A stretch of 51,279 bases of DNA from Candidatus Fermentibacterota bacterium (GTDB taxonomy: Bacteria > Fermentibacterota > Fermentibacteria > Fermentibacterales > JCC-6). The stretch's first letter is position 1, and each line of letters begins with the position of its first letter. The translations under genes were made by a program, and so were the position numbers. Positions 1 through 51,279 of the stretch are shown here, piece after piece. The notes beneath the pieces were generated by a model. The model worked only from the letters and a program-made list of their open reading frames with translations, was not told the origin of the DNA and ran no database searches. The stretch covers positions 1 to 51,279 of the forward strand of contig JAUVIR010000017.1 of the NCBI GenBank assembly GCA_030592645.1, in the 5' to 3' direction.

Positions 1-1
1 A

Positions 2-88
2 TCAGGTTTACCGTCAGGTTCCTACTACGTGAGGATGATCTCAGGTGATGTTATCATGCAGATGGAGTTCACCATTGTAAGGGAGTAA
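2..88 (+). CDS. C-terminal end of a secreted protein with a sorting domain (partial)
   Basis: Only the last 28 codons are in the window, read from base 2 to a TAA at 86-88. The peptide begins SGLPSGSYYVRM and continues through a short hydrophobic strand to a final basic residue. LPSG-x-Y-x-V-R followed by a last strand is typical of the Ig-like C-terminal domain (Por/type IX sorting or FlgD-like) that ends many secreted FCB-group proteins. A complete example of the same kind ends the protein at 39996-41150. The function of the main body cannot be known because it lies upstream of the window. Confidence 0.6.
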   Translation, partial: SGLPSGSYYVRMISGDVIMQMEFTIVRE

Positions 89-749
89 GTTCTCAGAAGT
101 TTAAGAGATAATTGCACGATCTCGACAATTCTCAGTCAGGGTTATCAGTAACAATTACATTCTGTCAAAGAACCTATCAGCTTTGCTTATCTGATAGATA
201 TCCCTGCGGAAGTTCATATCGGTATTATCATCCGTGACGCTAAATTTTAGCTGAAGCGGGTTATGTTTGTTACTGGCGGGTGATTTGAAAGTCAGAAACG
301 CACACCAGAGCGCATTATACTGGTTGAATCGCATTTGTAGCACTTGATGTAGCTGGCGGATATCGCTCCATAGATGGTTTTGCTACTGCATAATGTGTTC
401 GAAGGTACTTTACTCCCTTCAGCTCTTGAGTGTGGTATAATGGGTTTGTGGACATGATGCTCCTTCAATGGTTTGGGTGATTCTGTCCCATTGAAATATA
501 GTGTCCTGTTCACACTTATGCACTTATTCTATGTATGCAAATTTCGGAAGAGCCTATGTTTCTTGATAATAAATCCAGGCATCAGCACTTGTTATTCAAA
601 AAGAATAATCCGGTTGGATAGAATATGCTTGAATGATATTATAGCTGCGATGCTGGTAACGTGAAATCAAATTTCCTAGTGTTCTGATTTGAAAACCAGC
701 GTTTTTCAAGTTATACAGAAATCGAACAAAAGAGAAAAGAGAGAATACT
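89..749. other. Stretch without a supported gene, possibly holding decayed coding sequence
   Basis: About 660 bases lie between the partial first gene and the DsrE-like gene. Several short open frames exist, but none has a good ribosome site or a family I recognise. On the minus strand two overlapping frames (513-292 and 343-155) read like protein with normal composition; the first contains a CYKC pair. They could be pieces of one gene split by a frameshift, but I cannot name a parent family. No tRNA, terminator or clear promoter was recognised. Confidence 0.4.
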
Positions 750-1289
750 ATGGATAATTTGCAGGAACAGATCCAGGAATTAAAGGACAGAATTGAACTA
801 CTGGAAAAGAATAGCTCCAGGGATAAGTTATCGATAATTGTTTTTTCCGCTTCATTGGATAAACTTATTGCAGCTTTTATTTTAGCAACAGGAGCAGCTG
901 CTATGGGATCCGAGGTTACGTTGTTTTTCACATTCTGGGGAACTGCCGCCCTGAGGAAGAAATTCAGAGTAAAAAAAGATTTTATATCCAGGATGTTCGG
1001 ATTTATGCTTCCAACGGGATTTGATGAGCTAAAACTGTCAAAAATGAATATGGCTGGTGCGGGAACTTCTCTCATGAAGCATTTGATGAAAAAGAAGAAT
1101 ATCGTCACACTCACTGAAATGCTGGAACTCTCTCAGGAAATGAACATTAAGATCTACATCTGTGAAATGTCAATGGATTTAATGGGAATGAAACGCGAAG
1201 AGATGGTTGATTACAAGAATCTAGAATACTGTGGAGTTGCAAGATTTTTATCTGAAGCTTACGAGAGCGGGAATAGTTTTTTCATCTGA
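750..1289 (+). CDS. DsrE/DsrF/DrsH-like family protein
   Basis: A 179-residue protein of the DsrE-like superfamily, whose members carry or transfer persulfide sulfur in the cytoplasm (TusD/DsrE type) or serve as uncharacterised companions of sulfur and redox enzymes. Residues 1-25 form a charged heptad-like helix, probably a coiled coil. The core starts at LSIIVFS (27-33) and contains GAAAMGSEVTLFFTFWG, typical of the family. Cys138 in the ICEMSMDLMG segment is at the position used for sulfur in related proteins, and Cys161 lies in YCGVARF near the C terminus. The length fits the family. The last 31 bases overlap a decayed permease gene on the other strand. The sulfur-relay role is inferred; the family call is firm. 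Confidence 0.88.
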   Translation: MDNLQEQIQELKDRIELLEKNSSRDKLSIIVFSASLDKLIAAFILATGAAAMGSEVTLFFTFWGTAALRKKFRVKKDFISRMFGFMLPTGFDELKLSKMNMAGAGTSLMKHLMKKKNIVTLTEMLELSQEMNIKIYICEMSMDLMGMKREEMVDYKNLEYCGVARFLSEAYESGNSFFI

Positions 1290-1510
1290 TCAGAGCCAGG
1301 ATCACCCCTCCTGCTCCGGTAGGCCAGAGCGTACACCAGAATAACGGCCTGAAGTGCTCCCGCTGTCCCGGACGCGACAAGACCCATAACCGGCATGATC
1401 AACCCGGACACGATCACTGAACAGGCCAACAATCCGGCTCCCGCAGATATGCCAAGAGTGTAGGGTGTTGCCAGGTCGTTCCTGAGCAAAATTCCTGCTT
1501 TACACGGTCG
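1259..1510 (-). pseudogene. Remnant of a FecCD-family iron-chelate ABC transporter permease
   Basis: The minus strand carries one recognisable segment of a FecCD/BtuC-type permease, AGILLRNDLATPYTLGISAGAG followed by a hydrophobic stretch and ALQAVILVYALAYRSRRG. This is the conserved loop and next membrane helices of a protein normally about 330 residues long. A stop (TAG) closes the frame just upstream, near 1508, and after SRRG the frame runs into unrelated sequence and stops at 1259. The Q-x-x-hydrophobic residues usually preceding L-R-N also appear to be missing. No partner ATPase or binding protein is in the window. I read this as a gene lost by deletions. Expression as a 76-residue peptide is possible but unlikely to be functional. 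Confidence 0.75.
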
Positions 1511-1684
1511 GAGGATTGTTTCCTATACTTGACTCTATACGTAAACATCCGTATACATCAGTAAGAAACTAATGGTGAGCCGTTCCTGAATGTATGCTTC
1601 ACCTTATGTGAATAACACGGATCTTGATCGGCAAAGCACCTGACGTGAGGCTGGGCTGTCGGGCGCTTCTCCTTTCACCTGGAG

Positions 1685-2044
1685 GTGATTGGTGGGCGTT
1701 TTTTGTGGATTTCCCCAGGACCGCAAGGCTTCTGGCAGTCAATTCCCTACTACGCCGGGACATGTGCGGTATTTCTGTTGATATTTGTTGCCTTTGCGTA
1801 TCTGGGCAGAGTCCGGAGCCGGGATCTGAGAAGTGGATCAATCAGCTCGACTGAAGGTGAGATTCGAACATGGACAAAGGAATTCGATACCGGAACCAGT
1901 TTCTTCATGAAGCTTGGAGGCACTCGCTTTCAGCTGCATTCAAAGGAACAGATTGACGCGCTGTCAACCTGCTCCTTCTATCGAATTTACTTCGTCCGTA
2001 ATCCGCCGGTACATGTGATACTTTCTATAAGGATTCTTGGTTGA
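1685..2044 (+). CDS. Small single-pass membrane protein of unknown function, possibly N-terminally truncated
   Basis: From a GTG at 1685, 119 residues can be read. One membrane helix (about residues 26-44, VFLLIFVAFAYLG) is followed by an S-S-T-E-G linker and a small beta-rich domain ending in YRIYF...ILSI. That ending is characteristic of widespread small bacterial membrane proteins in which a V-E-G-x-L strand is followed by F-x-L, a Y-R-V-Y-Y strand and I-L-S-I-E; I know of no assigned function for them. The proposed GTG sits directly on a GGAGG, too close for a normal ribosome site. The frame is open a little further up (to 1649) without an ATG, so the true start is uncertain and the front of the gene may be damaged. 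Confidence 0.5.
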   Translation: MIGGRFLWISPGPQGFWQSIPYYAGTCAVFLLIFVAFAYLGRVRSRDLRSGSISSTEGEIRTWTKEFDTGTSFFMKLGGTRFQLHSKEQIDALSTCSFYRIYFVRNPPVHVILSIRILG

Positions 2045-2089
2045 CCGGCAGGGTTGTTTCTCTATACCTCAACAAAAAAAATACGCGGG

Positions 2090-2578
2090 TCAGTCGCAAT
2101 CACCGCTTCCGCAGCATGGACCTCCGCTGGAGCATGGTCCGGTGCAATCCTCTTCCTTGTTTTCAGTAGCGGCATCTACGAGTTCTCCGAACCTGGCATA
2201 CTCTCTGATATTGGCAAGATCTTCATCAGCAAGCATCCAGTCAGGGTCGCCGTATCCAGCATCTATAGAACCTTCAAGCCAGGTGAAAGCATCGTCTGTA
2301 TTTCCGTCTAAAGCTTCGAGACAGGCGAGATTGTACATTACCATACAATCCATAGCACCGAGTGCCTTCAGTTCGTTTTCATCGGAAATGTCACCTTCGG
2401 AAGCATCTCCTATCATGGAATGCGCTTCCAGAAGTGTTTCATAAGCACCATCAGCAAATGTACCGGTTTCCTGGTCGAATGCAGCAGTAACCTTCTCAGT
2501 GACTTCAGCCAGAGTATCCATTCCTGCTGCGGCCATTCCGACAAGCAGTGCTAAAGCAAACAGTGATGCTATTCTCAT
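2090..2578 (-). CDS. Secreted TPR-like protein with cysteine-rich C-terminal tail
   Basis: 162 residues. The first 19 form a clear signal peptide (basic start, LFALALLVGMAAAG), so the protein is exported. The middle (about 76-130) looks like one or two tetratricopeptide repeats: YNLACLEALDGNTDDAFTWL followed by a second helix with D-P-D. The last 18 residues hold five cysteines at 145, 149, 155, 156 and 161 among Gly, Ser and Pro, which suggests metal binding or disulfides. The ATG at 2578 is preceded by AGGAAAGG at a workable distance. It stands alone, convergent with the small membrane protein and divergent from the V4R gene. I do not recognise a named family for the whole protein. Confidence 0.75.
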   Translation of the reverse strand: MRIASLFALALLVGMAAAGMDTLAEVTEKVTAAFDQETGTFADGAYETLLEAHSMIGDASEGDISDENELKALGAMDCMVMYNLACLEALDGNTDDAFTWLEGSIDAGYGDPDWMLADEDLANIREYARFGELVDAATENKEEDCTGPCSSGGPCCGSGDCD

Positions 2579-2795
2579 ACTACTCTCGATCCTTTCCTGT
2601 GAAATTTAAACACTTCAGTTTGCGAATCAGATCATATCCATATAATATAGTAAATTCATAGGAATATAGAGAATAATCCAATATTCTGGTTACGAAGCAT
2701 ACAATCGAATAATATTATGCGCGCTGCACAAATTTGCCTCTTTCGCTATACTTGCTTATCCAATTTCGGCATCACCACAAGAAGGAGATAACACC

Positions 2796-3443
2796 ATGCC
2801 AAAGTACGTAGAATGTCCCGAACCCTTTGAGCCCCTCTTCGAGAAGGCCGAAGAAATAATGGTTCCCCAGTTCGCTGAAAGAGAATGGAATCCTGAACGC
2901 AGCGCATTTCTTCTCTCCGGTGAAAGGTATGTGATGTACAGGGCGGCATCCATGGCTGTAGCTCTAAAAAATCAGCTTGATCAGGTTCTAGGAGCAGCTT
3001 CCGGAGTAGTCATATACAAATTCGGCAAAGCCTGCGGCAGCTCCGACGCAAAATTCTACTTTGAAAAACTGGGTATCACCGACCCCGCAGTAAGATTGGC
3101 GATGGGACCCGTAGGCTTCGCTCTTGGCGGGTATGCAGTGGTTAAAATTCTTCCTGAAAGCGTTCCAGCACCAAACGAGGAATTCCTTCTGGTTTATGAT
3201 CATCCAAATTCTTACGAAGCTGAGGCTCATCTCTCAACGGGCAAAATATCGGACAAACCGGTTGATTTCCTGAACGCTGGATATTCAGCTGGCTGGTGTT
3301 CTGAAGCATTCGGTATTACTTTGGATGCCAAGGAGATAACCTGCATGGCTATGGGTGATGAACAGTGCCGCTTTGTCATGGCTCCCCCCTCAAGACTCCG
3401 TGAACGTATCAAAGAGATCAAGGAGAAGTACGGACTTACCTGA
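2796..3443 (+). CDS. V4R (4-vinyl reductase) domain protein
   Basis: 215 residues with no DNA-binding domain. Residues 45-110 resemble the region that precedes V4R in XylR/DmpR-type sensors, and about 115-197 match the V4R small-molecule/metal-binding domain. The typical C-terminal cysteines are present: Cys168 in AGWCSEAFG, Cys183, and Cys191 in GDEQCRF. Family members sense or handle small hydrophobic molecules or metals, or assist tetrapyrrole enzymes; the ligand here is unknown. The start is well supported by AAGGAG eight bases upstream of the ATG. The last 20 residues are a charged helix. It is a single gene, convergent with the DUF2089 gene 29 bases away. Confidence 0.85.
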   Translation: MPKYVECPEPFEPLFEKAEEIMVPQFAEREWNPERSAFLLSGERYVMYRAASMAVALKNQLDQVLGAASGVVIYKFGKACGSSDAKFYFEKLGITDPAVRLAMGPVGFALGGYAVVKILPESVPAPNEEFLLVYDHPNSYEAEAHLSTGKISDKPVDFLNAGYSAGWCSEAFGITLDAKEITCMAMGDEQCRFVMAPPSRLRERIKEIKEKYGLT

Positions 3444-3472
3444 TGAGCAGTTGCTTCTTGAACTGAACCGTT

Positions 3473-3832
3473 CTACTCCCCGGCGATGAGTTTTGATGCA
3501 GTCTCCACATCTATTTCTCCATCGCTTAGCTTTTTGAGCACCTCAGCAGGATCCATTGGAGGATTTTCACCTTTCAGTTCACTGAACATGTTATCAATTC
3601 TCAGCCTGACAGTCGGGTACGATATCCCAAGCTTTCTCTGCACTTCCTTCAAGTTTCCCCTCGATTCCATGAACAGATCGAATAACTCCCTGTTACTGCC
3701 CTCCAGGGTACAAACCGGGCACACATCGAACTCACCGTTCACTTCTGTACCGCAGGAACTGCACTGAAGCCTGACAACTATAAGCCTGTCTCCGCAACCG
3801 GGGCATTTTGGTGGAATGGAACTGTCACTCAT
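3473..3832 (-). CDS. DUF2089 family zinc-ribbon HTH protein
   Basis: 119 residues. An N-terminal zinc ribbon uses CPGC (10, 13) and CSSC (24, 27), with another pair at 38 and 41. Residues 57-85 form the DUF2089 helix-turn-helix (GNLKEVQRKLGISYPTVRLR), so it is probably a cytoplasmic DNA-binding regulator. Residues 93-119 (EVLKKLSDGEIDVETASKLI) are a short helical hairpin of the SHOCT-like/YvlB N-terminal type. Its ATG overlaps the TAA of the upstream DUF4097 gene by one base (TAATG), so the two are translationally coupled. It is probably transcribed from the promoter at 4883-4911. Confidence 0.88.
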   Translation of the reverse strand: MSDSSIPPKCPGCGDRLIVVRLQCSSCGTEVNGEFDVCPVCTLEGSNRELFDLFMESRGNLKEVQRKLGISYPTVRLRIDNMFSELKGENPPMDPAEVLKKLSDGEIDVETASKLIAGE

Positions 3833-4845
3833 TATTTCTCTTTTCTGCTTTTCCGTTTTTTCGTTTTCCCGGCATTTTTCTTATCCTCCGATGCTTCTCC
3901 GGATATGGTTACCGAGATATCGCCTCCCATGGTCTTCAAACTGAGATCGGGAGCCTCTTGTCCATCTGACAGGTCTATATTTACTCTGGATGCGCCGTGA
4001 TGTCCAGATTCAGTTAATCCGGATATACCCTCCTGGACGGTAATCTCCCCGCCCATTGTCTTAGCAGATATCTCCGACCTGGTACGTTCGCGAAGGATCA
4101 GGTTGATGTTCCCTCCCATTGTTGCGGCTTCCGAATCCTCATTCCAGTTATCTGTCAATCTTATCATAATATCTCCCCCCATCGTCTTTGCACTGAAAGC
4201 TCGTGAAGCATCAGAAAGGTTGATATTTCCGCCCTTAGTCTTTATCGCCGTGTCGGCAGATACACCGCTGAGGCTGACATTACCCCCCATTATGCTTGCT
4301 CTTACATTCTCTACGGTTTCCGGCACATTTAGCGTCAAGTCGCCGGTATCCCATTTTAGATAAACCGTGCCATTTTCCCGGAATAGACTTACAGCCGGCG
4401 CATTCTCCCCAACTACTTCCAAAGCAGACCCTTCTACTCCTATCAAATTCAAATCGCCACCACGGTTCCTTTTAGCCTTTATTCTTCTCTTCAGAACCAG
4501 CTCAGTACCGCTCTCCAATTCAATCGGACCTTCAAGAAGTCCTTCATCTTCGTACATCTCTTCATCTATCTCTACGAATTCGCCATCAATATCTGAAACG
4601 GTTTCTCTCATGATGCCGCGCATCATGCGGCCTAATTCGCGCATGCCTCCAAGCCCTGGTAAAGGGCTTATCGCTTTAATTTCATGCATTCTGCGTTTCA
4701 TTTCTTTCACTCTTCTCGCCGGTGACTCTTTCTCCCTTCTCCTCTGCTCGCCAACCTTGAGTGCTTCGAGAAGTGTTGCGCCGTCATCGGCACTTATCTT
4801 ACCGTCAGATACCATCTGAAGTATCTCTTTCTGTTCTTCGCTCAT
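3832..4845 (-). CDS. DUF4097-type beta-helix protein with SHOCT-like N-terminal domain
   Basis: 337 residues. Residues 1-30 (EILQMVSDGKISADDGATLL) are a SHOCT-like/YvlB N-terminal helical hairpin. A basic linker follows, then from about 115 a repetitive beta structure. A T-M-G-G-[DNE]-[IV] turn recurs at about 185, 203, 221, 242, 263 and 305, spaced 18-21 residues with one skipped unit, as in the DUF4097 adhesin-like/YvlB fold. The tail (321-337) is very lysine-rich. There is no signal peptide or membrane helix, so it is cytoplasmic unless anchored by a partner. Related proteins in Firmicutes belong to envelope-stress modules (YvlB, LiaX); a similar role here is inference. It is the first gene of a two-gene operon. 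Confidence 0.82.
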   Translation of the reverse strand: MSEEQKEILQMVSDGKISADDGATLLEALKVGEQRRREKESPARRVKEMKRRMHEIKAISPLPGLGGMRELGRMMRGIMRETVSDIDGEFVEIDEEMYEDEGLLEGPIELESGTELVLKRRIKAKRNRGGDLNLIGVEGSALEVVGENAPAVSLFRENGTVYLKWDTGDLTLNVPETVENVRASIMGGNVSLSGVSADTAIKTKGGNINLSDASRAFSAKTMGGDIMIRLTDNWNEDSEAATMGGNINLILRERTRSEISAKTMGGEITVQEGISGLTESGHHGASRVNIDLSDGQEAPDLSLKTMGGDISVTISGEASEDKKNAGKTKKRKSRKEK

Positions 4846-4882
4846 GATAGTTCCTTTCTTTTTTGTGCAATATTATGATTAA

Positions 4883-4911
4883 TATATAAATTTCTTTTTA
4901 TAATTTGTCAA
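4883..4911 (-). promoter_or_regulatory. Sigma70-type promoter of the DUF4097-DUF2089 operon
   Basis: On the minus strand a perfect -35 TTGACA (4911-4906) is followed after 17 bases by TATATA (4888-4883). Transcription would start near 4876, leaving a leader of about 30 bases before the ATG at 4845. It points away from a second promoter in the same intergenic region. Confidence 0.7.
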
Positions 4912-4968
4912 GTCTTTATTCTATTATTGCATATTCTTGCTTCCATTCCGGAATCCAGCCACTTATCA

Positions 4969-4996
4969 TTGACATCGATCATAACATTCTTATATT
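4969..4996 (+). promoter_or_regulatory. Sigma70-type promoter of the ArsR-rhodanese/DUF302 operon
   Basis: A perfect -35 TTGACA (4969-4974), a 16-base spacer and TATATT (4991-4996). The leader to the ATG at 5026 is about 25 bases and contains AACGTTAGTACGTA, two ACGT half-sites that might be part of an operator for the ArsR-type product. The operator is speculative; the promoter match is good. Confidence 0.65.
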
Positions 4997-5025
4997 CGTT
5001 GGAACGTTAGTACGTAAGGAGCGTA

Positions 5026-5661
5026 ATGGAAAAAACTGAATTTTTCGCAAAGATGTCAGAAGTCGGTAAAGCCCTCGATTCACCGGAAAGGCTGAGGATA
5101 CTGGATAGCCTGAGCCAGGCGGCAAGGTCTGTTGAGGATCTTGCGGTGGTTCTTGAGCTGCCTGTCAGGACAGTTTCGCATCACCTTCAGAAACTGAAGG
5201 TTTCAGGATTCGTATCATTCGAAAAACAAGGTCGCCACTCCATTTACTCGGTTTCCTGTGAAGATGTGATCAGATTCTTAAGTAATCTCAAGAGTCTCTC
5301 GGTTGAGCTTCTGCCTGATATGAAACTTCATATGAAGGAACTTGAGGGAACTCGCGTGAAATATAGATGCCCTGATAACAGAAACATCGATGACATGATC
5401 AGAAGCGGTGAAATAACACTGATCGATGTCCGAAACAGAGAGGAATACACCTCCAGGCACCTGCCGGGAGCTGTCTCCGCTCCAATTGATGAGATAAATG
5501 ATTTCATTTCCGGATTTAATGGCAAGGGGATTGTACTGGCATACTGCAGTGATATTTTCTGCGTCCTTGCGGATAGAGCGGTTACAGAAATAAGGAAAGC
5601 TGGCTACACTGCTTTCAGACTGGAGGATAGTGTAACGGAGAGGATTGCAGCGTTTAAATGA
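5026..5661 (+). CDS. ArsR-type HTH regulator fused to a rhodanese domain
   Basis: 211 residues. Residues 10-95 are an ArsR/SmtB winged helix (recognition region LPVRTVSHHLQKLKVSGFV). Residues 115-210 are a rhodanese domain (IDVRNREEY, HLPGAVSAPIDEI) with the catalytic cysteine at 174 in AYCSDIFC. A second cysteine at 179 closes the loop, as in other ArsR-rhodanese fusions. Such proteins are thought to sense reactive sulfur, persulfide forming on the rhodanese cysteine and changing DNA binding; that mechanism is inferred here. The ATG has an AAGGAG five bases upstream. DUF302 follows after 44 bases, probably in the same transcript. Confidence 0.88.
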   Translation: MEKTEFFAKMSEVGKALDSPERLRILDSLSQAARSVEDLAVVLELPVRTVSHHLQKLKVSGFVSFEKQGRHSIYSVSCEDVIRFLSNLKSLSVELLPDMKLHMKELEGTRVKYRCPDNRNIDDMIRSGEITLIDVRNREEYTSRHLPGAVSAPIDEINDFISGFNGKGIVLAYCSDIFCVLADRAVTEIRKAGYTAFRLEDSVTERIAAFK

Positions 5662-5705
5662 GAATCAGTGGACACTGAACGTAAAGAAACAGAGAGGTTA
5701 GCAGA

Positions 5706-6185
5706 ATGAAAATGAAGTTCATACTCACAGGTGCAGCAGGTTTCGTGGCTGGAATACTTATTACAGGGATCATCGGCATTTCCGTGGCTCCAGGTATGAT
5801 GATAAATGAAAACGAAAGCATCTACTCATTCGATGAAACCGTAGAGCGGATACAAGCAGAGGCGATAGAAGCAGGCTGGAAAGTTCCAGCCATTCACGAG
5901 ATAAACAATTCAGTCGCAAGCGGCGGTTTCGATGTGGCCCCCGTAACCGTCATAGAGCTATGCAAAGTGGACCTGGCAGGACAGATACTGTCCGATGATG
6001 AATCCAGAATTGTTTCCTCAATGATGCCGTGCAGGGTTGCTGTATACGAAGATGAAGAGGGAAGAGTTATTGTCTCCCGTATGAATACCGGGCTTGTAAG
6101 CAAGATGTTCGGAGGAAACATCGCGACAATAATGGCTGATGCCACCGATGAAACGGAACAGATCGTAGACTCAGTCCTTAACTAA
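5706..6185 (+). CDS. DUF302 domain protein, membrane-anchored
   Basis: 159 residues. Residues 4-28 form one hydrophobic segment (signal anchor or uncleaved signal), so the rest probably lies in the periplasm. The DUF302 domain covers about 43-150, with its hallmark AGWKVPAIHEI, VIELC, MMPCRVAVYE and MNTGLVSKMFGG segments. Cys108 in MMPCR and Cys88 in IELC are family positions. DUF302 proteins often sit beside rhodanese, sulfur or redox genes, as here, but no reaction is established. The gene follows the ArsR-rhodanese gene and is probably controlled by it. Confidence 0.88.
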   Translation: MKMKFILTGAAGFVAGILITGIIGISVAPGMMINENESIYSFDETVERIQAEAIEAGWKVPAIHEINNSVASGGFDVAPVTVIELCKVDLAGQILSDDESRIVSSMMPCRVAVYEDEEGRVIVSRMNTGLVSKMFGGNIATIMADATDETEQIVDSVLN

Positions 6186-6194
6186 ACTTCAAAT

Positions 6195-6221
6195 ACGGGG
6201 CTGGCTTTCAGCCGGCCCCGT
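6195..6221. terminator. Hairpin at the convergent end of DUF302 and the Moco operon
   Basis: An 11-base-pair stem (ACGGGGCTGGC with GCCGGCCCCGT, one G-T pair) around a TTTCA loop, between a plus-strand gene ending at 6185 and a minus-strand gene ending at 6208. There is no strong T run on the plus side and only ATTTGAAG on the minus side, so it may be a weak or bidirectional terminator. It overlaps the last codons of the MOSC-MogA gene. Confidence 0.5.
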
Positions 6222-7143
6222 GCCCGCAATGTTCGATATCACCCCTGAGAATCTCAAGTGCATGCCCGAGCAGCGGTAATGCAAAGCCCGCACACTCAAT
6301 TGCAGCCTTTCTGCTTCCGGGAAGATTGATAACCAGCGTCCGTTTTCTGATCCCTGCACGCGCCCTTGAAAGCCACGCCGACTCAATAATTAATGCCGAC
6401 TTCTGTCTTATCATCTCCGGAATTCCGGGAACATCCCTTTCACAGACCTCGATAGTTGCTTCAGGGGTAACATCCCGTGCGGAAAACCCGGTTCCTCCCG
6501 TTGTGAACAAAACGTCCAGGAAGCCATCTTCACACCAGTTCCTGAGCTTCGCTGCTATTTTTGGAACCTCGTCGGGAACAACTGCGTACCTTGCGGGAAC
6601 AAAACCGTTGCTGTCGAGCAATTCAATCAATGAGGGACCGCTCATATCCTGATAATCGCCTCTCGAAGCTGAATCACTTACTGTCAGTACACCTGCTGTA
6701 AAACCACTGTTCCTGAGAACTTCAATCGGATCATCCGGTTTTACAGTGCCCCGGGCAAGAACTTCCGCGAAGACGCCTTCAAGCGGAAAGATATTACCAC
6801 GGATAACGTTGTCCGCATGACCGTTGGAATTGTCCTTTCCAATTTCAGTGACTCTCACTACAGCAGATTCGCCCAGCTTCAGCTGGACTCCCCGAAGAAG
6901 TGTATGCAGTTCGATGGTTCCGCGGATATCTATATTCTCCCCGCAGCATCCGGGTGAGGTAACTATCCCTTCCGCTTCCATTTTGAAAAGGGACAACTCA
7001 GAGAGAATTGAGACCTGGCGTGAACCGTTTCCAGCATGGGCGTCTCCTTCAATACCAAAGTTCTCAATAAGCAGGACCGAGCCCTGCTCTGTTTTACGTG
7101 TCTGTCTTTTTTCGGAAAGGCATACAGCATTTATCCATGCCAT
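6208..7143 (-). CDS. MOSC domain-MogA/MoaB domain fusion, molybdenum cofactor biosynthesis
   Basis: 311 residues from the ATG at 7143, which overlaps the end of moaC by 13 bases. Residues 1-140 form a small MOSC domain (GIEGDAHAG, RQVSILSE, GENIDIRG), a fold that handles Moco or its sulfuration. Residues 149-311 form a MogA/MoaB molybdopterin-binding domain with GVLTVSDSASRGDYQDMSGP, TTGGTG (214-219) and an INLPGS loop; that part would adenylylate molybdopterin before molybdate insertion. The open frame extends 59 codons further upstream, but those codons lie wholly inside moaC and show no domain. The fusion is known elsewhere but is uncommon compared with separate proteins. It is the last gene of the operon. 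Confidence 0.9.
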   Translation of the reverse strand: MAWINAVCLSEKRQTRKTEQGSVLLIENFGIEGDAHAGNGSRQVSILSELSLFKMEAEGIVTSPGCCGENIDIRGTIELHTLLRGVQLKLGESAVVRVTEIGKDNSNGHADNVIRGNIFPLEGVFAEVLARGTVKPDDPIEVLRNSGFTAGVLTVSDSASRGDYQDMSGPSLIELLDSNGFVPARYAVVPDEVPKIAAKLRNWCEDGFLDVLFTTGGTGFSARDVTPEATIEVCERDVPGIPEMIRQKSALIIESAWLSRARAGIRKRTLVINLPGSRKAAIECAGFALPLLGHALEILRGDIEHCGHGAG

Positions 7144-7601
7144 TTGTATTCTCCCGATTTTCCGCCGCTTTTCCGAAGCAGCCTTACCTCTCCTATTTCC
7201 ATACCCCTGTCCAGAGCTTTTGTCATATCGTAGATGATGAGAAGGGCAGTTGTAACACCTGTCAGGGCTTCCATCTCGAAACCTGTTGATTCCACACCCT
7301 TCACAGTACAGGTTGCGCAAATGGTATTTCCATTCTTATTGAATTCTATCTCCACTCCCCCGATTCTCAGCGGATGACACAGTGGAATTGACTCCCAGGT
7401 TCTCTTCACCGCGCTGATGGCACCAATTCTTGCTGTGGAAAATACATCACCCTTGGGAACTTCATCATCATCGATAGCGGCAGATGCGTTTCTGCCGAGT
7501 TTGATAGATCCGGAGGCTATGGCCGTTCTTGAGGTGGCTTCCTTCGATGAAACATCGACCATCCTTGCATTCCCCTTGTCATCGATATGAGACATTTTCA
7601 T
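7131..7601 (-). CDS. moaC: Cyclic pyranopterin monophosphate synthase MoaC
   Basis: 156 residues from the ATG at 7601, just after the moaA stop; a longer frame from 7649 lies inside moaA and is unlikely. MoaC converts 3',8-cyclo-GTP, the MoaA product, into cyclic pyranopterin monophosphate in the cytoplasm. The family signatures are complete: MVDVSSKEATSRTAIA near the start, KGDVFSTARIGAI, SIPLCHPL, and GFEMEALTGV...IYDMTKA with the catalytic aspartate. Length is normal. It lies between moaA and the MOSC-MogA gene and overlaps the latter by 13 bases. Confidence 0.95.
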   Translation of the reverse strand: MKMSHIDDKGNARMVDVSSKEATSRTAIASGSIKLGRNASAAIDDDEVPKGDVFSTARIGAISAVKRTWESIPLCHPLRIGGVEIEFNKNGNTICATCTVKGVESTGFEMEALTGVTTALLIIYDMTKALDRGMEIGEVRLLRKSGGKSGEYKWHG

Positions 7602-7605
7602 GACA

Positions 7606-8550
7606 CTAACCGCCAATCTTCCACATCTTCGCCTGAACACATCCGCCATGAGAATCAGGTTTATTGATTACAGTTCTCCTTACTATGTCTGAAATGATCT
7701 CATCCCCTGCATCATTCCGCAGCAGCTCTTTAAGTGATATTCCCTCCTCCTTTGCAAGACAGGAGTGCAGTGTCCCAAGGACAGATAGCCTGATTCTGCT
7801 GCAGGAATTGCACATAGGATCTGAAAATGGCGCAATAATTCCGAAAGTCTGTCCGTTGTTTCCGAAGGAATAAATTCCTGCTGTGCCGTCATCAATCTGT
7901 CTGACGATTTCACCGTGAACGGAAGCTTTCTCAATTATCTCATCTCTTGAAACGAATGTATCTTCGGAAAGCCTTGATGGCATATGTTCAATGAAACGGA
8001 CTGTAACACCTGTTTCACCGCTCCATATGATGAAATCCTCGATCTCATCATCGTTGATATCTCTCATGACTACGCAGTTAACCTTAACAGGATCAAGACC
8101 CGCGTCGAATGCCGCCGCAACGGCCCCTTCAATATCATCAAGACTTACATCCCTTCTGGAGATACGTTTTATCCTATCATCCTTCAGGCTGTCCAGACTG
8201 ATGTTAACCCTCTCTATTCCAGCATCGGCAAGCTGCTTCGCCATACTGCGAAGCAATAAGCCATTGGTTGTTAGCACCAGCTCACCGGGATTGAGTTCAG
8301 AAATACCCTCCACAATGTCCAGAACGCCTTTCCTTACCAGAGGCTCACCTCCGGTTATTCTCACTTTCGTTATGTCAGCCGCTTTCATGATTATCCCGCA
8401 AAGACGGATAGTTTCATCCACAGAGAGAATGTCTTTATGAGAAACAAGGGGGATACCTGATTCAGGCATACAATAAATGCAGCGGAGATTACACCTGTCA
8501 GTGACTGAAAGCCTGAGGTAATTGATCTCCCGCCCTTTTGAATCTCTCAT
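7606..8550 (-). CDS. moaA: GTP 3',8-cyclase MoaA
   Basis: 314 residues. A radical SAM enzyme that starts molybdopterin synthesis by cyclising GTP. The N-terminal cluster motif is Cys20, Cys24 and Cys27 (CNLRCIYC), with ITGGEP for SAM binding. The second, GTP-binding cluster uses Cys247, Cys250 and Cys264 (CNSC...HSC). The protein ends in Gly-Gly, the conserved C-terminal tail of MoaA. Its ATG overlaps the moeA stop (ATGA), which fixes the start. Confidence 0.96.
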   Translation of the reverse strand: MRDSKGREINYLRLSVTDRCNLRCIYCMPESGIPLVSHKDILSVDETIRLCGIIMKAADITKVRITGGEPLVRKGVLDIVEGISELNPGELVLTTNGLLLRSMAKQLADAGIERVNISLDSLKDDRIKRISRRDVSLDDIEGAVAAAFDAGLDPVKVNCVVMRDINDDEIEDFIIWSGETGVTVRFIEHMPSRLSEDTFVSRDEIIEKASVHGEIVRQIDDGTAGIYSFGNNGQTFGIIAPFSDPMCNSCSRIRLSVLGTLHSCLAKEEGISLKELLRNDAGDEIISDIVRRTVINKPDSHGGCVQAKMWKIGG

Positions 8551-9761
8551 GAGAAAGAGAGTTCTCCCGCTGTGGAACTGAAAAAGTGGAAAGGAAGGGT
8601 TTGTCCAGCCTGAATGGTCAGCTGCTCGGAATCAACTATTGCGAGGGCATTAACATTCACTGTACTCATCAGATCCCCCGAACCCGATGAATCAGGATGA
8701 TGAAGCCTCCAGGCATTGCCTTCCCTGTAAGCGATAACCCTGAGGAAATGCAGTCTGCCCGGTTTCTTCCGGTAATCAGAAGTCATCTCGCCATGGTATG
8801 TCCTCTTGCGGTATCCTTTGAAGCCTGATCTTTTCCGGAGAAGCGGTAGTACGTACTCCTCGATGGATACCATTACGGACACCGGGTTACCCGGGAGCCC
8901 GAAGACAGGAATACCCGCTGTACTGCTGCCGAAGGTTAACGGTTTGCCCGGTTTCTGGGCGACCATCCTGAAATGCAGCTTCACGCCAAGAGATTCAAGC
9001 ACCGATGGAACGAAATCCTTCGTACCCTTTGAAACCCCTCCCGCCACTATAAGAATATCGCTGCAACCCAGAAACTGCCCGAAAGATGCCCTGAGAGAAT
9101 CGGGATCATCAGCGGAATGAACGGAAACTGCTACTGGAAAACCGCTCATTGAAAGCTGAGAAGTTATAAGCGGCAGATTCGCATTTCTTACCTGCCCTGG
9201 TGACGGTATCCAGGTTGGGGGAATTATTTCAGTCCCGGTGGTTACTACGGCAATACGGGGTTTTCTGAATACAGGCAGAACGCCCTTCCCAGCCATGGCT
9301 GCTATTCCAATATGCTGATGGGAAAGTCTAGTGCCGTGTTCCAGCACCAGCTGCCCCTTTTTGACGTCTTCACCTTTCCAGCAGATGTTCGCTCCAACAG
9401 GCGGCACTCTTTCAAGGTGGAGAATGGAATTCTCAACGATAGATTCCTCGACGATCACGATCCTGTCTGCCCCTTCAGGTATTATGGCACCGGTCATTAT
9501 CGGGCAGGCAATACCCGATTTAATTCTGATTTCTCTGGCATCACCAGCGGTGACCTCTTCAAGAAGTTCATGCCTCAGGTCATCTCCTGAAATGGCAAAT
9601 CCATCCATAGCAGAGCGATTGAAAGGCGGCATATCGATATCCGAATGAACATCAGAAGCCAGAACGTGACCAACAGCCACATCAATGGATACTTCTGCAG
9701 CCTCTGGTTCTCCTGAATGATCCAGCACCAGTTTAAGCGCTTCCTCGAACGGAATCATCAT
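8547..9761 (-). CDS. moeA: Molybdopterin molybdotransferase MoeA
   Basis: 404 residues, normal for MoeA, which inserts molybdate into adenylylated molybdopterin. Visible family segments: MPPFNRSAMDGFAI near residue 45, GAIIPEGADRIVIVE, the MogA-like core with TTGTE and VAGGVSKGTKDF, PGKPLTFG and VFGLPGNPVSV, then the C-terminal beta domain. Both ends overlap neighbours by four bases (ATGA), to the MobB-ModE gene upstream and moaA downstream, so the five genes form a tightly coupled operon. Confidence 0.95.
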   Translation of the reverse strand: MMIPFEEALKLVLDHSGEPEAAEVSIDVAVGHVLASDVHSDIDMPPFNRSAMDGFAISGDDLRHELLEEVTAGDAREIRIKSGIACPIMTGAIIPEGADRIVIVEESIVENSILHLERVPPVGANICWKGEDVKKGQLVLEHGTRLSHQHIGIAAMAGKGVLPVFRKPRIAVVTTGTEIIPPTWIPSPGQVRNANLPLITSQLSMSGFPVAVSVHSADDPDSLRASFGQFLGCSDILIVAGGVSKGTKDFVPSVLESLGVKLHFRMVAQKPGKPLTFGSSTAGIPVFGLPGNPVSVMVSIEEYVLPLLRKRSGFKGYRKRTYHGEMTSDYRKKPGRLHFLRVIAYREGNAWRLHHPDSSGSGDLMSTVNVNALAIVDSEQLTIQAGQTLPFHFFSSTAGELSFS

Positions 9762-10564
9762 ACCTCCAGACTGCCGAGTATAATGTTGAAATCCTCCTCG
9801 GATTTCTCCCAGATCTGCAGCAGTGTCTCCGCGAGAGGAGTAATACTGGTCCCTCCGCCTCCAGCTCCTCCTCTGTCACTGAAAAGCAGTTTTGCTCCAA
9901 GGCGCTGTTCGGCATCGTGCAGCAGCACCCAGGCTCGCTTGTACTGGATCCCGGTTTTCCTGGCAGCCTGCAGAATAGATCCCGTCTCACGGACAGCCTT
10001 CAGCAGGTCCATTCTACCTTCTCCAAAGAGTGGCTTTCCGTGAAGGTTCAGCCAGTGCTTACCGCCAATTGATAAAGGAGAATAATTACCTACCCGCATC
10101 AATCCCGGCACCAGTCTTGCAATCCTGTCCGCACTTTCTGAAGATACCGGACCATCTAATGTGAGATCCGCTCTGGGCTCCAATCCTTCCGCAGATTGCT
10201 TCTGCCGCGAATCCGAACGAATATGAATATGAAAATCAGGATCAAGCAGCTTAAGAATCGAGTTGCTCTCGAAAATCGTGATGTCCAGAGGGAATACAAA
10301 TTCATCGAGACTGTCTGCAAGCTCGTCAATTGTTGTATACGTGAAGAAAACAACCTTTGACGCACCTGCTGCACTGAAACGGCTGGTATCTGTACCGGCA
10401 GGTCCCTTCCCGTCGCTGATTCGGGAAGGACCGTGTCCCGCACGCGAGAGTTTAACACAGGCCACAGTTAAAGTGGCTGATGTCAACTCTTTTGTGAGAC
10501 ATTCAGCAATGAGTGTTTTGCCAAGTTTCCTCGAATCCGAGGAAACAACTATGCTTTTTCCCAA
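9758..10564 (-). CDS. MobB-like P-loop domain fused to a ModE-type winged helix
   Basis: 268 residues from a TTG at 10564; a GGAG six bases upstream supports this start and no ATG fits. Residues 1-110 look like a MobB-type P-loop domain, with a degenerate Walker A (SDSRKLGKT, 9-17, lacking the first glycine) and a hydrophobic strand ending in FES near 98. Residues 168-262 are a ModE N-terminal winged helix (GKPLFGEGRMDLLKAV, TGSILQAARKTGIQYKRAW, then GGAGGGG before TPL), which in ModE binds molybdate-operon DNA. The molybdate-binding MOP domains of ModE are absent. As first gene of the Moco operon it is probably an autoregulator; its ligand could be a nucleotide or a molybdopterin species (inference). 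Confidence 0.82.
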   Translation of the reverse strand: MGKSIVVSSDSRKLGKTLIAECLTKELTSATLTVACVKLSRAGHGPSRISDGKGPAGTDTSRFSAAGASKVVFFTYTTIDELADSLDEFVFPLDITIFESNSILKLLDPDFHIHIRSDSRQKQSAEGLEPRADLTLDGPVSSESADRIARLVPGLMRVGNYSPLSIGGKHWLNLHGKPLFGEGRMDLLKAVRETGSILQAARKTGIQYKRAWVLLHDAEQRLGAKLLFSDRGGAGGGGTSITPLAETLLQIWEKSEEDFNIILGSLEV

Positions 10565-10589
10565 AAAATACTCCGTTCAATCATCATGC

Positions 10590-10604
10590 AAGGGTTATAC
10601 CCTT
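10590..10604 (-). promoter_or_regulatory. Palindrome overlapping the -10 of the Moco operon, candidate operator
   Basis: AAGGGTTATACCCTT is a perfect inverted repeat (6+3+6), centred 33 bases upstream of the TTG start at 10564. On the minus strand it contains TATAAC, a plausible -10, with TTGATC 18 bases further upstream as a weak -35. It is well placed for repression by the ModE-type domain encoded by the first gene, but it is not the E. coli ModE consensus. Confidence 0.45.
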
Positions 10605-10761
10605 AGAACATAACGCAGATCAATTGATTTGAAAACTGCCCGAATGGTCGAAAGGGTCATAGGGACAGAAAATCCAGTGTAATGCAACTCCGGTCGAACC
10701 TGTCGTTGAGAAAGTTGAGTTCTAGTATGTTACGTAATTACTGACAACGCTGGAGGCAGGC

Positions 10762-12264
10762 ATGAGATCAGAATATCTGTTGACAAGGATTATCCTTGCA
10801 CTCACCCTTGTTTCGTTACTGATGATTCTTTTTGCCTTTCTGACCTCTACAAGCATGAATGGAGTCATACTGGGGCGTTGGTCAGTTTCAGTTACGCTGG
10901 CATCTGTTATCCTGTTAATTGCATGCGGTCTTATCATCCGTTTTCTGACAGGATCAGAGAAAATACTTGAATCGGGCAGAGTCCTGCTTTCCAGATGCCC
11001 TGATTTTCTAGCTTCATTGCTGATGGTCACCACCCTTCCCCTCTTTTTCGTACTCTGGTTTCTTTTCCCGATCCCATTCCTTCAGAGAACATCCGCCATA
11101 ATCGGAACCGCTCTCCTTACTCTTGCTCCCGGTCTCCTGATAATCGTCAGCTATCCGCGCAAACGCAGAAGATCGGCAATCCTCGGAACGGTTGTCATGG
11201 CAGTTTCACTTCTGACAGCTTTACTGATATCGGAACTCGTACTGAGAAAGCTGATGCCGCCGGGCATCTTCAATCCCAGGTTCGGTCTTCGCCCATATCA
11301 GCACGTAGAGCTGGAGGTTAACCTTCGGGGGATAACCCCGGGAGGTGTATTGACTACGAATGCATGGGGTATGCGAGGGGAGAATCCCCCCGAAAACTGG
11401 GACGAATGGCTGACAATTGTTTCCGTGGGGGGAAGTACCACTGCCAACTTCTACCTGGATGATTCACTCACATGGTCCGCAATCATTCAGGACAGGCTTC
11501 GAGAAGTGTATCCGCAAACGTGGGTAGGTAACTGCGGTATTCCAAAACACTCTGCCGCGGAACACGCTTTGCTGGTCAGGGAAATTCTTTCCGAAGTGAA
11601 TCCTGACTATGCATTATTTCTGGTTGGTATAAATGATGTTGGACAGTTTCTCAGAGGGGAAGCTGCTCTGAATGTCAGCCTGCCGGAGACAGGTTTCCGG
11701 CAGGCTGTTTTCAAGCATTGCATGCTTATGCAGGTGCTGTATAAACTGAAGATAGTATTCATTGATAAAGCACCCGTACTGTCCCAGGCCGTTGATCCTA
11801 TGTTCATAGAGGAGCCCATGTTATCTACCGAGATGGAGCTGCCGGATGATCTTCACGATCTCATTCCACAGCCGGATGAGTACAGGAACAGAATAGAAGC
11901 AATTATTCTCGAATGTCGTATATTGGGCATTATTCCGGTATTCATGACTCAACCGATTCTTTATGAAGATAATGAGTACTGGAGAGGAATTCAGGGAGGA
12001 AGCTACTGGTTTGGCGGGGCCGATTCCAATTTCTCTGCAGCTTCCTACTGGTTAATTCTGAATACTCTCAACAACGATTTGATCGAGGTTTGTGAGCGGG
12101 AAAGCGTAGCATACATTGATCTTGCATCAATGATAATGCATTCGAGAGACATTTTTTATGATTCCATGCATCTTACCGAATATGGGGCGGTCATGGTTGG
12201 CGAGGAGGTCGCAGATTACTTTATTGAAAGAATCGTCAATGAGCAGGATCATGAAAACAGATAA
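10762..12264 (+). CDS. Membrane-anchored SGNH/GDSL hydrolase
   Basis: 500 residues. The first 162 hold about five membrane helices (near 8-29, 42-62, 84-104, 111-131 and 139-161). The rest, from about 212, is an SGNH hydrolase domain with all four blocks: Ser225 in VGGST, Gly256-Asn257, Asn291-Asp292 in GINDVG, and Asp467/His470 in DSMHLTEYGA. SGNH enzymes remove or transfer acyl groups, often O-acetyl from glycans. The start has GGAGG six bases upstream. The next gene, a carbamoyltransferase-SxtJ fusion, follows after 21 bases and then a DUF5989 gene. This combination recurs in many bacterial genomes as I know them, and this protein is its usual hydrolase. The substrate is unknown. Confidence 0.88.
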   Translation: MRSEYLLTRIILALTLVSLLMILFAFLTSTSMNGVILGRWSVSVTLASVILLIACGLIIRFLTGSEKILESGRVLLSRCPDFLASLLMVTTLPLFFVLWFLFPIPFLQRTSAIIGTALLTLAPGLLIIVSYPRKRRRSAILGTVVMAVSLLTALLISELVLRKLMPPGIFNPRFGLRPYQHVELEVNLRGITPGGVLTTNAWGMRGENPPENWDEWLTIVSVGGSTTANFYLDDSLTWSAIIQDRLREVYPQTWVGNCGIPKHSAAEHALLVREILSEVNPDYALFLVGINDVGQFLRGEAALNVSLPETGFRQAVFKHCMLMQVLYKLKIVFIDKAPVLSQAVDPMFIEEPMLSTEMELPDDLHDLIPQPDEYRNRIEAIILECRILGIIPVFMTQPILYEDNEYWRGIQGGSYWFGGADSNFSAASYWLILNTLNNDLIEVCERESVAYIDLASMIMHSRDIFYDSMHLTEYGAVMVGEEVADYFIERIVNEQDHENR

Positions 12265-12285
12265 AGCATCACAGGGGGTCATCTC

Positions 12286-14502
12286 ATAAATACCTGGATA
12301 CTTGGAATATCCGCCTTCTACCACGACTCGGCAGCATGTCTTATTCATAATGGCAGAATTGTCGCTGCGGCGCAGGAGGAAAGGTTCACCCGGAAAAAGC
12401 ACGACCACCGCTTTCCGGAAAACGCAATCGCCTACTGCCTGAAAGAGGGCGGTATTGAAGCTGCAGATCTTTCTCATGCAGGTTTCTATGATAAACCTTT
12501 TCTGAAATTTGAGCGGCTTTTAGAAACGTATCTTTCTTACGCTCCGAGCGGGCTGCATTCATATCTGAAATCCATGCCTCTCTGGCTTAAGGAAAAGCTC
12601 TGGATGGGTGATCTTATCAAGAAGAATCTCAAGGGATACAAGGGTGAAATCACATATCCCGAGCATCATCAGTCACACGCTGCATCAGCCTTCTTTCCAG
12701 GTCCTTTCAAGGAAGCAGCTATCATAACAATGGATGGTGTTGGAGAATGGGCTACCGCCTCCTGGGGGGTAGGTAAAGGAAACAGGATAGATCTTCACAG
12801 TGAGCTGCTATTTCCGAGCAGCCTCGGATTACTGTACACTGCATTTACTTATTACATCGGCTTCAAAGTTAACAACGGTGAATACAAGGTGATGGGACTT
12901 GCTCCATACGGTAAACCGGTATACGCGCAGACCATACTCGATAATCTGATCGACCTGAAAGAAGACGGTAGTTTCAGGCTGGACATGAGTTACTTCAACT
13001 ATTGCCAGGGTCTCACTATGACATCCGATAAGTTCCACGAGCTTTTCGGTGATCTTCCCAGAAAACCGGAGAGCAGCATCACTCAGCGTGATATGAACCT
13101 TGCTGCATCCGTTCAGGCAGTAACGGAAGAGATCGTTCTTAGAACGGCAAGGTATGTCAGACGGGAAACCGGGCAGCGAAACCTCTGCCTTGCAGGCGGC
13201 GTCGCCCTCAACTGCGTTGCAAACGGGAAGATACTCAGGGAGCGTATTTTTGATGATATCTGGATACAGCCGGCTGCGGGAGATGCCGGGGGCAGTCTAG
13301 GCGCAGCTCTGTTCATCTGGCACCAGATACTTGGAAACCAGCGTGATGTCGATGGTGTTCATGATCTGCAGCAGGGGTCTTATCTCGGTCCCGGCTGGAG
13401 TGACAGTGAAATAGAAAAGTGGCTTGCAGATGCAGGATATCCTTACGAGAAAATGGATGAAGCAGACCTTTTCGATACGGTCTCCGGCGGTATCGCCGCC
13501 GGCAGGGTGATAGGCTGGTATGCCGGCAGGATGGAGTTCGGCCCGAGAGCCCTGGGCAACAGATCGATAATTGGAGATGCCAGAAGTGAATCAATGCAGT
13601 CAATCATCAATCTTAAGATAAAATACAGGGAGTCCTTCCGGCCGTTCGCACCATCTGTTCTTCTGGAAGATCTTGAGGAATTCTTCGATACAGATAAAGC
13701 AAGCCCATATATGCTTCTGGTCACTCCGGTACGCACAAGTCATCGAAGAGAGCTGTCGGAGGAGGAGGAGAAGCTGTTCGGAATGGAGAAACTCAGAATC
13801 CCCAGATCGGACATTCCGGCGATAACGCATGTTGATTATTCATCCCGCCTTCAGACTGTAAGCGCTGCGGATAATCCCCGCTACCACGGACTGATCTCAA
13901 GTTTCAAGAAAAAGACAGGATACGGCATAGTAATCAACACAAGTTTCAATGTCAGGGGCGAACCGATTGTATGTACACCTCAGGATGCATACCTCTGCTT
14001 CATGCGGACGGAGATGGACATTCTTGCTCTTGGAAACTGCTTTCTGAAAAAAGAGGAGCAGCCCCATCTCGAACCGGCGGATGAGCATCACTCGGAAAAA
14101 AGAAAAATACCCGAAGTGAAAAGCAGAGCGGAGTTAAGAAAATTCGGTTTGATAATGGCGGGAGCTTTTGCGGTATTATGTGTACTGCTTTATTTCAGGA
14201 ACAGCACACTGCCGCCACCGGCGGCGGGCTTGTCCGGTTTCTTTCTTCTATCAGCTCTCCTGTACCCGGGGCTGCTGTTTCCGATTGAGAAACTATGGAT
14301 GAAGCTTGCTTCCGTAATGAGCTATATCATGACAAGAGTACTTCTCACTCTCGTTTACATACTGGCAGTTATCCCCACAGGACTGATCATGCGTCTTCTG
14401 GGAAAAAGACCCCTGCAGCTCGGTTTCGCAGAAGAGGTGAAGACATACTGGGTAGATGTCGATCCAGAAGGTCCTTGCAGCAGGCCGGAAAAACAATACT
14501 GA
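12286..14502 (+). CDS. NodU/CmcH/TobZ-type carbamoyltransferase fused to an SxtJ-like membrane domain
   Basis: The conserved N terminus (WILGISAFYHDSAACL) begins at 12295, yet the first in-frame ATG is at 12574, inside the domain. I place the start at ATA 12286, seven bases after AGGGGG, giving 738 residues. Alternatively, one missing G in that run hides an ATG at 12251. The N-terminal domain carries the metal-binding histidines HHQSHAA (127-133). The C-terminal domain (GPRALGNRSI, then TSFNVRGEPIV) makes carbamoyl-adenylate in known members. Residues about 616-721 add an SxtJ-like domain with three hydrophobic segments ending in LMRLLGKRPL, normally a separate protein. The enzyme would O-carbamoylate an unknown hydroxyl acceptor, probably at the membrane. 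Confidence 0.87.
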   Translation: MNTWILGISAFYHDSAACLIHNGRIVAAAQEERFTRKKHDHRFPENAIAYCLKEGGIEAADLSHAGFYDKPFLKFERLLETYLSYAPSGLHSYLKSMPLWLKEKLWMGDLIKKNLKGYKGEITYPEHHQSHAASAFFPGPFKEAAIITMDGVGEWATASWGVGKGNRIDLHSELLFPSSLGLLYTAFTYYIGFKVNNGEYKVMGLAPYGKPVYAQTILDNLIDLKEDGSFRLDMSYFNYCQGLTMTSDKFHELFGDLPRKPESSITQRDMNLAASVQAVTEEIVLRTARYVRRETGQRNLCLAGGVALNCVANGKILRERIFDDIWIQPAAGDAGGSLGAALFIWHQILGNQRDVDGVHDLQQGSYLGPGWSDSEIEKWLADAGYPYEKMDEADLFDTVSGGIAAGRVIGWYAGRMEFGPRALGNRSIIGDARSESMQSIINLKIKYRESFRPFAPSVLLEDLEEFFDTDKASPYMLLVTPVRTSHRRELSEEEEKLFGMEKLRIPRSDIPAITHVDYSSRLQTVSAADNPRYHGLISSFKKKTGYGIVINTSFNVRGEPIVCTPQDAYLCFMRTEMDILALGNCFLKKEEQPHLEPADEHHSEKRKIPEVKSRAELRKFGLIMAGAFAVLCVLLYFRNSTLPPPAAGLSGFFLLSALLYPGLLFPIEKLWMKLASVMSYIMTRVLLTLVYILAVIPTGLIMRLLGKRPLQLGFAEEVKTYWVDVDPEGPCSRPEKQY

Positions 14503-14515
14503 GATAGGATAAATA

Positions 14516-14665
14516 ATGGGACGTATCAAAGATATCTGGGGATTCCTGCGAACAAGGAAAAAATGGTGGCTGGTTCCGATAATAACAGTACTGCTTTTGC
14601 TTAGTCTTATCATTGTTCTTTCGCAGGGCTCGGCGCTCGCGCCTTTCATTTACGCGATCTTCTGA
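14516..14665 (+). CDS. DUF5989 family small membrane protein (SxtK-like)
   Basis: A 49-residue protein beginning MGRIKDIWGFLRTRKKWW, followed by one membrane helix (about 20-37, VPIITVLLLLSLIIVL) and ending GSALAPFIYAIF. W-G-F-L-R-x-R-K-K-W-W and Q-G-S-A-L-A-P-F-I-Y are hallmarks of DUF5989, the small partner always seen with SxtI/SxtJ-type carbamoyltransferases. An AGGAT lies just upstream of the ATG and the gap from the carbamoyltransferase is 13 bases. The basic, aromatic N terminus would sit on the cytoplasmic face. Function unknown. Confidence 0.9.
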   Translation: MGRIKDIWGFLRTRKKWWLVPIITVLLLLSLIIVLSQGSALAPFIYAIF

Positions 14666-14747
14666 TCTTTGGGAAAGAGTCGATGAACAACTGAAGTGAT
14701 TATTCAGGTACTTATAGAAGTAATCGAATATAAAGTGTCCCTGCAGC

Positions 14748-16463
14748 CTATTTTCTCCTTTTCTCCCTTGAATGCCCGGGAAGAACTTCGATCTGACGTC
14801 TTTTATGCGAAGGTTTTCGAGCCACGTAGATCTGCAGGCCGGTGTCAGGACTGATGCCGGTATGATACATTGCAGTTGCCATGGTCATTGGTGTGGGTAG
14901 AAATATCTGAGATTTTTCCGGCCGCATGTTCTGTTCTCTCAACTCATCGGCAGCCTTGTACATATCGTTTAAATCGCATCCCGGGAAGGCCACAAGTATA
15001 TAAGGTTCAATGTACTGTTCCCTGCCTGCTTCTCTTGAGGTCCGCTCAAAGAGATCCTTGAATCGTCTCCAGAGATCGGGGGAAGGTTTCCTCATCAGTT
15101 CCAGTACTTCTGGCGCGAAATGTTCCGGAGCGATCTTCAGGTATCCTGACACATTATCCCTGACCAGCTTCTTGATAAAACCCGTATCCCGAAGAGCTAC
15201 ATCGTACCGTATACCGCTGGATACAAAGACATTCTGCACACCTTTGATCTCCGCGACAGCATCCAGAAGCTCGATATAGGACCCATGATCAGTTTTGAAA
15301 TTATCGCAGATCTCAGGATAGAGGCATGAGTATCTTCTGCATTTCTCAAGTACTATCCCGCCTGCACAACCGAGACCGTATAGATTCGCAGTGGGTCCTC
15401 CAAGGTCGCTGACCGTTCGGCCGAAGTACCTCTTACCGGTCAGCGTCTCAACTTCCCGAACGACAGAAGGCAGACTCCTGCTGCTAATCAGCTTCCCCTG
15501 GTGCAGCCCCAGGGCACAGAAACTGCAGCCCCCCGCACATCCCCGAACTACTGTAATCGAATTCTGTATCATCCTGAACGCCGGGATATCATCAGTGTAA
15601 ATCGGATGGGGTTCCCGCGAATATGGGAGTTCATATACCCTGTCCATCTCCTCTGTGCTTAATGGAAACTGGGGTGGGTAAACAATAACCGCACGGCTGT
15701 CGGCTCTCTGAATGATTGTGGATCCGGAGTAGGGACTTATCTCACTTTCCAGCAGTTTCGTCATTTCCATGAATGCATCGGAACTGCCGGATACCTCCTC
15801 ATGAGAAGGCAGTTCGATATGCTGTCCTGTATCCATTCCTTCAAGAGCTTTTATACTTGTGTAGACTGCGGTACCTCTGATCCCATGAATATCACTGCCG
15901 GAGGAAAGGGCATCAGCAATGGAGCCAGCTGCCCTCTCACCCATTCCGTAAACAAGGATATCCGCTTTTGTGTCGAGCAGGATCGATTTCCGGACCCTGT
16001 CACTCCAGTAATCGTAATGGCTGAGCCGTCTCAGACTGGCCTCTATACCCCCGATTACGATGGGAACTCCAGGCATATATCTCTGAGCGAGATTAACATA
16101 TTTCAGCAGTGCCCGGTCAGGTCTTTTACCTGGCTTTCCGCCTTCGGAATAGGCATCGTTGGAACGGATCCTGTTCAGGGATGTGTAGTGATTCACCATC
16201 GAGTCCATGGCACCCGATGTTATTCCGACGAAGAGCTCCGGGGTACCCAGCCGCAGGAAATCTTCAGTTGACTGGATATCCGGCTGTGGAATAACTCCCA
16301 CTCTGTATCCCATACTCTCCAGGTATCTGCCTATGAGAGCCGCTCCGAAGGCAGGGTGATCAACGTATGCATCTCCGGTAATCAGAATGATATCACAGGA
16401 ATCCCATCCCAGAGAATCCATTTCTTTCCTTGTAACCGGTAAAAATGGAGCTGTTTCGCTCAT
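14748..16463 (-). CDS. YgiQ-family (UPF0313) radical SAM protein
   Basis: 571 residues. The radical SAM cluster motif is CAGGCSFC (Cys309, 313, 316) in RGCAGGCSFCALGLHQG. The N-terminal part (ITGDAYVDHPAFGAALIGRYLE) and the VIGGIEASLRR...DYWS region are diagnostic of YgiQ, and KIAPEHFAPEVLELM and a PTPMTMATAMYHTG segment follow. It is shorter than E. coli YgiQ because the C-terminal tail is reduced to a few basic residues. The reaction is not known. AGGAAGGAA precedes the ATG at a suitable distance. It is a single gene, convergent with the carbamoyltransferase cassette. Confidence 0.92.
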   Translation of the reverse strand: MSETAPFLPVTRKEMDSLGWDSCDIILITGDAYVDHPAFGAALIGRYLESMGYRVGVIPQPDIQSTEDFLRLGTPELFVGITSGAMDSMVNHYTSLNRIRSNDAYSEGGKPGKRPDRALLKYVNLAQRYMPGVPIVIGGIEASLRRLSHYDYWSDRVRKSILLDTKADILVYGMGERAAGSIADALSSGSDIHGIRGTAVYTSIKALEGMDTGQHIELPSHEEVSGSSDAFMEMTKLLESEISPYSGSTIIQRADSRAVIVYPPQFPLSTEEMDRVYELPYSREPHPIYTDDIPAFRMIQNSITVVRGCAGGCSFCALGLHQGKLISSRSLPSVVREVETLTGKRYFGRTVSDLGGPTANLYGLGCAGGIVLEKCRRYSCLYPEICDNFKTDHGSYIELLDAVAEIKGVQNVFVSSGIRYDVALRDTGFIKKLVRDNVSGYLKIAPEHFAPEVLELMRKPSPDLWRRFKDLFERTSREAGREQYIEPYILVAFPGCDLNDMYKAADELREQNMRPEKSQIFLPTPMTMATAMYHTGISPDTGLQIYVARKPSHKRRQIEVLPGHSREKRRK

Positions 16464-16586
16464 GAATCACCCTATTCCTTCCTGATAAAAGAAAGTACTT
16501 AAACAAGGGAGGCATTGACAAGTCCCCTTTAAAAGCGGACACTGATAGTGAACGAATGTTTACTTTGATAGAAAGGAGAAACAGAA

Positions 16587-17048
16587 ATGAATACAGAAAA
16601 CGCCACACTGTTCAGCGGAAGGGTAACGGCTGGAAGAACAACTTTTTTCATAGATGTAAGACAGGCGGTTAACGACAGGTTCTACATCTCCATAACGGAA
16701 TCACGCAGAATCTCAGATTCCGGCTTCGACCAGAACAGGATATTCCTTTTTGAAGAGAATCTTGAAGAGATAGGCAGCATGATAGCAAAGGCATCGGAAG
16801 ATCTCAGGCTGGCAGTCGATAAAAGAGGCGAGCTGCCGCAGGACGGTTCATCTGGCAAGTACGAACGAAGCGGAAAAACCTGGACGGAGGAAGAAGAGGA
16901 TATCCTCCGGGATGAATTCAGCAAAGGTACAGAACGGGACGAGATCGCTCTCCTTCTCAAAAGAAGCGCCTACGCGATAACTCTCAGGCTGGAAAAAATG
17001 GAGTTGATCGAAGCACCAAAAGAAGAAGAAAAAGCGATTGTCAGTTAA
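16587..17048 (+). CDS. PUR-domain (DUF3276) protein fused to a Myb-like domain
   Basis: 153 residues. Residues 7-74 match the bacterial PUR-alpha-like nucleic-acid-binding domain: LFSGRVTAGRTTFFIDVRQA, then RFYISITESRRI and RIFLFEENLEEI. Residues 96-141 resemble a SANT/Myb helix-turn-helix (KTWTEEEEDILRDEF, EIALLLKRSAYAITLRLEKM), as in homing-associated and MarR-like helical modules. Both parts suggest a small DNA- or RNA-binding protein in the cytoplasm. AAAGGAGAAA precedes the ATG. The usual bacterial PUR protein consists only of the first domain, so the added Myb-like half is unusual. Confidence 0.8.
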   Translation: MNTENATLFSGRVTAGRTTFFIDVRQAVNDRFYISITESRRISDSGFDQNRIFLFEENLEEIGSMIAKASEDLRLAVDKRGELPQDGSSGKYERSGKTWTEEEEDILRDEFSKGTERDEIALLLKRSAYAITLRLEKMELIEAPKEEEKAIVS

Positions 17049-17306
17049 GCTCTGCCTGTCCTCTTATGGTTTCAACCCATTTTTCAAGGTCCGGAACCAG
17101 CCAGGCAGCGGAATCCGTACCCCCGACATCATTCCTCCGGATTGAACCCCGAAAAGGTTCGCCATAGGGGAGGTAAGGACACGGATATGTTCAGGGTACC
17201 TGGCATATACCTCCGCCTTGGCGGCCTTAAGAAGCTTTCGAAGCAGAAATAGAAGGCCAGCAGCGAGAATCAGCGAAGCTACAATAAAATATATCGCAAT
17301 GGGCAT
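17041..17306 (-). pseudogene. Internally deleted membrane-anchored protein
   Basis: From the ATG at 17306 the minus strand reads a membrane helix (MPIAIYFIVASLILAAGLLFLLRKLLK) and then ANLFGVQSGG. In intact relatives as I remember them, an A-N-F-F-G-V-E-S-x-G segment opens a beta domain that ends D-S-A-A-W-x-V-x-D-L-x-x-W. Here that ending (DSAAWLVPDLEKWVETIRG) is present, but in another frame of the same bases, stopping at 17041. The roughly 70 residues between the two landmarks are missing. A deletion plus frameshift has fused the two ends. The first frame stops at 17064 as an 80-residue product, unlikely to work. Confidence 0.65.
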
Positions 17307-17342
17307 GATATTTCCCCCCTTTTTACAGACTTTTAGAGCCTG

Positions 17343-17717
17343 CTACATATCGATTATTATCCATTCCCCATTCGAATTAAGCTCGAGGTCCATATCATCA
17401 TCATCTGTGTCTGTTTCACCGGAAGCGATTTCCCTTACTGTAATCGTATACTCAATTTCTGCCTCGGTGCTGTCTCGTGAATAATCAATCTCATCAATCG
17501 AGAATGAGACAATTTCTATTTCATCGAGCATAGCATCGTTAAATTGTGCATGCATTTCCGTTGACATGTAACTTCTCATTCTATCGTACTCGCCTGCTTG
17601 TGCTGCCTCAAGCATTCGCTCCGCAATTATCTCCGGGCCGGGGGGTACTTCTGCTCCGCATGACAAAATAAGAACGAAAACTGCAAGAGAGATAAGTGCA
17701 ATGCCGATTCTGAACAT
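17343..17717 (-). CDS. Small lipoprotein with a DUF4878/NTF2-like domain
   Basis: 124 residues. A signal peptide ends in a lipobox (LILSC, cysteine at 20), so it is a lipid-anchored envelope protein. Residues 30-124 form a small alpha+beta domain (AERMLEAAQAGEYDRMRSYM, then V-S-F-S-I-D-E-I, AEIEYTITV and GEWIIIDM) like DUF4878/NTF2-like lipoproteins. A run of aspartates (DTDDDDMD) lies in a loop near 102. GGAGG precedes the ATG at 17717. Function unknown; family similarity is moderate. Confidence 0.75.
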   Translation of the reverse strand: MFRIGIALISLAVFVLILSCGAEVPPGPEIIAERMLEAAQAGEYDRMRSYMSTEMHAQFNDAMLDEIEIVSFSIDEIDYSRDSTEAEIEYTITVREIASGETDTDDDDMDLELNSNGEWIIIDM

Positions 17718-17856
17718 TTCTCCTCCTTATCAGCAAGTAAATATATGTACATGCTATTCTGAAACTATCGAACTTCCCGCAAGTCTGGGTAACCTTGGCG
17801 AATTCCAATTCCCCTGTTAGTGTCGGTACTTAAACCCCTACGGAAGATAATATGGA

Positions 17857-18609
17857 ATGACCCCGGTCAACGCAATATTACTATTTCTGGCTGGTATCGC
17901 CGCGGGATTTGTGAATGTCAGTGCCGGCGGCGGTTCTTTTCTGACAATACCTCTTCTGATAATACTGGGAGGCCTGCCTGCAACCGCTGCAAACGCTTCG
18001 AACAGGGTGGCAATACTGCTGCAGAATGTCATTGCCGCGCGGAACTTCAGAAGACACGGATTCCGGGATATAAGGCAGGGAATCAAGCTGGGATTATCAG
18101 CCATGGTGGGTGCTGTCATAGGGTCGATGATAGCATTGGATGTACCCGAAAACGTTTTTCGCACCATCCTTTCGGTCATCATGGTTCTTGCGCTTGCTGT
18201 AATCCTTCACACGAACAGGAAGAAGTGCGCTGAGCATATCTACCAGCAGCTGCGGCATCCAGTTCTTCAGATATTCATGTTCTTTTTCATAGGCATCTAC
18301 GGCGGTTTCATTCAGGCCGGGACCGGTTATCTCGTGATCTGTTCGCTTTCGATCATCGGAGGGCTTTCACTCGTTAAAACAAATAGTCTGAAGACCATAA
18401 TCATTGCAGCCTATCTCGTTCCATCAGTACTGATTTTTCTTCTCAATGGAGAAATCCGCTGGTTTCCAGCATTAGTCCTTGCCTCCGGGACATCCATAGG
18501 CGGATGGTTCGGCTCAACTTTTGCCATCAGGAAAGGCGACAGATGGATAAAGATAATTCTGGTGGTAGCGATTCTTGTAATGGCGGCCAAGATGATCGGG
18601 TTATTCTGA
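17857..18609 (+). CDS. TauE/SafE (TSUP) family sulfite/organic-acid exporter-like permease
   Basis: 250 residues, nearly all hydrophobic, with seven to eight membrane helices. The family repeat signatures are clear: AGFVNVSAGGGSFLTIPLLIILGG near the start and GIYGGFIQAGTGYLVI in the second half. Members export or import sulfite, sulfoacetate or related small anions; the substrate cannot be read from sequence. The ATG at 17857 has CGGAAG about ten bases upstream. Its last nine bases overlap the histidine kinase gene on the other strand. Confidence 0.9.
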   Translation: MTPVNAILLFLAGIAAGFVNVSAGGGSFLTIPLLIILGGLPATAANASNRVAILLQNVIAARNFRRHGFRDIRQGIKLGLSAMVGAVIGSMIALDVPENVFRTILSVIMVLALAVILHTNRKKCAEHIYQQLRHPVLQIFMFFFIGIYGGFIQAGTGYLVICSLSIIGGLSLVKTNSLKTIIIAAYLVPSVLIFLLNGEIRWFPALVLASGTSIGGWFGSTFAIRKGDRWIKIILVVAILVMAAKMIGLF

Positions 18610-20928
18610 TGAACTATCGTCCGTTACCGTAAGAACATCCTTTATTACAGTTGAGATGTCCTGTAACCGGTAAGGTTTCTGAAGGAATCCTGCCAGTTTC
18701 TTGCCGGCGAACCTGTGCATAACATCCTTCCTGCTGAAACCGCTGGAGATGATAACCGGGACATCGGTACGAATACGCCGGATCTCACGATACACTTCGT
18801 CACCGCTGAGGTGCGGCATAGTCATATCCAGAACTACCAGCACTATATCCTCCGCATTTTTCCTGAATAGATCAACTGCCTGCAGGCCATCTTCAGCCGA
18901 AATAACTTCAAATCCAAGATGCTCGAGCATATTCCTTCCTACAGCAAGTACTGTGTCTTCATCATCAGCAAACAGGACGGTTCCCTTTCCAGTCCATATC
19001 TCTTCTGTTATCCCCTCACCGGAATGGAGGTTATCCGAATCAGGCCCGGAATAAACCGGGAAAAGAACCTTGACAGTTGTCCCCTCACCCGGTTCGCTGT
19101 AGACTTTTATTGCTCCTTTATGACTCCGAATTATTCCAAGAACGGATGATAAACCCAGCCCTCTTCCAGCGTGTTTTGTAGTGAAAAAAGGTTCGAAGAG
19201 CTGTGTCTTGATCGACCCGTCCATACCGCAGCCAGTATCAGAGACTTCAACGTAAACATACATATCCTCACTTATCTCCAAAGAGAGTTCAGTGGTTTGA
19301 AGATATGCGGAATCACAATAAAGCGCCCCCGTTGTTATTGAGATCACTCCGCTTGCAGAGGCTATGGCTTCAGAAGCATTGGTGATAAGGTTCATGAGTA
19401 TCTGCCTTATCTGAGCGGCATCAGCCATTATCAGAGGCAGCTTATCCGCAAGTCTGAATTTGAGAACTGCCTTCTTTGAGATACTCACTTCCAGGAGGTG
19501 TGTGAGTTCGATAACGATCTTGTTCAGATCAAGAGGCAGTATTTCGAAATCACTTCTCCCTGAATAGGCAAGCATCTGTCTGGCGAGATCAGCTGCGGTG
19601 GTAGCTGCATTGACTATGTTATTCAGAGAACCCCTTGCATTGCTGGTTTCAGGGACAGCCATAAGTGCAAGATCGGCATTGCCCAGAATAGCCATAAGGA
19701 TATTGTTGAAATCATGGGCTATACCGCCTGCAAGAACCCCCAGACTTTCCAGTTTCTGTGTATGCTGAATCCTTGCCTGCAGTTCAAACCGCTCGTTCTC
19801 AGCGTTTCTCCGAGCTGTGATATCACGCACAACAGCTATAACACTTTCGCGGTCGTATGGAGCAAGCCTTGCTTCAAAGAATCCGTGCCGCGATCCTGTC
19901 TCGAGTTCGTATTCCACTGACTGAACTTCTCCGGTCGCAAGAGCCGCTTCAATGCAGATCAGTACCTCCTGCAATTTCTTATCATCAATACTGAGTTCAC
20001 GAACATTGCTTCCAATTATCTTATTCTGCGGTATAGCCAGTTCGCTGTCGTCTTCTGCCCAGAAATCCACATATTCACCATCACGGCTAAGCACGAACAT
20101 TATATCCGGCATTGTTCTTAGTAGGCTTTCCATGTTCCGAACGCTCTGGTAAAGCTTCTGCTGAGTATTCTTCAGTTCGGAAATGTTAAGGAAGGAACAT
20201 ATGCTGGTAGTGGTTCCCGGGATTAGATCCACATTCAGGTGTACATTCTTCAGATTGTTATTCCTGTCGACCATCTGAAACTCGTACTCGTTCGGTGAAG
20301 ATCTCCCCTTGCTGCCATTTTCTGTATGGTGCTTCAGCATTTTCTCAAGGTCGGCAGGAGCAACGAATTCCGTCCATTTCATCTTACCGCAGATCTCATC
20401 GGCAGAATAGCCGGACAATCTCTCAAATCCCCTGTTTACAAGCAGTATTGTCATATCGTTGTTCACAATGGCTGTTGCAGTACCTGTGTTCTGAAATACT
20501 ACCCGGTATCTTTCTTCGCTTTCCTTAAGAGCCTCTTTAGAATTGTGCCAGTCGGTTATATCTATTGCTATGCCGCCTATCAGGGGTTCGCTGCCATCCC
20601 TGTCGATCCGGAAAGAGTGTATCTCAAAGATGAATTCCCTCCCATTATGGAGCTGAAGTTTCTTCTCATAGATATTGCATCCGTCTGCCAGTGTTTTCTC
20701 ATCATCCTCTATCATCCCGCGGGCGAAATCATCTGGAAACAGAAGATCCGGAGTCTTGCCAACCCATTTCTCTTCCGGACCAAAAGCATCCGCGAAATAT
20801 TTGTTCACATGAAGGTATTTCGAATGGATATCCCTTACGAAGACTGCTCCGGGAAAATGATCAAGGAATGCCTGCAAAAGCACCTCAGACTCACTGAAGG
20901 GCTTCATGGATCGATTTTTCTTCGACAT
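18601..20928 (-). CDS. Hybrid PAS sensor histidine kinase with receiver domain
   Basis: 775 residues, no membrane helices, so a cytoplasmic sensor. Three PAS domains (about 12-128, 138-255 and 262-372) precede HisKA with the phospho-accepting His405 in GGIAHDFNN. A HATPase_c domain follows (N517 in ITNASEA, DTGCGMD, GRGLGLSSV). The receiver domain (648-765) has acidic residues at 655-657, phospho-acceptor Asp701 in VLDMTMPHLSGDE, and Lys751. The start has AGGAGG four bases before the ATG. No output gene lies adjacent. The PAS ligands are unknown. Confidence 0.93.
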   Translation of the reverse strand: MSKKNRSMKPFSESEVLLQAFLDHFPGAVFVRDIHSKYLHVNKYFADAFGPEEKWVGKTPDLLFPDDFARGMIEDDEKTLADGCNIYEKKLQLHNGREFIFEIHSFRIDRDGSEPLIGGIAIDITDWHNSKEALKESEERYRVVFQNTGTATAIVNNDMTILLVNRGFERLSGYSADEICGKMKWTEFVAPADLEKMLKHHTENGSKGRSSPNEYEFQMVDRNNNLKNVHLNVDLIPGTTTSICSFLNISELKNTQQKLYQSVRNMESLLRTMPDIMFVLSRDGEYVDFWAEDDSELAIPQNKIIGSNVRELSIDDKKLQEVLICIEAALATGEVQSVEYELETGSRHGFFEARLAPYDRESVIAVVRDITARRNAENERFELQARIQHTQKLESLGVLAGGIAHDFNNILMAILGNADLALMAVPETSNARGSLNNIVNAATTAADLARQMLAYSGRSDFEILPLDLNKIVIELTHLLEVSISKKAVLKFRLADKLPLIMADAAQIRQILMNLITNASEAIASASGVISITTGALYCDSAYLQTTELSLEISEDMYVYVEVSDTGCGMDGSIKTQLFEPFFTTKHAGRGLGLSSVLGIIRSHKGAIKVYSEPGEGTTVKVLFPVYSGPDSDNLHSGEGITEEIWTGKGTVLFADDEDTVLAVGRNMLEHLGFEVISAEDGLQAVDLFRKNAEDIVLVVLDMTMPHLSGDEVYREIRRIRTDVPVIISSGFSRKDVMHRFAGKKLAGFLQKPYRLQDISTVIKDVLTVTDDSSSE

Positions 20929-21065
20929 ATTCCTCCTGCGGGTCTTGTGTAAGTAGTGCTGCTGAGTATTGACTATATTGTATACTGATATGATTCTGCA
21001 AGTGTGAATTCAAATCCGTGAATCTTTTCGGAGATAATCAATGTTCACTCGGGAGGTTCCCAGAA

Positions 21066-21332
21066 ATGTCATGCTTGAAAATCCTCTTCAGGAAGCTGTT
21101 TCCCCCTCTATTTACCATAAGAATCAAGAGCGGGGAAGCCTGCCTTCAGAACGGTAAACTCACATCTTCATTTTTGAGTGATTGTACTGAAATTGCCCGG
21201 AAGAATAGAATTTCGTCAGGATGGATATGGGGCTACAGTTCTCCCGGAGGAGCAAGATTGGAGTTCTCTTCAAAGATCAGCAAGAGGGACGCGCAACGCT
21301 TTCGGAACGCCGCTGGAGTCCACAGGCTATGA
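21066..21332 (+). CDS. DUF3634-like small protein
   Basis: 88 residues from the ATG at 21066, with GGGAGG nine bases upstream (a GTG at 21018 would add 16 residues). The N terminus is short and hydrophobic (LKILFRKLFPPLF); a small domain follows with GKLTSSFLSDCTEIARKN, ISSGWIWGY, LEFSSKIS and QRFRNAAG. This pattern (D-C-x-E-I-A, S-G-x-I-x-G, L-x-F-S, Q-R-x-R-N) recalls the DUF3634 family, of unknown function. Its stop overlaps the next start as ATGA at 21329-21332, so it is translationally coupled to the alkyltransferase-like gene. Confidence 0.65.
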   Translation: MSCLKILFRKLFPPLFTIRIKSGEACLQNGKLTSSFLSDCTEIARKNRISSGWIWGYSSPGGARLEFSSKISKRDAQRFRNAAGVHRL

Positions 21333-21667
21333 AAGAGTCCATGTACTGCAGGATATATTCGGTAGTGAACATGGTTCCCCCCGGCAAGGTAGCAACCTAT
21401 GGACAGATAGCGAGGATAGCGGGAAGATGCTCCGCCCGGAACGTCGGCTATGCGATGTCCTCTGTTTCTTCCGATAGCGATGTACCATGGCACAGGATTA
21501 TAAACAGCAGGGGAAGAATAAGTGTCAGAAGCCATGGAGAAGAATGCACGGCACAGAGCAGAATGCTGGAGTCCGAGGGTATTCTTTTCAGTGATTCCCG
21601 AACCATTGACCTGGAAATATTCGGCTGGGAGGGACCAGCAATAGAAACCGGATCAGATGAAACATAA
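21329..21667 (+). CDS. Alkyltransferase-like protein (ATL, MGMT-fold, no active cysteine)
   Basis: 112 residues from the ATG at 21329, fixed by its overlap with the preceding stop. It is the DNA-binding domain of O6-alkylguanine methyltransferases: IYSVVNMVPPGKVATYGQIARIAG, then the helix with R (ARNVGYAMSS) and the motif VPWHRIINSRG. In active methyltransferases this motif is P-C-H-R; here tryptophan replaces cysteine, the mark of ATL proteins. ATLs bind O6-alkylguanine and hand it to nucleotide excision repair. The end overlaps the methyltransferase gene by 11 bases. Confidence 0.9.
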   Translation: MKESMYCRIYSVVNMVPPGKVATYGQIARIAGRCSARNVGYAMSSVSSDSDVPWHRIINSRGRISVRSHGEECTAQSRMLESEGILFSDSRTIDLEIFGWEGPAIETGSDET

Positions 21668-22616
21668 GGACAGAAGAGACTGGTCTGAGAAGGATCTGAA
21701 AAAGCACATAGTCGATCAAAGGAAACACCTCTGGCGGGAAAGTACCATCGAGAGAGTAGCCTCCTGGCTTGATCTGCGAAGCAGGATCACAGCGGTTGAT
21801 ATAGGCTGCGGTCTTGGTTATCTGGGTTGGACTTTCTGGCGGCACTACGGCAGCGGCAGCAGCTATATCGGTATAGATTGCTCAATCAAATTACTCCGCG
21901 AAGCACAGGAAATTCAATCGGAATGGTCAGAGGGCGGCAATGCCTGCTTCGTGAACGGTTCGGCATACAGTATTCCCCTGCCGGATGAATGCGCCGACTG
22001 GACTATGTGCCAGACACTGCTGATGCATCTTGAATTTCCTGAAAATGCCATGAATGAAATGATAAGGGTAACAAAACGCGGGGGCGTCATAATGTGCATG
22101 GAACCGGACAATATATCCTCTTCCATGAGCATGGTCTCCAATTCGGTTCACTCCCCTTCAATCGAAGAGAAACTCGCACAGTTCAAGATACAGCTTATCT
22201 GGGCTGAAGGAAGAAAGAAACTTGGAAGGGGCGACTGGGGAATAGGAACAAGAGTGCCGGGGATGATGGCCGAGCTCGGACTGATCAATATCGATGCCCT
22301 TTACAATGACTCCCCCCGTTTTGTTCATCCTCCCTACGAAACGGAAGTACAGAAGTACAGTATTGAAAAGATGCGGGAGAACATCAAAGACAAAGATGAA
22401 GACACGAAGAAACTGCTCCGGAGAAGATATAAAGAGTGTTTTCTAGCCGGAGGGGGCTCTCTGTCTACCTTCTACAGGTACATGAAATCCGTTGAAGCCA
22501 GACAGGAAGAGTGGGAAACAATGGTTCTGGATCAGTTGGAAAACAGCTCTTACTGCCATGGGATCAGCGGCTCTCACTTCTACTGCATCAGGGGATTCAA
22601 GCCGGAAAGAGAATAA
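21657..22616 (+). CDS. Class I SAM-dependent methyltransferase
   Basis: 319 residues. Motif I is VDIGCGLGYLG (about 47-57) followed by GIDCS at the end of the second strand; then PLPDECADWTMCQTLLMHL and EMIRVTKRGGVIMCMEPDN complete a methyltransferase_11/31 fold. The C-terminal third (from about 165) is helical and charged and not assigned. Acceptor unknown. The gene overlaps the ATL gene by 11 bases, so it is co-translated with the DUF3634-like and ATL proteins; whether it acts on DNA, RNA or a metabolite is not visible. Confidence 0.85.
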   Translation: MKHKDRRDWSEKDLKKHIVDQRKHLWRESTIERVASWLDLRSRITAVDIGCGLGYLGWTFWRHYGSGSSYIGIDCSIKLLREAQEIQSEWSEGGNACFVNGSAYSIPLPDECADWTMCQTLLMHLEFPENAMNEMIRVTKRGGVIMCMEPDNISSSMSMVSNSVHSPSIEEKLAQFKIQLIWAEGRKKLGRGDWGIGTRVPGMMAELGLINIDALYNDSPRFVHPPYETEVQKYSIEKMRENIKDKDEDTKKLLRRRYKECFLAGGGSLSTFYRYMKSVEARQEEWETMVLDQLENSSYCHGISGSHFYCIRGFKPERE

Positions 22617-22633
22617 CGCCGATCAGGGCTCTC

Positions 22634-23515
22634 TCATCCGCTTACAAGCATGGTTCTGGCAAGCCTGCCCTGCAGTCTTCCCGCGATCTTTGCAAGGTGC
22701 AGTGTTGAAAGAAAAAGAACAACACCGCCCAGAACAACAAAGGGCATAAGCCAGATGGGAGTCCACCAGACTTCAGGAACATCGAACACAGGTATATCCA
22801 GAACCAGTTCAAAGATGGGAGCCGCAATCATTGAAAGAGATACTGCTATAAGAGTTATGAACAAGGTGAAGTACAAAACACCGAGAGGCAGCATCAGTAT
22901 CAGATATATGAAAGATGACCATGTACTTCCAGCAGAAAATATTCCCTTAATGCTTCCCCACCATCCGCTGCCTTTACTTATGAAGATAGCCCTTCTGGGC
23001 ATTCTCGCGCCGAGAAGCGCTTCAACAATTCTGCCTTCAACGAAAGCCAGCGCTCTGAATGATAGAAAAAACAACCATGCCAGTGGGACACCAATTATAA
23101 GAATAATCAAACTGGCAGAAACTGAAAAACCTGTTACAGCCCACGTGAAGTATACAATACCTGTAGCCAGGGAGAGTATCATGTACAGCAGCGCGGCCCA
23201 GGCGGAAGGTTCGGTAATTATCCCGCAGAATGCAGCTATCCCTCGTCTTGTTCGCTTGACAGAAGAGAGGGCAGGAACAGTATATTTTTCAACGTTGCGG
23301 TAGTGTTCCGCCACTTCTTCAGGGTCGCCGTATCTGGTGATGATATTCCTTACAGCTTCTTCCTTCGTTTCTTCAGGGTTTTCGGAAAGCTCGGTATCAA
23401 GGGCTGTGCTCAGATGATCCTCCGCATCGGACAGCGCATCCTGTATTGTTGCCCTGTCGCTCCCCTTTAACTCTTCCCGAAAAGCGTTCAGGTAGTCCTC
23501 AATCAGCTTTATCAT
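22634..23515 (-). CDS. HAAS (DUF1700-like) domain membrane protein, PadR partner
   Basis: 293 residues from the ATG at 23515, which has GGAGG eight bases upstream; a longer frame from 23542 lies inside the PadR gene. Residues 1-80 are the HAAS helical domain (IEDYLNAFREELKG ... RYGDPEEVAEHY), which usually accompanies PadR regulators. The rest holds two similar halves of paired membrane helices (about 95-165 and 185-285), resembling the 'putative sensor' membrane domain. It overlaps the upstream padR by 17 bases. The pair probably senses or controls a membrane property; the signal is unknown. Confidence 0.85.
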   Translation of the reverse strand: MIKLIEDYLNAFREELKGSDRATIQDALSDAEDHLSTALDTELSENPEETKEEAVRNIITRYGDPEEVAEHYRNVEKYTVPALSSVKRTRRGIAAFCGIITEPSAWAALLYMILSLATGIVYFTWAVTGFSVSASLIILIIGVPLAWLFFLSFRALAFVEGRIVEALLGARMPRRAIFISKGSGWWGSIKGIFSAGSTWSSFIYLILMLPLGVLYFTLFITLIAVSLSMIAAPIFELVLDIPVFDVPEVWWTPIWLMPFVVLGGVVLFLSTLHLAKIAGRLQGRLARTMLVSG

Positions 23516-23912
23516 CGGGGGCACCTCCCAGTATTTTTTCAATCAATCTACTTGTTCTCTTCCAGATCGATACCCAGCGCAGATGGGCTTCACGACCTTT
23601 CTCAGTTATTACATAGTAACGACGCGGGGGTCCTGTTACGGATGGCTCTACTCTGCTGCACAGAAGATCCCTCGCCTCCAGAGATCTCAGAACAGGATAC
23701 AGAGCTCCGTGTTTCACAAGAGGTACGCTCTGCTTATCTTCATCCTCCATAAGTTTAGCTATCTGATATCCGTACATGGGATCATCCGCATAATAAAGAA
23801 CACTCAACAGGGCCAGCGAAGTGATGCCGGCACTGAGCTCTTTTCTGAATTTTCTGTCGGCTTTGAAAGCACTCTTCTCCGTTTCGATCCCGGACAGGGA
23901 CGGACCAGCCAT
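23499..23912 (-). CDS. PadR family transcriptional regulator
   Basis: 137 residues from the ATG at 23912, preceded by GAGAGGTGAA; an ATG at 23945 in the same frame has a worse context. The PadR winged helix is complete: SLALLSVLYYADDPMYGYQIAKLM, HGALYPVLRSLEARDLL and GPPRRYYVITEKGREA. PadR proteins are dimeric repressors. It is coupled to the HAAS membrane protein and probably controls its own operon through the palindrome at 23960-23976. Confidence 0.92.
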   Translation of the reverse strand: MAGPSLSGIETEKSAFKADRKFRKELSAGITSLALLSVLYYADDPMYGYQIAKLMEDEDKQSVPLVKHGALYPVLRSLEARDLLCSRVEPSVTGPPRRYYVITEKGREAHLRWVSIWKRTSRLIEKILGGAPDDKAD

Positions 23913-23954
23913 TTCACCTCTCCCTTCCTGAAAAGTACATATCATTGCAAGTCA

Positions 23955-23983
23955 ATACTACTATTAACTTAATACTATGTCAA
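23955..23983 (-). promoter_or_regulatory. Promoter of the padR-HAAS operon with internal palindrome
   Basis: On the minus strand TTGACA (23983-23978), a 17-base spacer and TAGTAT (23960-23955). The spacer is almost filled by ACTATTAACTTAATACT (23960-23976), an inverted repeat with one mismatch per arm. A repressor bound there would block the polymerase, so it is a good candidate for the PadR operator. Confidence 0.55.
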
Positions 23984-24151
23984 GACAAACTATAGTTATT
24001 AGAAGCCATGACATTGAAAAGCACCTATTTAGCTCATCAGAATATTCACAGTCTCAAGAAACAGCATAGAGATAGACGTACTGCTGAATCTCTCCTCCTT
24101 TATTATGATACACTGCAGAAGCAATGAGTTTCATTTAGAGCAGGGAGCGTC

Positions 24152-25831
24152 ATGACATCCGCAGATTTGGAAAACAGTATTGATTTCATAAGAGAGATTG
24201 TAGAGAAGGATATAAAAGAAGGGAAAAATGACGGCAGGGTACACACCAGATTCCCGCCGGAACCGAACGGTTACCTTCATATAGGACATGCAAAGGCTTT
24301 CTGCATCGATTTCGGTATTGCAGATGATTATGGGGGTTTGTGCAACCTTCGATTCGATGATACGAATCCTGTGAAGGAAGATGTTGAATACGTTGATTCT
24401 ATAATCAATGATATAAAATGGCTCGGTTTCGATTGGGAAGACAGACTCTATTACGCTTCGGATTACTTCAACAGAATGTACAAATACGCGCAGCAGCTTA
24501 TTGAGAAAGGCGCTGCCTATGTCTGCGACCTGTCTGCCGAAGAAGTCCGTGAATACCGGGGCACCCTGACGGAGCCCGGCAGGAACAGCCCATGGAGAAA
24601 CAGATCGGTGGAGGATAATCTGGACCTTTTCCGAAGGATGAAAGCGGGTGAATTTCCTGACGGAACCAGAACTCTCCGAGCGAAAATAGATATGGCTTCT
24701 CCCAACATTAACATGAGGGATCCCGCTGTCTATCGTATCCTGAAGAAAAATCATCACAGAACTGGAGATGAATGGTGCATCTACCCCATGTACGACTACG
24801 CCCACTGCCTTGAGGATTCAATAGAGGGGATAACCCATTCATGCTGTTCCATTGAGTTCGAAGATCACCGTCCCCTTTACGATTGGTTCCTCAATCAGCT
24901 TGATGTCTTTCACCCTCAGCAGATCGAGTTCGCAAGACTGAATCTTACCTATACGATAATGAGCAAACGCAAGCTGGCCATACTTGTAGAAAACGGGCTT
25001 GTTTCAAGCTGGGACGATCCAAGGATGCCGACCCTTTCCGGACTGCGAAGGCGGGGATACACACCCGAGGCAATCAGGGATTTCGTAGGCAGGATCGGTG
25101 TGGCGAAAAGGGACAGCACTGTAGATATGGCGCTTTTAGAATACTGCATAAGGGACGATCTTAACAGAAGAGCTCCGAGGTTTATGGCGGTACTCGATCC
25201 CCTGAAGGTCATCATAGAGAACTACCCTGCAGGAAAGCAGGAGGAGCTGGAATTCATAAACAATCCGGAGGATGAATCCGCAGGAACGAGAATGGTTCCA
25301 TTTTCAAGAGAACTCTACATAGAAAGAGATGATTTCCAGGAAGAGCCGCACAGAAAATTCAGACGCCTGGCCCCCGGAAAGGAAGTGCGCCTGAGGTACG
25401 CCTATTTGATAACATGCGTTGATTCCGTGAAGGATGAAAACGGGAATGTGAAGGAGCTTATCTGCACCTACGATCCGGAAACCCGGGGAGGAAGCACGCC
25501 GGATGGCCGAAAAGTGAAGGGTACGCTTCACTGGGTTTCAGCGGAACATTCAGTACCTGCGGAAGTCCGGCTGTACGACAGGCTGTTCACAGTGGAAAAC
25601 CCGCTTTCGTCGGGCAGTTTCATTGATACCATAAATGCTGAATCTTTAAAGGTGCTGAATCGATGCCGAATCGAACCTTCAGCGGCAGATCTTGCAATCG
25701 GTGAACCGGTTCAGTTCGAGAGAAAAGGTTATTTCTGTAAAGACCCGGATTCTGCTGAAGGCAGTCTCGTTTTTAACCGGACCATCTCACTGAGGGATAC
25801 ATGGAAGAAGATTCTGAAGAACCAGAAATAG
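24152..25831 (+). CDS. glnS: Glutaminyl-tRNA synthetase
   Basis: 559 residues, the usual length. Class I signatures are [16 protein letters not shown] (HIGH at 43-46) and TIMSKRKL (about 268-275, the KMSKS loop). NLRFDDTNP and the C-terminal anticodon-binding beta barrels ([30 protein letters not shown]) distinguish GlnRS from GluRS. It charges tRNA-Gln directly with glutamine, so this organism need not rely on the amidotransferase route for that tRNA. AGGGAG precedes the ATG. The amidohydrolase follows after six bases. Confidence 0.96.
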
Positions 25832-25837
25832 AACGGT

Positions 25838-26995
25838 ATGTGTATGGACAGAAAACTGGTCGAATTCAGGCATTCGCTGCATAGGAACCCGGAACTTTCA
25901 GGCAGAGAAGATGCTACCTCCGCCGCGATACAGGATCACATTACCGCGCACCTGCCTGATAATCTTATAGCAGGTCTTGGAGGCAGAGGCATAGCCGCTG
26001 AGTTCAAAGGGGCGGAATCCGGACCGAGAATTCTCCTCAGATGCGATATGGATGCTCTGCCCATAAATGAGGAGCTTGATGTACCTTACTCTTCAGTTAC
26101 CGATGGAGTATCTCATAAGTGCGGACATGACGGCCATATAACGATTCTGATGGGAGTTGCGGCCAGGCTGCATGAACACCCTCCAGCCAGAGGCTCAGTC
26201 GTTCTTCTCTTCCAGCCCGCGGAAGAGACCGGTGAGGGAGCTTCCAGAGTCATCATCGACAGTAAATTCAAGGATATCGAGCCTGATTTCGTTTTTGCGC
26301 TGCACAACCTTCCCGGATTCCCTCTGGGAAGTATTGTTCTGAAGACTGGAGCTTTCTCTTCTGCATCAAGAGGTGTCATGATCTCGCTCACAGGAGCTTC
26401 CTCCCATGCATCGGAGCCTCAGAAGGGCAACAGTCCGGCACTGGCGGCTGGAAAGATCATCGAAGCTTTCACCGGCCGCTCACAATCTTCTATTTCGAAG
26501 GGCGATGCATCAAAGCTGACTGTTACTCATGTCCGGATTGGCTCTGAAAACTATGGGACATCCCCGGGGGAAGGCTGCATTCTGGCTGTGCTTCGAACCT
26601 CTACAACTGAGGAAATGACGCACTTCTCGGGAAAGGTTGAGGATGCGGCCCTGGCCATCGCTTCAGATTATAAGCTGGAATGCCGGATAAGCTGGACGGA
26701 GGAGTTCCCGGTCACAGAAAACTCACTGAAAGCTGTTAATGCAATACGATCTGCAGCCGGGAATCTGGGATTGTTAATTATACAGCCCGATACCCCTTTT
26801 CCATGGTCCGAAGACTTCGGTCATTTTACGAAGAAATTCCCAGGCGCTCTTTTCGGCATCGGTGCCGGCACCGGCACTCCTGCACTGCACAGCTCAGAGT
26901 ATGATTTTCCCGATGAACTGATTCCATCGGGAGTTAACATCTTCATTGAAATTGTAAACGAGCTGTTGAACTGCTCAGATCACATCATGAAGTAG
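25838..26995 (+). CDS. M20D-family amidohydrolase / N-acyl amino acid hydrolase
   Basis: 385 residues. A metal-dependent peptidase of the M20D (IAA-amino acid hydrolase/hippuricase-like) group. Metal and catalytic residues are visible: Asp70-Asp72 in RCDMDALPINE, Cys95 and His97 in CGHDGH, Glu129-Glu130 in QPAEETGEG, His156 in ALHNLPG, and a C-terminal histidine in LHSSEYDF. The smaller dimerisation domain lies between. It would release an amino acid from an acyl or peptide conjugate in the cytoplasm. It starts six bases after glnS (a second ATG lies at 25844) and overlaps the HtrA gene on the opposite strand by 16 bases. Confidence 0.9.
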   Translation: MCMDRKLVEFRHSLHRNPELSGREDATSAAIQDHITAHLPDNLIAGLGGRGIAAEFKGAESGPRILLRCDMDALPINEELDVPYSSVTDGVSHKCGHDGHITILMGVAARLHEHPPARGSVVLLFQPAEETGEGASRVIIDSKFKDIEPDFVFALHNLPGFPLGSIVLKTGAFSSASRGVMISLTGASSHASEPQKGNSPALAAGKIIEAFTGRSQSSISKGDASKLTVTHVRIGSENYGTSPGEGCILAVLRTSTTEEMTHFSGKVEDAALAIASDYKLECRISWTEEFPVTENSLKAVNAIRSAAGNLGLLIIQPDTPFPWSEDFGHFTKKFPGALFGIGAGTGTPALHSSEYDFPDELIPSGVNIFIEIVNELLNCSDHIMK

Positions 26996-28407
26996 ACCGA
27001 GTGCCCCTGACGCAAAACCAGAAGCAGCACATCACCGGTGGATGAGATCAATCTGCCCAGTTCCTCAGGGGAAGTAACCTCGAAACCGTCAACCTCAATA
27101 ATAACATCTCCGGGATTTATCCCTACACTGCCTGCTCTGCCGGTCTGGCTCACTTCGACAACAAGAACACCCCTTAAGGAAGGGTCTCCAAGTGTTTCCG
27201 CAGTCTCTCTGTCCAATTCTTCAAGCGTCCATCCAAAATCATCCGATGGAGAAGGTGCAGAGGAAACAACCACTTCATCGGCAGTCCGCTCTCCAAGTAC
27301 TACCGGGATGGACACATTTATTCCATCCCTGAAAACCATGATCTCAATCTCGATTCCAGGGTCTGAAGCTGCAACCATATTTCTGAACTCGGTTATCGTC
27401 CGGAATGTTTCGCCATCGACGGTCAGTATGACATCACCTCTGTAGATGCCGCACAAGCTTGCCGGAGTATCACTGAGCACCTGCGAAACAAGTACGCCCC
27501 CGTCACGGGCGCTGAGTCCGAAATGCTCTGCAAGACTGGGAGTAAGCTCCTGAATTGTAACACCCAGCCAGCCTCTTCTCGCGTATCCGTGTGTAAGAAG
27601 ATCTTCCATAACATCAACAGCAACGTTGACCGGTATGGCGAATCCCACACCCTGATAACCACCGGTTCTTGTCGCGATTGCAGTATTGATCCCCACCAGT
27701 TTACCATCAAGGTCAACAAGGGCTCCTCCACTGTTTCCCGGGTTAATCGCAGCATCTGTCTGAATGTAATCCTCATATTCAGCCAGACCCACATCGGACC
27801 GTCCGATATAGCTGATTATTCCCTGTGTAACAGTCTGACTCAGGGCGAAGGGTGAACCTACCGCAAGCACCCACTGTCCAACTTCCAGGTCATCACTGTC
27901 ACCGATTGCAATGGCCGGAAGATCAGACGCTTCTATACGGATAACAGCAAGGTCGGTCTGAGGATCTGTTCCCACGATCTCACCGGTATATCTGTCTCCG
28001 CTCTGAAGCACTACTTCAAGCTCATCGGCTTCGCCGACAACATGATAGTTGGTGAGGATCATCCCATCGATCGAAACAATGACCCCGCTGCCGATGCCGG
28101 TCATGATGTACTCCTGCTCCCGCGGCATCTGGAAGTATTCCCCCCACGGGTCGACCATGTAGGGATGGGAGAAATCCGGAAACGACGGTACCCTGGTAAC
28201 TACAATGGTCTGTGATGTGATGGTTACGACACTGGGACCTACCAGCTCGGATATTGAAACGAACATGTTACTCAGTATATGAGGATCGAAAGCAACAGCT
28301 GAATTCGCAGGGTTGCTGTCTGCAGATACTACTGTTGAGAAAGCTCCAGAGAGTAACAATGATACCAGAACGATCTGCATAGTTCTTTTGCGATTAACTC
28401 TTATCAT
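26980..28407 (-). CDS. HtrA/Deg-type periplasmic serine protease with two PDZ domains
   Basis: 475 residues from the ATG at 28407, with GGGGG about seven bases upstream. A signal peptide (basic start, then LVSLLLSGAFSTVVSADS) sends it to the periplasm. The trypsin-like domain carries the triad His122 (LTNYHVV), Asp152 (TDLAVI) and Ser226 (NPGNSGGALVD). A first PDZ domain (about 263-350) and a second, more divergent one (about 380-470) follow. It would degrade or refold misfolded envelope proteins. It is a single gene, convergent with the amidohydrolase. Confidence 0.92.
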   Translation of the reverse strand: MIRVNRKRTMQIVLVSLLLSGAFSTVVSADSNPANSAVAFDPHILSNMFVSISELVGPSVVTITSQTIVVTRVPSFPDFSHPYMVDPWGEYFQMPREQEYIMTGIGSGVIVSIDGMILTNYHVVGEADELEVVLQSGDRYTGEIVGTDPQTDLAVIRIEASDLPAIAIGDSDDLEVGQWVLAVGSPFALSQTVTQGIISYIGRSDVGLAEYEDYIQTDAAINPGNSGGALVDLDGKLVGINTAIATRTGGYQGVGFAIPVNVAVDVMEDLLTHGYARRGWLGVTIQELTPSLAEHFGLSARDGGVLVSQVLSDTPASLCGIYRGDVILTVDGETFRTITEFRNMVAASDPGIEIEIMVFRDGINVSIPVVLGERTADEVVVSSAPSPSDDFGWTLEELDRETAETLGDPSLRGVLVVEVSQTGRAGSVGINPGDVIIEVDGFEVTSPEELGRLISSTGDVLLLVLRQGHSVYFMM

Positions 28408-28560
28408 GCTGCATCCCCCAGGGTCAGAATATAAATCACTAAAAGCGGATATTTTCATTCTTCAGCATAATATATTAATTGATGCAAGTATAGTTCCTCA
28501 CTGAGGTATCTAAAGACTGAGCTGAGAGGGTCAATTACGATTGATAGGGTTTTCCTGTTC

Positions 28561-29727
28561 TCAGCCCGCGGGTGTAGCAAACAGGGTTATGGCAAGAAGA
28601 ATCAGGGCAAGGAGAATCATAAGGAACTTCCTTGTAATGCTCTTTGTAACAGTGACGACAACAAGGCACTGGATCATATAGTAGAAGGCAAAAGCTCTTG
28701 AAGCAAGGGCAACTATCTGAAATGTGCTCGCGCTCCAGGTGAGGATTAAAGAACCTCCGCCCAGTATCAGATAGGCGGCTTTGCGGCTTATTCTTTGCCT
28801 TGTAGCCTCCACGATGTTGCCTTCTCCCCCCAGTGTATCGGCAATTGAGGCGCTGAACTGACTGAGAACAGCAGCTGCTATAAGCGGTATGGGGAGCAGC
28901 ATGGATGCTTTTCCGGCCAGGATAATGAGGGAGTCATCTCGTGCAGGTCCGGTGAGGTAGTGCATCAGAGGGGTGGCAACGGCAATGAAGACAATATAGA
29001 CGGCGGCAGCGATCAGCTGCGAGAGTCGGCATGATTTTATCCTCATCTCCATGCTGTACTCTTCCCCCAGGTATCTTGATGTTTCAAAACCCTGAACACA
29101 GATCAGTGTACCGCCCAATACGGCCAGTATGTGCAGCAAACTCTGTCCGGAGTTTCCCGGAAGCTGGATACCTGTCCCGGAAACAAGAGAGATATCGTGC
29201 AGACTGAAACCCAGAATCATTGCCAGGATAATTGTCATTGTTACCCAGATAGCCCAGTTCTCAAGCTTCTGCAGATCCTTGAGACCTTTTACAAAACCTA
29301 TGATGGTTATCAGCAGAATGATCGCAGTCGTTAAGAGCCGCTCGTTGAACTGGGTTGCCAGCCCCAGTCCGTTCATGAGAAAAGCGCTGAGAATGCGCAG
29401 ATAAAGGCAAACGGAGATAACGTATGCGGGTACAAGTGCAATATCCGAGATGCGATCGAGATAGAGTGTGCTTCTAAACGCTTTTCGAGCATCAAGTAAT
29501 GGTTCGACATTGGCAATGTTGAAACGGATTACCGACCCTATGGAGTACGCGAGAGCGGAAATCGCTATTACTGCAAATAATGAGAATCTCCCGGTGGCGC
29601 TGGCAAGAATCGGCACAATGACCAGAAAACCGCTTCCGAAGATGGAAGCCAGCGGTGTGGCTGTAGCCCGGAAGAGTTTTGCCTTGCTGATATGCTTCTC
29701 CCGTCTGACATCTGGCACATTTTCCAC
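28561..29727 (-). CDS. APC-superfamily-like membrane permease
   Basis: 388 residues with about 11 membrane helices. The N-terminal GSGFLVIVPIL segment and VQGFETSRYLGEEY near residue 220 resemble amino acid/polyamine/organocation or NRAMP/BenE-like permeases with a LeuT fold. No soluble domain is present. The substrate cannot be told. It faces away from the S41-like gene across 44 bases, so the two may share a control region. Confidence 0.75.
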   Translation of the reverse strand: MENVPDVRREKHISKAKLFRATATPLASIFGSGFLVIVPILASATGRFSLFAVIAISALAYSIGSVIRFNIANVEPLLDARKAFRSTLYLDRISDIALVPAYVISVCLYLRILSAFLMNGLGLATQFNERLLTTAIILLITIIGFVKGLKDLQKLENWAIWVTMTIILAMILGFSLHDISLVSGTGIQLPGNSGQSLLHILAVLGGTLICVQGFETSRYLGEEYSMEMRIKSCRLSQLIAAAVYIVFIAVATPLMHYLTGPARDDSLIILAGKASMLLPIPLIAAAVLSQFSASIADTLGGEGNIVEATRQRISRKAAYLILGGGSLILTWSASTFQIVALASRAFAFYYMIQCLVVVTVTKSITRKFLMILLALILLAITLFATPAG

Positions 29728-29771
29728 AAACAGACTATTGTACTATCTGAATCTAATGCAGCAACTCTTGA

Positions 29772-30860
29772 ATGGTGAGGCTTATGTACAGGAAAAATAG
29801 CGGATTCAGGATAAAGTCAGGTGCTTTTATTACAGCAATCATAGTATCTCTTATCCTTTCATCCTGTATTGACGACCCTCCTACCCATCCTGCGGTCAAC
29901 GATTACCAGTCATACGTTGATCTGGTATGGGAGCTCTACGACCAGAAGTACGTTGCGTTTGATGTGAAAAATGTTGACTGGGACGCTGTTCATGAAGAGT
30001 ACAGCCAGGTAGCTGCCGGTATTGATTCCTATGAGGAATTACAGGATGTAATCATTCAGATGCTCGGAAATCTTGAGGACAGGAATGCCTTCCTCAGGAT
30101 CTCGGATCCTTCCCTGGGTTATGTTATTCATCCCACATGCTCCCCGGAAAATGAGATCAACTATGTAGACTCCGTTCTAATGGCATATCTTGATCCCTGG
30201 ATGTTCACCTGGGATGGATCCGGAACATGGGGTAACTGTATTATTGATACCATTCCGTATTTCGCTATAAGAAATTTCGATTACTTCTTCACTTTCCAGA
30301 CCTTCAAAGACGTAATACTGGATAATATCGATGCGCCGGGCATAATAATCGACATACGGATGAGTGATGGTGTATCGCTGGTTCCAGCTGCACAGATACC
30401 GGGAGTCTTCACTGACCAGACCATGACAGGATTCTACACACAGTACAGAACAGGACCTCAGCACGAAGACCTTTCACCACTTGCCGTTCATGATGTATTC
30501 CCCAGGCCATGGGCCTACATGAAACCTGTCGCAATCCTTACAGGGGAACAGAATTACGGGGCTTCGGAAGCCTTTGTATCCGTTATGGCTCAATTGCCCC
30601 ACGTAACATTAATAGGTGACACCACTGGGGGAGGCGGGAATACTCCGGGCTATTTCACTCAGATATACTGGCCTCTATGGGAGATCGATAACATTACCTG
30701 TCCATTCGCCAGGGTATTAACTGCCGATACTGTATCAATAGAGGGAAACGGTATACTGCCTGATATTTACGTTCAGACGACTCCAGCCGATTTCCTGGCG
30801 TGGCACGATCCTGTCCTTGAGTACGCCATAGAATGGATAGCGGCCCAGACGGCTCGTTAA
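29772..30860 (+). CDS. S41-family (tricorn/IRBP-like) lipoprotein with the catalytic serine replaced
   Basis: 362 residues. A signal peptide ends in the lipobox LSSC (Cys32), giving an envelope lipoprotein. After a helical N-terminal domain (45-115) comes the S41 core: IIIDIR, then PVAILTGEQNYGASEAFVSVM, VTLIGDTTGGGGN and a final GNGILPDI. In S41 enzymes the serine lies three residues before the conserved glutamate (S-A-x-E); here that position is Gly263 (GASE). So hydrolysis is doubtful and the protein may instead bind peptides or termini. The ATG at 29784 is an alternative start. It overlaps the next gene (opposite strand) by four bases. Confidence 0.82.
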   Translation: MVRLMYRKNSGFRIKSGAFITAIIVSLILSSCIDDPPTHPAVNDYQSYVDLVWELYDQKYVAFDVKNVDWDAVHEEYSQVAAGIDSYEELQDVIIQMLGNLEDRNAFLRISDPSLGYVIHPTCSPENEINYVDSVLMAYLDPWMFTWDGSGTWGNCIIDTIPYFAIRNFDYFFTFQTFKDVILDNIDAPGIIIDIRMSDGVSLVPAAQIPGVFTDQTMTGFYTQYRTGPQHEDLSPLAVHDVFPRPWAYMKPVAILTGEQNYGASEAFVSVMAQLPHVTLIGDTTGGGGNTPGYFTQIYWPLWEIDNITCPFARVLTADTVSIEGNGILPDIYVQTTPADFLAWHDPVLEYAIEWIAAQTAR

Positions 30861-31882
30861 TCCGATGTAAGAACCATCAGGTATTCCCCGTTGGAGGGCG
30901 CAATTATGTCCCTTGGGAAACCATCGATGTTGATAACAGAAATCACTTCGGGTTCCATATGTGAAAAAGAAAATCCAAGAACTGTTATAACGGTATTTCC
31001 TGAATCTGTCTTGCTCATAACGTAAAGGTATCCCAGATATCCTGAGCTGAGGTTGAAACACATATCCATCGGGTGCCCTGCTACATCAAAACTGGCGGTG
31101 CTCTCAATATTAACATAACCCCGAACAAACTTCAGATACCCATTCGCACCGCTCCATTCAGGACAGCATACAACATAAACAGAATCCGAGCCTATTGGAA
31201 TGACCTTGGAACACGGAGATCCTGTAGAAACCTCCAGATACCTTGCGGTTTCCGAGAGGTTAAGCCAGATACCGTAGATTGAACCGGCATCATTCGAGCA
31301 GACAGCTATGACATGACGTCCGCCAATGGGCTCGATCATTACATCAGCAAGGGGAAACGACGTATTGCTGGTGAAGTCTGTGTGATTGTTGCTGGTCCAT
31401 ATTTCACCGATGTAATCCTCTGAAGAATCGGTGAAATAGAGTCTTCCCATGGTTGAAGAAGCGCAGATCGAGCCCGGTTTCGACCCGGGGCTGAACTGGT
31501 CTTCCACCGAATTTGTGGTAAGATTCACCTCTAATATCTGCGATCCGGGACCGAGTACGTAAAGATTTCCATTAGTGGCGATAGCGGCATCACCGTATCC
31601 AGCTCCGGAGCTTCCTCCGATTGTATACGAAGTGTCAACTATCATTTCCTCCGAATCTATTCTGCTGAGAGTTCCGTCAGCACTGAGAAGAATAATCTCA
31701 TTCGAGCCACCTGAAAGAAGAGATCTCCCCTGCTGCAGACCACCCATAGACCTCTCCACCTGGAAATCGGAAGAGCGGATGAATGTAATGCGGGATTGAT
31801 CATTGCTCTGGTACTCCATAACCTCATGACACCCGAAGGCTATCATCAGGAGGAACAGAAAAACAACAAAAACGGTTTTCAT
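30857..31882 (-). CDS. Beta-propeller lipoprotein
   Basis: 341 residues. The signal peptide ends in a lipobox (IAFGC, cysteine at 18). The rest is a repetitive all-beta protein with recurring blade-like strands such as NLYVLGPGSQILEVNLTTN, GRLYFTDSS and DSVYVVCCP, typical of YVTN/quinoprotein-like propellers of seven blades. GGAGGAATC precedes the ATG. It begins 18 bases after the TonB-dependent receptor ends, so it is co-transcribed with it and probably works at the same outer-membrane site. The ligand is unknown. Confidence 0.75.
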   Translation of the reverse strand: MKTVFVVFLFLLMIAFGCHEVMEYQSNDQSRITFIRSSDFQVERSMGGLQQGRSLLSGGSNEIILLSADGTLSRIDSEEMIVDTSYTIGGSSGAGYGDAAIATNGNLYVLGPGSQILEVNLTTNSVEDQFSPGSKPGSICASSTMGRLYFTDSSEDYIGEIWTSNNHTDFTSNTSFPLADVMIEPIGGRHVIAVCSNDAGSIYGIWLNLSETARYLEVSTGSPCSKVIPIGSDSVYVVCCPEWSGANGYLKFVRGYVNIESTASFDVAGHPMDMCFNLSSGYLGYLYVMSKTDSGNTVITVLGFSFSHMEPEVISVINIDGFPRDIIAPSNGEYLMVLTSD

Positions 31883-31900
31883 GATGATTCCTCCATAATA

Positions 31901-34576
31901 CTAGAAGTATATATCAAGACTCAACAGGAAATGCCTTGCCGGTGAATAGGCCCCCGGATTACCCATTATACCTCCGGGATCTCCTGTGGTCTGGTAATAG
32001 GATGTATCGAATATCCTATCCACATTCGTTCTATTGAAAAGGTTGAAGACTGTTAAACTGGCTCTCAGTTCCAGAGCGTTCATCCAGAAACGGCGTGACA
32101 CTTTTGCATCGGTCTGCATAGTCCAGGGATAACGTTCCGTATTAACCATTGGTATCACGGATGCCCCGGAAGGGGGAGAATACGGAAAACCGCTTCCGTA
32201 AACCCAGTCAATGGCCAGTTCAAAACCTTCAAGGGGATACACACCGTAGATCCGGGGGCCGCTTCCTCTGAGAAAAGCATAATTCAGATGCACAGAAGCG
32301 GCATGCCGCTGATCCCAGTCGAGGTAGTTATCCTCCGTAGGAGGAATGGTATCACCAATTGCGGAGTACTCGAACTGAGAAGTAGCCGAAGAGTATCTTC
32401 CTTTGGCAACCGCGTATGTGTAGTTGATGTTTCCTGAAAGATAATCTCCTGGAAGCCTCAGAAAAGTAACCTCCATGCCGCGGATCGTACCATGGCTGCC
32501 ATCGTTACTGTACTGAAAAAATTCTCCCAGACTCGAATCGTAATGGCTTGATGTTCTCACGAGGCCGGTAATGTCCTTGTAGAATCCTGATACAGCCAGA
32601 GAGATATTATTTGAGAAGCGGTGCCTCAGACCGGCTTCGTAGCTAACGGTCCGCTGTGCATCAAGATCCGGGTTTCCAACGATAGCGGCAGCTTCATTTG
32701 CGTTGTAATCTGTTCCGAAATACATCTGATTCATATTGGGCATCTGGAAGTAGTGACCGTAAGTGCAGAAGAAAACATCCCTGTCCGATATGGGATTGGT
32801 CATTCCTATCCTGGGGCTTACCTGATACTTGGCCGGCGCGGAGTGAAACTCGAAGTTATCAGGGGAAAGAATGAAAGCGTTAGGTTCAAAATAATCGAAT
32901 CGTAAGCCGGTATTCAGAACAAGACCACCGGTAAATCGGGAAGACACTTCCGCATAGGCGCTTCCGGAGTGAGGATATGCCTCCCAGAGGCTTGCGTACG
33001 TTGTAAGCCAGTTCTCAATATAGGCACTGTAGTCGTAAAGGTCGTAGTAGTTGGCTTCAAGTCCCGTACTCAATTCCATAATAGTGTTCAGCTTGCTTGA
33101 AAAATCAATTTTCCCGGTTGTGACATAATTACTTGATTCCAGCCATACATCTGGATGGATACCTGAATGATAGAATCCTGTTGAATCCATTACTCTTGGT
33201 TCTATTGCTGTGAAGAAGATCCAGTCAGATGGTGAAAACCCCTCACCGAGATATCCCCCATTTTCATCTCTGATCCGCTGCCACTGACAGAAACGATTCC
33301 TGCTGACTTTGAAATCGATGAATGACCTTTCTCCAAGCATCTGAGTAAGACCTGCTGTAACACCGTAATCCTCTTCGAATCTGATGGGGATTGCGTAATC
33401 AGGGTTCTGTGCCAGATATGGTTCTTCGCTGATGTAAACCGGATGGTCGAGCATGGACCAGCTCCACTCATCCCAGCCGTTCTGTCTGTAATAATAGTGG
33501 CCGTTCACCCAGATTCTTGTCCCACCGGTAGGGCGCCATGTGATCTTACCGCTTCCGTTGAGAAGATTCTGCCAGTTGTTCTCCCAGTTATCGCGGCTGT
33601 CCTCAAGGTTGTACCCGCTTCTGACCCATTCGCACGCTCCGAAGAATGTCACGGAACCGGGCAATTCTATTCCTATGGCAGGTAGAATGTAACTTGTGAT
33701 AGGCTCAGGTCCCCCGAATGCAAGTTCACAATTAATGCAGTCGCTGCGATAATTATCGTTCTCGGAGGGCTCGGAGTAATTACGGGCTTCATTCTCGTAA
33801 CCGAATGCCGTCATGTCACCGTAGCGAACGTGGAATTCTCCCTCGTAGCTGGAGCCGCCCTCCTTAGTAACAAGATTAACTACACCGGACATTACGTTAC
33901 CGTATCGGGCGCTGAGTCCGCCGGTTGTTATGGAGGCTTCGGAAAGGGCAGATAAAGGAACGCTTGAAACAAAGGCATTCGTCACAGGTGAACGCATGGA
34001 AACACCGTCAAGAAGGAAAGCTACCTCTCCGGACCGCCCCCCCCTGATGTGAATCTCCCCTCCCTGCGCCGTAATCCCCGGCTGCCGCTGGACAATATCC
34101 AGTACGCCGGCAACAGGCATTGTTTCTATTTCATAGCGATCTATAACATGTATGGTGGAAGGAACGTTCTCGAGAATCAGGCTCCTCTGATCGCTAACTT
34201 GAATAACCGTCTCCCCCGAGGTGAACTCCTCAAGGGTAAAATCGATCCGTGATATCTGGCCGGATACTACGATCACTCCCTCTATAGTCAGAGAACCCAT
34301 ACCCATCATCCTGGCTGTAACTGTATACATACCCGGGGAAAGGCGGGGAATGTAGTATTCTCCGTTAGCATCGGTCATTGAGCCGAAAGGAGTGTCTTCA
34401 ATCACCACGCTTGCGCCAATCATCATATCTCCTGAGCTGCTGCTGACAAATCCTGCAATAGTTCCAGTGGTAGCAGCTGAAGTAATTCCACAAATCAGCA
34501 GAAGGCTTGAAAGGATTGGAAGATACAGTATCGAATACCTGCAGGAGAAGCTTTTATCAGTTCGGTTTTCACGCAT
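31901..34576 (-). CDS. TonB-dependent-receptor-type outer membrane protein with carboxypeptidase-regulatory-like domain
   Basis: 891 residues. A signal peptide (about 1-35) is followed by a carboxypeptidase-regulatory-like beta domain (37-115: GTIAGFVSSSSGDMMIGASVVIE, DANGEYYIPRLSPGMYTV). The plug lies at about 137-240 (IHIRGGRSGEVAFLLDGVSM) and a long beta barrel runs to a terminal Phe. Such proteins import siderophores, glycans or peptides, or act in SusC-like systems. No SusD, TonB or ExbBD gene is in the window. It lies between two beta-propeller genes; all are minus-strand and closely spaced. The ligand is unknown. Confidence 0.88.
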   Translation of the reverse strand: MRENRTDKSFSCRYSILYLPILSSLLLICGITSAATTGTIAGFVSSSSGDMMIGASVVIEDTPFGSMTDANGEYYIPRLSPGMYTVTARMMGMGSLTIEGVIVVSGQISRIDFTLEEFTSGETVIQVSDQRSLILENVPSTIHVIDRYEIETMPVAGVLDIVQRQPGITAQGGEIHIRGGRSGEVAFLLDGVSMRSPVTNAFVSSVPLSALSEASITTGGLSARYGNVMSGVVNLVTKEGGSSYEGEFHVRYGDMTAFGYENEARNYSEPSENDNYRSDCINCELAFGGPEPITSYILPAIGIELPGSVTFFGACEWVRSGYNLEDSRDNWENNWQNLLNGSGKITWRPTGGTRIWVNGHYYYRQNGWDEWSWSMLDHPVYISEEPYLAQNPDYAIPIRFEEDYGVTAGLTQMLGERSFIDFKVSRNRFCQWQRIRDENGGYLGEGFSPSDWIFFTAIEPRVMDSTGFYHSGIHPDVWLESSNYVTTGKIDFSSKLNTIMELSTGLEANYYDLYDYSAYIENWLTTYASLWEAYPHSGSAYAEVSSRFTGGLVLNTGLRFDYFEPNAFILSPDNFEFHSAPAKYQVSPRIGMTNPISDRDVFFCTYGHYFQMPNMNQMYFGTDYNANEAAAIVGNPDLDAQRTVSYEAGLRHRFSNNISLAVSGFYKDITGLVRTSSHYDSSLGEFFQYSNDGSHGTIRGMEVTFLRLPGDYLSGNINYTYAVAKGRYSSATSQFEYSAIGDTIPPTEDNYLDWDQRHAASVHLNYAFLRGSGPRIYGVYPLEGFELAIDWVYGSGFPYSPPSGASVIPMVNTERYPWTMQTDAKVSRRFWMNALELRASLTVFNLFNRTNVDRIFDTSYYQTTGDPGGIMGNPGAYSPARHFLLSLDIYF

Positions 34577-34678
34577 ACGATTACCGGTCCCTAATTTTTA
34601 CAGTAAGAATGGCCAAGAAAAAGTCAGTAGAACTTACTCCGGTTAATCTGTTCTGTCCAGAGCACACTATTACAATAA

Positions 34679-35884
34679 TTACCGTAATTCCTCAAAATCG
34701 ATTTTCAAGAAGAACACGTCGGATTCCTCGTCTCCGGATTGAACACCGGTACCTGTTACAATGACCTGACCTGATTCTGTAATGAATACAGAATTAGTCA
34801 TCTGATCACCTTCAACAGGGAGTTCAGTACCGATGATTCGACTACCGTCATTATTCATAATAACCAACAGAACGTCGCTGTTTACAACCTCGAGAGGATA
34901 ATTTCCTTCTTCACCTGTCCAGCCACTGATGAGCAAATCGCCCTGCGGTGTAATCCCGGCGCATCGAAACAAAGTATGGTCAAGGTACCAGTCGATCCTC
35001 CTCCAGAGCTCAGAGCCCCCCGAATCAAGGCATACAGTGAGCCCCCTGTAGGCCATCTGTCCCATTTCATCAACGGTACCTGTGCAAATAATGTTTCCAT
35101 TATCGAGTTCTCGAAAATCGGATATACCGGCTACGAACTCGCAACCCACATGCAGTGACTGTTGCCAGAGAATCTGACCATCACTTCCCAGCCGGCAGAT
35201 TGGAATTGAGGATGAAGGAAAACAATCCAGACTGTATGACAGTACGCATCCACCATCACTCATGATTCTGGAGTCTGCCCTGATGAACTGCTCCTCGAAT
35301 TTCTCAGCTATCGGAGTTTCCCAGAGTATTGTACCATCGTGTGCCAGCTTGATCACAGAAAGCGTATTGTCATCATCCGGTGACCATCGTGTGGCGACTG
35401 CAAGAAGGTACTCATCCGAGTATTTCTCCAGAGCCAGAATTGTTAAGATCTCATCGGGATCAACTTCCACGGGTAGAAGAGTGTGACTGCTGTTCCGGGG
35501 ATCCATAAGACCGATCGTAAGATATTCAGGAAGAATACCAGGAGTACATTCTCCATTAATGATAAATAACAGACCGGGTTCAGAGAACACTCCGGAGATC
35601 CAGTCTGTTGGACCATCATGCAGAATATCGAGCGCCTTCCGGTCAACAGGGATCCCGGAGTGATTCAATGACAGTATCCAGAACTTTGTACTCTCATCAG
35701 ATACGGTATACCCGAAGCAGCTTGTTACCGAATCGTTCTCAGAATAAGTTACATCGATCAGATAATCATCACCGATATGCTCCAACACTTCGTAGACACC
35801 TGAATCAAGCACATTATCAGGCATATCCCCCCGAACAGGATGAATTGAAACGAGTGCAATGACAAACAGAAATATGTACAGCAT
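34679..35884 (-). CDS. Secreted beta-propeller protein
   Basis: 401 residues. A signal peptide (about 1-19, LYIFLFVIALVSIHPVRG) without a lipobox, then an all-beta protein with repeated strands of the type D-G-x-I-L-W-x-x-P/x-S-L (GTILWETPI, GQILWQQSL, GSELWRRID). These mark PQQ/WD-like propeller blades; periodic Gly-Asp turns suggest six or seven blades. It follows the DUF5916 gene by 28 bases and precedes the TonB-type receptor by about 100. It is probably a surface or periplasmic partner of these barrels; no enzymatic residues stand out. Confidence 0.75.
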   Translation of the reverse strand: MLYIFLFVIALVSIHPVRGDMPDNVLDSGVYEVLEHIGDDYLIDVTYSENDSVTSCFGYTVSDESTKFWILSLNHSGIPVDRKALDILHDGPTDWISGVFSEPGLLFIINGECTPGILPEYLTIGLMDPRNSSHTLLPVEVDPDEILTILALEKYSDEYLLAVATRWSPDDDNTLSVIKLAHDGTILWETPIAEKFEEQFIRADSRIMSDGGCVLSYSLDCFPSSSIPICRLGSDGQILWQQSLHVGCEFVAGISDFRELDNGNIICTGTVDEMGQMAYRGLTVCLDSGGSELWRRIDWYLDHTLFRCAGITPQGDLLISGWTGEEGNYPLEVVNSDVLLVIMNNDGSRIIGTELPVEGDQMTNSVFITESGQVIVTGTGVQSGDEESDVFFLKIDFEELR

Positions 35885-35912
35885 GAAATATCACCACCTT
35901 CAGCAATTGTCC

Positions 35913-38111
35913 CTATACAGGCAGGAACCAGGTCAGCTTGGTGAAGACGGTGAATTCCGGTTCTCCGAAGTCACCTGTTTCCATGTCAGGGTCGGCATTC
36001 TCACCTATAACAAGGAAGAACATACTCCCAGGCTTGAATTGCCAGCTGAGAAGTACGTTCATCCAGTGCCTGAAATCTCTACTCTCTTCTTCTGTTTCCC
36101 ATTCACTGGCGAATCTTGACATCTGTGAAGTCAATCTTAAGCTGAAATAATTGCTCAGCATCCAATTTCCGCTGAGCTGCAGAGAACGCCAGTCAGTACC
36201 CCTGTAACTCCATTCCCCCGGCGTCCAGTTGTATTTTCGCGCATTCCTTGTCTGGTTCCAGTTGATATCAGCCTCCAGTGATATGCTCGATGAAGGTTTG
36301 TAATTGATCCATGTTCCCGCATGATTTCTGGAACCTTCGCAATAGGAGCTGATTCCACCCCAAAGATAGCCGGACAGCTGCTCCCTGGAATCACTTGAAC
36401 AGCTGAAATTGAAATTCAGACCGCCATCGTATTCTGTACCTTCAGGTCCTTCGTACGTGTCCGTCCGGGAACCATCGTATCCGAATCTTAAACTGGCATG
36501 ATACCTGTTTCGAAAGGAAAGGCCCGTGTTGAATCCGACTCCCCTGCCGGTCACAGGACCTCCGGGGACGCGATCGTACCAGGCATGCACATTACCCCAC
36601 CAGTGCTGAAGAACTTCGCTTTCGGTGTAAGGATGGTACAATCCGCTGTTCAGCCATGTACTTACATCTCCCGTGGATGATGTGTACCCGATCATGTTCG
36701 CGTCGAAATTCTCCTCGCGGTATGAAACTCCTCCGCTGAAATCATACCTTTCATCGGAGTACTTGTAGTAAGCTCTATATGCATAGTTATCATCCCAGCG
36801 GTTTTCGTAAGAATTCCATGTGCCTGCCACCGCTGAGCTGATCTTATGATACTCCAGGAAACTCAGCTGAGCATCGACCGCCCCGGAACGACCGTAGGAG
36901 TAAAGGGATCCGTCATGAGCGGGGACATCTGTGCTGGTGCCGCTGAAACCGATATAGGTTCCCCTGCCGAACTCACGTACTATCCTTCCCGCAGCGTAAT
37001 TAGTCGGATGCACGAGAGTAGTTCCGCTATCCTCTATACTTCCGGTGTACGCATTCAGGAAACCGGCACGAAAACCATTGAAGGAACCGGTGAGCTTAAC
37101 TCCTCCAAGTATGGGAATTATCTCCCCATCCGGTGCCACGGAGCCGATACGTCTGGAATAGAAGAGGGAGAAGGGCATGCTGAACATGTCCGAACCCTCA
37201 AGGAAAAAGGGTCTTTTCTCCGAAAGGTAGCTTTCCCAGTGAGAGAGGTTTACTTCGTCAGGGTCAGCCTCAACCTGACCGAAGTCAGGGTTCACGGTAA
37301 GGTCCAGAAGCAGCTCTGAGGAAAGGCCAATTCTTGCATCAATACCGGCATTAGCCCATGGATCCCACTCCTCTTCGGCATCGGGCAGGTACTGAATGCG
37401 TCCGGCACCGTAAGGTCTTAATTCTATCTGCCTGCTGGATGGAAGGGAATTCAGCCCGCACAGGTCACCGAAATCTTCGATATATACATGACCGTTATCA
37501 CCCATCCTGAAAAGAAATGCGCTTTCGTTGGTTCTGGTAATGGTTCGTTTGAAGTTAACACCCCATACCTGCTCATCATCGGTTGAGTAGCAGAGGGCGG
37601 AGAAAGGAATCGATAACTCTGCAGTCCAGCTGGAATCCGAAATGGAAGTAGCGCTCGCCCAGACTCCATCCCAGTTCATGTCCCATCCGCCGACTTCGCA
37701 CAACCTGCCATCCTGCTGCACATTGTCGATGCTGATGAAAAAGAAGTACGCATTATTATCATCGTTGAACGTATCAAGCCAGATACCTGCCCACTCAGTT
37801 GAAAAATCGTTATCCCTCGGAGCCAGTCTTCTGGTGAACTCCTCTGGATGGCTGTCATACATGGTGAACGCGCAGTACAGGTATTTGTCGTCGTAAAGAA
37901 GCCTGATTTCAGTAGCTTCCGTCATCGGTTCTCCGCAGTCTGGTCTGTGCTGAATGAAATCTCCCTGCACGGGAATAGCAAGGTTCCAGACATCATCATC
38001 AGGTATACCGTCGATTACAGGAGATTCGTTTACTCTAACTACCCCGACCGGTACTTGAGAGAAGCTGATTCCGACAATGATAAGAATATATATAGCGCAT
38101 GCGGTTTTCAT
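35913..38111 (-). CDS. DUF5916 outer membrane protein with N-terminal CBM9-like domain (copy 1)
   Basis: 732 residues. A signal peptide (1-18) is followed by a carbohydrate-binding-module-9-like beta sandwich (about 22-205: SPVIDGIPDDDVWNLA, EIRLLYDDKYLYCAFTMYD, APRDNDFSTEWAGIWLDTF). The DUF5916 region follows, with SEKRPFFLEGSDMFSMPF and LFYSRRIG near 300, then alternating amphipathic strands of a beta barrel to the C-terminal LTWFLPV. Family members are predicted surface proteins of FCB-group bacteria with no assigned role. It heads a minus-strand cluster with two propellers and a TonB-type receptor and has a second copy at 43544-45721. Confidence 0.87.
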   Translation of the reverse strand: MKTACAIYILIIVGISFSQVPVGVVRVNESPVIDGIPDDDVWNLAIPVQGDFIQHRPDCGEPMTEATEIRLLYDDKYLYCAFTMYDSHPEEFTRRLAPRDNDFSTEWAGIWLDTFNDDNNAYFFFISIDNVQQDGRLCEVGGWDMNWDGVWASATSISDSSWTAELSIPFSALCYSTDDEQVWGVNFKRTITRTNESAFLFRMGDNGHVYIEDFGDLCGLNSLPSSRQIELRPYGAGRIQYLPDAEEEWDPWANAGIDARIGLSSELLLDLTVNPDFGQVEADPDEVNLSHWESYLSEKRPFFLEGSDMFSMPFSLFYSRRIGSVAPDGEIIPILGGVKLTGSFNGFRAGFLNAYTGSIEDSGTTLVHPTNYAAGRIVREFGRGTYIGFSGTSTDVPAHDGSLYSYGRSGAVDAQLSFLEYHKISSAVAGTWNSYENRWDDNYAYRAYYKYSDERYDFSGGVSYREENFDANMIGYTSSTGDVSTWLNSGLYHPYTESEVLQHWWGNVHAWYDRVPGGPVTGRGVGFNTGLSFRNRYHASLRFGYDGSRTDTYEGPEGTEYDGGLNFNFSCSSDSREQLSGYLWGGISSYCEGSRNHAGTWINYKPSSSISLEADINWNQTRNARKYNWTPGEWSYRGTDWRSLQLSGNWMLSNYFSLRLTSQMSRFASEWETEEESRDFRHWMNVLLSWQFKPGSMFFLVIGENADPDMETGDFGEPEFTVFTKLTWFLPV

Positions 38112-38255
38112 ACTGATATCAACCTTCCGGATAAGAACTGTAACATGCTCTTTTCACCATGGTGCATATATAATGAAACAATCCAAATATCCATGAAATT
38201 CGCTGAAACTGCCGGGCAATATCGGCTCAAACCAACCTCTGAATTCAAGTCCCAC

Positions 38256-38287
38256 TGAAAAAGCGGGAGCTGATTCGCAGCTCCCGC
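38256..38287 (-). terminator. Rho-independent terminator after trpB
   Basis: On the minus strand a 10-base-pair perfect stem (GCGGGAGCTG/CAGCTCCCGC, 38263-38287) with a five-base loop is followed directly by TTTTTCAG. It lies 46 bases beyond the trpB stop and closes the trpR-trpB operon. Confidence 0.85.
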
Positions 38288-38332
38288 ATCCGGTGCATTT
38301 TGTATCAAAACAGGGGTTTTGTCTGCCTCTGA

Positions 38333-39550
38333 TTACAGCATTTCTTCTCCGAAATTCTCTGCAATATAATCTATGTCTTTATCCCCCCTGCCTGAAAGAT
38401 TCACGAGTATTGTTTTATCTCTATCCAGCCTGCCTGCCAGTGCAGCAGCGAAAGCCACCGCGTGAGCGCTTTCCAGCGCAGGTATTATTCCCTCAAGTCT
38501 CGAAAGTGAAAAGAACGCCTCAATCGCCTCGGCATCGTTAATAGTATTGTATTTCACTCTGCCCATATCCTTCAGATAACTATGCTGAGGTCCAACTCCG
38601 GGATAATCCAGTCCTGAGGCAATCGAGTGAACGGGTGATGGTTCTCCGTTCTCATCCTGAAGAAGGTAGCACCTGAATCCATGGATGATTCCAGGAGAAC
38701 CCATTGTCAGAGTTGCCGCGTGCTCCCCGTCTTTGAAGCCGATTCCCGCAGGCTCAACCCCGTAAATATCTATCCCTGAATCTTCCAGGAAAGCCGAGAA
38801 CAGACCTATGGCGTTTGAACCTCCCCCGACACATGCAACAAGATTGTCAGGAAGTTTCCCGGTCAGTTCCAGGAACTGCTCCCTTGCCTCAATACCGACT
38901 ATCTTCTGGAAATCTCTTACCATCATAGGAAATGGATCGGGACCAACAACGGATCCTATCGCGTAGAACTGGTTGACAGGGTCTTTCATGTAAGCTGCGA
39001 AGGCAGCGTCCACAGCCTCTTTCAGAGTTCCCAGACCGTCATCTACCGGAATAACCTCAGCACCAAGTATTTTCATCCTGGTTACGTTGGGATGTTCTTT
39101 CTTCATGTCAACTACGCCCATGTAGACAGAACATTCGAGCCTCACTATAGCAGCAGCTGTGGCCAGGGCAACACCATGCTGTCCTGCACCGGTTTCAGCG
39201 ATAAGCCTGGTTTTTCCCATTCTTTTTGCCAGAAGAGCTTCGCCAAGACAGTGGTTTATCTTGTGCGCTCCTGTATGATTGAGATCCTCACGTTTCAGGT
39301 AGATACCGGCTCCACCGGTCTTCTCCGTCAGATTGGAAGCATAGTATACCGGAGTGGGCCGCCCGACATAGTGAGTGTACAGGCTGCGCAGTTCATTTAT
39401 GAATTCGGGATCATTACTGAACTTCAGGTAGGATTCTTTGATTTCAAGGAGTATTTCCTCCAGATTTGGAGGCACGAATACTCCACCGTATTCTCCGAAG
39501 TAACCCCTTCTATCAGGGGATTGATCTTTAATTACTGCTGTTTGCATCAA
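38333..39550 (-). CDS. trpB: Tryptophan synthase beta chain
   Basis: 405 residues. TrpB joins indole and serine to make tryptophan with PLP. The PLP lysine is Lys97 in [18 protein letters not shown] and the phosphate loop CVGGGSNA are intact, and the N terminus ([11 protein letters not shown]) and length match TrpB1, the type that normally pairs with TrpA. No trpA is present, nor any other trp gene except the repressor. Its ATG overlaps the trpR stop (ATGA), and a strong terminator follows. So this is a repressor-enzyme operon that would let the cell use indole, perhaps from outside, when tryptophan is low. Confidence 0.95.
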
Positions 39551-39822
39551 GTATCTCCGATCTTGTCCTTGTATATTCTTTCAGTTATGGAATTGCCTGC
39601 TGAAAGCACCTTTGAACCTCTGGTGATCTTGCACAGACTTATTCCAAGCTCTGTTGCTATATCCCGCTGCGGAACGCCGTTCTGAAGCATTTCCATCAAC
39701 CGCCATCGAAGGACAAAATCATCTATTTCCGCTGGAGTGAAAATCTCAGATATGAACCTTTTCATGATTTTCGGTTCCGTAATCCTGCAAAGCACTTCAA
39801 CCAGTTTTTTCGCTGATTCCAT
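39547..39822 (-). CDS. trpR: Trp operon repressor family protein
   Basis: 91 residues from the ATG at 39822, with GGAGGT seven bases upstream; the longer open frame to 39945 runs through the promoter and is not used. All-helical TrpR fold: [36 protein letters not shown], then the helix-turn-helix [24 protein letters not shown]. It would bind tryptophan and repress this operon at the palindrome 19 bases before its own start. It is translationally coupled to trpB. Confidence 0.92.
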
Positions 39823-39840
39823 ATTAACTACCTCCAGCAT

Positions 39841-39889
39841 GTTTCTATACATAGAAACAGGAATATACATTTTCCCCCCAAATTGTAAA
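39841..39889 (-). promoter_or_regulatory. trpR-trpB promoter and operator
   Basis: On the minus strand TTTACA (39889-39884), a 16-base spacer and TATATT (39867-39862) form a good promoter. Just after it lies GTTTCTAT-GT-ATAGAAAC (39858-39841), a perfect inverted repeat of eight-base arms, covering the expected transcription start. It sits between the -10 and the ribosome site of trpR, the classical place for a TrpR operator. The half-sites differ from the E. coli CTAG core, as expected for a distant lineage. Confidence 0.75.
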
Positions 39890-39913
39890 GTGGAAATGCA
39901 GAATGCTGATGAT

Positions 39914-39942
39914 TTGACTTGGGATTTCCCTGGTGGTATGGT
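39914..39942 (+). promoter_or_regulatory. Possible promoter of the secreted SGNH-like gene
   Basis: TTGACT (39914-39919), a 17-base spacer and TATGGT (39937-39942), about 50 bases upstream of the ATG at 39996. The match is fair; it is divergent from the trpR promoter. Confidence 0.4.
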
Positions 39943-39995
39943 CAATTTTAGATAGACAACAGGGGTATTTTCTAAATAGCAGGAAGGGGCAACAA

Positions 39996-41150
39996 ATGAA
40001 TCACAACAAGACTCACAGACAAAAAGTCAGTTCTATAATATTCCTTTTATTCCTCCTGTCAGGATGGCAGACACAGGTTTTGTCTCAAGGGATAATTATT
40101 GATCACGAATGTACGGATATTACCCTGGTTCCCGAATTTGCAATAAATCAGGCTAAATCAAATCTTCATATTGCATATGGACACACATCGCATGGAAGTC
40201 AACTCACAACCGGAATGAATGGTCTGGTTGATTTTGCAAATGGCGGTGGATTAGGGCTCTCCCTGCCGGATGATATTTTCGAATGGAATAACGGTGGATC
40301 CGGAGGTGCTTTGGATCTGCATGATTATGCGATGAGTGGTGATTGCGGATATTACCCGGCCTGGTACGATAATACGGTTGCTTATCTGAACAATCCTGAC
40401 AATTCAGATGTAAATGTGATTATCTGGTCCTGGTGCGGACAGGCTGCAGATCGGACCGAACAGCAGATGATTGATACTTACCTCGATCCGATGACAGCAC
40501 TTGAGAGTCTATATCCCGATGTTACATTTGTTTATATGACAGGACATGCTAATGCTACTGGAGAAGCCGGTAATCTTCACCTGCGAAATCAACAAATCAG
40601 AAACTACTGTATAACTAATAACAAAGTGTTATACGATTTTTATGATATTGAATGCTATGATCCGGATGATAGCTATTTCGGTGATAAATATGTGAACGAT
40701 GATTGCTCTTATACAGGCGGGAATTGGGCCATTGAATGGCAGAACACTCATGTAGAAGGAGTGGACTGGTATACCTGTACCGCTGCACACACACAACCCT
40801 TGAATGCTAACCGGAAAGCTTATGCTGCCTGGTGGTTATGGGCAATTCTGGGAGGTTGGCAGGGCACAGGCATCAACGAGCAGGAAACCGTGTACGATTA
40901 CAGCATGAACATGTCACTTATGAATCCCTCATTCGGGACTGCAAGCATATCATGCTCGATTTCCGAGCAGCTTAATGTAAGAATAGATGTCTATTCGTGT
41001 AGCGGCAGGCTTGTTGCAACTCCTTTCAATGGCTCCATGAATGAAGGTGACCACGGGTTAGTTCTTGATGATCTTCAGCCCGGCATGTATCTGGTTGTCA
41101 TGAGATCGAACGATCTTAGTGTTTCAGACAGGCTGATCATCCTGCGGTAA
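39996..41150 (+). CDS. Secreted SGNH-like protein with C-terminal sorting domain
   Basis: 384 residues from the ATG at 39996, preceded by AGGAAGGGG. A signal peptide spans about 1-31. Near 60 an IAYGHTSHGSQLTTGM segment resembles the nucleophile region of secreted SGNH-like hydrolases; DVNVIIWSWCGQA and YMTGHANATGE follow, and THPQP/NANRKAYAAWWLW near 270 ends the domain. The last 80 residues are a C-terminal Ig-like sorting domain (LNVRIDVYSCSGRLV, LDDLQPGMYLVVM, RLIILR) as in type IX secretion substrates. Several cysteines suggest disulfides. The gene is more AT-rich than its neighbours. Enzymatic activity is inferred, the secretion route is likely. Confidence 0.72.
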   Translation: MNHNKTHRQKVSSIIFLLFLLSGWQTQVLSQGIIIDHECTDITLVPEFAINQAKSNLHIAYGHTSHGSQLTTGMNGLVDFANGGGLGLSLPDDIFEWNNGGSGGALDLHDYAMSGDCGYYPAWYDNTVAYLNNPDNSDVNVIIWSWCGQAADRTEQQMIDTYLDPMTALESLYPDVTFVYMTGHANATGEAGNLHLRNQQIRNYCITNNKVLYDFYDIECYDPDDSYFGDKYVNDDCSYTGGNWAIEWQNTHVEGVDWYTCTAAHTQPLNANRKAYAAWWLWAILGGWQGTGINEQETVYDYSMNMSLMNPSFGTASISCSISEQLNVRIDVYSCSGRLVATPFNGSMNEGDHGLVLDDLQPGMYLVVMRSNDLSVSDRLIILR

Positions 41151-41189
41151 CAGAATAATCAGCTCTTACTCCCGCAATCTGCATTGTAG

Positions 41190-42161
41190 CTAGTGGAGAG
41201 CCTTGATTCGGAGGGATTTACGCATTTCACTGAGTAATCTTGAAACCTCAGCTTTCTCTCTAAGTTCCTCGTAGGTAAGAAGTCTCAGCGTTTTATTAGC
41301 CATGCTGAGCCTCCGTGCCAGAAGGCTTCCAAGACCAAGATTAAGACTGATAGCCATGGCACTGTTCTTTTCCAGGAGTTCCTTCAGAGTACCTCTTGAA
41401 AACATCAGTATTTCAGCGCTCCCAGTAACCTTTGCAGTAGATGCTCTTGGTTTCCCGTCAAGGAATGAGCGTTCACCAATTACATCGTTCGCTCCATAGC
41501 TGCCCAGAACGAAGCCCTCGGAGCTTTCATCCAGAACTAGAACCTTTCCCTTCCTGATGATGAAAAGATCTGTGCTCCTGTCTCCCTGCCGGAAGAGAAC
41601 CTGATCATCCCGAGCGTAAATCCAGTGACACATCTCAGCCAGTATTGGATCGTCCGCGGACAGCAGCGGTCTCTTGTTTCGAGCGCGGATATCAGCCCTC
41701 AATCTTCTGAGTTCCCGTCGTCCGGACAGGTCAGTATCTCCTGAGATAAGAACTCTGAGTGAGTCAGCCTTTCTGAGCCTTTCCACCATGAGTCTTTCAA
41801 GGAATAGAAGGAATTTGGTACCGGGTGTTGCATTCTTCCTGAGGAAGGCGACAAATGGTTTCCGGGAGAGCTTCAATACCGTTCCGGTAGTGTTCGCTGT
41901 AACGCTCGCTGATCGCTCCTCCCCGCCAAGGAAAGCCATTTCTCCGAATACATCTCCCTCCCCAAGTGAATCCAGTATCCGACCTCCCCCTTTATCATCG
42001 GTTACCACGAATTTACCGGATTTAACAATGAAAATGTCCGTTCCTGACCCCCCCTGTTTGACCAGGACATCCGATTCCTGAACCTCTACACTTTTGAAGA
42101 GTTCCATGACACCGCTCTCCGAGAGAATGTCATCCGTGTTAAAGAGACTGTTTTTTTTCAT
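41190..42161 (-). CDS. Tandem cyclic-nucleotide-binding-like domain protein
   Basis: 323 residues with two CAP-type cNMP-binding folds, at about 15-125 (LVKQGGSGTDIFIVKSGKF, LGEGDVFGEMAFLGGEERSASV) and 185-290 (LFRQGDRSTDLFIIRKGKV, GANDVIGERSFLDGKPRASTA). The second has the canonical F-x-x-G-E arrangement changed to VIGERS. There is no HTH, kinase or membrane part; the remaining segments are helical linkers and a basic C terminus. It may bind cAMP, cGMP or a dinucleotide and act by protein contact. It stands alone on the minus strand. Confidence 0.85.
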   Translation of the reverse strand: MKKNSLFNTDDILSESGVMELFKSVEVQESDVLVKQGGSGTDIFIVKSGKFVVTDDKGGGRILDSLGEGDVFGEMAFLGGEERSASVTANTTGTVLKLSRKPFVAFLRKNATPGTKFLLFLERLMVERLRKADSLRVLISGDTDLSGRRELRRLRADIRARNKRPLLSADDPILAEMCHWIYARDDQVLFRQGDRSTDLFIIRKGKVLVLDESSEGFVLGSYGANDVIGERSFLDGKPRASTAKVTGSAEILMFSRGTLKELLEKNSAMAISLNLGLGSLLARRLSMANKTLRLLTYEELREKAEVSRLLSEMRKSLRIKALH

Positions 42162-42327
42162 GGAAACCTCTTAACCGTTGTTACAAATATCCGCAACCCT
42201 TTTCATCCAAGAGACAATACTTAGAATTACCCGGTCATGTCAAATCAAATATACACCTTGAAAATAAGGACGAAACGCAGGGAAGAAAACATTTATGTGA
42301 AAGTAAAAGCAATGCCAGTTACAAAAG

Positions 42328-42366
42328 GGACGGAGGTAATTGAAAATTCTGTTTACCTCCGTCCCT
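42328..42366 (-). terminator. Strong hairpin GGGACGGAGGTAA / TTACCTCCGTCCC
   Basis: A perfect 13-base-pair stem (42328-42340 with 42354-42366) around a 13-base AT-rich loop, followed on the minus strand by TTTTG. It lies 14 bases after the end of the propeller lipoprotein gene and before the cNMP gene, so it can act as a terminator. The GGGACGGAGG arms also look like those of REP-type (RAYT-mobilised) palindromes, so it may be a mobile repeat unit. Confidence 0.65.
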
Positions 42367-42380
42367 GGCTCAGTGGCTCT

Positions 42381-43520
42381 CTATTCGGAAAAGCCTATAA
42401 GATAGATCTTCTGGTAGAGATCCGGATCAATATCGTAAGCCAGGATGCCCGTATCACAGACTTCAAATTCCCATGTACGGCTCCTCGAACCCGCTCCGGG
42501 CAGCACTGCGCTTCCAATACGTTCCCCGCCGGGAGACCAGATATCGAAAAAGGGCTCGTTCTCCGCACCTCTTCTCGCCCACAGGTTCCCGTCCGGGCTT
42601 ATCTCCAGGTCAGTCACTGGAAGCCTGTGCATCAATGGGTCGGTAAGCTGAACGTTGTACTGTGCCTCACCTCCCTCCAGACTCGTAAGCCTCATACGAA
42701 TAAATTCCTTTTCGATTCGAATCTCGTTCTCCGTCAATGGGATAGCTTCAACATCAAGTTCAAGGTCAGTAAGCTGTTCTCCATCAAGGGTGAATCTCAG
42801 TATCCTGTAATCGGTATTGGAATTCGGAGCTATGTAAACGATACCGTTAATAGTATCGACCGCCATGGACACAGCGAGCAGGTATTTCTGGGCCAGATCA
42901 GCCAGAATGGAGAAATCAAGTTCCATCTCAACCCTCCAGTACGTAATCTCGGGTTCGACAGACATCTCAAAAAGACCGATAAAGGCTGCTGCGATCGGTG
43001 CAGTTCCTTCATCGAAAATGAACTCGGTTTTCAAAGAGATGAAGCTGCTGTCGCTCACCACTTCCGGGTACAGATGAACGTTATTGGATACTTCCATGCC
43101 AATGCCTTCGTACTCCACCTCTGAAGAGTACACCTGCAGCCCGTTTCGCCATGGATCCAGAGCACCCATCCTGCCATCCGGGAAAAGGAAGAGGCACAAT
43201 GGATTGTGCATCTCACCCGGCCCGCTTCCCCTGCCTCCGGCTCTCCTGAGGTATACACCCTGGGGCGAATATATCCTAATGTCCGCGCTGATACGGTCCA
43301 GAACTGCGATGTTGCCATCGGGAGTATAACCCAGGCCTTCGATCGAACCGAAGACGTAACAGGAATCACCCAGTTCTACACCGATTGAATCAAGGAGTAC
43401 CAGTGTCGTCTGATGTAATTCATTCTCTGCCTGAGGATCACTCTCATCTCTGTTGCCGGATCCGCATGATACGGCAAGAAGGAACATGACTGCGCTTAAT
43501 GCTATGAAACAGTTTTTCAC
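42381..43520 (-). CDS. Six-bladed beta-propeller lipoprotein
   Basis: 379 residues from a GTG at 43520, with GGGAG six bases upstream; an ATG at 43580 would place the start inside the DUF5916 gene and leave the signal peptide internal. The signal peptide ends in the lipobox LAVSC. NHL-like blades are visible: GLGYTPDGNIAVLDRISADIRIYSPQG, RRAGGRGSGPGEMHNP, FPDGRMGALDPWRNGLQVY, and DLEISPDGNLWARRG. These resemble the 6-bladed propeller lipoproteins of Bacteroidetes. It lies 24 bases after the second DUF5916 gene, so the two form an operon. Confidence 0.82.
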   Translation of the reverse strand: MKNCFIALSAVMFLLAVSCGSGNRDESDPQAENELHQTTLVLLDSIGVELGDSCYVFGSIEGLGYTPDGNIAVLDRISADIRIYSPQGVYLRRAGGRGSGPGEMHNPLCLFLFPDGRMGALDPWRNGLQVYSSEVEYEGIGMEVSNNVHLYPEVVSDSSFISLKTEFIFDEGTAPIAAAFIGLFEMSVEPEITYWRVEMELDFSILADLAQKYLLAVSMAVDTINGIVYIAPNSNTDYRILRFTLDGEQLTDLELDVEAIPLTENEIRIEKEFIRMRLTSLEGGEAQYNVQLTDPLMHRLPVTDLEISPDGNLWARRGAENEPFFDIWSPGGERIGSAVLPGAGSRSRTWEFEVCDTGILAYDIDPDLYQKIYLIGFSE

Positions 43521-43543
43521 GGTACTCCCTTTCTGTCTTTCTA

Positions 43544-45721
43544 CTATATCGGCAGATACCACGTGAGTTTGGCGTAACAACCGATATCAGGTGTTCCAAA
43601 ACCACCTTCTTCCCTCTCCTCGAACTGGTTCTCCACAAGAAAATAGAACATGCTGCCGGGAAGGTACTGCCAGCTGAACAACAGGTTAGCGGTAATGTCG
43701 CTGCTCTCGGACTCACCAGTGAGAGTGTAATCCATTAAAAATTGGGAGTACTGAGAAAAGAGCCTCAGGTGCATATCCGGGTTGAAAATGTATCCGGCCC
43801 TCAGTATCAAGGATTTCCAGTCTGTTCTTCGCTTGTCCCACTCTGCTGCTGACCAGTTATATTTCTCCGTATCCTCGGTCAAAAACCAGCTGCCGGACAG
43901 CCGGAGCTCAAGAGCCTGTGAGGGCTTCATCCTGAAGCTAAGATTGTAGTTCTGAAAGGTACCTTCAGAGTCGAACTGCCCGCCTCCAACATTCCCGCTC
44001 ACAAAATAGTCGTCGAACTGATTAGTGCCTGCCCATGCATTGAAGCTGGTCCTGTCGCTGTAGGTGTGCCCCTCCGGGCCCTCGTATGGATCGAAAGTCT
44101 CACCCGAGTAATCCACTTCAGCTCCGAAATAGGCTCCTCTTTTAAGCGTTGCATTAACGCTGCAATCGATGTTCCTTCCGATAACTTCTCCGGTGTTCAG
44201 CTCTGAGTAATAAACACCGCCGCCGACGCCGATTCTACTGAAAGTCTCCACAGGAATAAAAGTATTACGGATATGTCCCCAGCTTTCCCAGGTTCCCGTA
44301 GAAGTAGTGAATCCTGTACCGTTAACATTGAAGTCGTTCCCGATGTATTCCCACCCTGCGCTGTAAGAGAGGTTACTCCTTACTTTGTGAAAGCCCGCTC
44401 TATAGGCATTGTCAGATTCCATGTCCGTATTGAAGGATCGTGCGACAGCAGCGTCAATAACATGGTCACCGGGAATAAGCAGAGCGCCGTCCAGAGCATA
44501 GCCTCTGTTATAGCTCTCCGAAAACCCCTCCTGCTCCCAGATATCCCTGCTCACAGCGGAGAGCCCTATATAGTTATATGGACCGAACTCCTTGACAGTT
44601 CTGAGTATACCGTAGTTCACAGCAGGAGTTACTGTAATTGTGTCCTCACTGATCTCTGAGGTAACAGCGTCAAGAAAACCGAAGTGAAATCCGCCGCCAA
44701 GCGAACCGGAGAGCTTTACACCGCCGATGATGGGGATTACCTCCCCGTTGGGAGCTACTGCTCCTACCCTCCGGGAATAGAACATATTGAACGGCATCTG
44801 AAAAGTACTCCGGGACTCCAGGAAGAAGGGTCTGCGCTCTGCCAGGAAAAGCTCGAAGTGAGAAAGATTCATCTCAGCTGCATCGGCCTCCACCTGCCCG
44901 AAATCGGGGTAAACAGTCAGGTCCGCAGCTACCCCGCTGGTGACGCCAAGCTTCACGTCCAGACCGGCATTCAAGTTAGTTTCCCATTCATCGGGGTCGA
45001 CGGTATGGAAAAACCGCGAAGAGCCAAAGGGTCTTATCTCCGCACCCAGTGAACCCTCTATCTGCTCTATACCAATGATTGGGGCAAACGTTTCCAGTTG
45101 CGCCATCTGCTGAGACTCGGAGAGTACGAACCAGCCGTTCTCGTGAGTCTTACCGAGGATGCGCTGAAAATTTACCCTCCAGGCTTGAGTTTCGCTGGAT
45201 TGATCGAATCGGAGGCAGCTGAATGGTATGGCGAACTCGGCCGACCATCCCTGTGAGTCGGAGTGGGTGCCGCTTTCCCAGACTGCATCCCAGCTGTAAT
45301 CCCAGTTACCGTTGGGGTTGACTTTAGCATCCATCTGGGAGCTGGATAAGCTGACCTCGAAACTGGTTGCTTCCCTGCCGTTACCCCAGGTATCCAGAAG
45401 TACTGCAATCCATTCCCCTGTTACGTAATTGTCTCTGGGGGTGAGTGCTTCCATCATTGTGGAAGGGTCAGGATCGTTCATCTTGAAGCCGAAGTAGATG
45501 TGACGATCATCGTAGATGATGAATATCTCGGTCTCCTCGGTCATGGGGCAGCCGTAGTCGGGACCGTACTGCATCAGGGTACATCGCAGAGATTGAGCCT
45601 CTTCCCAGACAGGATCATCCAGGCAGCCATCGATAGAGGGGCCTTCCTCCACCCGTACAGCGATAAGCTCGGATTCAGGATTCGAGAACACGCAGATCAT
45701 CATCAACCAAAAAGCTTGCAT
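43544..45721 (-). CDS. DUF5916 outer membrane protein with N-terminal CBM9-like domain (copy 2)
   Basis: 725 residues, built as the copy at 35913-38111: short signal peptide, CBM9-like domain (about 22-200: PSIDGCLDDPVWEEA, IIYDDRHIYFGFKMNDPD, TPRDNYVTGEWIAVLLDTW), AERRPFFLESRSTFQMPF and MFYSRRVGAVAPNGEVIPIIGG, then a barrel ending in LTWYLPI. Many blocks match copy 1 closely, but length and loop regions differ, so the copies are old paralogues. GGGAGG precedes the ATG. The propeller lipoprotein follows 24 bases later. Confidence 0.87.
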   Translation of the reverse strand: MQAFWLMMICVFSNPESELIAVRVEEGPSIDGCLDDPVWEEAQSLRCTLMQYGPDYGCPMTEETEIFIIYDDRHIYFGFKMNDPDPSTMMEALTPRDNYVTGEWIAVLLDTWGNGREATSFEVSLSSSQMDAKVNPNGNWDYSWDAVWESGTHSDSQGWSAEFAIPFSCLRFDQSSETQAWRVNFQRILGKTHENGWFVLSESQQMAQLETFAPIIGIEQIEGSLGAEIRPFGSSRFFHTVDPDEWETNLNAGLDVKLGVTSGVAADLTVYPDFGQVEADAAEMNLSHFELFLAERRPFFLESRSTFQMPFNMFYSRRVGAVAPNGEVIPIIGGVKLSGSLGGGFHFGFLDAVTSEISEDTITVTPAVNYGILRTVKEFGPYNYIGLSAVSRDIWEQEGFSESYNRGYALDGALLIPGDHVIDAAVARSFNTDMESDNAYRAGFHKVRSNLSYSAGWEYIGNDFNVNGTGFTTSTGTWESWGHIRNTFIPVETFSRIGVGGGVYYSELNTGEVIGRNIDCSVNATLKRGAYFGAEVDYSGETFDPYEGPEGHTYSDRTSFNAWAGTNQFDDYFVSGNVGGGQFDSEGTFQNYNLSFRMKPSQALELRLSGSWFLTEDTEKYNWSAAEWDKRRTDWKSLILRAGYIFNPDMHLRLFSQYSQFLMDYTLTGESESSDITANLLFSWQYLPGSMFYFLVENQFEEREEGGFGTPDIGCYAKLTWYLPI

Positions 45722-45764
45722 GATACCTCCCTGACGGCGTTAGAGTTTTGACAAAAGATAGGGA

Positions 45765-45786
45765 ACCTTGTCGTCAATGACAAGGT
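45765..45786. repeat. Inverted repeat in front of the second DUF5916 gene
   Basis: ACCTTGTC and GACAAGGT, perfect eight-base arms around GTCAAT, about 45 bases upstream of the DUF5916 start. It could be an operator or a small transcript hairpin; nothing in the sequence decides. Confidence 0.45.
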
Positions 45787-45937
45787 CGTGACTGTATATA
45801 CATGCACTACAATTATTTATGCGATTACACGAAAAGGGAACCAAAAGCATTTGCCAGCGGCGGCGGACGGAAATTGCCTGGAATACAGGTCGTAGTCGGC
45901 TCTTCTGCGGGGTCTCCGTCAATAGTAAATCCGGTAT

Positions 45938-45943
45938 TATAAT
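45938..45943 (+). promoter_or_regulatory. Consensus -10 element before the glycosyltransferase gene
   Basis: TATAAT, 42 bases before the TTG start at 45986. There is no good -35 at 17 bases, so it is a weak promoter call. Confidence 0.35.
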
Positions 45944-45985
45944 CGTATGAATTCTTAACCACGCCGGGAATGGAGGAATAACGTC

Positions 45986-47272
45986 TTGAAGAAACTTATT
46001 TACATAGCTTATACCTTTCCCCCGGTTTCCACCGGCTCAGCACCTATGAACCTCAGGCTTGCGGACATTTTCCTGCGTAATGACTGGTTGCCCTCAGTAG
46101 TGACTCTGGACCACACAGCATCTTTGCCGGCAGACCCCTCCCTCATAGCACTCCTTCCGAAGGAGATGAATGTAATCAGAAGTGGTAAATCCGGCAGGCT
46201 GCTCAAAAGAAAAAAAGGCGCCCCAGCTCAGGCAGGGTCTGTAAAAACTGAACGGAAAGGATTACGGAAACTGATCCTGGAAGTTATCCTCCAGCCGGAC
46301 AGGTACGTTACCTGGGTCCCAAGGGCAATCGCGGCCACCCTGCGTGAAATGAATAGAATCGGGGCAGACCTGATAATCACACTGGGTCCCCCCCATTCGG
46401 TACATCTTGCAGGTCTTGCATGTTCCAGGCTTACAGGCAAACCGTGGGTTGCGTACTTTGGCGACCTGTGGGCTATGGACGGCTATATAAACTGGCAGTC
46501 TGTCTCATGGGCCAGACGTCGTCTGACTCCAATAATCGAGAGAGCAGTCGTCAAAAGAGCAGATGGCATAATAACCACTACTGATGGATCCTCCCGCTAC
46601 TTCCAGGAGAAGTATGGAGAGGAATGCCCTCCGGTACAGACTCTCTGGAACGGTGTCACCCTTGAAGAGAGAAAGAAGCAATGGAACCGGGAGGGGCCAC
46701 GAAATCCTGGTGACGATCTGGTTATCACCTATACAGGATTCTTTATGGGCAATCAAACTCCTGAGCATTTCCTTCGAGGAATGAAAATGTTCCTGGATAA
46801 GCATCCGAAAAGCGGATTCAAGTTCAGAATAGTTGGTGATTTCGGCGCCTACACTGATCTGCCGGAGAAACTTGGCCTGACGGATTCCGTGGAGGTGCTC
46901 GGTACCGTACCATTTACCGAAGTGAGGAAGTGGCAGCTCGATTCTGATGTCCTGCTCCTCATCCTCCGACCTCAACCGGGCAACGAACTGAAGAATCCAT
47001 CTAAAACCGTAGAGTACCTTCTTGCAAGAAGACCGATTCTCGCTGTAACCCCGGAAGGGGATCTGACCGCGCTGATCAAACGTTTAGGCGCCGGTTATAC
47101 CGCCATACATGACGCTGGTTCGATATGCGCCGCACTCGAGGAAATCCACAGGGATATCCGTGAAGGGAAATTCAAAGTCCTGGAGAAACCATCAGACCTG
47201 GACGGCGATATGGATATGGACTTGGGCGGACGCAAAATGGTTGAGTTCCTCAATCGTATCGTACAGGAATAA
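45986..47272 (+). CDS. GT4-type glycosyltransferase
   Basis: 428 residues from a TTG at 45986; GGAGG lies nine bases upstream and the N terminus (KKLIYIAYTFPPVSTGSAPMNL) is right for the family. Two Rossmann domains: residues 1-190 (acceptor side, with DLIITLGPPHSVHLAGL) and about 235-428, where DDLVITYTGFF begins the sugar-nucleotide domain and KNPSKTVEYLLARRPILAVTPEGD replaces the usual E-x7-E region. A cytoplasmic enzyme that would add a sugar to a lipid-linked or protein acceptor. It converges with the next GT4 gene. Confidence 0.85.
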   Translation: MKKLIYIAYTFPPVSTGSAPMNLRLADIFLRNDWLPSVVTLDHTASLPADPSLIALLPKEMNVIRSGKSGRLLKRKKGAPAQAGSVKTERKGLRKLILEVILQPDRYVTWVPRAIAATLREMNRIGADLIITLGPPHSVHLAGLACSRLTGKPWVAYFGDLWAMDGYINWQSVSWARRRLTPIIERAVVKRADGIITTTDGSSRYFQEKYGEECPPVQTLWNGVTLEERKKQWNREGPRNPGDDLVITYTGFFMGNQTPEHFLRGMKMFLDKHPKSGFKFRIVGDFGAYTDLPEKLGLTDSVEVLGTVPFTEVRKWQLDSDVLLLILRPQPGNELKNPSKTVEYLLARRPILAVTPEGDLTALIKRLGAGYTAIHDAGSICAALEEIHRDIREGKFKVLEKPSDLDGDMDMDLGGRKMVEFLNRIVQE

Positions 47273-47300
47273 TCCCCGAATACTGTATACCTGTGTTATG

Positions 47301-48431
47301 TCACGCATTCCCGAACTGACGCATTCTTCCTTCCACAGCTTCGAACACCAGAGACGTCATGTCGTCCCAGGAAGGAAACAATACTGCCGATCTGAAAGCC
47401 CCCTCGGCAAGGCTCTTCCGCAGAGCGGGATCACTGAACAGCCGGTGAATGGCAGCGCCGGTCGCCCGCCAGTCTCCGGGGTCGACCAGGAGGCCTGATA
47501 CGTAGTCGCTAACCAGGTCAGGAATGGCTCCTGCCGTGGTTGATATTACCGGGAGCCCGCGGGCCATAGCCTCCGCAATGGCCATCCCATACCCCTCCCA
47601 GCAGGAGGGCAGAATAAAGGCATCAGCCATGTCGTACTCCAGAGTAAGTTCCTCATCGCTCAGCCTTCCGAGGAGATGCACTCTCCCCTCCAGGCGCAGT
47701 TCACCTATACAGGCTTCAACCTTCTCGAGATATCCCTGCTCAAAGTCCCGTTCCCCTGCAATGTACAGCTCTGCATGCTCAATGTCTGAGCAAGCAAGAG
47801 CCTTCACTGCCTCCAGAATGCCTTTGCGAGTCTCAACGTTCCCCACAAGGAGCAACCTCTTCGCATCATCTCTGTACTGCGGTTCATCGGCAAGCTGGAC
47901 GTTGAGGCCGGGCCGGGCAAGCAGGATATCCTGCTCACTTCTACCGAGTTCTTTCAGCTTCCTCACTGTGGACTCGCTTATAGCAACGACAAAATCCGCT
48001 TCGCGGACAATCTTCTTCTCTGTATACGTGTAGAGGAGGCGCCGCGGAAGAGTACGTTCCAGCTGACTCCTGAAGTGGTGACATATCAGCACTGTGAATA
48101 GACCGGAACGCTGAGCTCTTCGCTGCAGTCCGAGTGTAAGGGAACTGGAGCCCAGGTCCGTCAGAAGAACATCGAAAGGACCACCGCTCCTGCTGGAGAT
48201 GAGACCGGCGGAAGGAAATTTGAGCATCTTTGCATATCGTGGAAGAGATTCAAGATTGAAGTACTCCACATCCCAGCCTGAAGCCCTGAACCGCTCACCC
48301 ATCATGAAATCATAAAGGATGCCGCCTGTGAGTCTGCCAAGGCGCGCAGGATCTGTAGTATCAACGTAACCGGCCATCAGCAGCCGACCGGACGATGAAC
48401 CTTTTTTGGGACCCAGGTCTGCAGCGCTCAC
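47301..48431 (-). CDS. GT4-family glycosyltransferase
   Basis: 376 residues. Family hallmarks: LLLVGNVETRKGILEAV starts the second Rossmann domain, LLGRLSDEELTLEYDMADAFILPS follows, and EGYGMAIAEAMARGLPVI is the E-x7-E nucleotide-sugar motif. IPDLVSDYVSGLLVDPGD follows. The N-terminal domain has VVAISESTVRKLKELG. It belongs with the other GT and the export gene in a surface-polymer locus; donor and acceptor are unknown. Confidence 0.9.
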   Translation of the reverse strand: MSAADLGPKKGSSSGRLLMAGYVDTTDPARLGRLTGGILYDFMMGERFRASGWDVEYFNLESLPRYAKMLKFPSAGLISSRSGGPFDVLLTDLGSSSLTLGLQRRAQRSGLFTVLICHHFRSQLERTLPRRLLYTYTEKKIVREADFVVAISESTVRKLKELGRSEQDILLARPGLNVQLADEPQYRDDAKRLLLVGNVETRKGILEAVKALACSDIEHAELYIAGERDFEQGYLEKVEACIGELRLEGRVHLLGRLSDEELTLEYDMADAFILPSCWEGYGMAIAEAMARGLPVISTTAGAIPDLVSDYVSGLLVDPGDWRATGAAIHRLFSDPALRKSLAEGAFRSAVLFPSWDDMTSLVFEAVEGRMRQFGNA

Positions 48432-48523
48432 GGTTTCCCTCCAATATCCATGATCCTGTCAAATCAGATTTCGATAATACATCAGGTCAACAATCATCGT
48501 CAACGAAACATTCTGCTCAGTGA

Positions 48524-49549
48524 TTATTCGCGTCTCAGCGGATGCTGCCCCGTAAGAACAAGCCAGAACAGAGCATAGAACCATGAGATCCTTCTCCAGC
48601 CGGTCAGGTATCTCAGATTGAGCAGAGTAGGTACCCTGCGCCCTGATTTCAGTTTTTCGATTATATCCTCTCTCCCGCTGTCAGTTACCCTGAGCACTTC
48701 GGTCACTGATTCGGGAACAGAAGCCTCCAGTTCGACAGAAGCAGTTTCCAGAAGCTTTGCAATAGAGCTACCAAGCTTCGTCTCAAAAGCATTCCGTGCG
48801 AATTCAGCCCAGGTGCCTGCTTTGGAAATCTTCGTGCAGAGCATACAGATATCCACCCACCACACAGGTCTTATCCTGATATTCGTCAGCATATGAAGAA
48901 GGACCATCAAGAGCGCATTATGCCAGGCGAATCCCATCAGCCCCGGCTCCAGTAACCTGCCATTCTCGAATAGATCCGCTGGAAGTCTTCCGGGAAATGT
49001 CGCCGGGAAGTAAAAAATGTGCGTATGCAGTTCAACCATTGCACCATGCCTGTACAGCTTCATCTCGGACACGATACCAGTATTGAAAATGCCGTCTCCG
49101 GGAGACCCTTTCGACCACCCGGACCTGCAGAAAATATTCAGAATCTTCTGCCGGTTTTTCTCCTCAATGAACAGGTCAGCATCACACATGGGCCTTCCGC
49201 CGGGGAACGGATACACGCTTCTGGCCAGGTCGAAACCCTTAAACGCCCATACTTCTACGCCCGATTCAGCAATTCGTCTCAGGGCAATTCGAATGATCTG
49301 CTCCTGACGGAACCACGCCGCCGCCGCGGATAAATTAATGTCCTTTCGCCCCATCTCCCTCGCAAGAAGAGATGAAAGATCATGAGAGAGACCAGGGTCA
49401 GGTCCAGTGTATGCACCCGGCAGACCTCCGGACAGAAGCCATCTGCAGGCAGCCTTCGTTATCGCATCGGGATACTCTTCGTTTTTCATGTCGCTCAATT
49501 GATACATCAGGGATCGGATTATCACCACCCTTATGATCAGTTGGTTCAT
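48524..49549 (-). CDS. Uncharacterised nucleotidyltransferase-like protein (NTP_transf_5 type)
   Basis: 341 residues as annotated; ATGs at 49507 and 49489 are equally possible starts, since none has a good ribosome site and the divergent ABC gene begins only 27 bases away. The core matches the minimal nucleotidyltransferase family often found in glycan and lasso-peptide clusters: VWAFKGFDLARSVYPFPGGRPMCDADLF, where Lys104 and Asp123/Asp125 stand in for L-K-G and D-x-D. A helical C-terminal region follows with a conserved WWVDI. The target is unknown. Confidence 0.72.
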   Translation of the reverse strand: MNQLIIRVVIIRSLMYQLSDMKNEEYPDAITKAACRWLLSGGLPGAYTGPDPGLSHDLSSLLAREMGRKDINLSAAAAWFRQEQIIRIALRRIAESGVEVWAFKGFDLARSVYPFPGGRPMCDADLFIEEKNRQKILNIFCRSGWSKGSPGDGIFNTGIVSEMKLYRHGAMVELHTHIFYFPATFPGRLPADLFENGRLLEPGLMGFAWHNALLMVLLHMLTNIRIRPVWWVDICMLCTKISKAGTWAEFARNAFETKLGSSIAKLLETASVELEASVPESVTEVLRVTDSGREDIIEKLKSGRRVPTLLNLRYLTGWRRISWFYALFWLVLTGQHPLRRE

Positions 49550-49576
49550 GCCGCATGCGCGTTATAGATTAGTCCC

Positions 49577-51279
49577 ATGATAACCGAAACCGGCAGTAAA
49601 AAACTGATGCTCGGAAGAGCTGTGGCTTTCGTCTGGAAGAGCAGCCGGGGGCTGACCATAGCCAATCTCATCCTGACTATTATTCAGGGATTGCTTCCTC
49701 TTATCCCGCTTTACCTGATGAAACTCCTTATCGATTCAATCGAGTCAGCTATTAACGGCAGCAACACAACTTCTTTCGGCCACATTGGCCTTCTCATCGG
49801 AATAATGGGCGGTGTTACACTGCTGTCATCTCTTGTAAAATCTATTGCCGGGATAGTGGAACAGACGCAGGCCAGGGTAGTTACCGACTACATGCAGGAC
49901 ATCCTTCACAAGAAATCCATCGAAGTTGACCTGGCGTACTACGAAGATTCAAAGTTCTACGATACAATGCACAGGGCTCAGGGTGAGGCTCCGTACAGGC
50001 CCACAAGTATTGTAAACGGTTTCATCAGAACAATCCAGAGCAGTATTTCAATGCTTGCCATGGTCGGGCTGCTTCTCTCCTTCCACTGGATCGTCGCCGT
50101 TGTTCTTGTAGCCGCAGCGCTCCCCGGAGTGCTTGTCAAACTCAAATTCTCAAAAGTCGGCTGGAAATGGCAGCGCAAAAGAACGGAGACCGAGCGCAAG
50201 GCATGGTACAAACACTGGTTGTTAACTTCTGTGGGGCATGCGAAAGAGCTGCGGCTGTTCGGCCTCGGAGAGCACTTCAGATCGATGTATCTGAATCTGA
50301 GAGCTATCCTCCGCAAAGAAATACTGGGAATATCAAAGAGAAGGGCGACAGCTGATTTTGCTACTCAGGCCTTAGCAACACTGCTTATCTATGCCTCGCT
50401 GGCCTTCATAGCAAAGCAGGCATTTGCAGGCCTTATTACAATAGGCGGCATGGTAATGTATTTCCAGGCCTTTCAGAGAGGGCTTGGATATCTCAAAGGT
50501 CTTCTGGGAAGCCTGGCGGGTCTTTACGAGAGCAATTTGTTCCTCTCCAATCTTTTCGATTTTCTTGATATTGAGCCGACGGTTATCGATCCGACAGATC
50601 CTGAACCATTTCCACCAAACATCACTGAAGGTATTGTCTTCGATCATGTGGATTTCAATTACTCATCCAGCGATAAAAAAGTCCTCGATGATATTTCGCT
50701 CAGGATCAACCCCGGCGAGATGCTTGCTCTGGTGGGCGAGAACGGTTCAGGTAAAACAACCTTCGTAAAACTTCTCTGCCGGCTTTACGATCCGGCTTCA
50801 GGCTCCATAAGTATTGATGGCACATCCATAAAGGATTACAAAGTTGGTGACCATCGCAGCAACATCAGCGTCATCTTCCAGGATTATGCCAAATACCATC
50901 TCACAGCGGGAGAGAACATCAGGCTGGGTGATATACAGCATTCGCCGGATGATTCCCTGATCCGCAGGGCAGCAGAGACAGCGGGCGCAAACGACCTTAT
51001 TGAAAATCTCCCGGACGGTTACAACACCGTCCTCGGCAGGTCATTCAAGGGGGGCATGGAGCTCTCCATAGGCGAGTGGCAGAAGATCGCCCTCGCCAGG
51101 GCTTTTATCCGCGACACTCCCATTGTTATTCTCGATGAGCCTACCAGCGCACTGGATTCTAAAGCAGAGCATGCTGTGTTTACAAAATTCAGAGAGCTGG
51201 CGGGGGGAAAGACCTCTGTGATTATCTCGCACAGATTCTCAACAGTAAGAATGGCAGACAGGATCGCGGTAATGGATAA
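49577..51279 (+). CDS. ABC exporter with fused permease and ATPase domains (3' end outside window)
   Basis: 567 codons lie in the window and the frame is still open at the last base, so the gene continues. About six membrane helices occupy residues 20-310. The ATPase domain has Walker A GENGSGKTT, a Q-loop in VIFQDY, signature LSIGEWQKIALARA (a variant of LSGGQ), Walker B IVILDEPTSALD, and the H-loop histidine in ISHR. The type I exporter fold fits lipid, peptide or glycan-precursor flippases. The neighbouring nucleotidyltransferase and glycosyltransferases suggest an export or modification cluster, but the substrate is not shown. Confidence 0.93.
   Translation, partial: MITETGSKKLMLGRAVAFVWKSSRGLTIANLILTIIQGLLPLIPLYLMKLLIDSIESAINGSNTTSFGHIGLLIGIMGGVTLLSSLVKSIAGIVEQTQARVVTDYMQDILHKKSIEVDLAYYEDSKFYDTMHRAQGEAPYRPTSIVNGFIRTIQSSISMLAMVGLLLSFHWIVAVVLVAAALPGVLVKLKFSKVGWKWQRKRTETERKAWYKHWLLTSVGHAKELRLFGLGEHFRSMYLNLRAILRKEILGISKRRATADFATQALATLLIYASLAFIAKQAFAGLITIGGMVMYFQAFQRGLGYLKGLLGSLAGLYESNLFLSNLFDFLDIEPTVIDPTDPEPFPPNITEGIVFDHVDFNYSSSDKKVLDDISLRINPGEMLALVGENGSGKTTFVKLLCRLYDPASGSISIDGTSIKDYKVGDHRSNISVIFQDYAKYHLTAGENIRLGDIQHSPDDSLIRRAAETAGANDLIENLPDGYNTVLGRSFKGGMELSIGEWQKIALARAFIRDTPIVILDEPTSALDSKAEHAVFTKFRELAGGKTSVIISHRFSTVRMADRIAVMD

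Follow-up and report, generated by a model that had tools for sequence, protein, structure and literature searches.

The locus at positions 10762-14665 of the window, as the whole stretch of 51,279 nucleotides analysed here (from the same genus as Candidatus Aegiribacteria) is called, brings an SGNH/GDSL protein together with a carbamoyltransferase (CT) fused to an SxtJ-like domain and a small DUF5989 protein, and it raises the question of which of these genes belong together and what the carbamoyl acceptor may be. The reading frames and Pfam matches agreed with the three adjacent genes proposed for this place in a first-pass annotation made from the sequence alone (Table 1).

Table 1. Features of the carbamoyltransferase locus (positions in the window).
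Feature	Positions	Strand	Basis
SGNH/GDSL protein, 500 aa	10762..12264	+	PF13472, hydropathy, alignment
CT-SxtJ + DUF5989 unit, ~2.4 kb, missing at the corresponding site of G016 and G009	12265..14701	+	L278, L280
Shine-Dalgarno-like AGGGGG, 7 nt before ATA	12273..12278	+	sequence
Proposed AUA start codon of CT	12286..12288	+	ATA at aligned position in relatives; dN/dS of codons 2-96
Carbamoyltransferase-SxtJ fusion, 738 aa	12286..14502	+	Pfam; PDB relatives NovN, GdmN, TobZ
CT part, residues 1-600	12286..14085	+	PF02543 residues 5-342; PF16861 residues 403-589
SxtJ domain, residues 609-738, three hydrophobic segments, C-terminus EKQY	14110..14499	+	PF19588 5.8e-6, hydropathy, alignment
DUF5989 protein, 49 aa, one TM segment, C-terminus APFIYAIF	14516..14665	+	PF19451 1.1e-24

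Results and Discussion

Carbamoyltransferase-SxtJ Fusion and DUF5989 Protein

The CT part was full length for both Pfam domains (Carbam_trans_N, 7e-100; Carbam_trans_C, 4e-70), and H127, H128 and H131 of the HH..H motif, as well as D333, the aspartate of the GDAG motif, were invariant in 14 aligned CTs. We take HH..H to be a metal-site motif, and the roles of its histidines and of the GDAG aspartate are presumably those known from TobZ. The O-carbamoyltransferases NovN, GdmN and TobZ are members of the same family (E 2.8e-89 to 9s2t, 3.8e-89 to 7vyj and 2.3e-75 to TobZ), but all these matches stopped at residue 589-595 and left the SxtJ part uncovered. Judged from these similarities, the window CT is an O-carbamoyltransferase of the SxtI/NodU type with predicted carbamoyl transfer.

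The SxtJ-like similarity noticed earlier at residues 616-721 was supported by profile search at residues 616-710. With the whole fusion protein PF19588 gave 22.9 bits, just below the curated cut-off of 24.4, and with the isolated domain 27.4 bits, above that gathering score; 50 of 52 aligned SxtJ relatives matched the same profile (best 4e-45). A search for solved relatives of SxtJ gave no convincing one (best E 0.083). The DUF5989 protein scored 86.6 bits against PF19451 (gathering cut-off 27), and 63 of 64 relatives stopped exactly at the last residue of the profile. Hydropathy placed TM segments in SxtJ and DUF5989 and none in the CT part. An assembly error in a single genome as the source of the fusion was ruled out by the same frame in further genomes, G002, G012 and G010, and in G003 as far as the contig edge (JAGLOY010000089, L186, is the same contig as that of G012, both having 27,736 bases, and the fused frame there was counted once).

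CT, SxtJ and DUF5989 as a Conserved Unit

All three genes were found within 4 kb at 71 of 100 DUF5989 loci outside the order to which the window belongs, in six gene orders and on the same strand. Among 80 named CT loci SxtJ was present at 79 and DUF5989 at 64, and CT and SxtJ were adjacent on the same strand at 77/80 and 68/75 loci in two locus sets. Three separate parts of the CT tree hold CT-SxtJ fusions, each time with CT first and the C-terminus of SxtJ free. Since the fusions stand at three places on the tree, it is suggested that CT and SxtJ function as a single enzyme at the membrane; together with the adjacency, this sustains the earlier view of the fusion as a sign of cooperation. 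The sequences show that CT, SxtJ and DUF5989 belong to one conserved unit. The conserved cassette of the first-pass annotation thus stood for these three, but not for the SGNH gene, which was near about one third of the loci.

The trio is, by its composition, the sxtI-J-K(-L) set of saxitoxin clusters, and therefore its kind is already known. In the available text of PMC2679770 these clusters hold consecutive genes for an O-carbamoyltransferase (1839 bp), SxtJ (405 bp), SxtK (165 bp) and the GDSL protein SxtL. The likeness concerns the CT, SxtJ, an SxtK matching DUF5989 in size, and a GDSL protein (PMC2679770), whereas in the window a single protein comprises CT and SxtJ, the SGNH gene stands upstream of the CT, the start codon is probably AUA and the saxitoxin cluster is absent around the trio, with none of its other sxt gene kinds among the 14 neighbours scanned. 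By size and position alone, DUF5989 is probably SxtK. SxtJ and SxtK are listed as unknown in the available parts of the saxitoxin papers (PMC2679770, PMC2885083), where for SxtL a decarbamoylase-type activity is only proposed (PMC2679770).

The trio containing SxtJ and SxtK is common, as 138 of 385 sampled genomes, mostly outer-membrane-bearing, carry DUF5989, and so do 108 of the 343 outside the order of the window. By-eye comparison of lists gave no DUF5989 in the 19 of 385 genomes lacking both Omp85 and LpxC matches, these markers being near saturation (363/385 and 326/385, respectively), hence the small number without both. An LpxC match was absent from 10 of the 138 DUF5989 genomes, all 10 with Omp85. 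In two samples at phylum level, built around one marker-less genome each and with marker status known for these central genomes alone, DUF5989 was present in 3/198 and 8/151 genomes. With these 11 of 349 genomes of two other phyla, the distribution of DUF5989 speaks for an enrichment in outer-membrane bacteria rather than a restriction to them. A literature search gave nothing relevant on DUF5989, the SxtJ family, or carbamoyltransferase together with SGNH and polysaccharide.

Genes for SGNH, SxtJ-like, DUF5989 and carbamoyltransferase proteins are all present on pSymB of Sinorhizobium meliloti 1021, a standard laboratory strain, so the roles of SxtJ and DUF5989 are testable there. The S. meliloti CT (open frame at about 484523-486409 of pSymB) was 62.8% identical to the window CT over residues 5-592, and profiles built here detected SxtJ (E 6.5e-27), DUF5989 (E 1.7e-22) and SGNH (E 8.3e-19). 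This quartet differs in that CT and SxtJ are separate, the order is SxtJ-DUF5989-CT and the SGNH is divergent.

SGNH Protein and Its Relation to the Trio

The SGNH protein had been described as membrane-anchored with a full catalytic set, and both features were recovered: hydropathy and positive charges indicated a hydrophobic N-terminus of about five TM segments (residues 3-165), and the GGST, GIND and DSMH blocks, which we take to be the catalytic blocks of SGNH hydrolases, were all present. The Pfam scan gave 38.9 bits for PF13472 (gathering cut-off 32.9, E 1.6e-9), and the domain (residues 222-475) is predicted to lie on the outer side. In 15 aligned cassette SGNH proteins G223, S225 and H470 were unchanged and the asparagine of GxND varied. 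With the single sequence as query, no solved relative was found at E 0.1. The cassette SGNH profile matched the SGNH acetyltransferases AlgX (1.2e-9) and AlgJ (2e-5), and Pfam ALGX was found in 3 of 28 cassette SGNH proteins, but the profile scored ordinary GDSL hydrolases higher; no MBOAT partner of the AlgX/AlgJ kind turned up in the 25 families most often seen as neighbours at trio loci.

An SGNH gene lay within 1.5 kb of the module at 25/80 and 24/75 loci of the two sets, often as a different, non-orthologous SGNH. In two congeners (G016 and G009; L278 and L280) the orthologous SGNH gene adjoins the same YgiQ gene and the trio is absent. These results ruled out the SGNH as an obligatory member, and the claim that it is the fixed third member had to be abandoned. 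Because of the trio-less arrangement in the two congeners, the CT-SxtJ and DUF5989 unit of about 2.4 kb was probably inserted between a pre-existing SGNH gene and the YgiQ-type gene; the right edge of the absent segment was set by aligning L278 to window positions 14702-14858.

It is possible, although we do not favour it, that the SGNH is unrelated to the trio and that their adjacency in the window is the chance landing of a mobile trio, as would suit the two congeners, the SGNH near merely one third of the trios, and a related genus (G029, L281) whose SGNH orthologue has PhoH, DUF389 and biotin-ligase genes as neighbours. However, SGNH genes were commoner near the trio (25/58 loci) than near trio-less DUF5989 (2/20; Fisher p 0.007, kinship ignored). 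In G010 two other genes precede the trio, one a different SGNH gene with Pfam support and the second a weaker relative of the first; in the window the SGNH and CT genes share a strand and are 21 nt apart. A GDSL protein, SxtL, also belongs to the saxitoxin set in the available text of PMC2679770, as an SGNH does to that of S. meliloti. In the Lyngbya wollei cluster, as far as described in the available part of PMC3037375, sxtI is truncated and the GDSL gene sxtL is also missing, which fits an SGNH acting on the carbamoylated product.

Proposed Function and Nature of the Acceptor

A membrane-tethered O-carbamoylation module, with a membrane-associated glycan or lipid intermediate as acceptor, is the reading that we propose, at about even chances. 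The carbamoyltransferases of this family form carbamoyl-AMP from carbamoyl phosphate and ATP. In the proposed module the CT would carry out this step in the cytosol and then carbamoylate a hydroxyl of the membrane-associated acceptor, either a lipid-linked glycan intermediate or a lipid. SxtJ would anchor the CT, and perhaps the acceptor too, at the inner membrane, and DUF5989 would be the third subunit, its near-invariant hydrophobic C-terminus docking in the membrane complex. The carbamoylated product would be exported, and a periplasmic SGNH esterase, where present, may edit the same product. A weak AUA start combined with a strong Shine-Dalgarno site would hold the CT at a low level.

This module is supported by the co-occurrence of the trio, the repeated fusions, the homology of the CT with NovN, GdmN and TobZ, the Lyngbya wollei cluster, the placement of the TM segments, the distribution of DUF5989, the enrichment of SGNH, the AUA reporters described below and the context in Paludisphaera and S. 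meliloti. In the Paludisphaera plasmid record the trio lies in an exosortase/EPS cluster, and in S. meliloti glycosyltransferase and GH26 genes are found several kb from the quartet; the context of the two annotated plasmid records favours an envelope glycan or lipid as the putative acceptor. Should the carbamoyl group go to a glycan or lipid of the cell surface, this would make carbamoylation a widespread modification of the envelope that has been overlooked.

Against the module count the DUF5989 genomes of the two other phyla, those without LpxC, the distance of the SGNH from most trios and the heterogeneous neighbours: 139 neighbours, drawn at random from 233 for the family scan, matched 192 Pfam families, the biggest groups being polysaccharide-type epimerases (5), glycosyltransferases (4) and methyltransferases (4). 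For trio-less loci the family scan covered 80 of 90 neighbours, ten short or contig-edge proteins being left out. The 14 window neighbours scanned include molybdenum-cofactor, YgiQ, TauE, kinase, methyltransferase and housekeeping genes. No glycan genes were among them, which also counts against the module, and no toxin or antibiotic genes, as the first-pass annotation had noted. The sole function proposed in the literature found, the carbamoylation of a small soluble alkaloid (available text of PMC2679770), likewise speaks against a membrane acceptor.

In a rival reading, which appears unlikely, the acceptor of the trio would be a small diffusible metabolite made by genes elsewhere in the genome, in the manner proposed for saxitoxin and SxtI-J-K. 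NovN, GdmN and TobZ, to go by the names of the molecules, act on antibiotics, and presumably belong to antibiotic pathways. A biosynthetic cluster was absent among the scanned neighbours, however, the frequency of DUF5989 outside the order of the window is unlike that of a specialised metabolite, and the conserved membrane partners would be left unexplained; we know of no SxtJ-like partner of antibiotic CTs. Considerably more speculative is a trans-envelope relay, in which the carbamoyl group would pass from the cytosolic CT through a small SxtJ-DUF5989 membrane complex to the periplasmic SGNH and on to a surface polymer. AlgI-AlgJ/X, an acetylation system with an MBOAT membrane part, would be analogous, but the relay would carry carbamoyl groups and its membrane part would not be an MBOAT protein.

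Start Codon of the Carbamoyltransferase

The CT frame is open from position 12265, and the first ATG, GTG or TTG is at codon 97 (ATG 12574). Homologues aligned from the ATA at 12286. Of the 21 family loci other than the window, 13 have ATA at the aligned start position, and ATA or ATC stands there in 16 of 21 related loci. G-rich sites like AGGGGG precede the CT start in most of the family of the window. Codons 2-96, which include the conserved ILGISAFYHDSAA stretch, showed dN/dS of 0.06-0.08 in 5 of 6 pairs, values as low as those of the remaining codons. The alignment of the homologues, purifying selection and the conserved motif in codons 2-96 ruled out a start at ATG 12574, and the CT probably starts at the conserved AUA codon. 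An artefact of sequencing or assembly behind the fused frame or the missing ATG, or a true start at ATG 12574, could be invoked because this genus is represented by draft assemblies and the first ordinary start lies so far downstream, but is very improbable given the fused frame that four genomes share and a fifth shows as far as its contig edge, the selection on codons 2-96 and the recurrence of ATA/ATC at the start of related CTs.

In Staphylococcus aureus reporters, according to the available part of PMC13009471, a conserved AUA start with an extended Shine-Dalgarno site gave about 10% of AUG expression in poor medium, and the AUA start of ccpN up to 30% in rich medium. Gene calling by ATG, GTG and TTG alone trims 96 residues with conserved motifs off this CT. 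A TAA or TAG overlaps most of the ATA codons, hinting at a short leader-peptide frame coupled to the ATA, but the upstream frames range from 0 to at least 80 codons.

Organization of the Cassette and Its Conserved Core

The genes listed in the table below, from a draft genome of 2.58 Mb in 73 contigs, look like a single operon, since all lie on the forward strand and are separated by gaps of 21 nt (12265–12285) and 13 nt (14503–14515).

Cassette genes in the window
Product	Position	Strand	Basis
SGNH protein	10762–12264	+	reading frame and Pfam
O-carbamoyltransferase (CT) with C-terminal SxtJ domain, single frame	12286–14502	+	reading frame and Pfam
DUF5989 protein	14516–14665	+	reading frame and Pfam

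DUF5989 was detected in 138 of the 385 sampled genomes, including 108 of the 343 outside the window's order. One locus per genome was taken from 100 of these 108; of the other eight, G050, G055 and G058 had already been sampled, and G125, G159, G221, G282 and G302 were left out. The profiles used for finding the parts were made from these loci and from loci of the window's relatives. Both CT and SxtJ were present within 4 kb of DUF5989 in 71 of the 100 loci, CT alone in 3, SxtJ alone in 5 and neither in 21, some of the latter being near contig ends. In 67 of the 71 trio loci (CT, SxtJ and DUF5989) all genes were on one strand, in six orders, and in 4 one gene was reversed; varying gene order with steady membership is the pattern that would be expected of a three-part machine. 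When genome contigs were searched, the best 80 of 490 CT relatives (named set) were accompanied by SxtJ in 79 cases, DUF5989 in 64 and SGNH in 34. CT and SxtJ were direct neighbours on the same strand in 77/80 loci of the named set, 68/75 of a broad set and 21/22 of the window's family.

The first-pass annotation had described SGNH, CT-SxtJ and DUF5989 as one conserved cassette. The co-occurrence held for CT, SxtJ and DUF5989 but not for SGNH, which was found within 1.5 kb of the module in just 25/80 named and 24/75 broad-set loci; these counts are probably underestimates, as the SGNH profile is family-specific. In the window's family an SGNH gene, often non-orthologous, was within 1.5 kb of the trio in 11 of 22 loci. 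SGNH was enriched near the trio: where 10 kb or more of the locus was visible, it was present in 25 of 58 loci with the trio versus 2 of 20 with DUF5989 but no trio (Fisher p 0.007, loci treated as independent).

Several loci departed from the common composition. L120 (G274:C1:1852200-1867000) showed a tandem duplicate of SxtJ-DUF5989 ahead of one CT. Elsewhere in the window's genome (L054, G000:C5:1-16000) a second CT gene (6149–7828, minus strand, about 40% identical, also found in many relatives) adjoined an M23 peptidase gene and regulators, and SxtJ and DUF5989, looked for at this locus, were not found. At L284 (G025:C123:27000-41000), in a related genome, a second DUF5989 gene adjoined a distant SGNH gene as well as mannosyltransferase and glycosyltransferase genes, and the CT homologue search reported none there. 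The loci L156, L164 and L177 (G340, G053 and G201, one family) encoded DUF5989-type proteins, those of L164 and L177 being longer, and an SxtJ match, with no CT inside the locus and a protein of about 900 amino acids recurring close by; they may reveal the role of the membrane part without carbamoylation.

Genomic Surroundings and Predicted Topology

Molybdenum-cofactor genes on the opposite strand lie 5′ of the SGNH gene, and genes for a YgiQ-type radical-SAM protein, DUF3276, TauE, a kinase, a methyltransferase and housekeeping functions lie 3′ of DUF5989. No glycan, toxin or antibiotic genes were found among 14 scanned genes around the trio, in agreement with the earlier statement that no toxin or antibiotic cluster surrounds the cassette. 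At 9758–10564 (minus strand), one protein combines a weak MobB match, below the cut-off, with a LysR-type helix-turn-helix domain, a possible fusion of a molybdenum-cofactor protein with a DNA-binding domain of ModE-like type. Among the best 80 of 490 CT relatives, the closest named record to share the cassette arrangement, Candidatus Aegiribacteria sp. JAGLOY010000089, is the same contig as that of G012, a member of the window's genus.

The SGNH protein has some five hydrophobic segments, and its positively charged loops face inward, so that its SGNH domain is predicted to be outside. SxtJ has three hydrophobic segments, DUF5989 one and the CT part none. The CT is homologous to the NovN, GdmN and TobZ structures, and the cassette SGNH profile matched GDSL hydrolases and, more weakly, AlgX and AlgJ.

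The CT-SxtJ Fusion

Pfam SxtJ matched residues 616–710 of the whole fusion protein with 22.9 bits, below the 24.4 cut-off, and the isolated domain with 27.4 bits, above it; 50 of 52 aligned relatives were also matched (best 4e-45). The SxtJ-like similarity claimed for the CT C-terminus thus survived the profile search set beforehand as its test, the domain being a marginal family member by score.

Within the window's genus, CT-SxtJ is a single frame in G000, G002, G010 and G012; in G003 it is so as far as the contig extends. One in-frame TGA was found across the alignment in G001 and G013 of the same genus and G019 of the same family; in G019, read directly, the CT ends in YELD, followed by a stop, and the SxtJ frame goes on. 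Losing a single stop thus suffices as a route to fusion. Distant fusions were found in G148 (L176) and a Pyrinomonadaceae MAG (L206, JALHNX010000003). The seven fused rows require three changes on a tree of 155 CTs built with FastTree, likewise when only well-supported branches are counted. The count by itself fits gain or loss of the fusion; as each distant fusion is isolated among unfused rows, the natural reading is that fusion arose three times.

All three fusions have the order CT, then SxtJ; among adjacent pairs of the broad set, SxtJ is ahead of CT in 36 of 68. The final residues are QF or QY in at least 50 of 79 SxtJ frames and LD in 129 of 173 unfused CTs; DUF5989 stops exactly where its profile does in 63 of 64 (APFIY.LF). 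The fusions lose the CT ending and retain the free SxtJ end (QY, QY, LF). DUF5989 was not seen in one frame with any other of the four families among 132 and 80 loci.

An Empty Site in Related Genomes

In G016 (L278) and G009 (L280) an SGNH orthologue, 77–78% identical, adjoins the YgiQ-type gene with the trio absent there and present elsewhere in the genome. The L278 orthologue also adjoins the same molybdenum genes as in the window; L280 stops inside SGNH. As the window is alignable to L278 intergenic DNA from 14702 onward, the extra segment spans about 12265–14701; it is carried by G000, G002, G012 and, on the visible side, G003. The simpler reading is that the trio segment was inserted between the SGNH and YgiQ-type genes; its loss from G016 and G009 would be a less simple explanation of the same difference. 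Besides this probable insertion, the fused trio of G010 has different flanks, yet the final codons of a window-type SGNH gene precede its CT, as if the trio had moved a second time. Upstream of the G010 trio lie a different SGNH gene and a second gene more weakly related to it.

The CT Start Codon

The CT frame is open from 12265 and lacks ATG, GTG and TTG before codon 97, and the conserved ILGISAFYHDSAA stretch falls within the codons upstream of codon 97. The ATA four codons ahead of ILGIS, the proposed start, is shared by the window and 13 of 21 related loci (L022–L024, L030–L038, L040); the aligned position is ATC in L027, L029 and L053, ATG or TTG in L026, L028, L039 and L042, ambiguous in L041 and cut in L025. 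Alternative codons make the starts less certain in L034 (an ATG two codons upstream), L027 and L040 (farther TTG) and L024 (TTG at codon 6). Of the 99 CT genes whose start region was visible, 17 had no ATG, GTG or TTG among the 14 codons preceding the motif; in similar, not identical, spans this applied to 0 of 64 SxtJ and 4 of 129 DUF5989 genes, all four from outside the window's family. For codons 2–96, dN/dS was 0.06–0.08 in five of six pairs, like the remaining CT; the closest pair, with few changes, gave 0.22 versus 0.05 for the remainder.

S. aureus infC and ccpN provide a precedent, combining a strong Shine-Dalgarno site with an AUA start that is conserved; in poor medium, the AUA sites tested gave about one tenth of the expression obtained with AUG (PMC13009471). 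Two CTs outside the window's family (L093, L099) also lack ATG, GTG and TTG and have ATT two codons ahead of ILGIS. Judged from these sequences, non-AUG starts may recur in this CT family.

Relation to Known Systems and Distribution

The saxitoxin gene set is known, its small members being uncharacterised in PMC2679770 and PMC2885083, and in Lyngbya wollei a truncated sxtI is accompanied by absence of sxtL, according to PMC3037375. In a literature search, with most subscription journals outside its reach, neither DUF5989 nor "SxtJ family" was named in any paper. The cassette first noticed in the window is real; the module is already known in kind and its variant form here is new. As far as the searches reach, several features are new: CT-SxtJ fusion, which recurs and leaves the SxtJ end free, conservation of the AUA start, apparent mobility of the trio together with an empty site, and S. 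meliloti as a laboratory model. The acceptor of the module is now directly testable.

Omp85 was found in 363 and LpxC in 326 of the 385 genomes. Comparison of the lists gave DUF5989 in 0 of 19 genomes with neither marker versus 138 of 366 others; 10 of the 138 had no LpxC match, all with Omp85. In two phylum samples centred on genomes with neither marker, DUF5989 was present in 3/198 and 8/151. The module is therefore enriched in outer-membrane bacteria and not restricted to them.

In Paludisphaera borealis, CT-SxtJ-DUF5989 (publicly named carbamoyltransferase, SxtJ family membrane protein and DUF5989 family protein) is inside an exosortase and polysaccharide cluster. On S. meliloti pSymB, several kb separate SGNH, SxtJ, DUF5989 and CT from genes for glycosyltransferase, GH26 and DUF995 proteins, and in two further plasmid records the trio parts adjoin dissimilar genes. 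The 139 of 233 trio neighbours scanned matched 192 Pfam families; polysaccharide families of the epimerase type (5) and glycosyltransferases of group 1 (4) were the largest groups.
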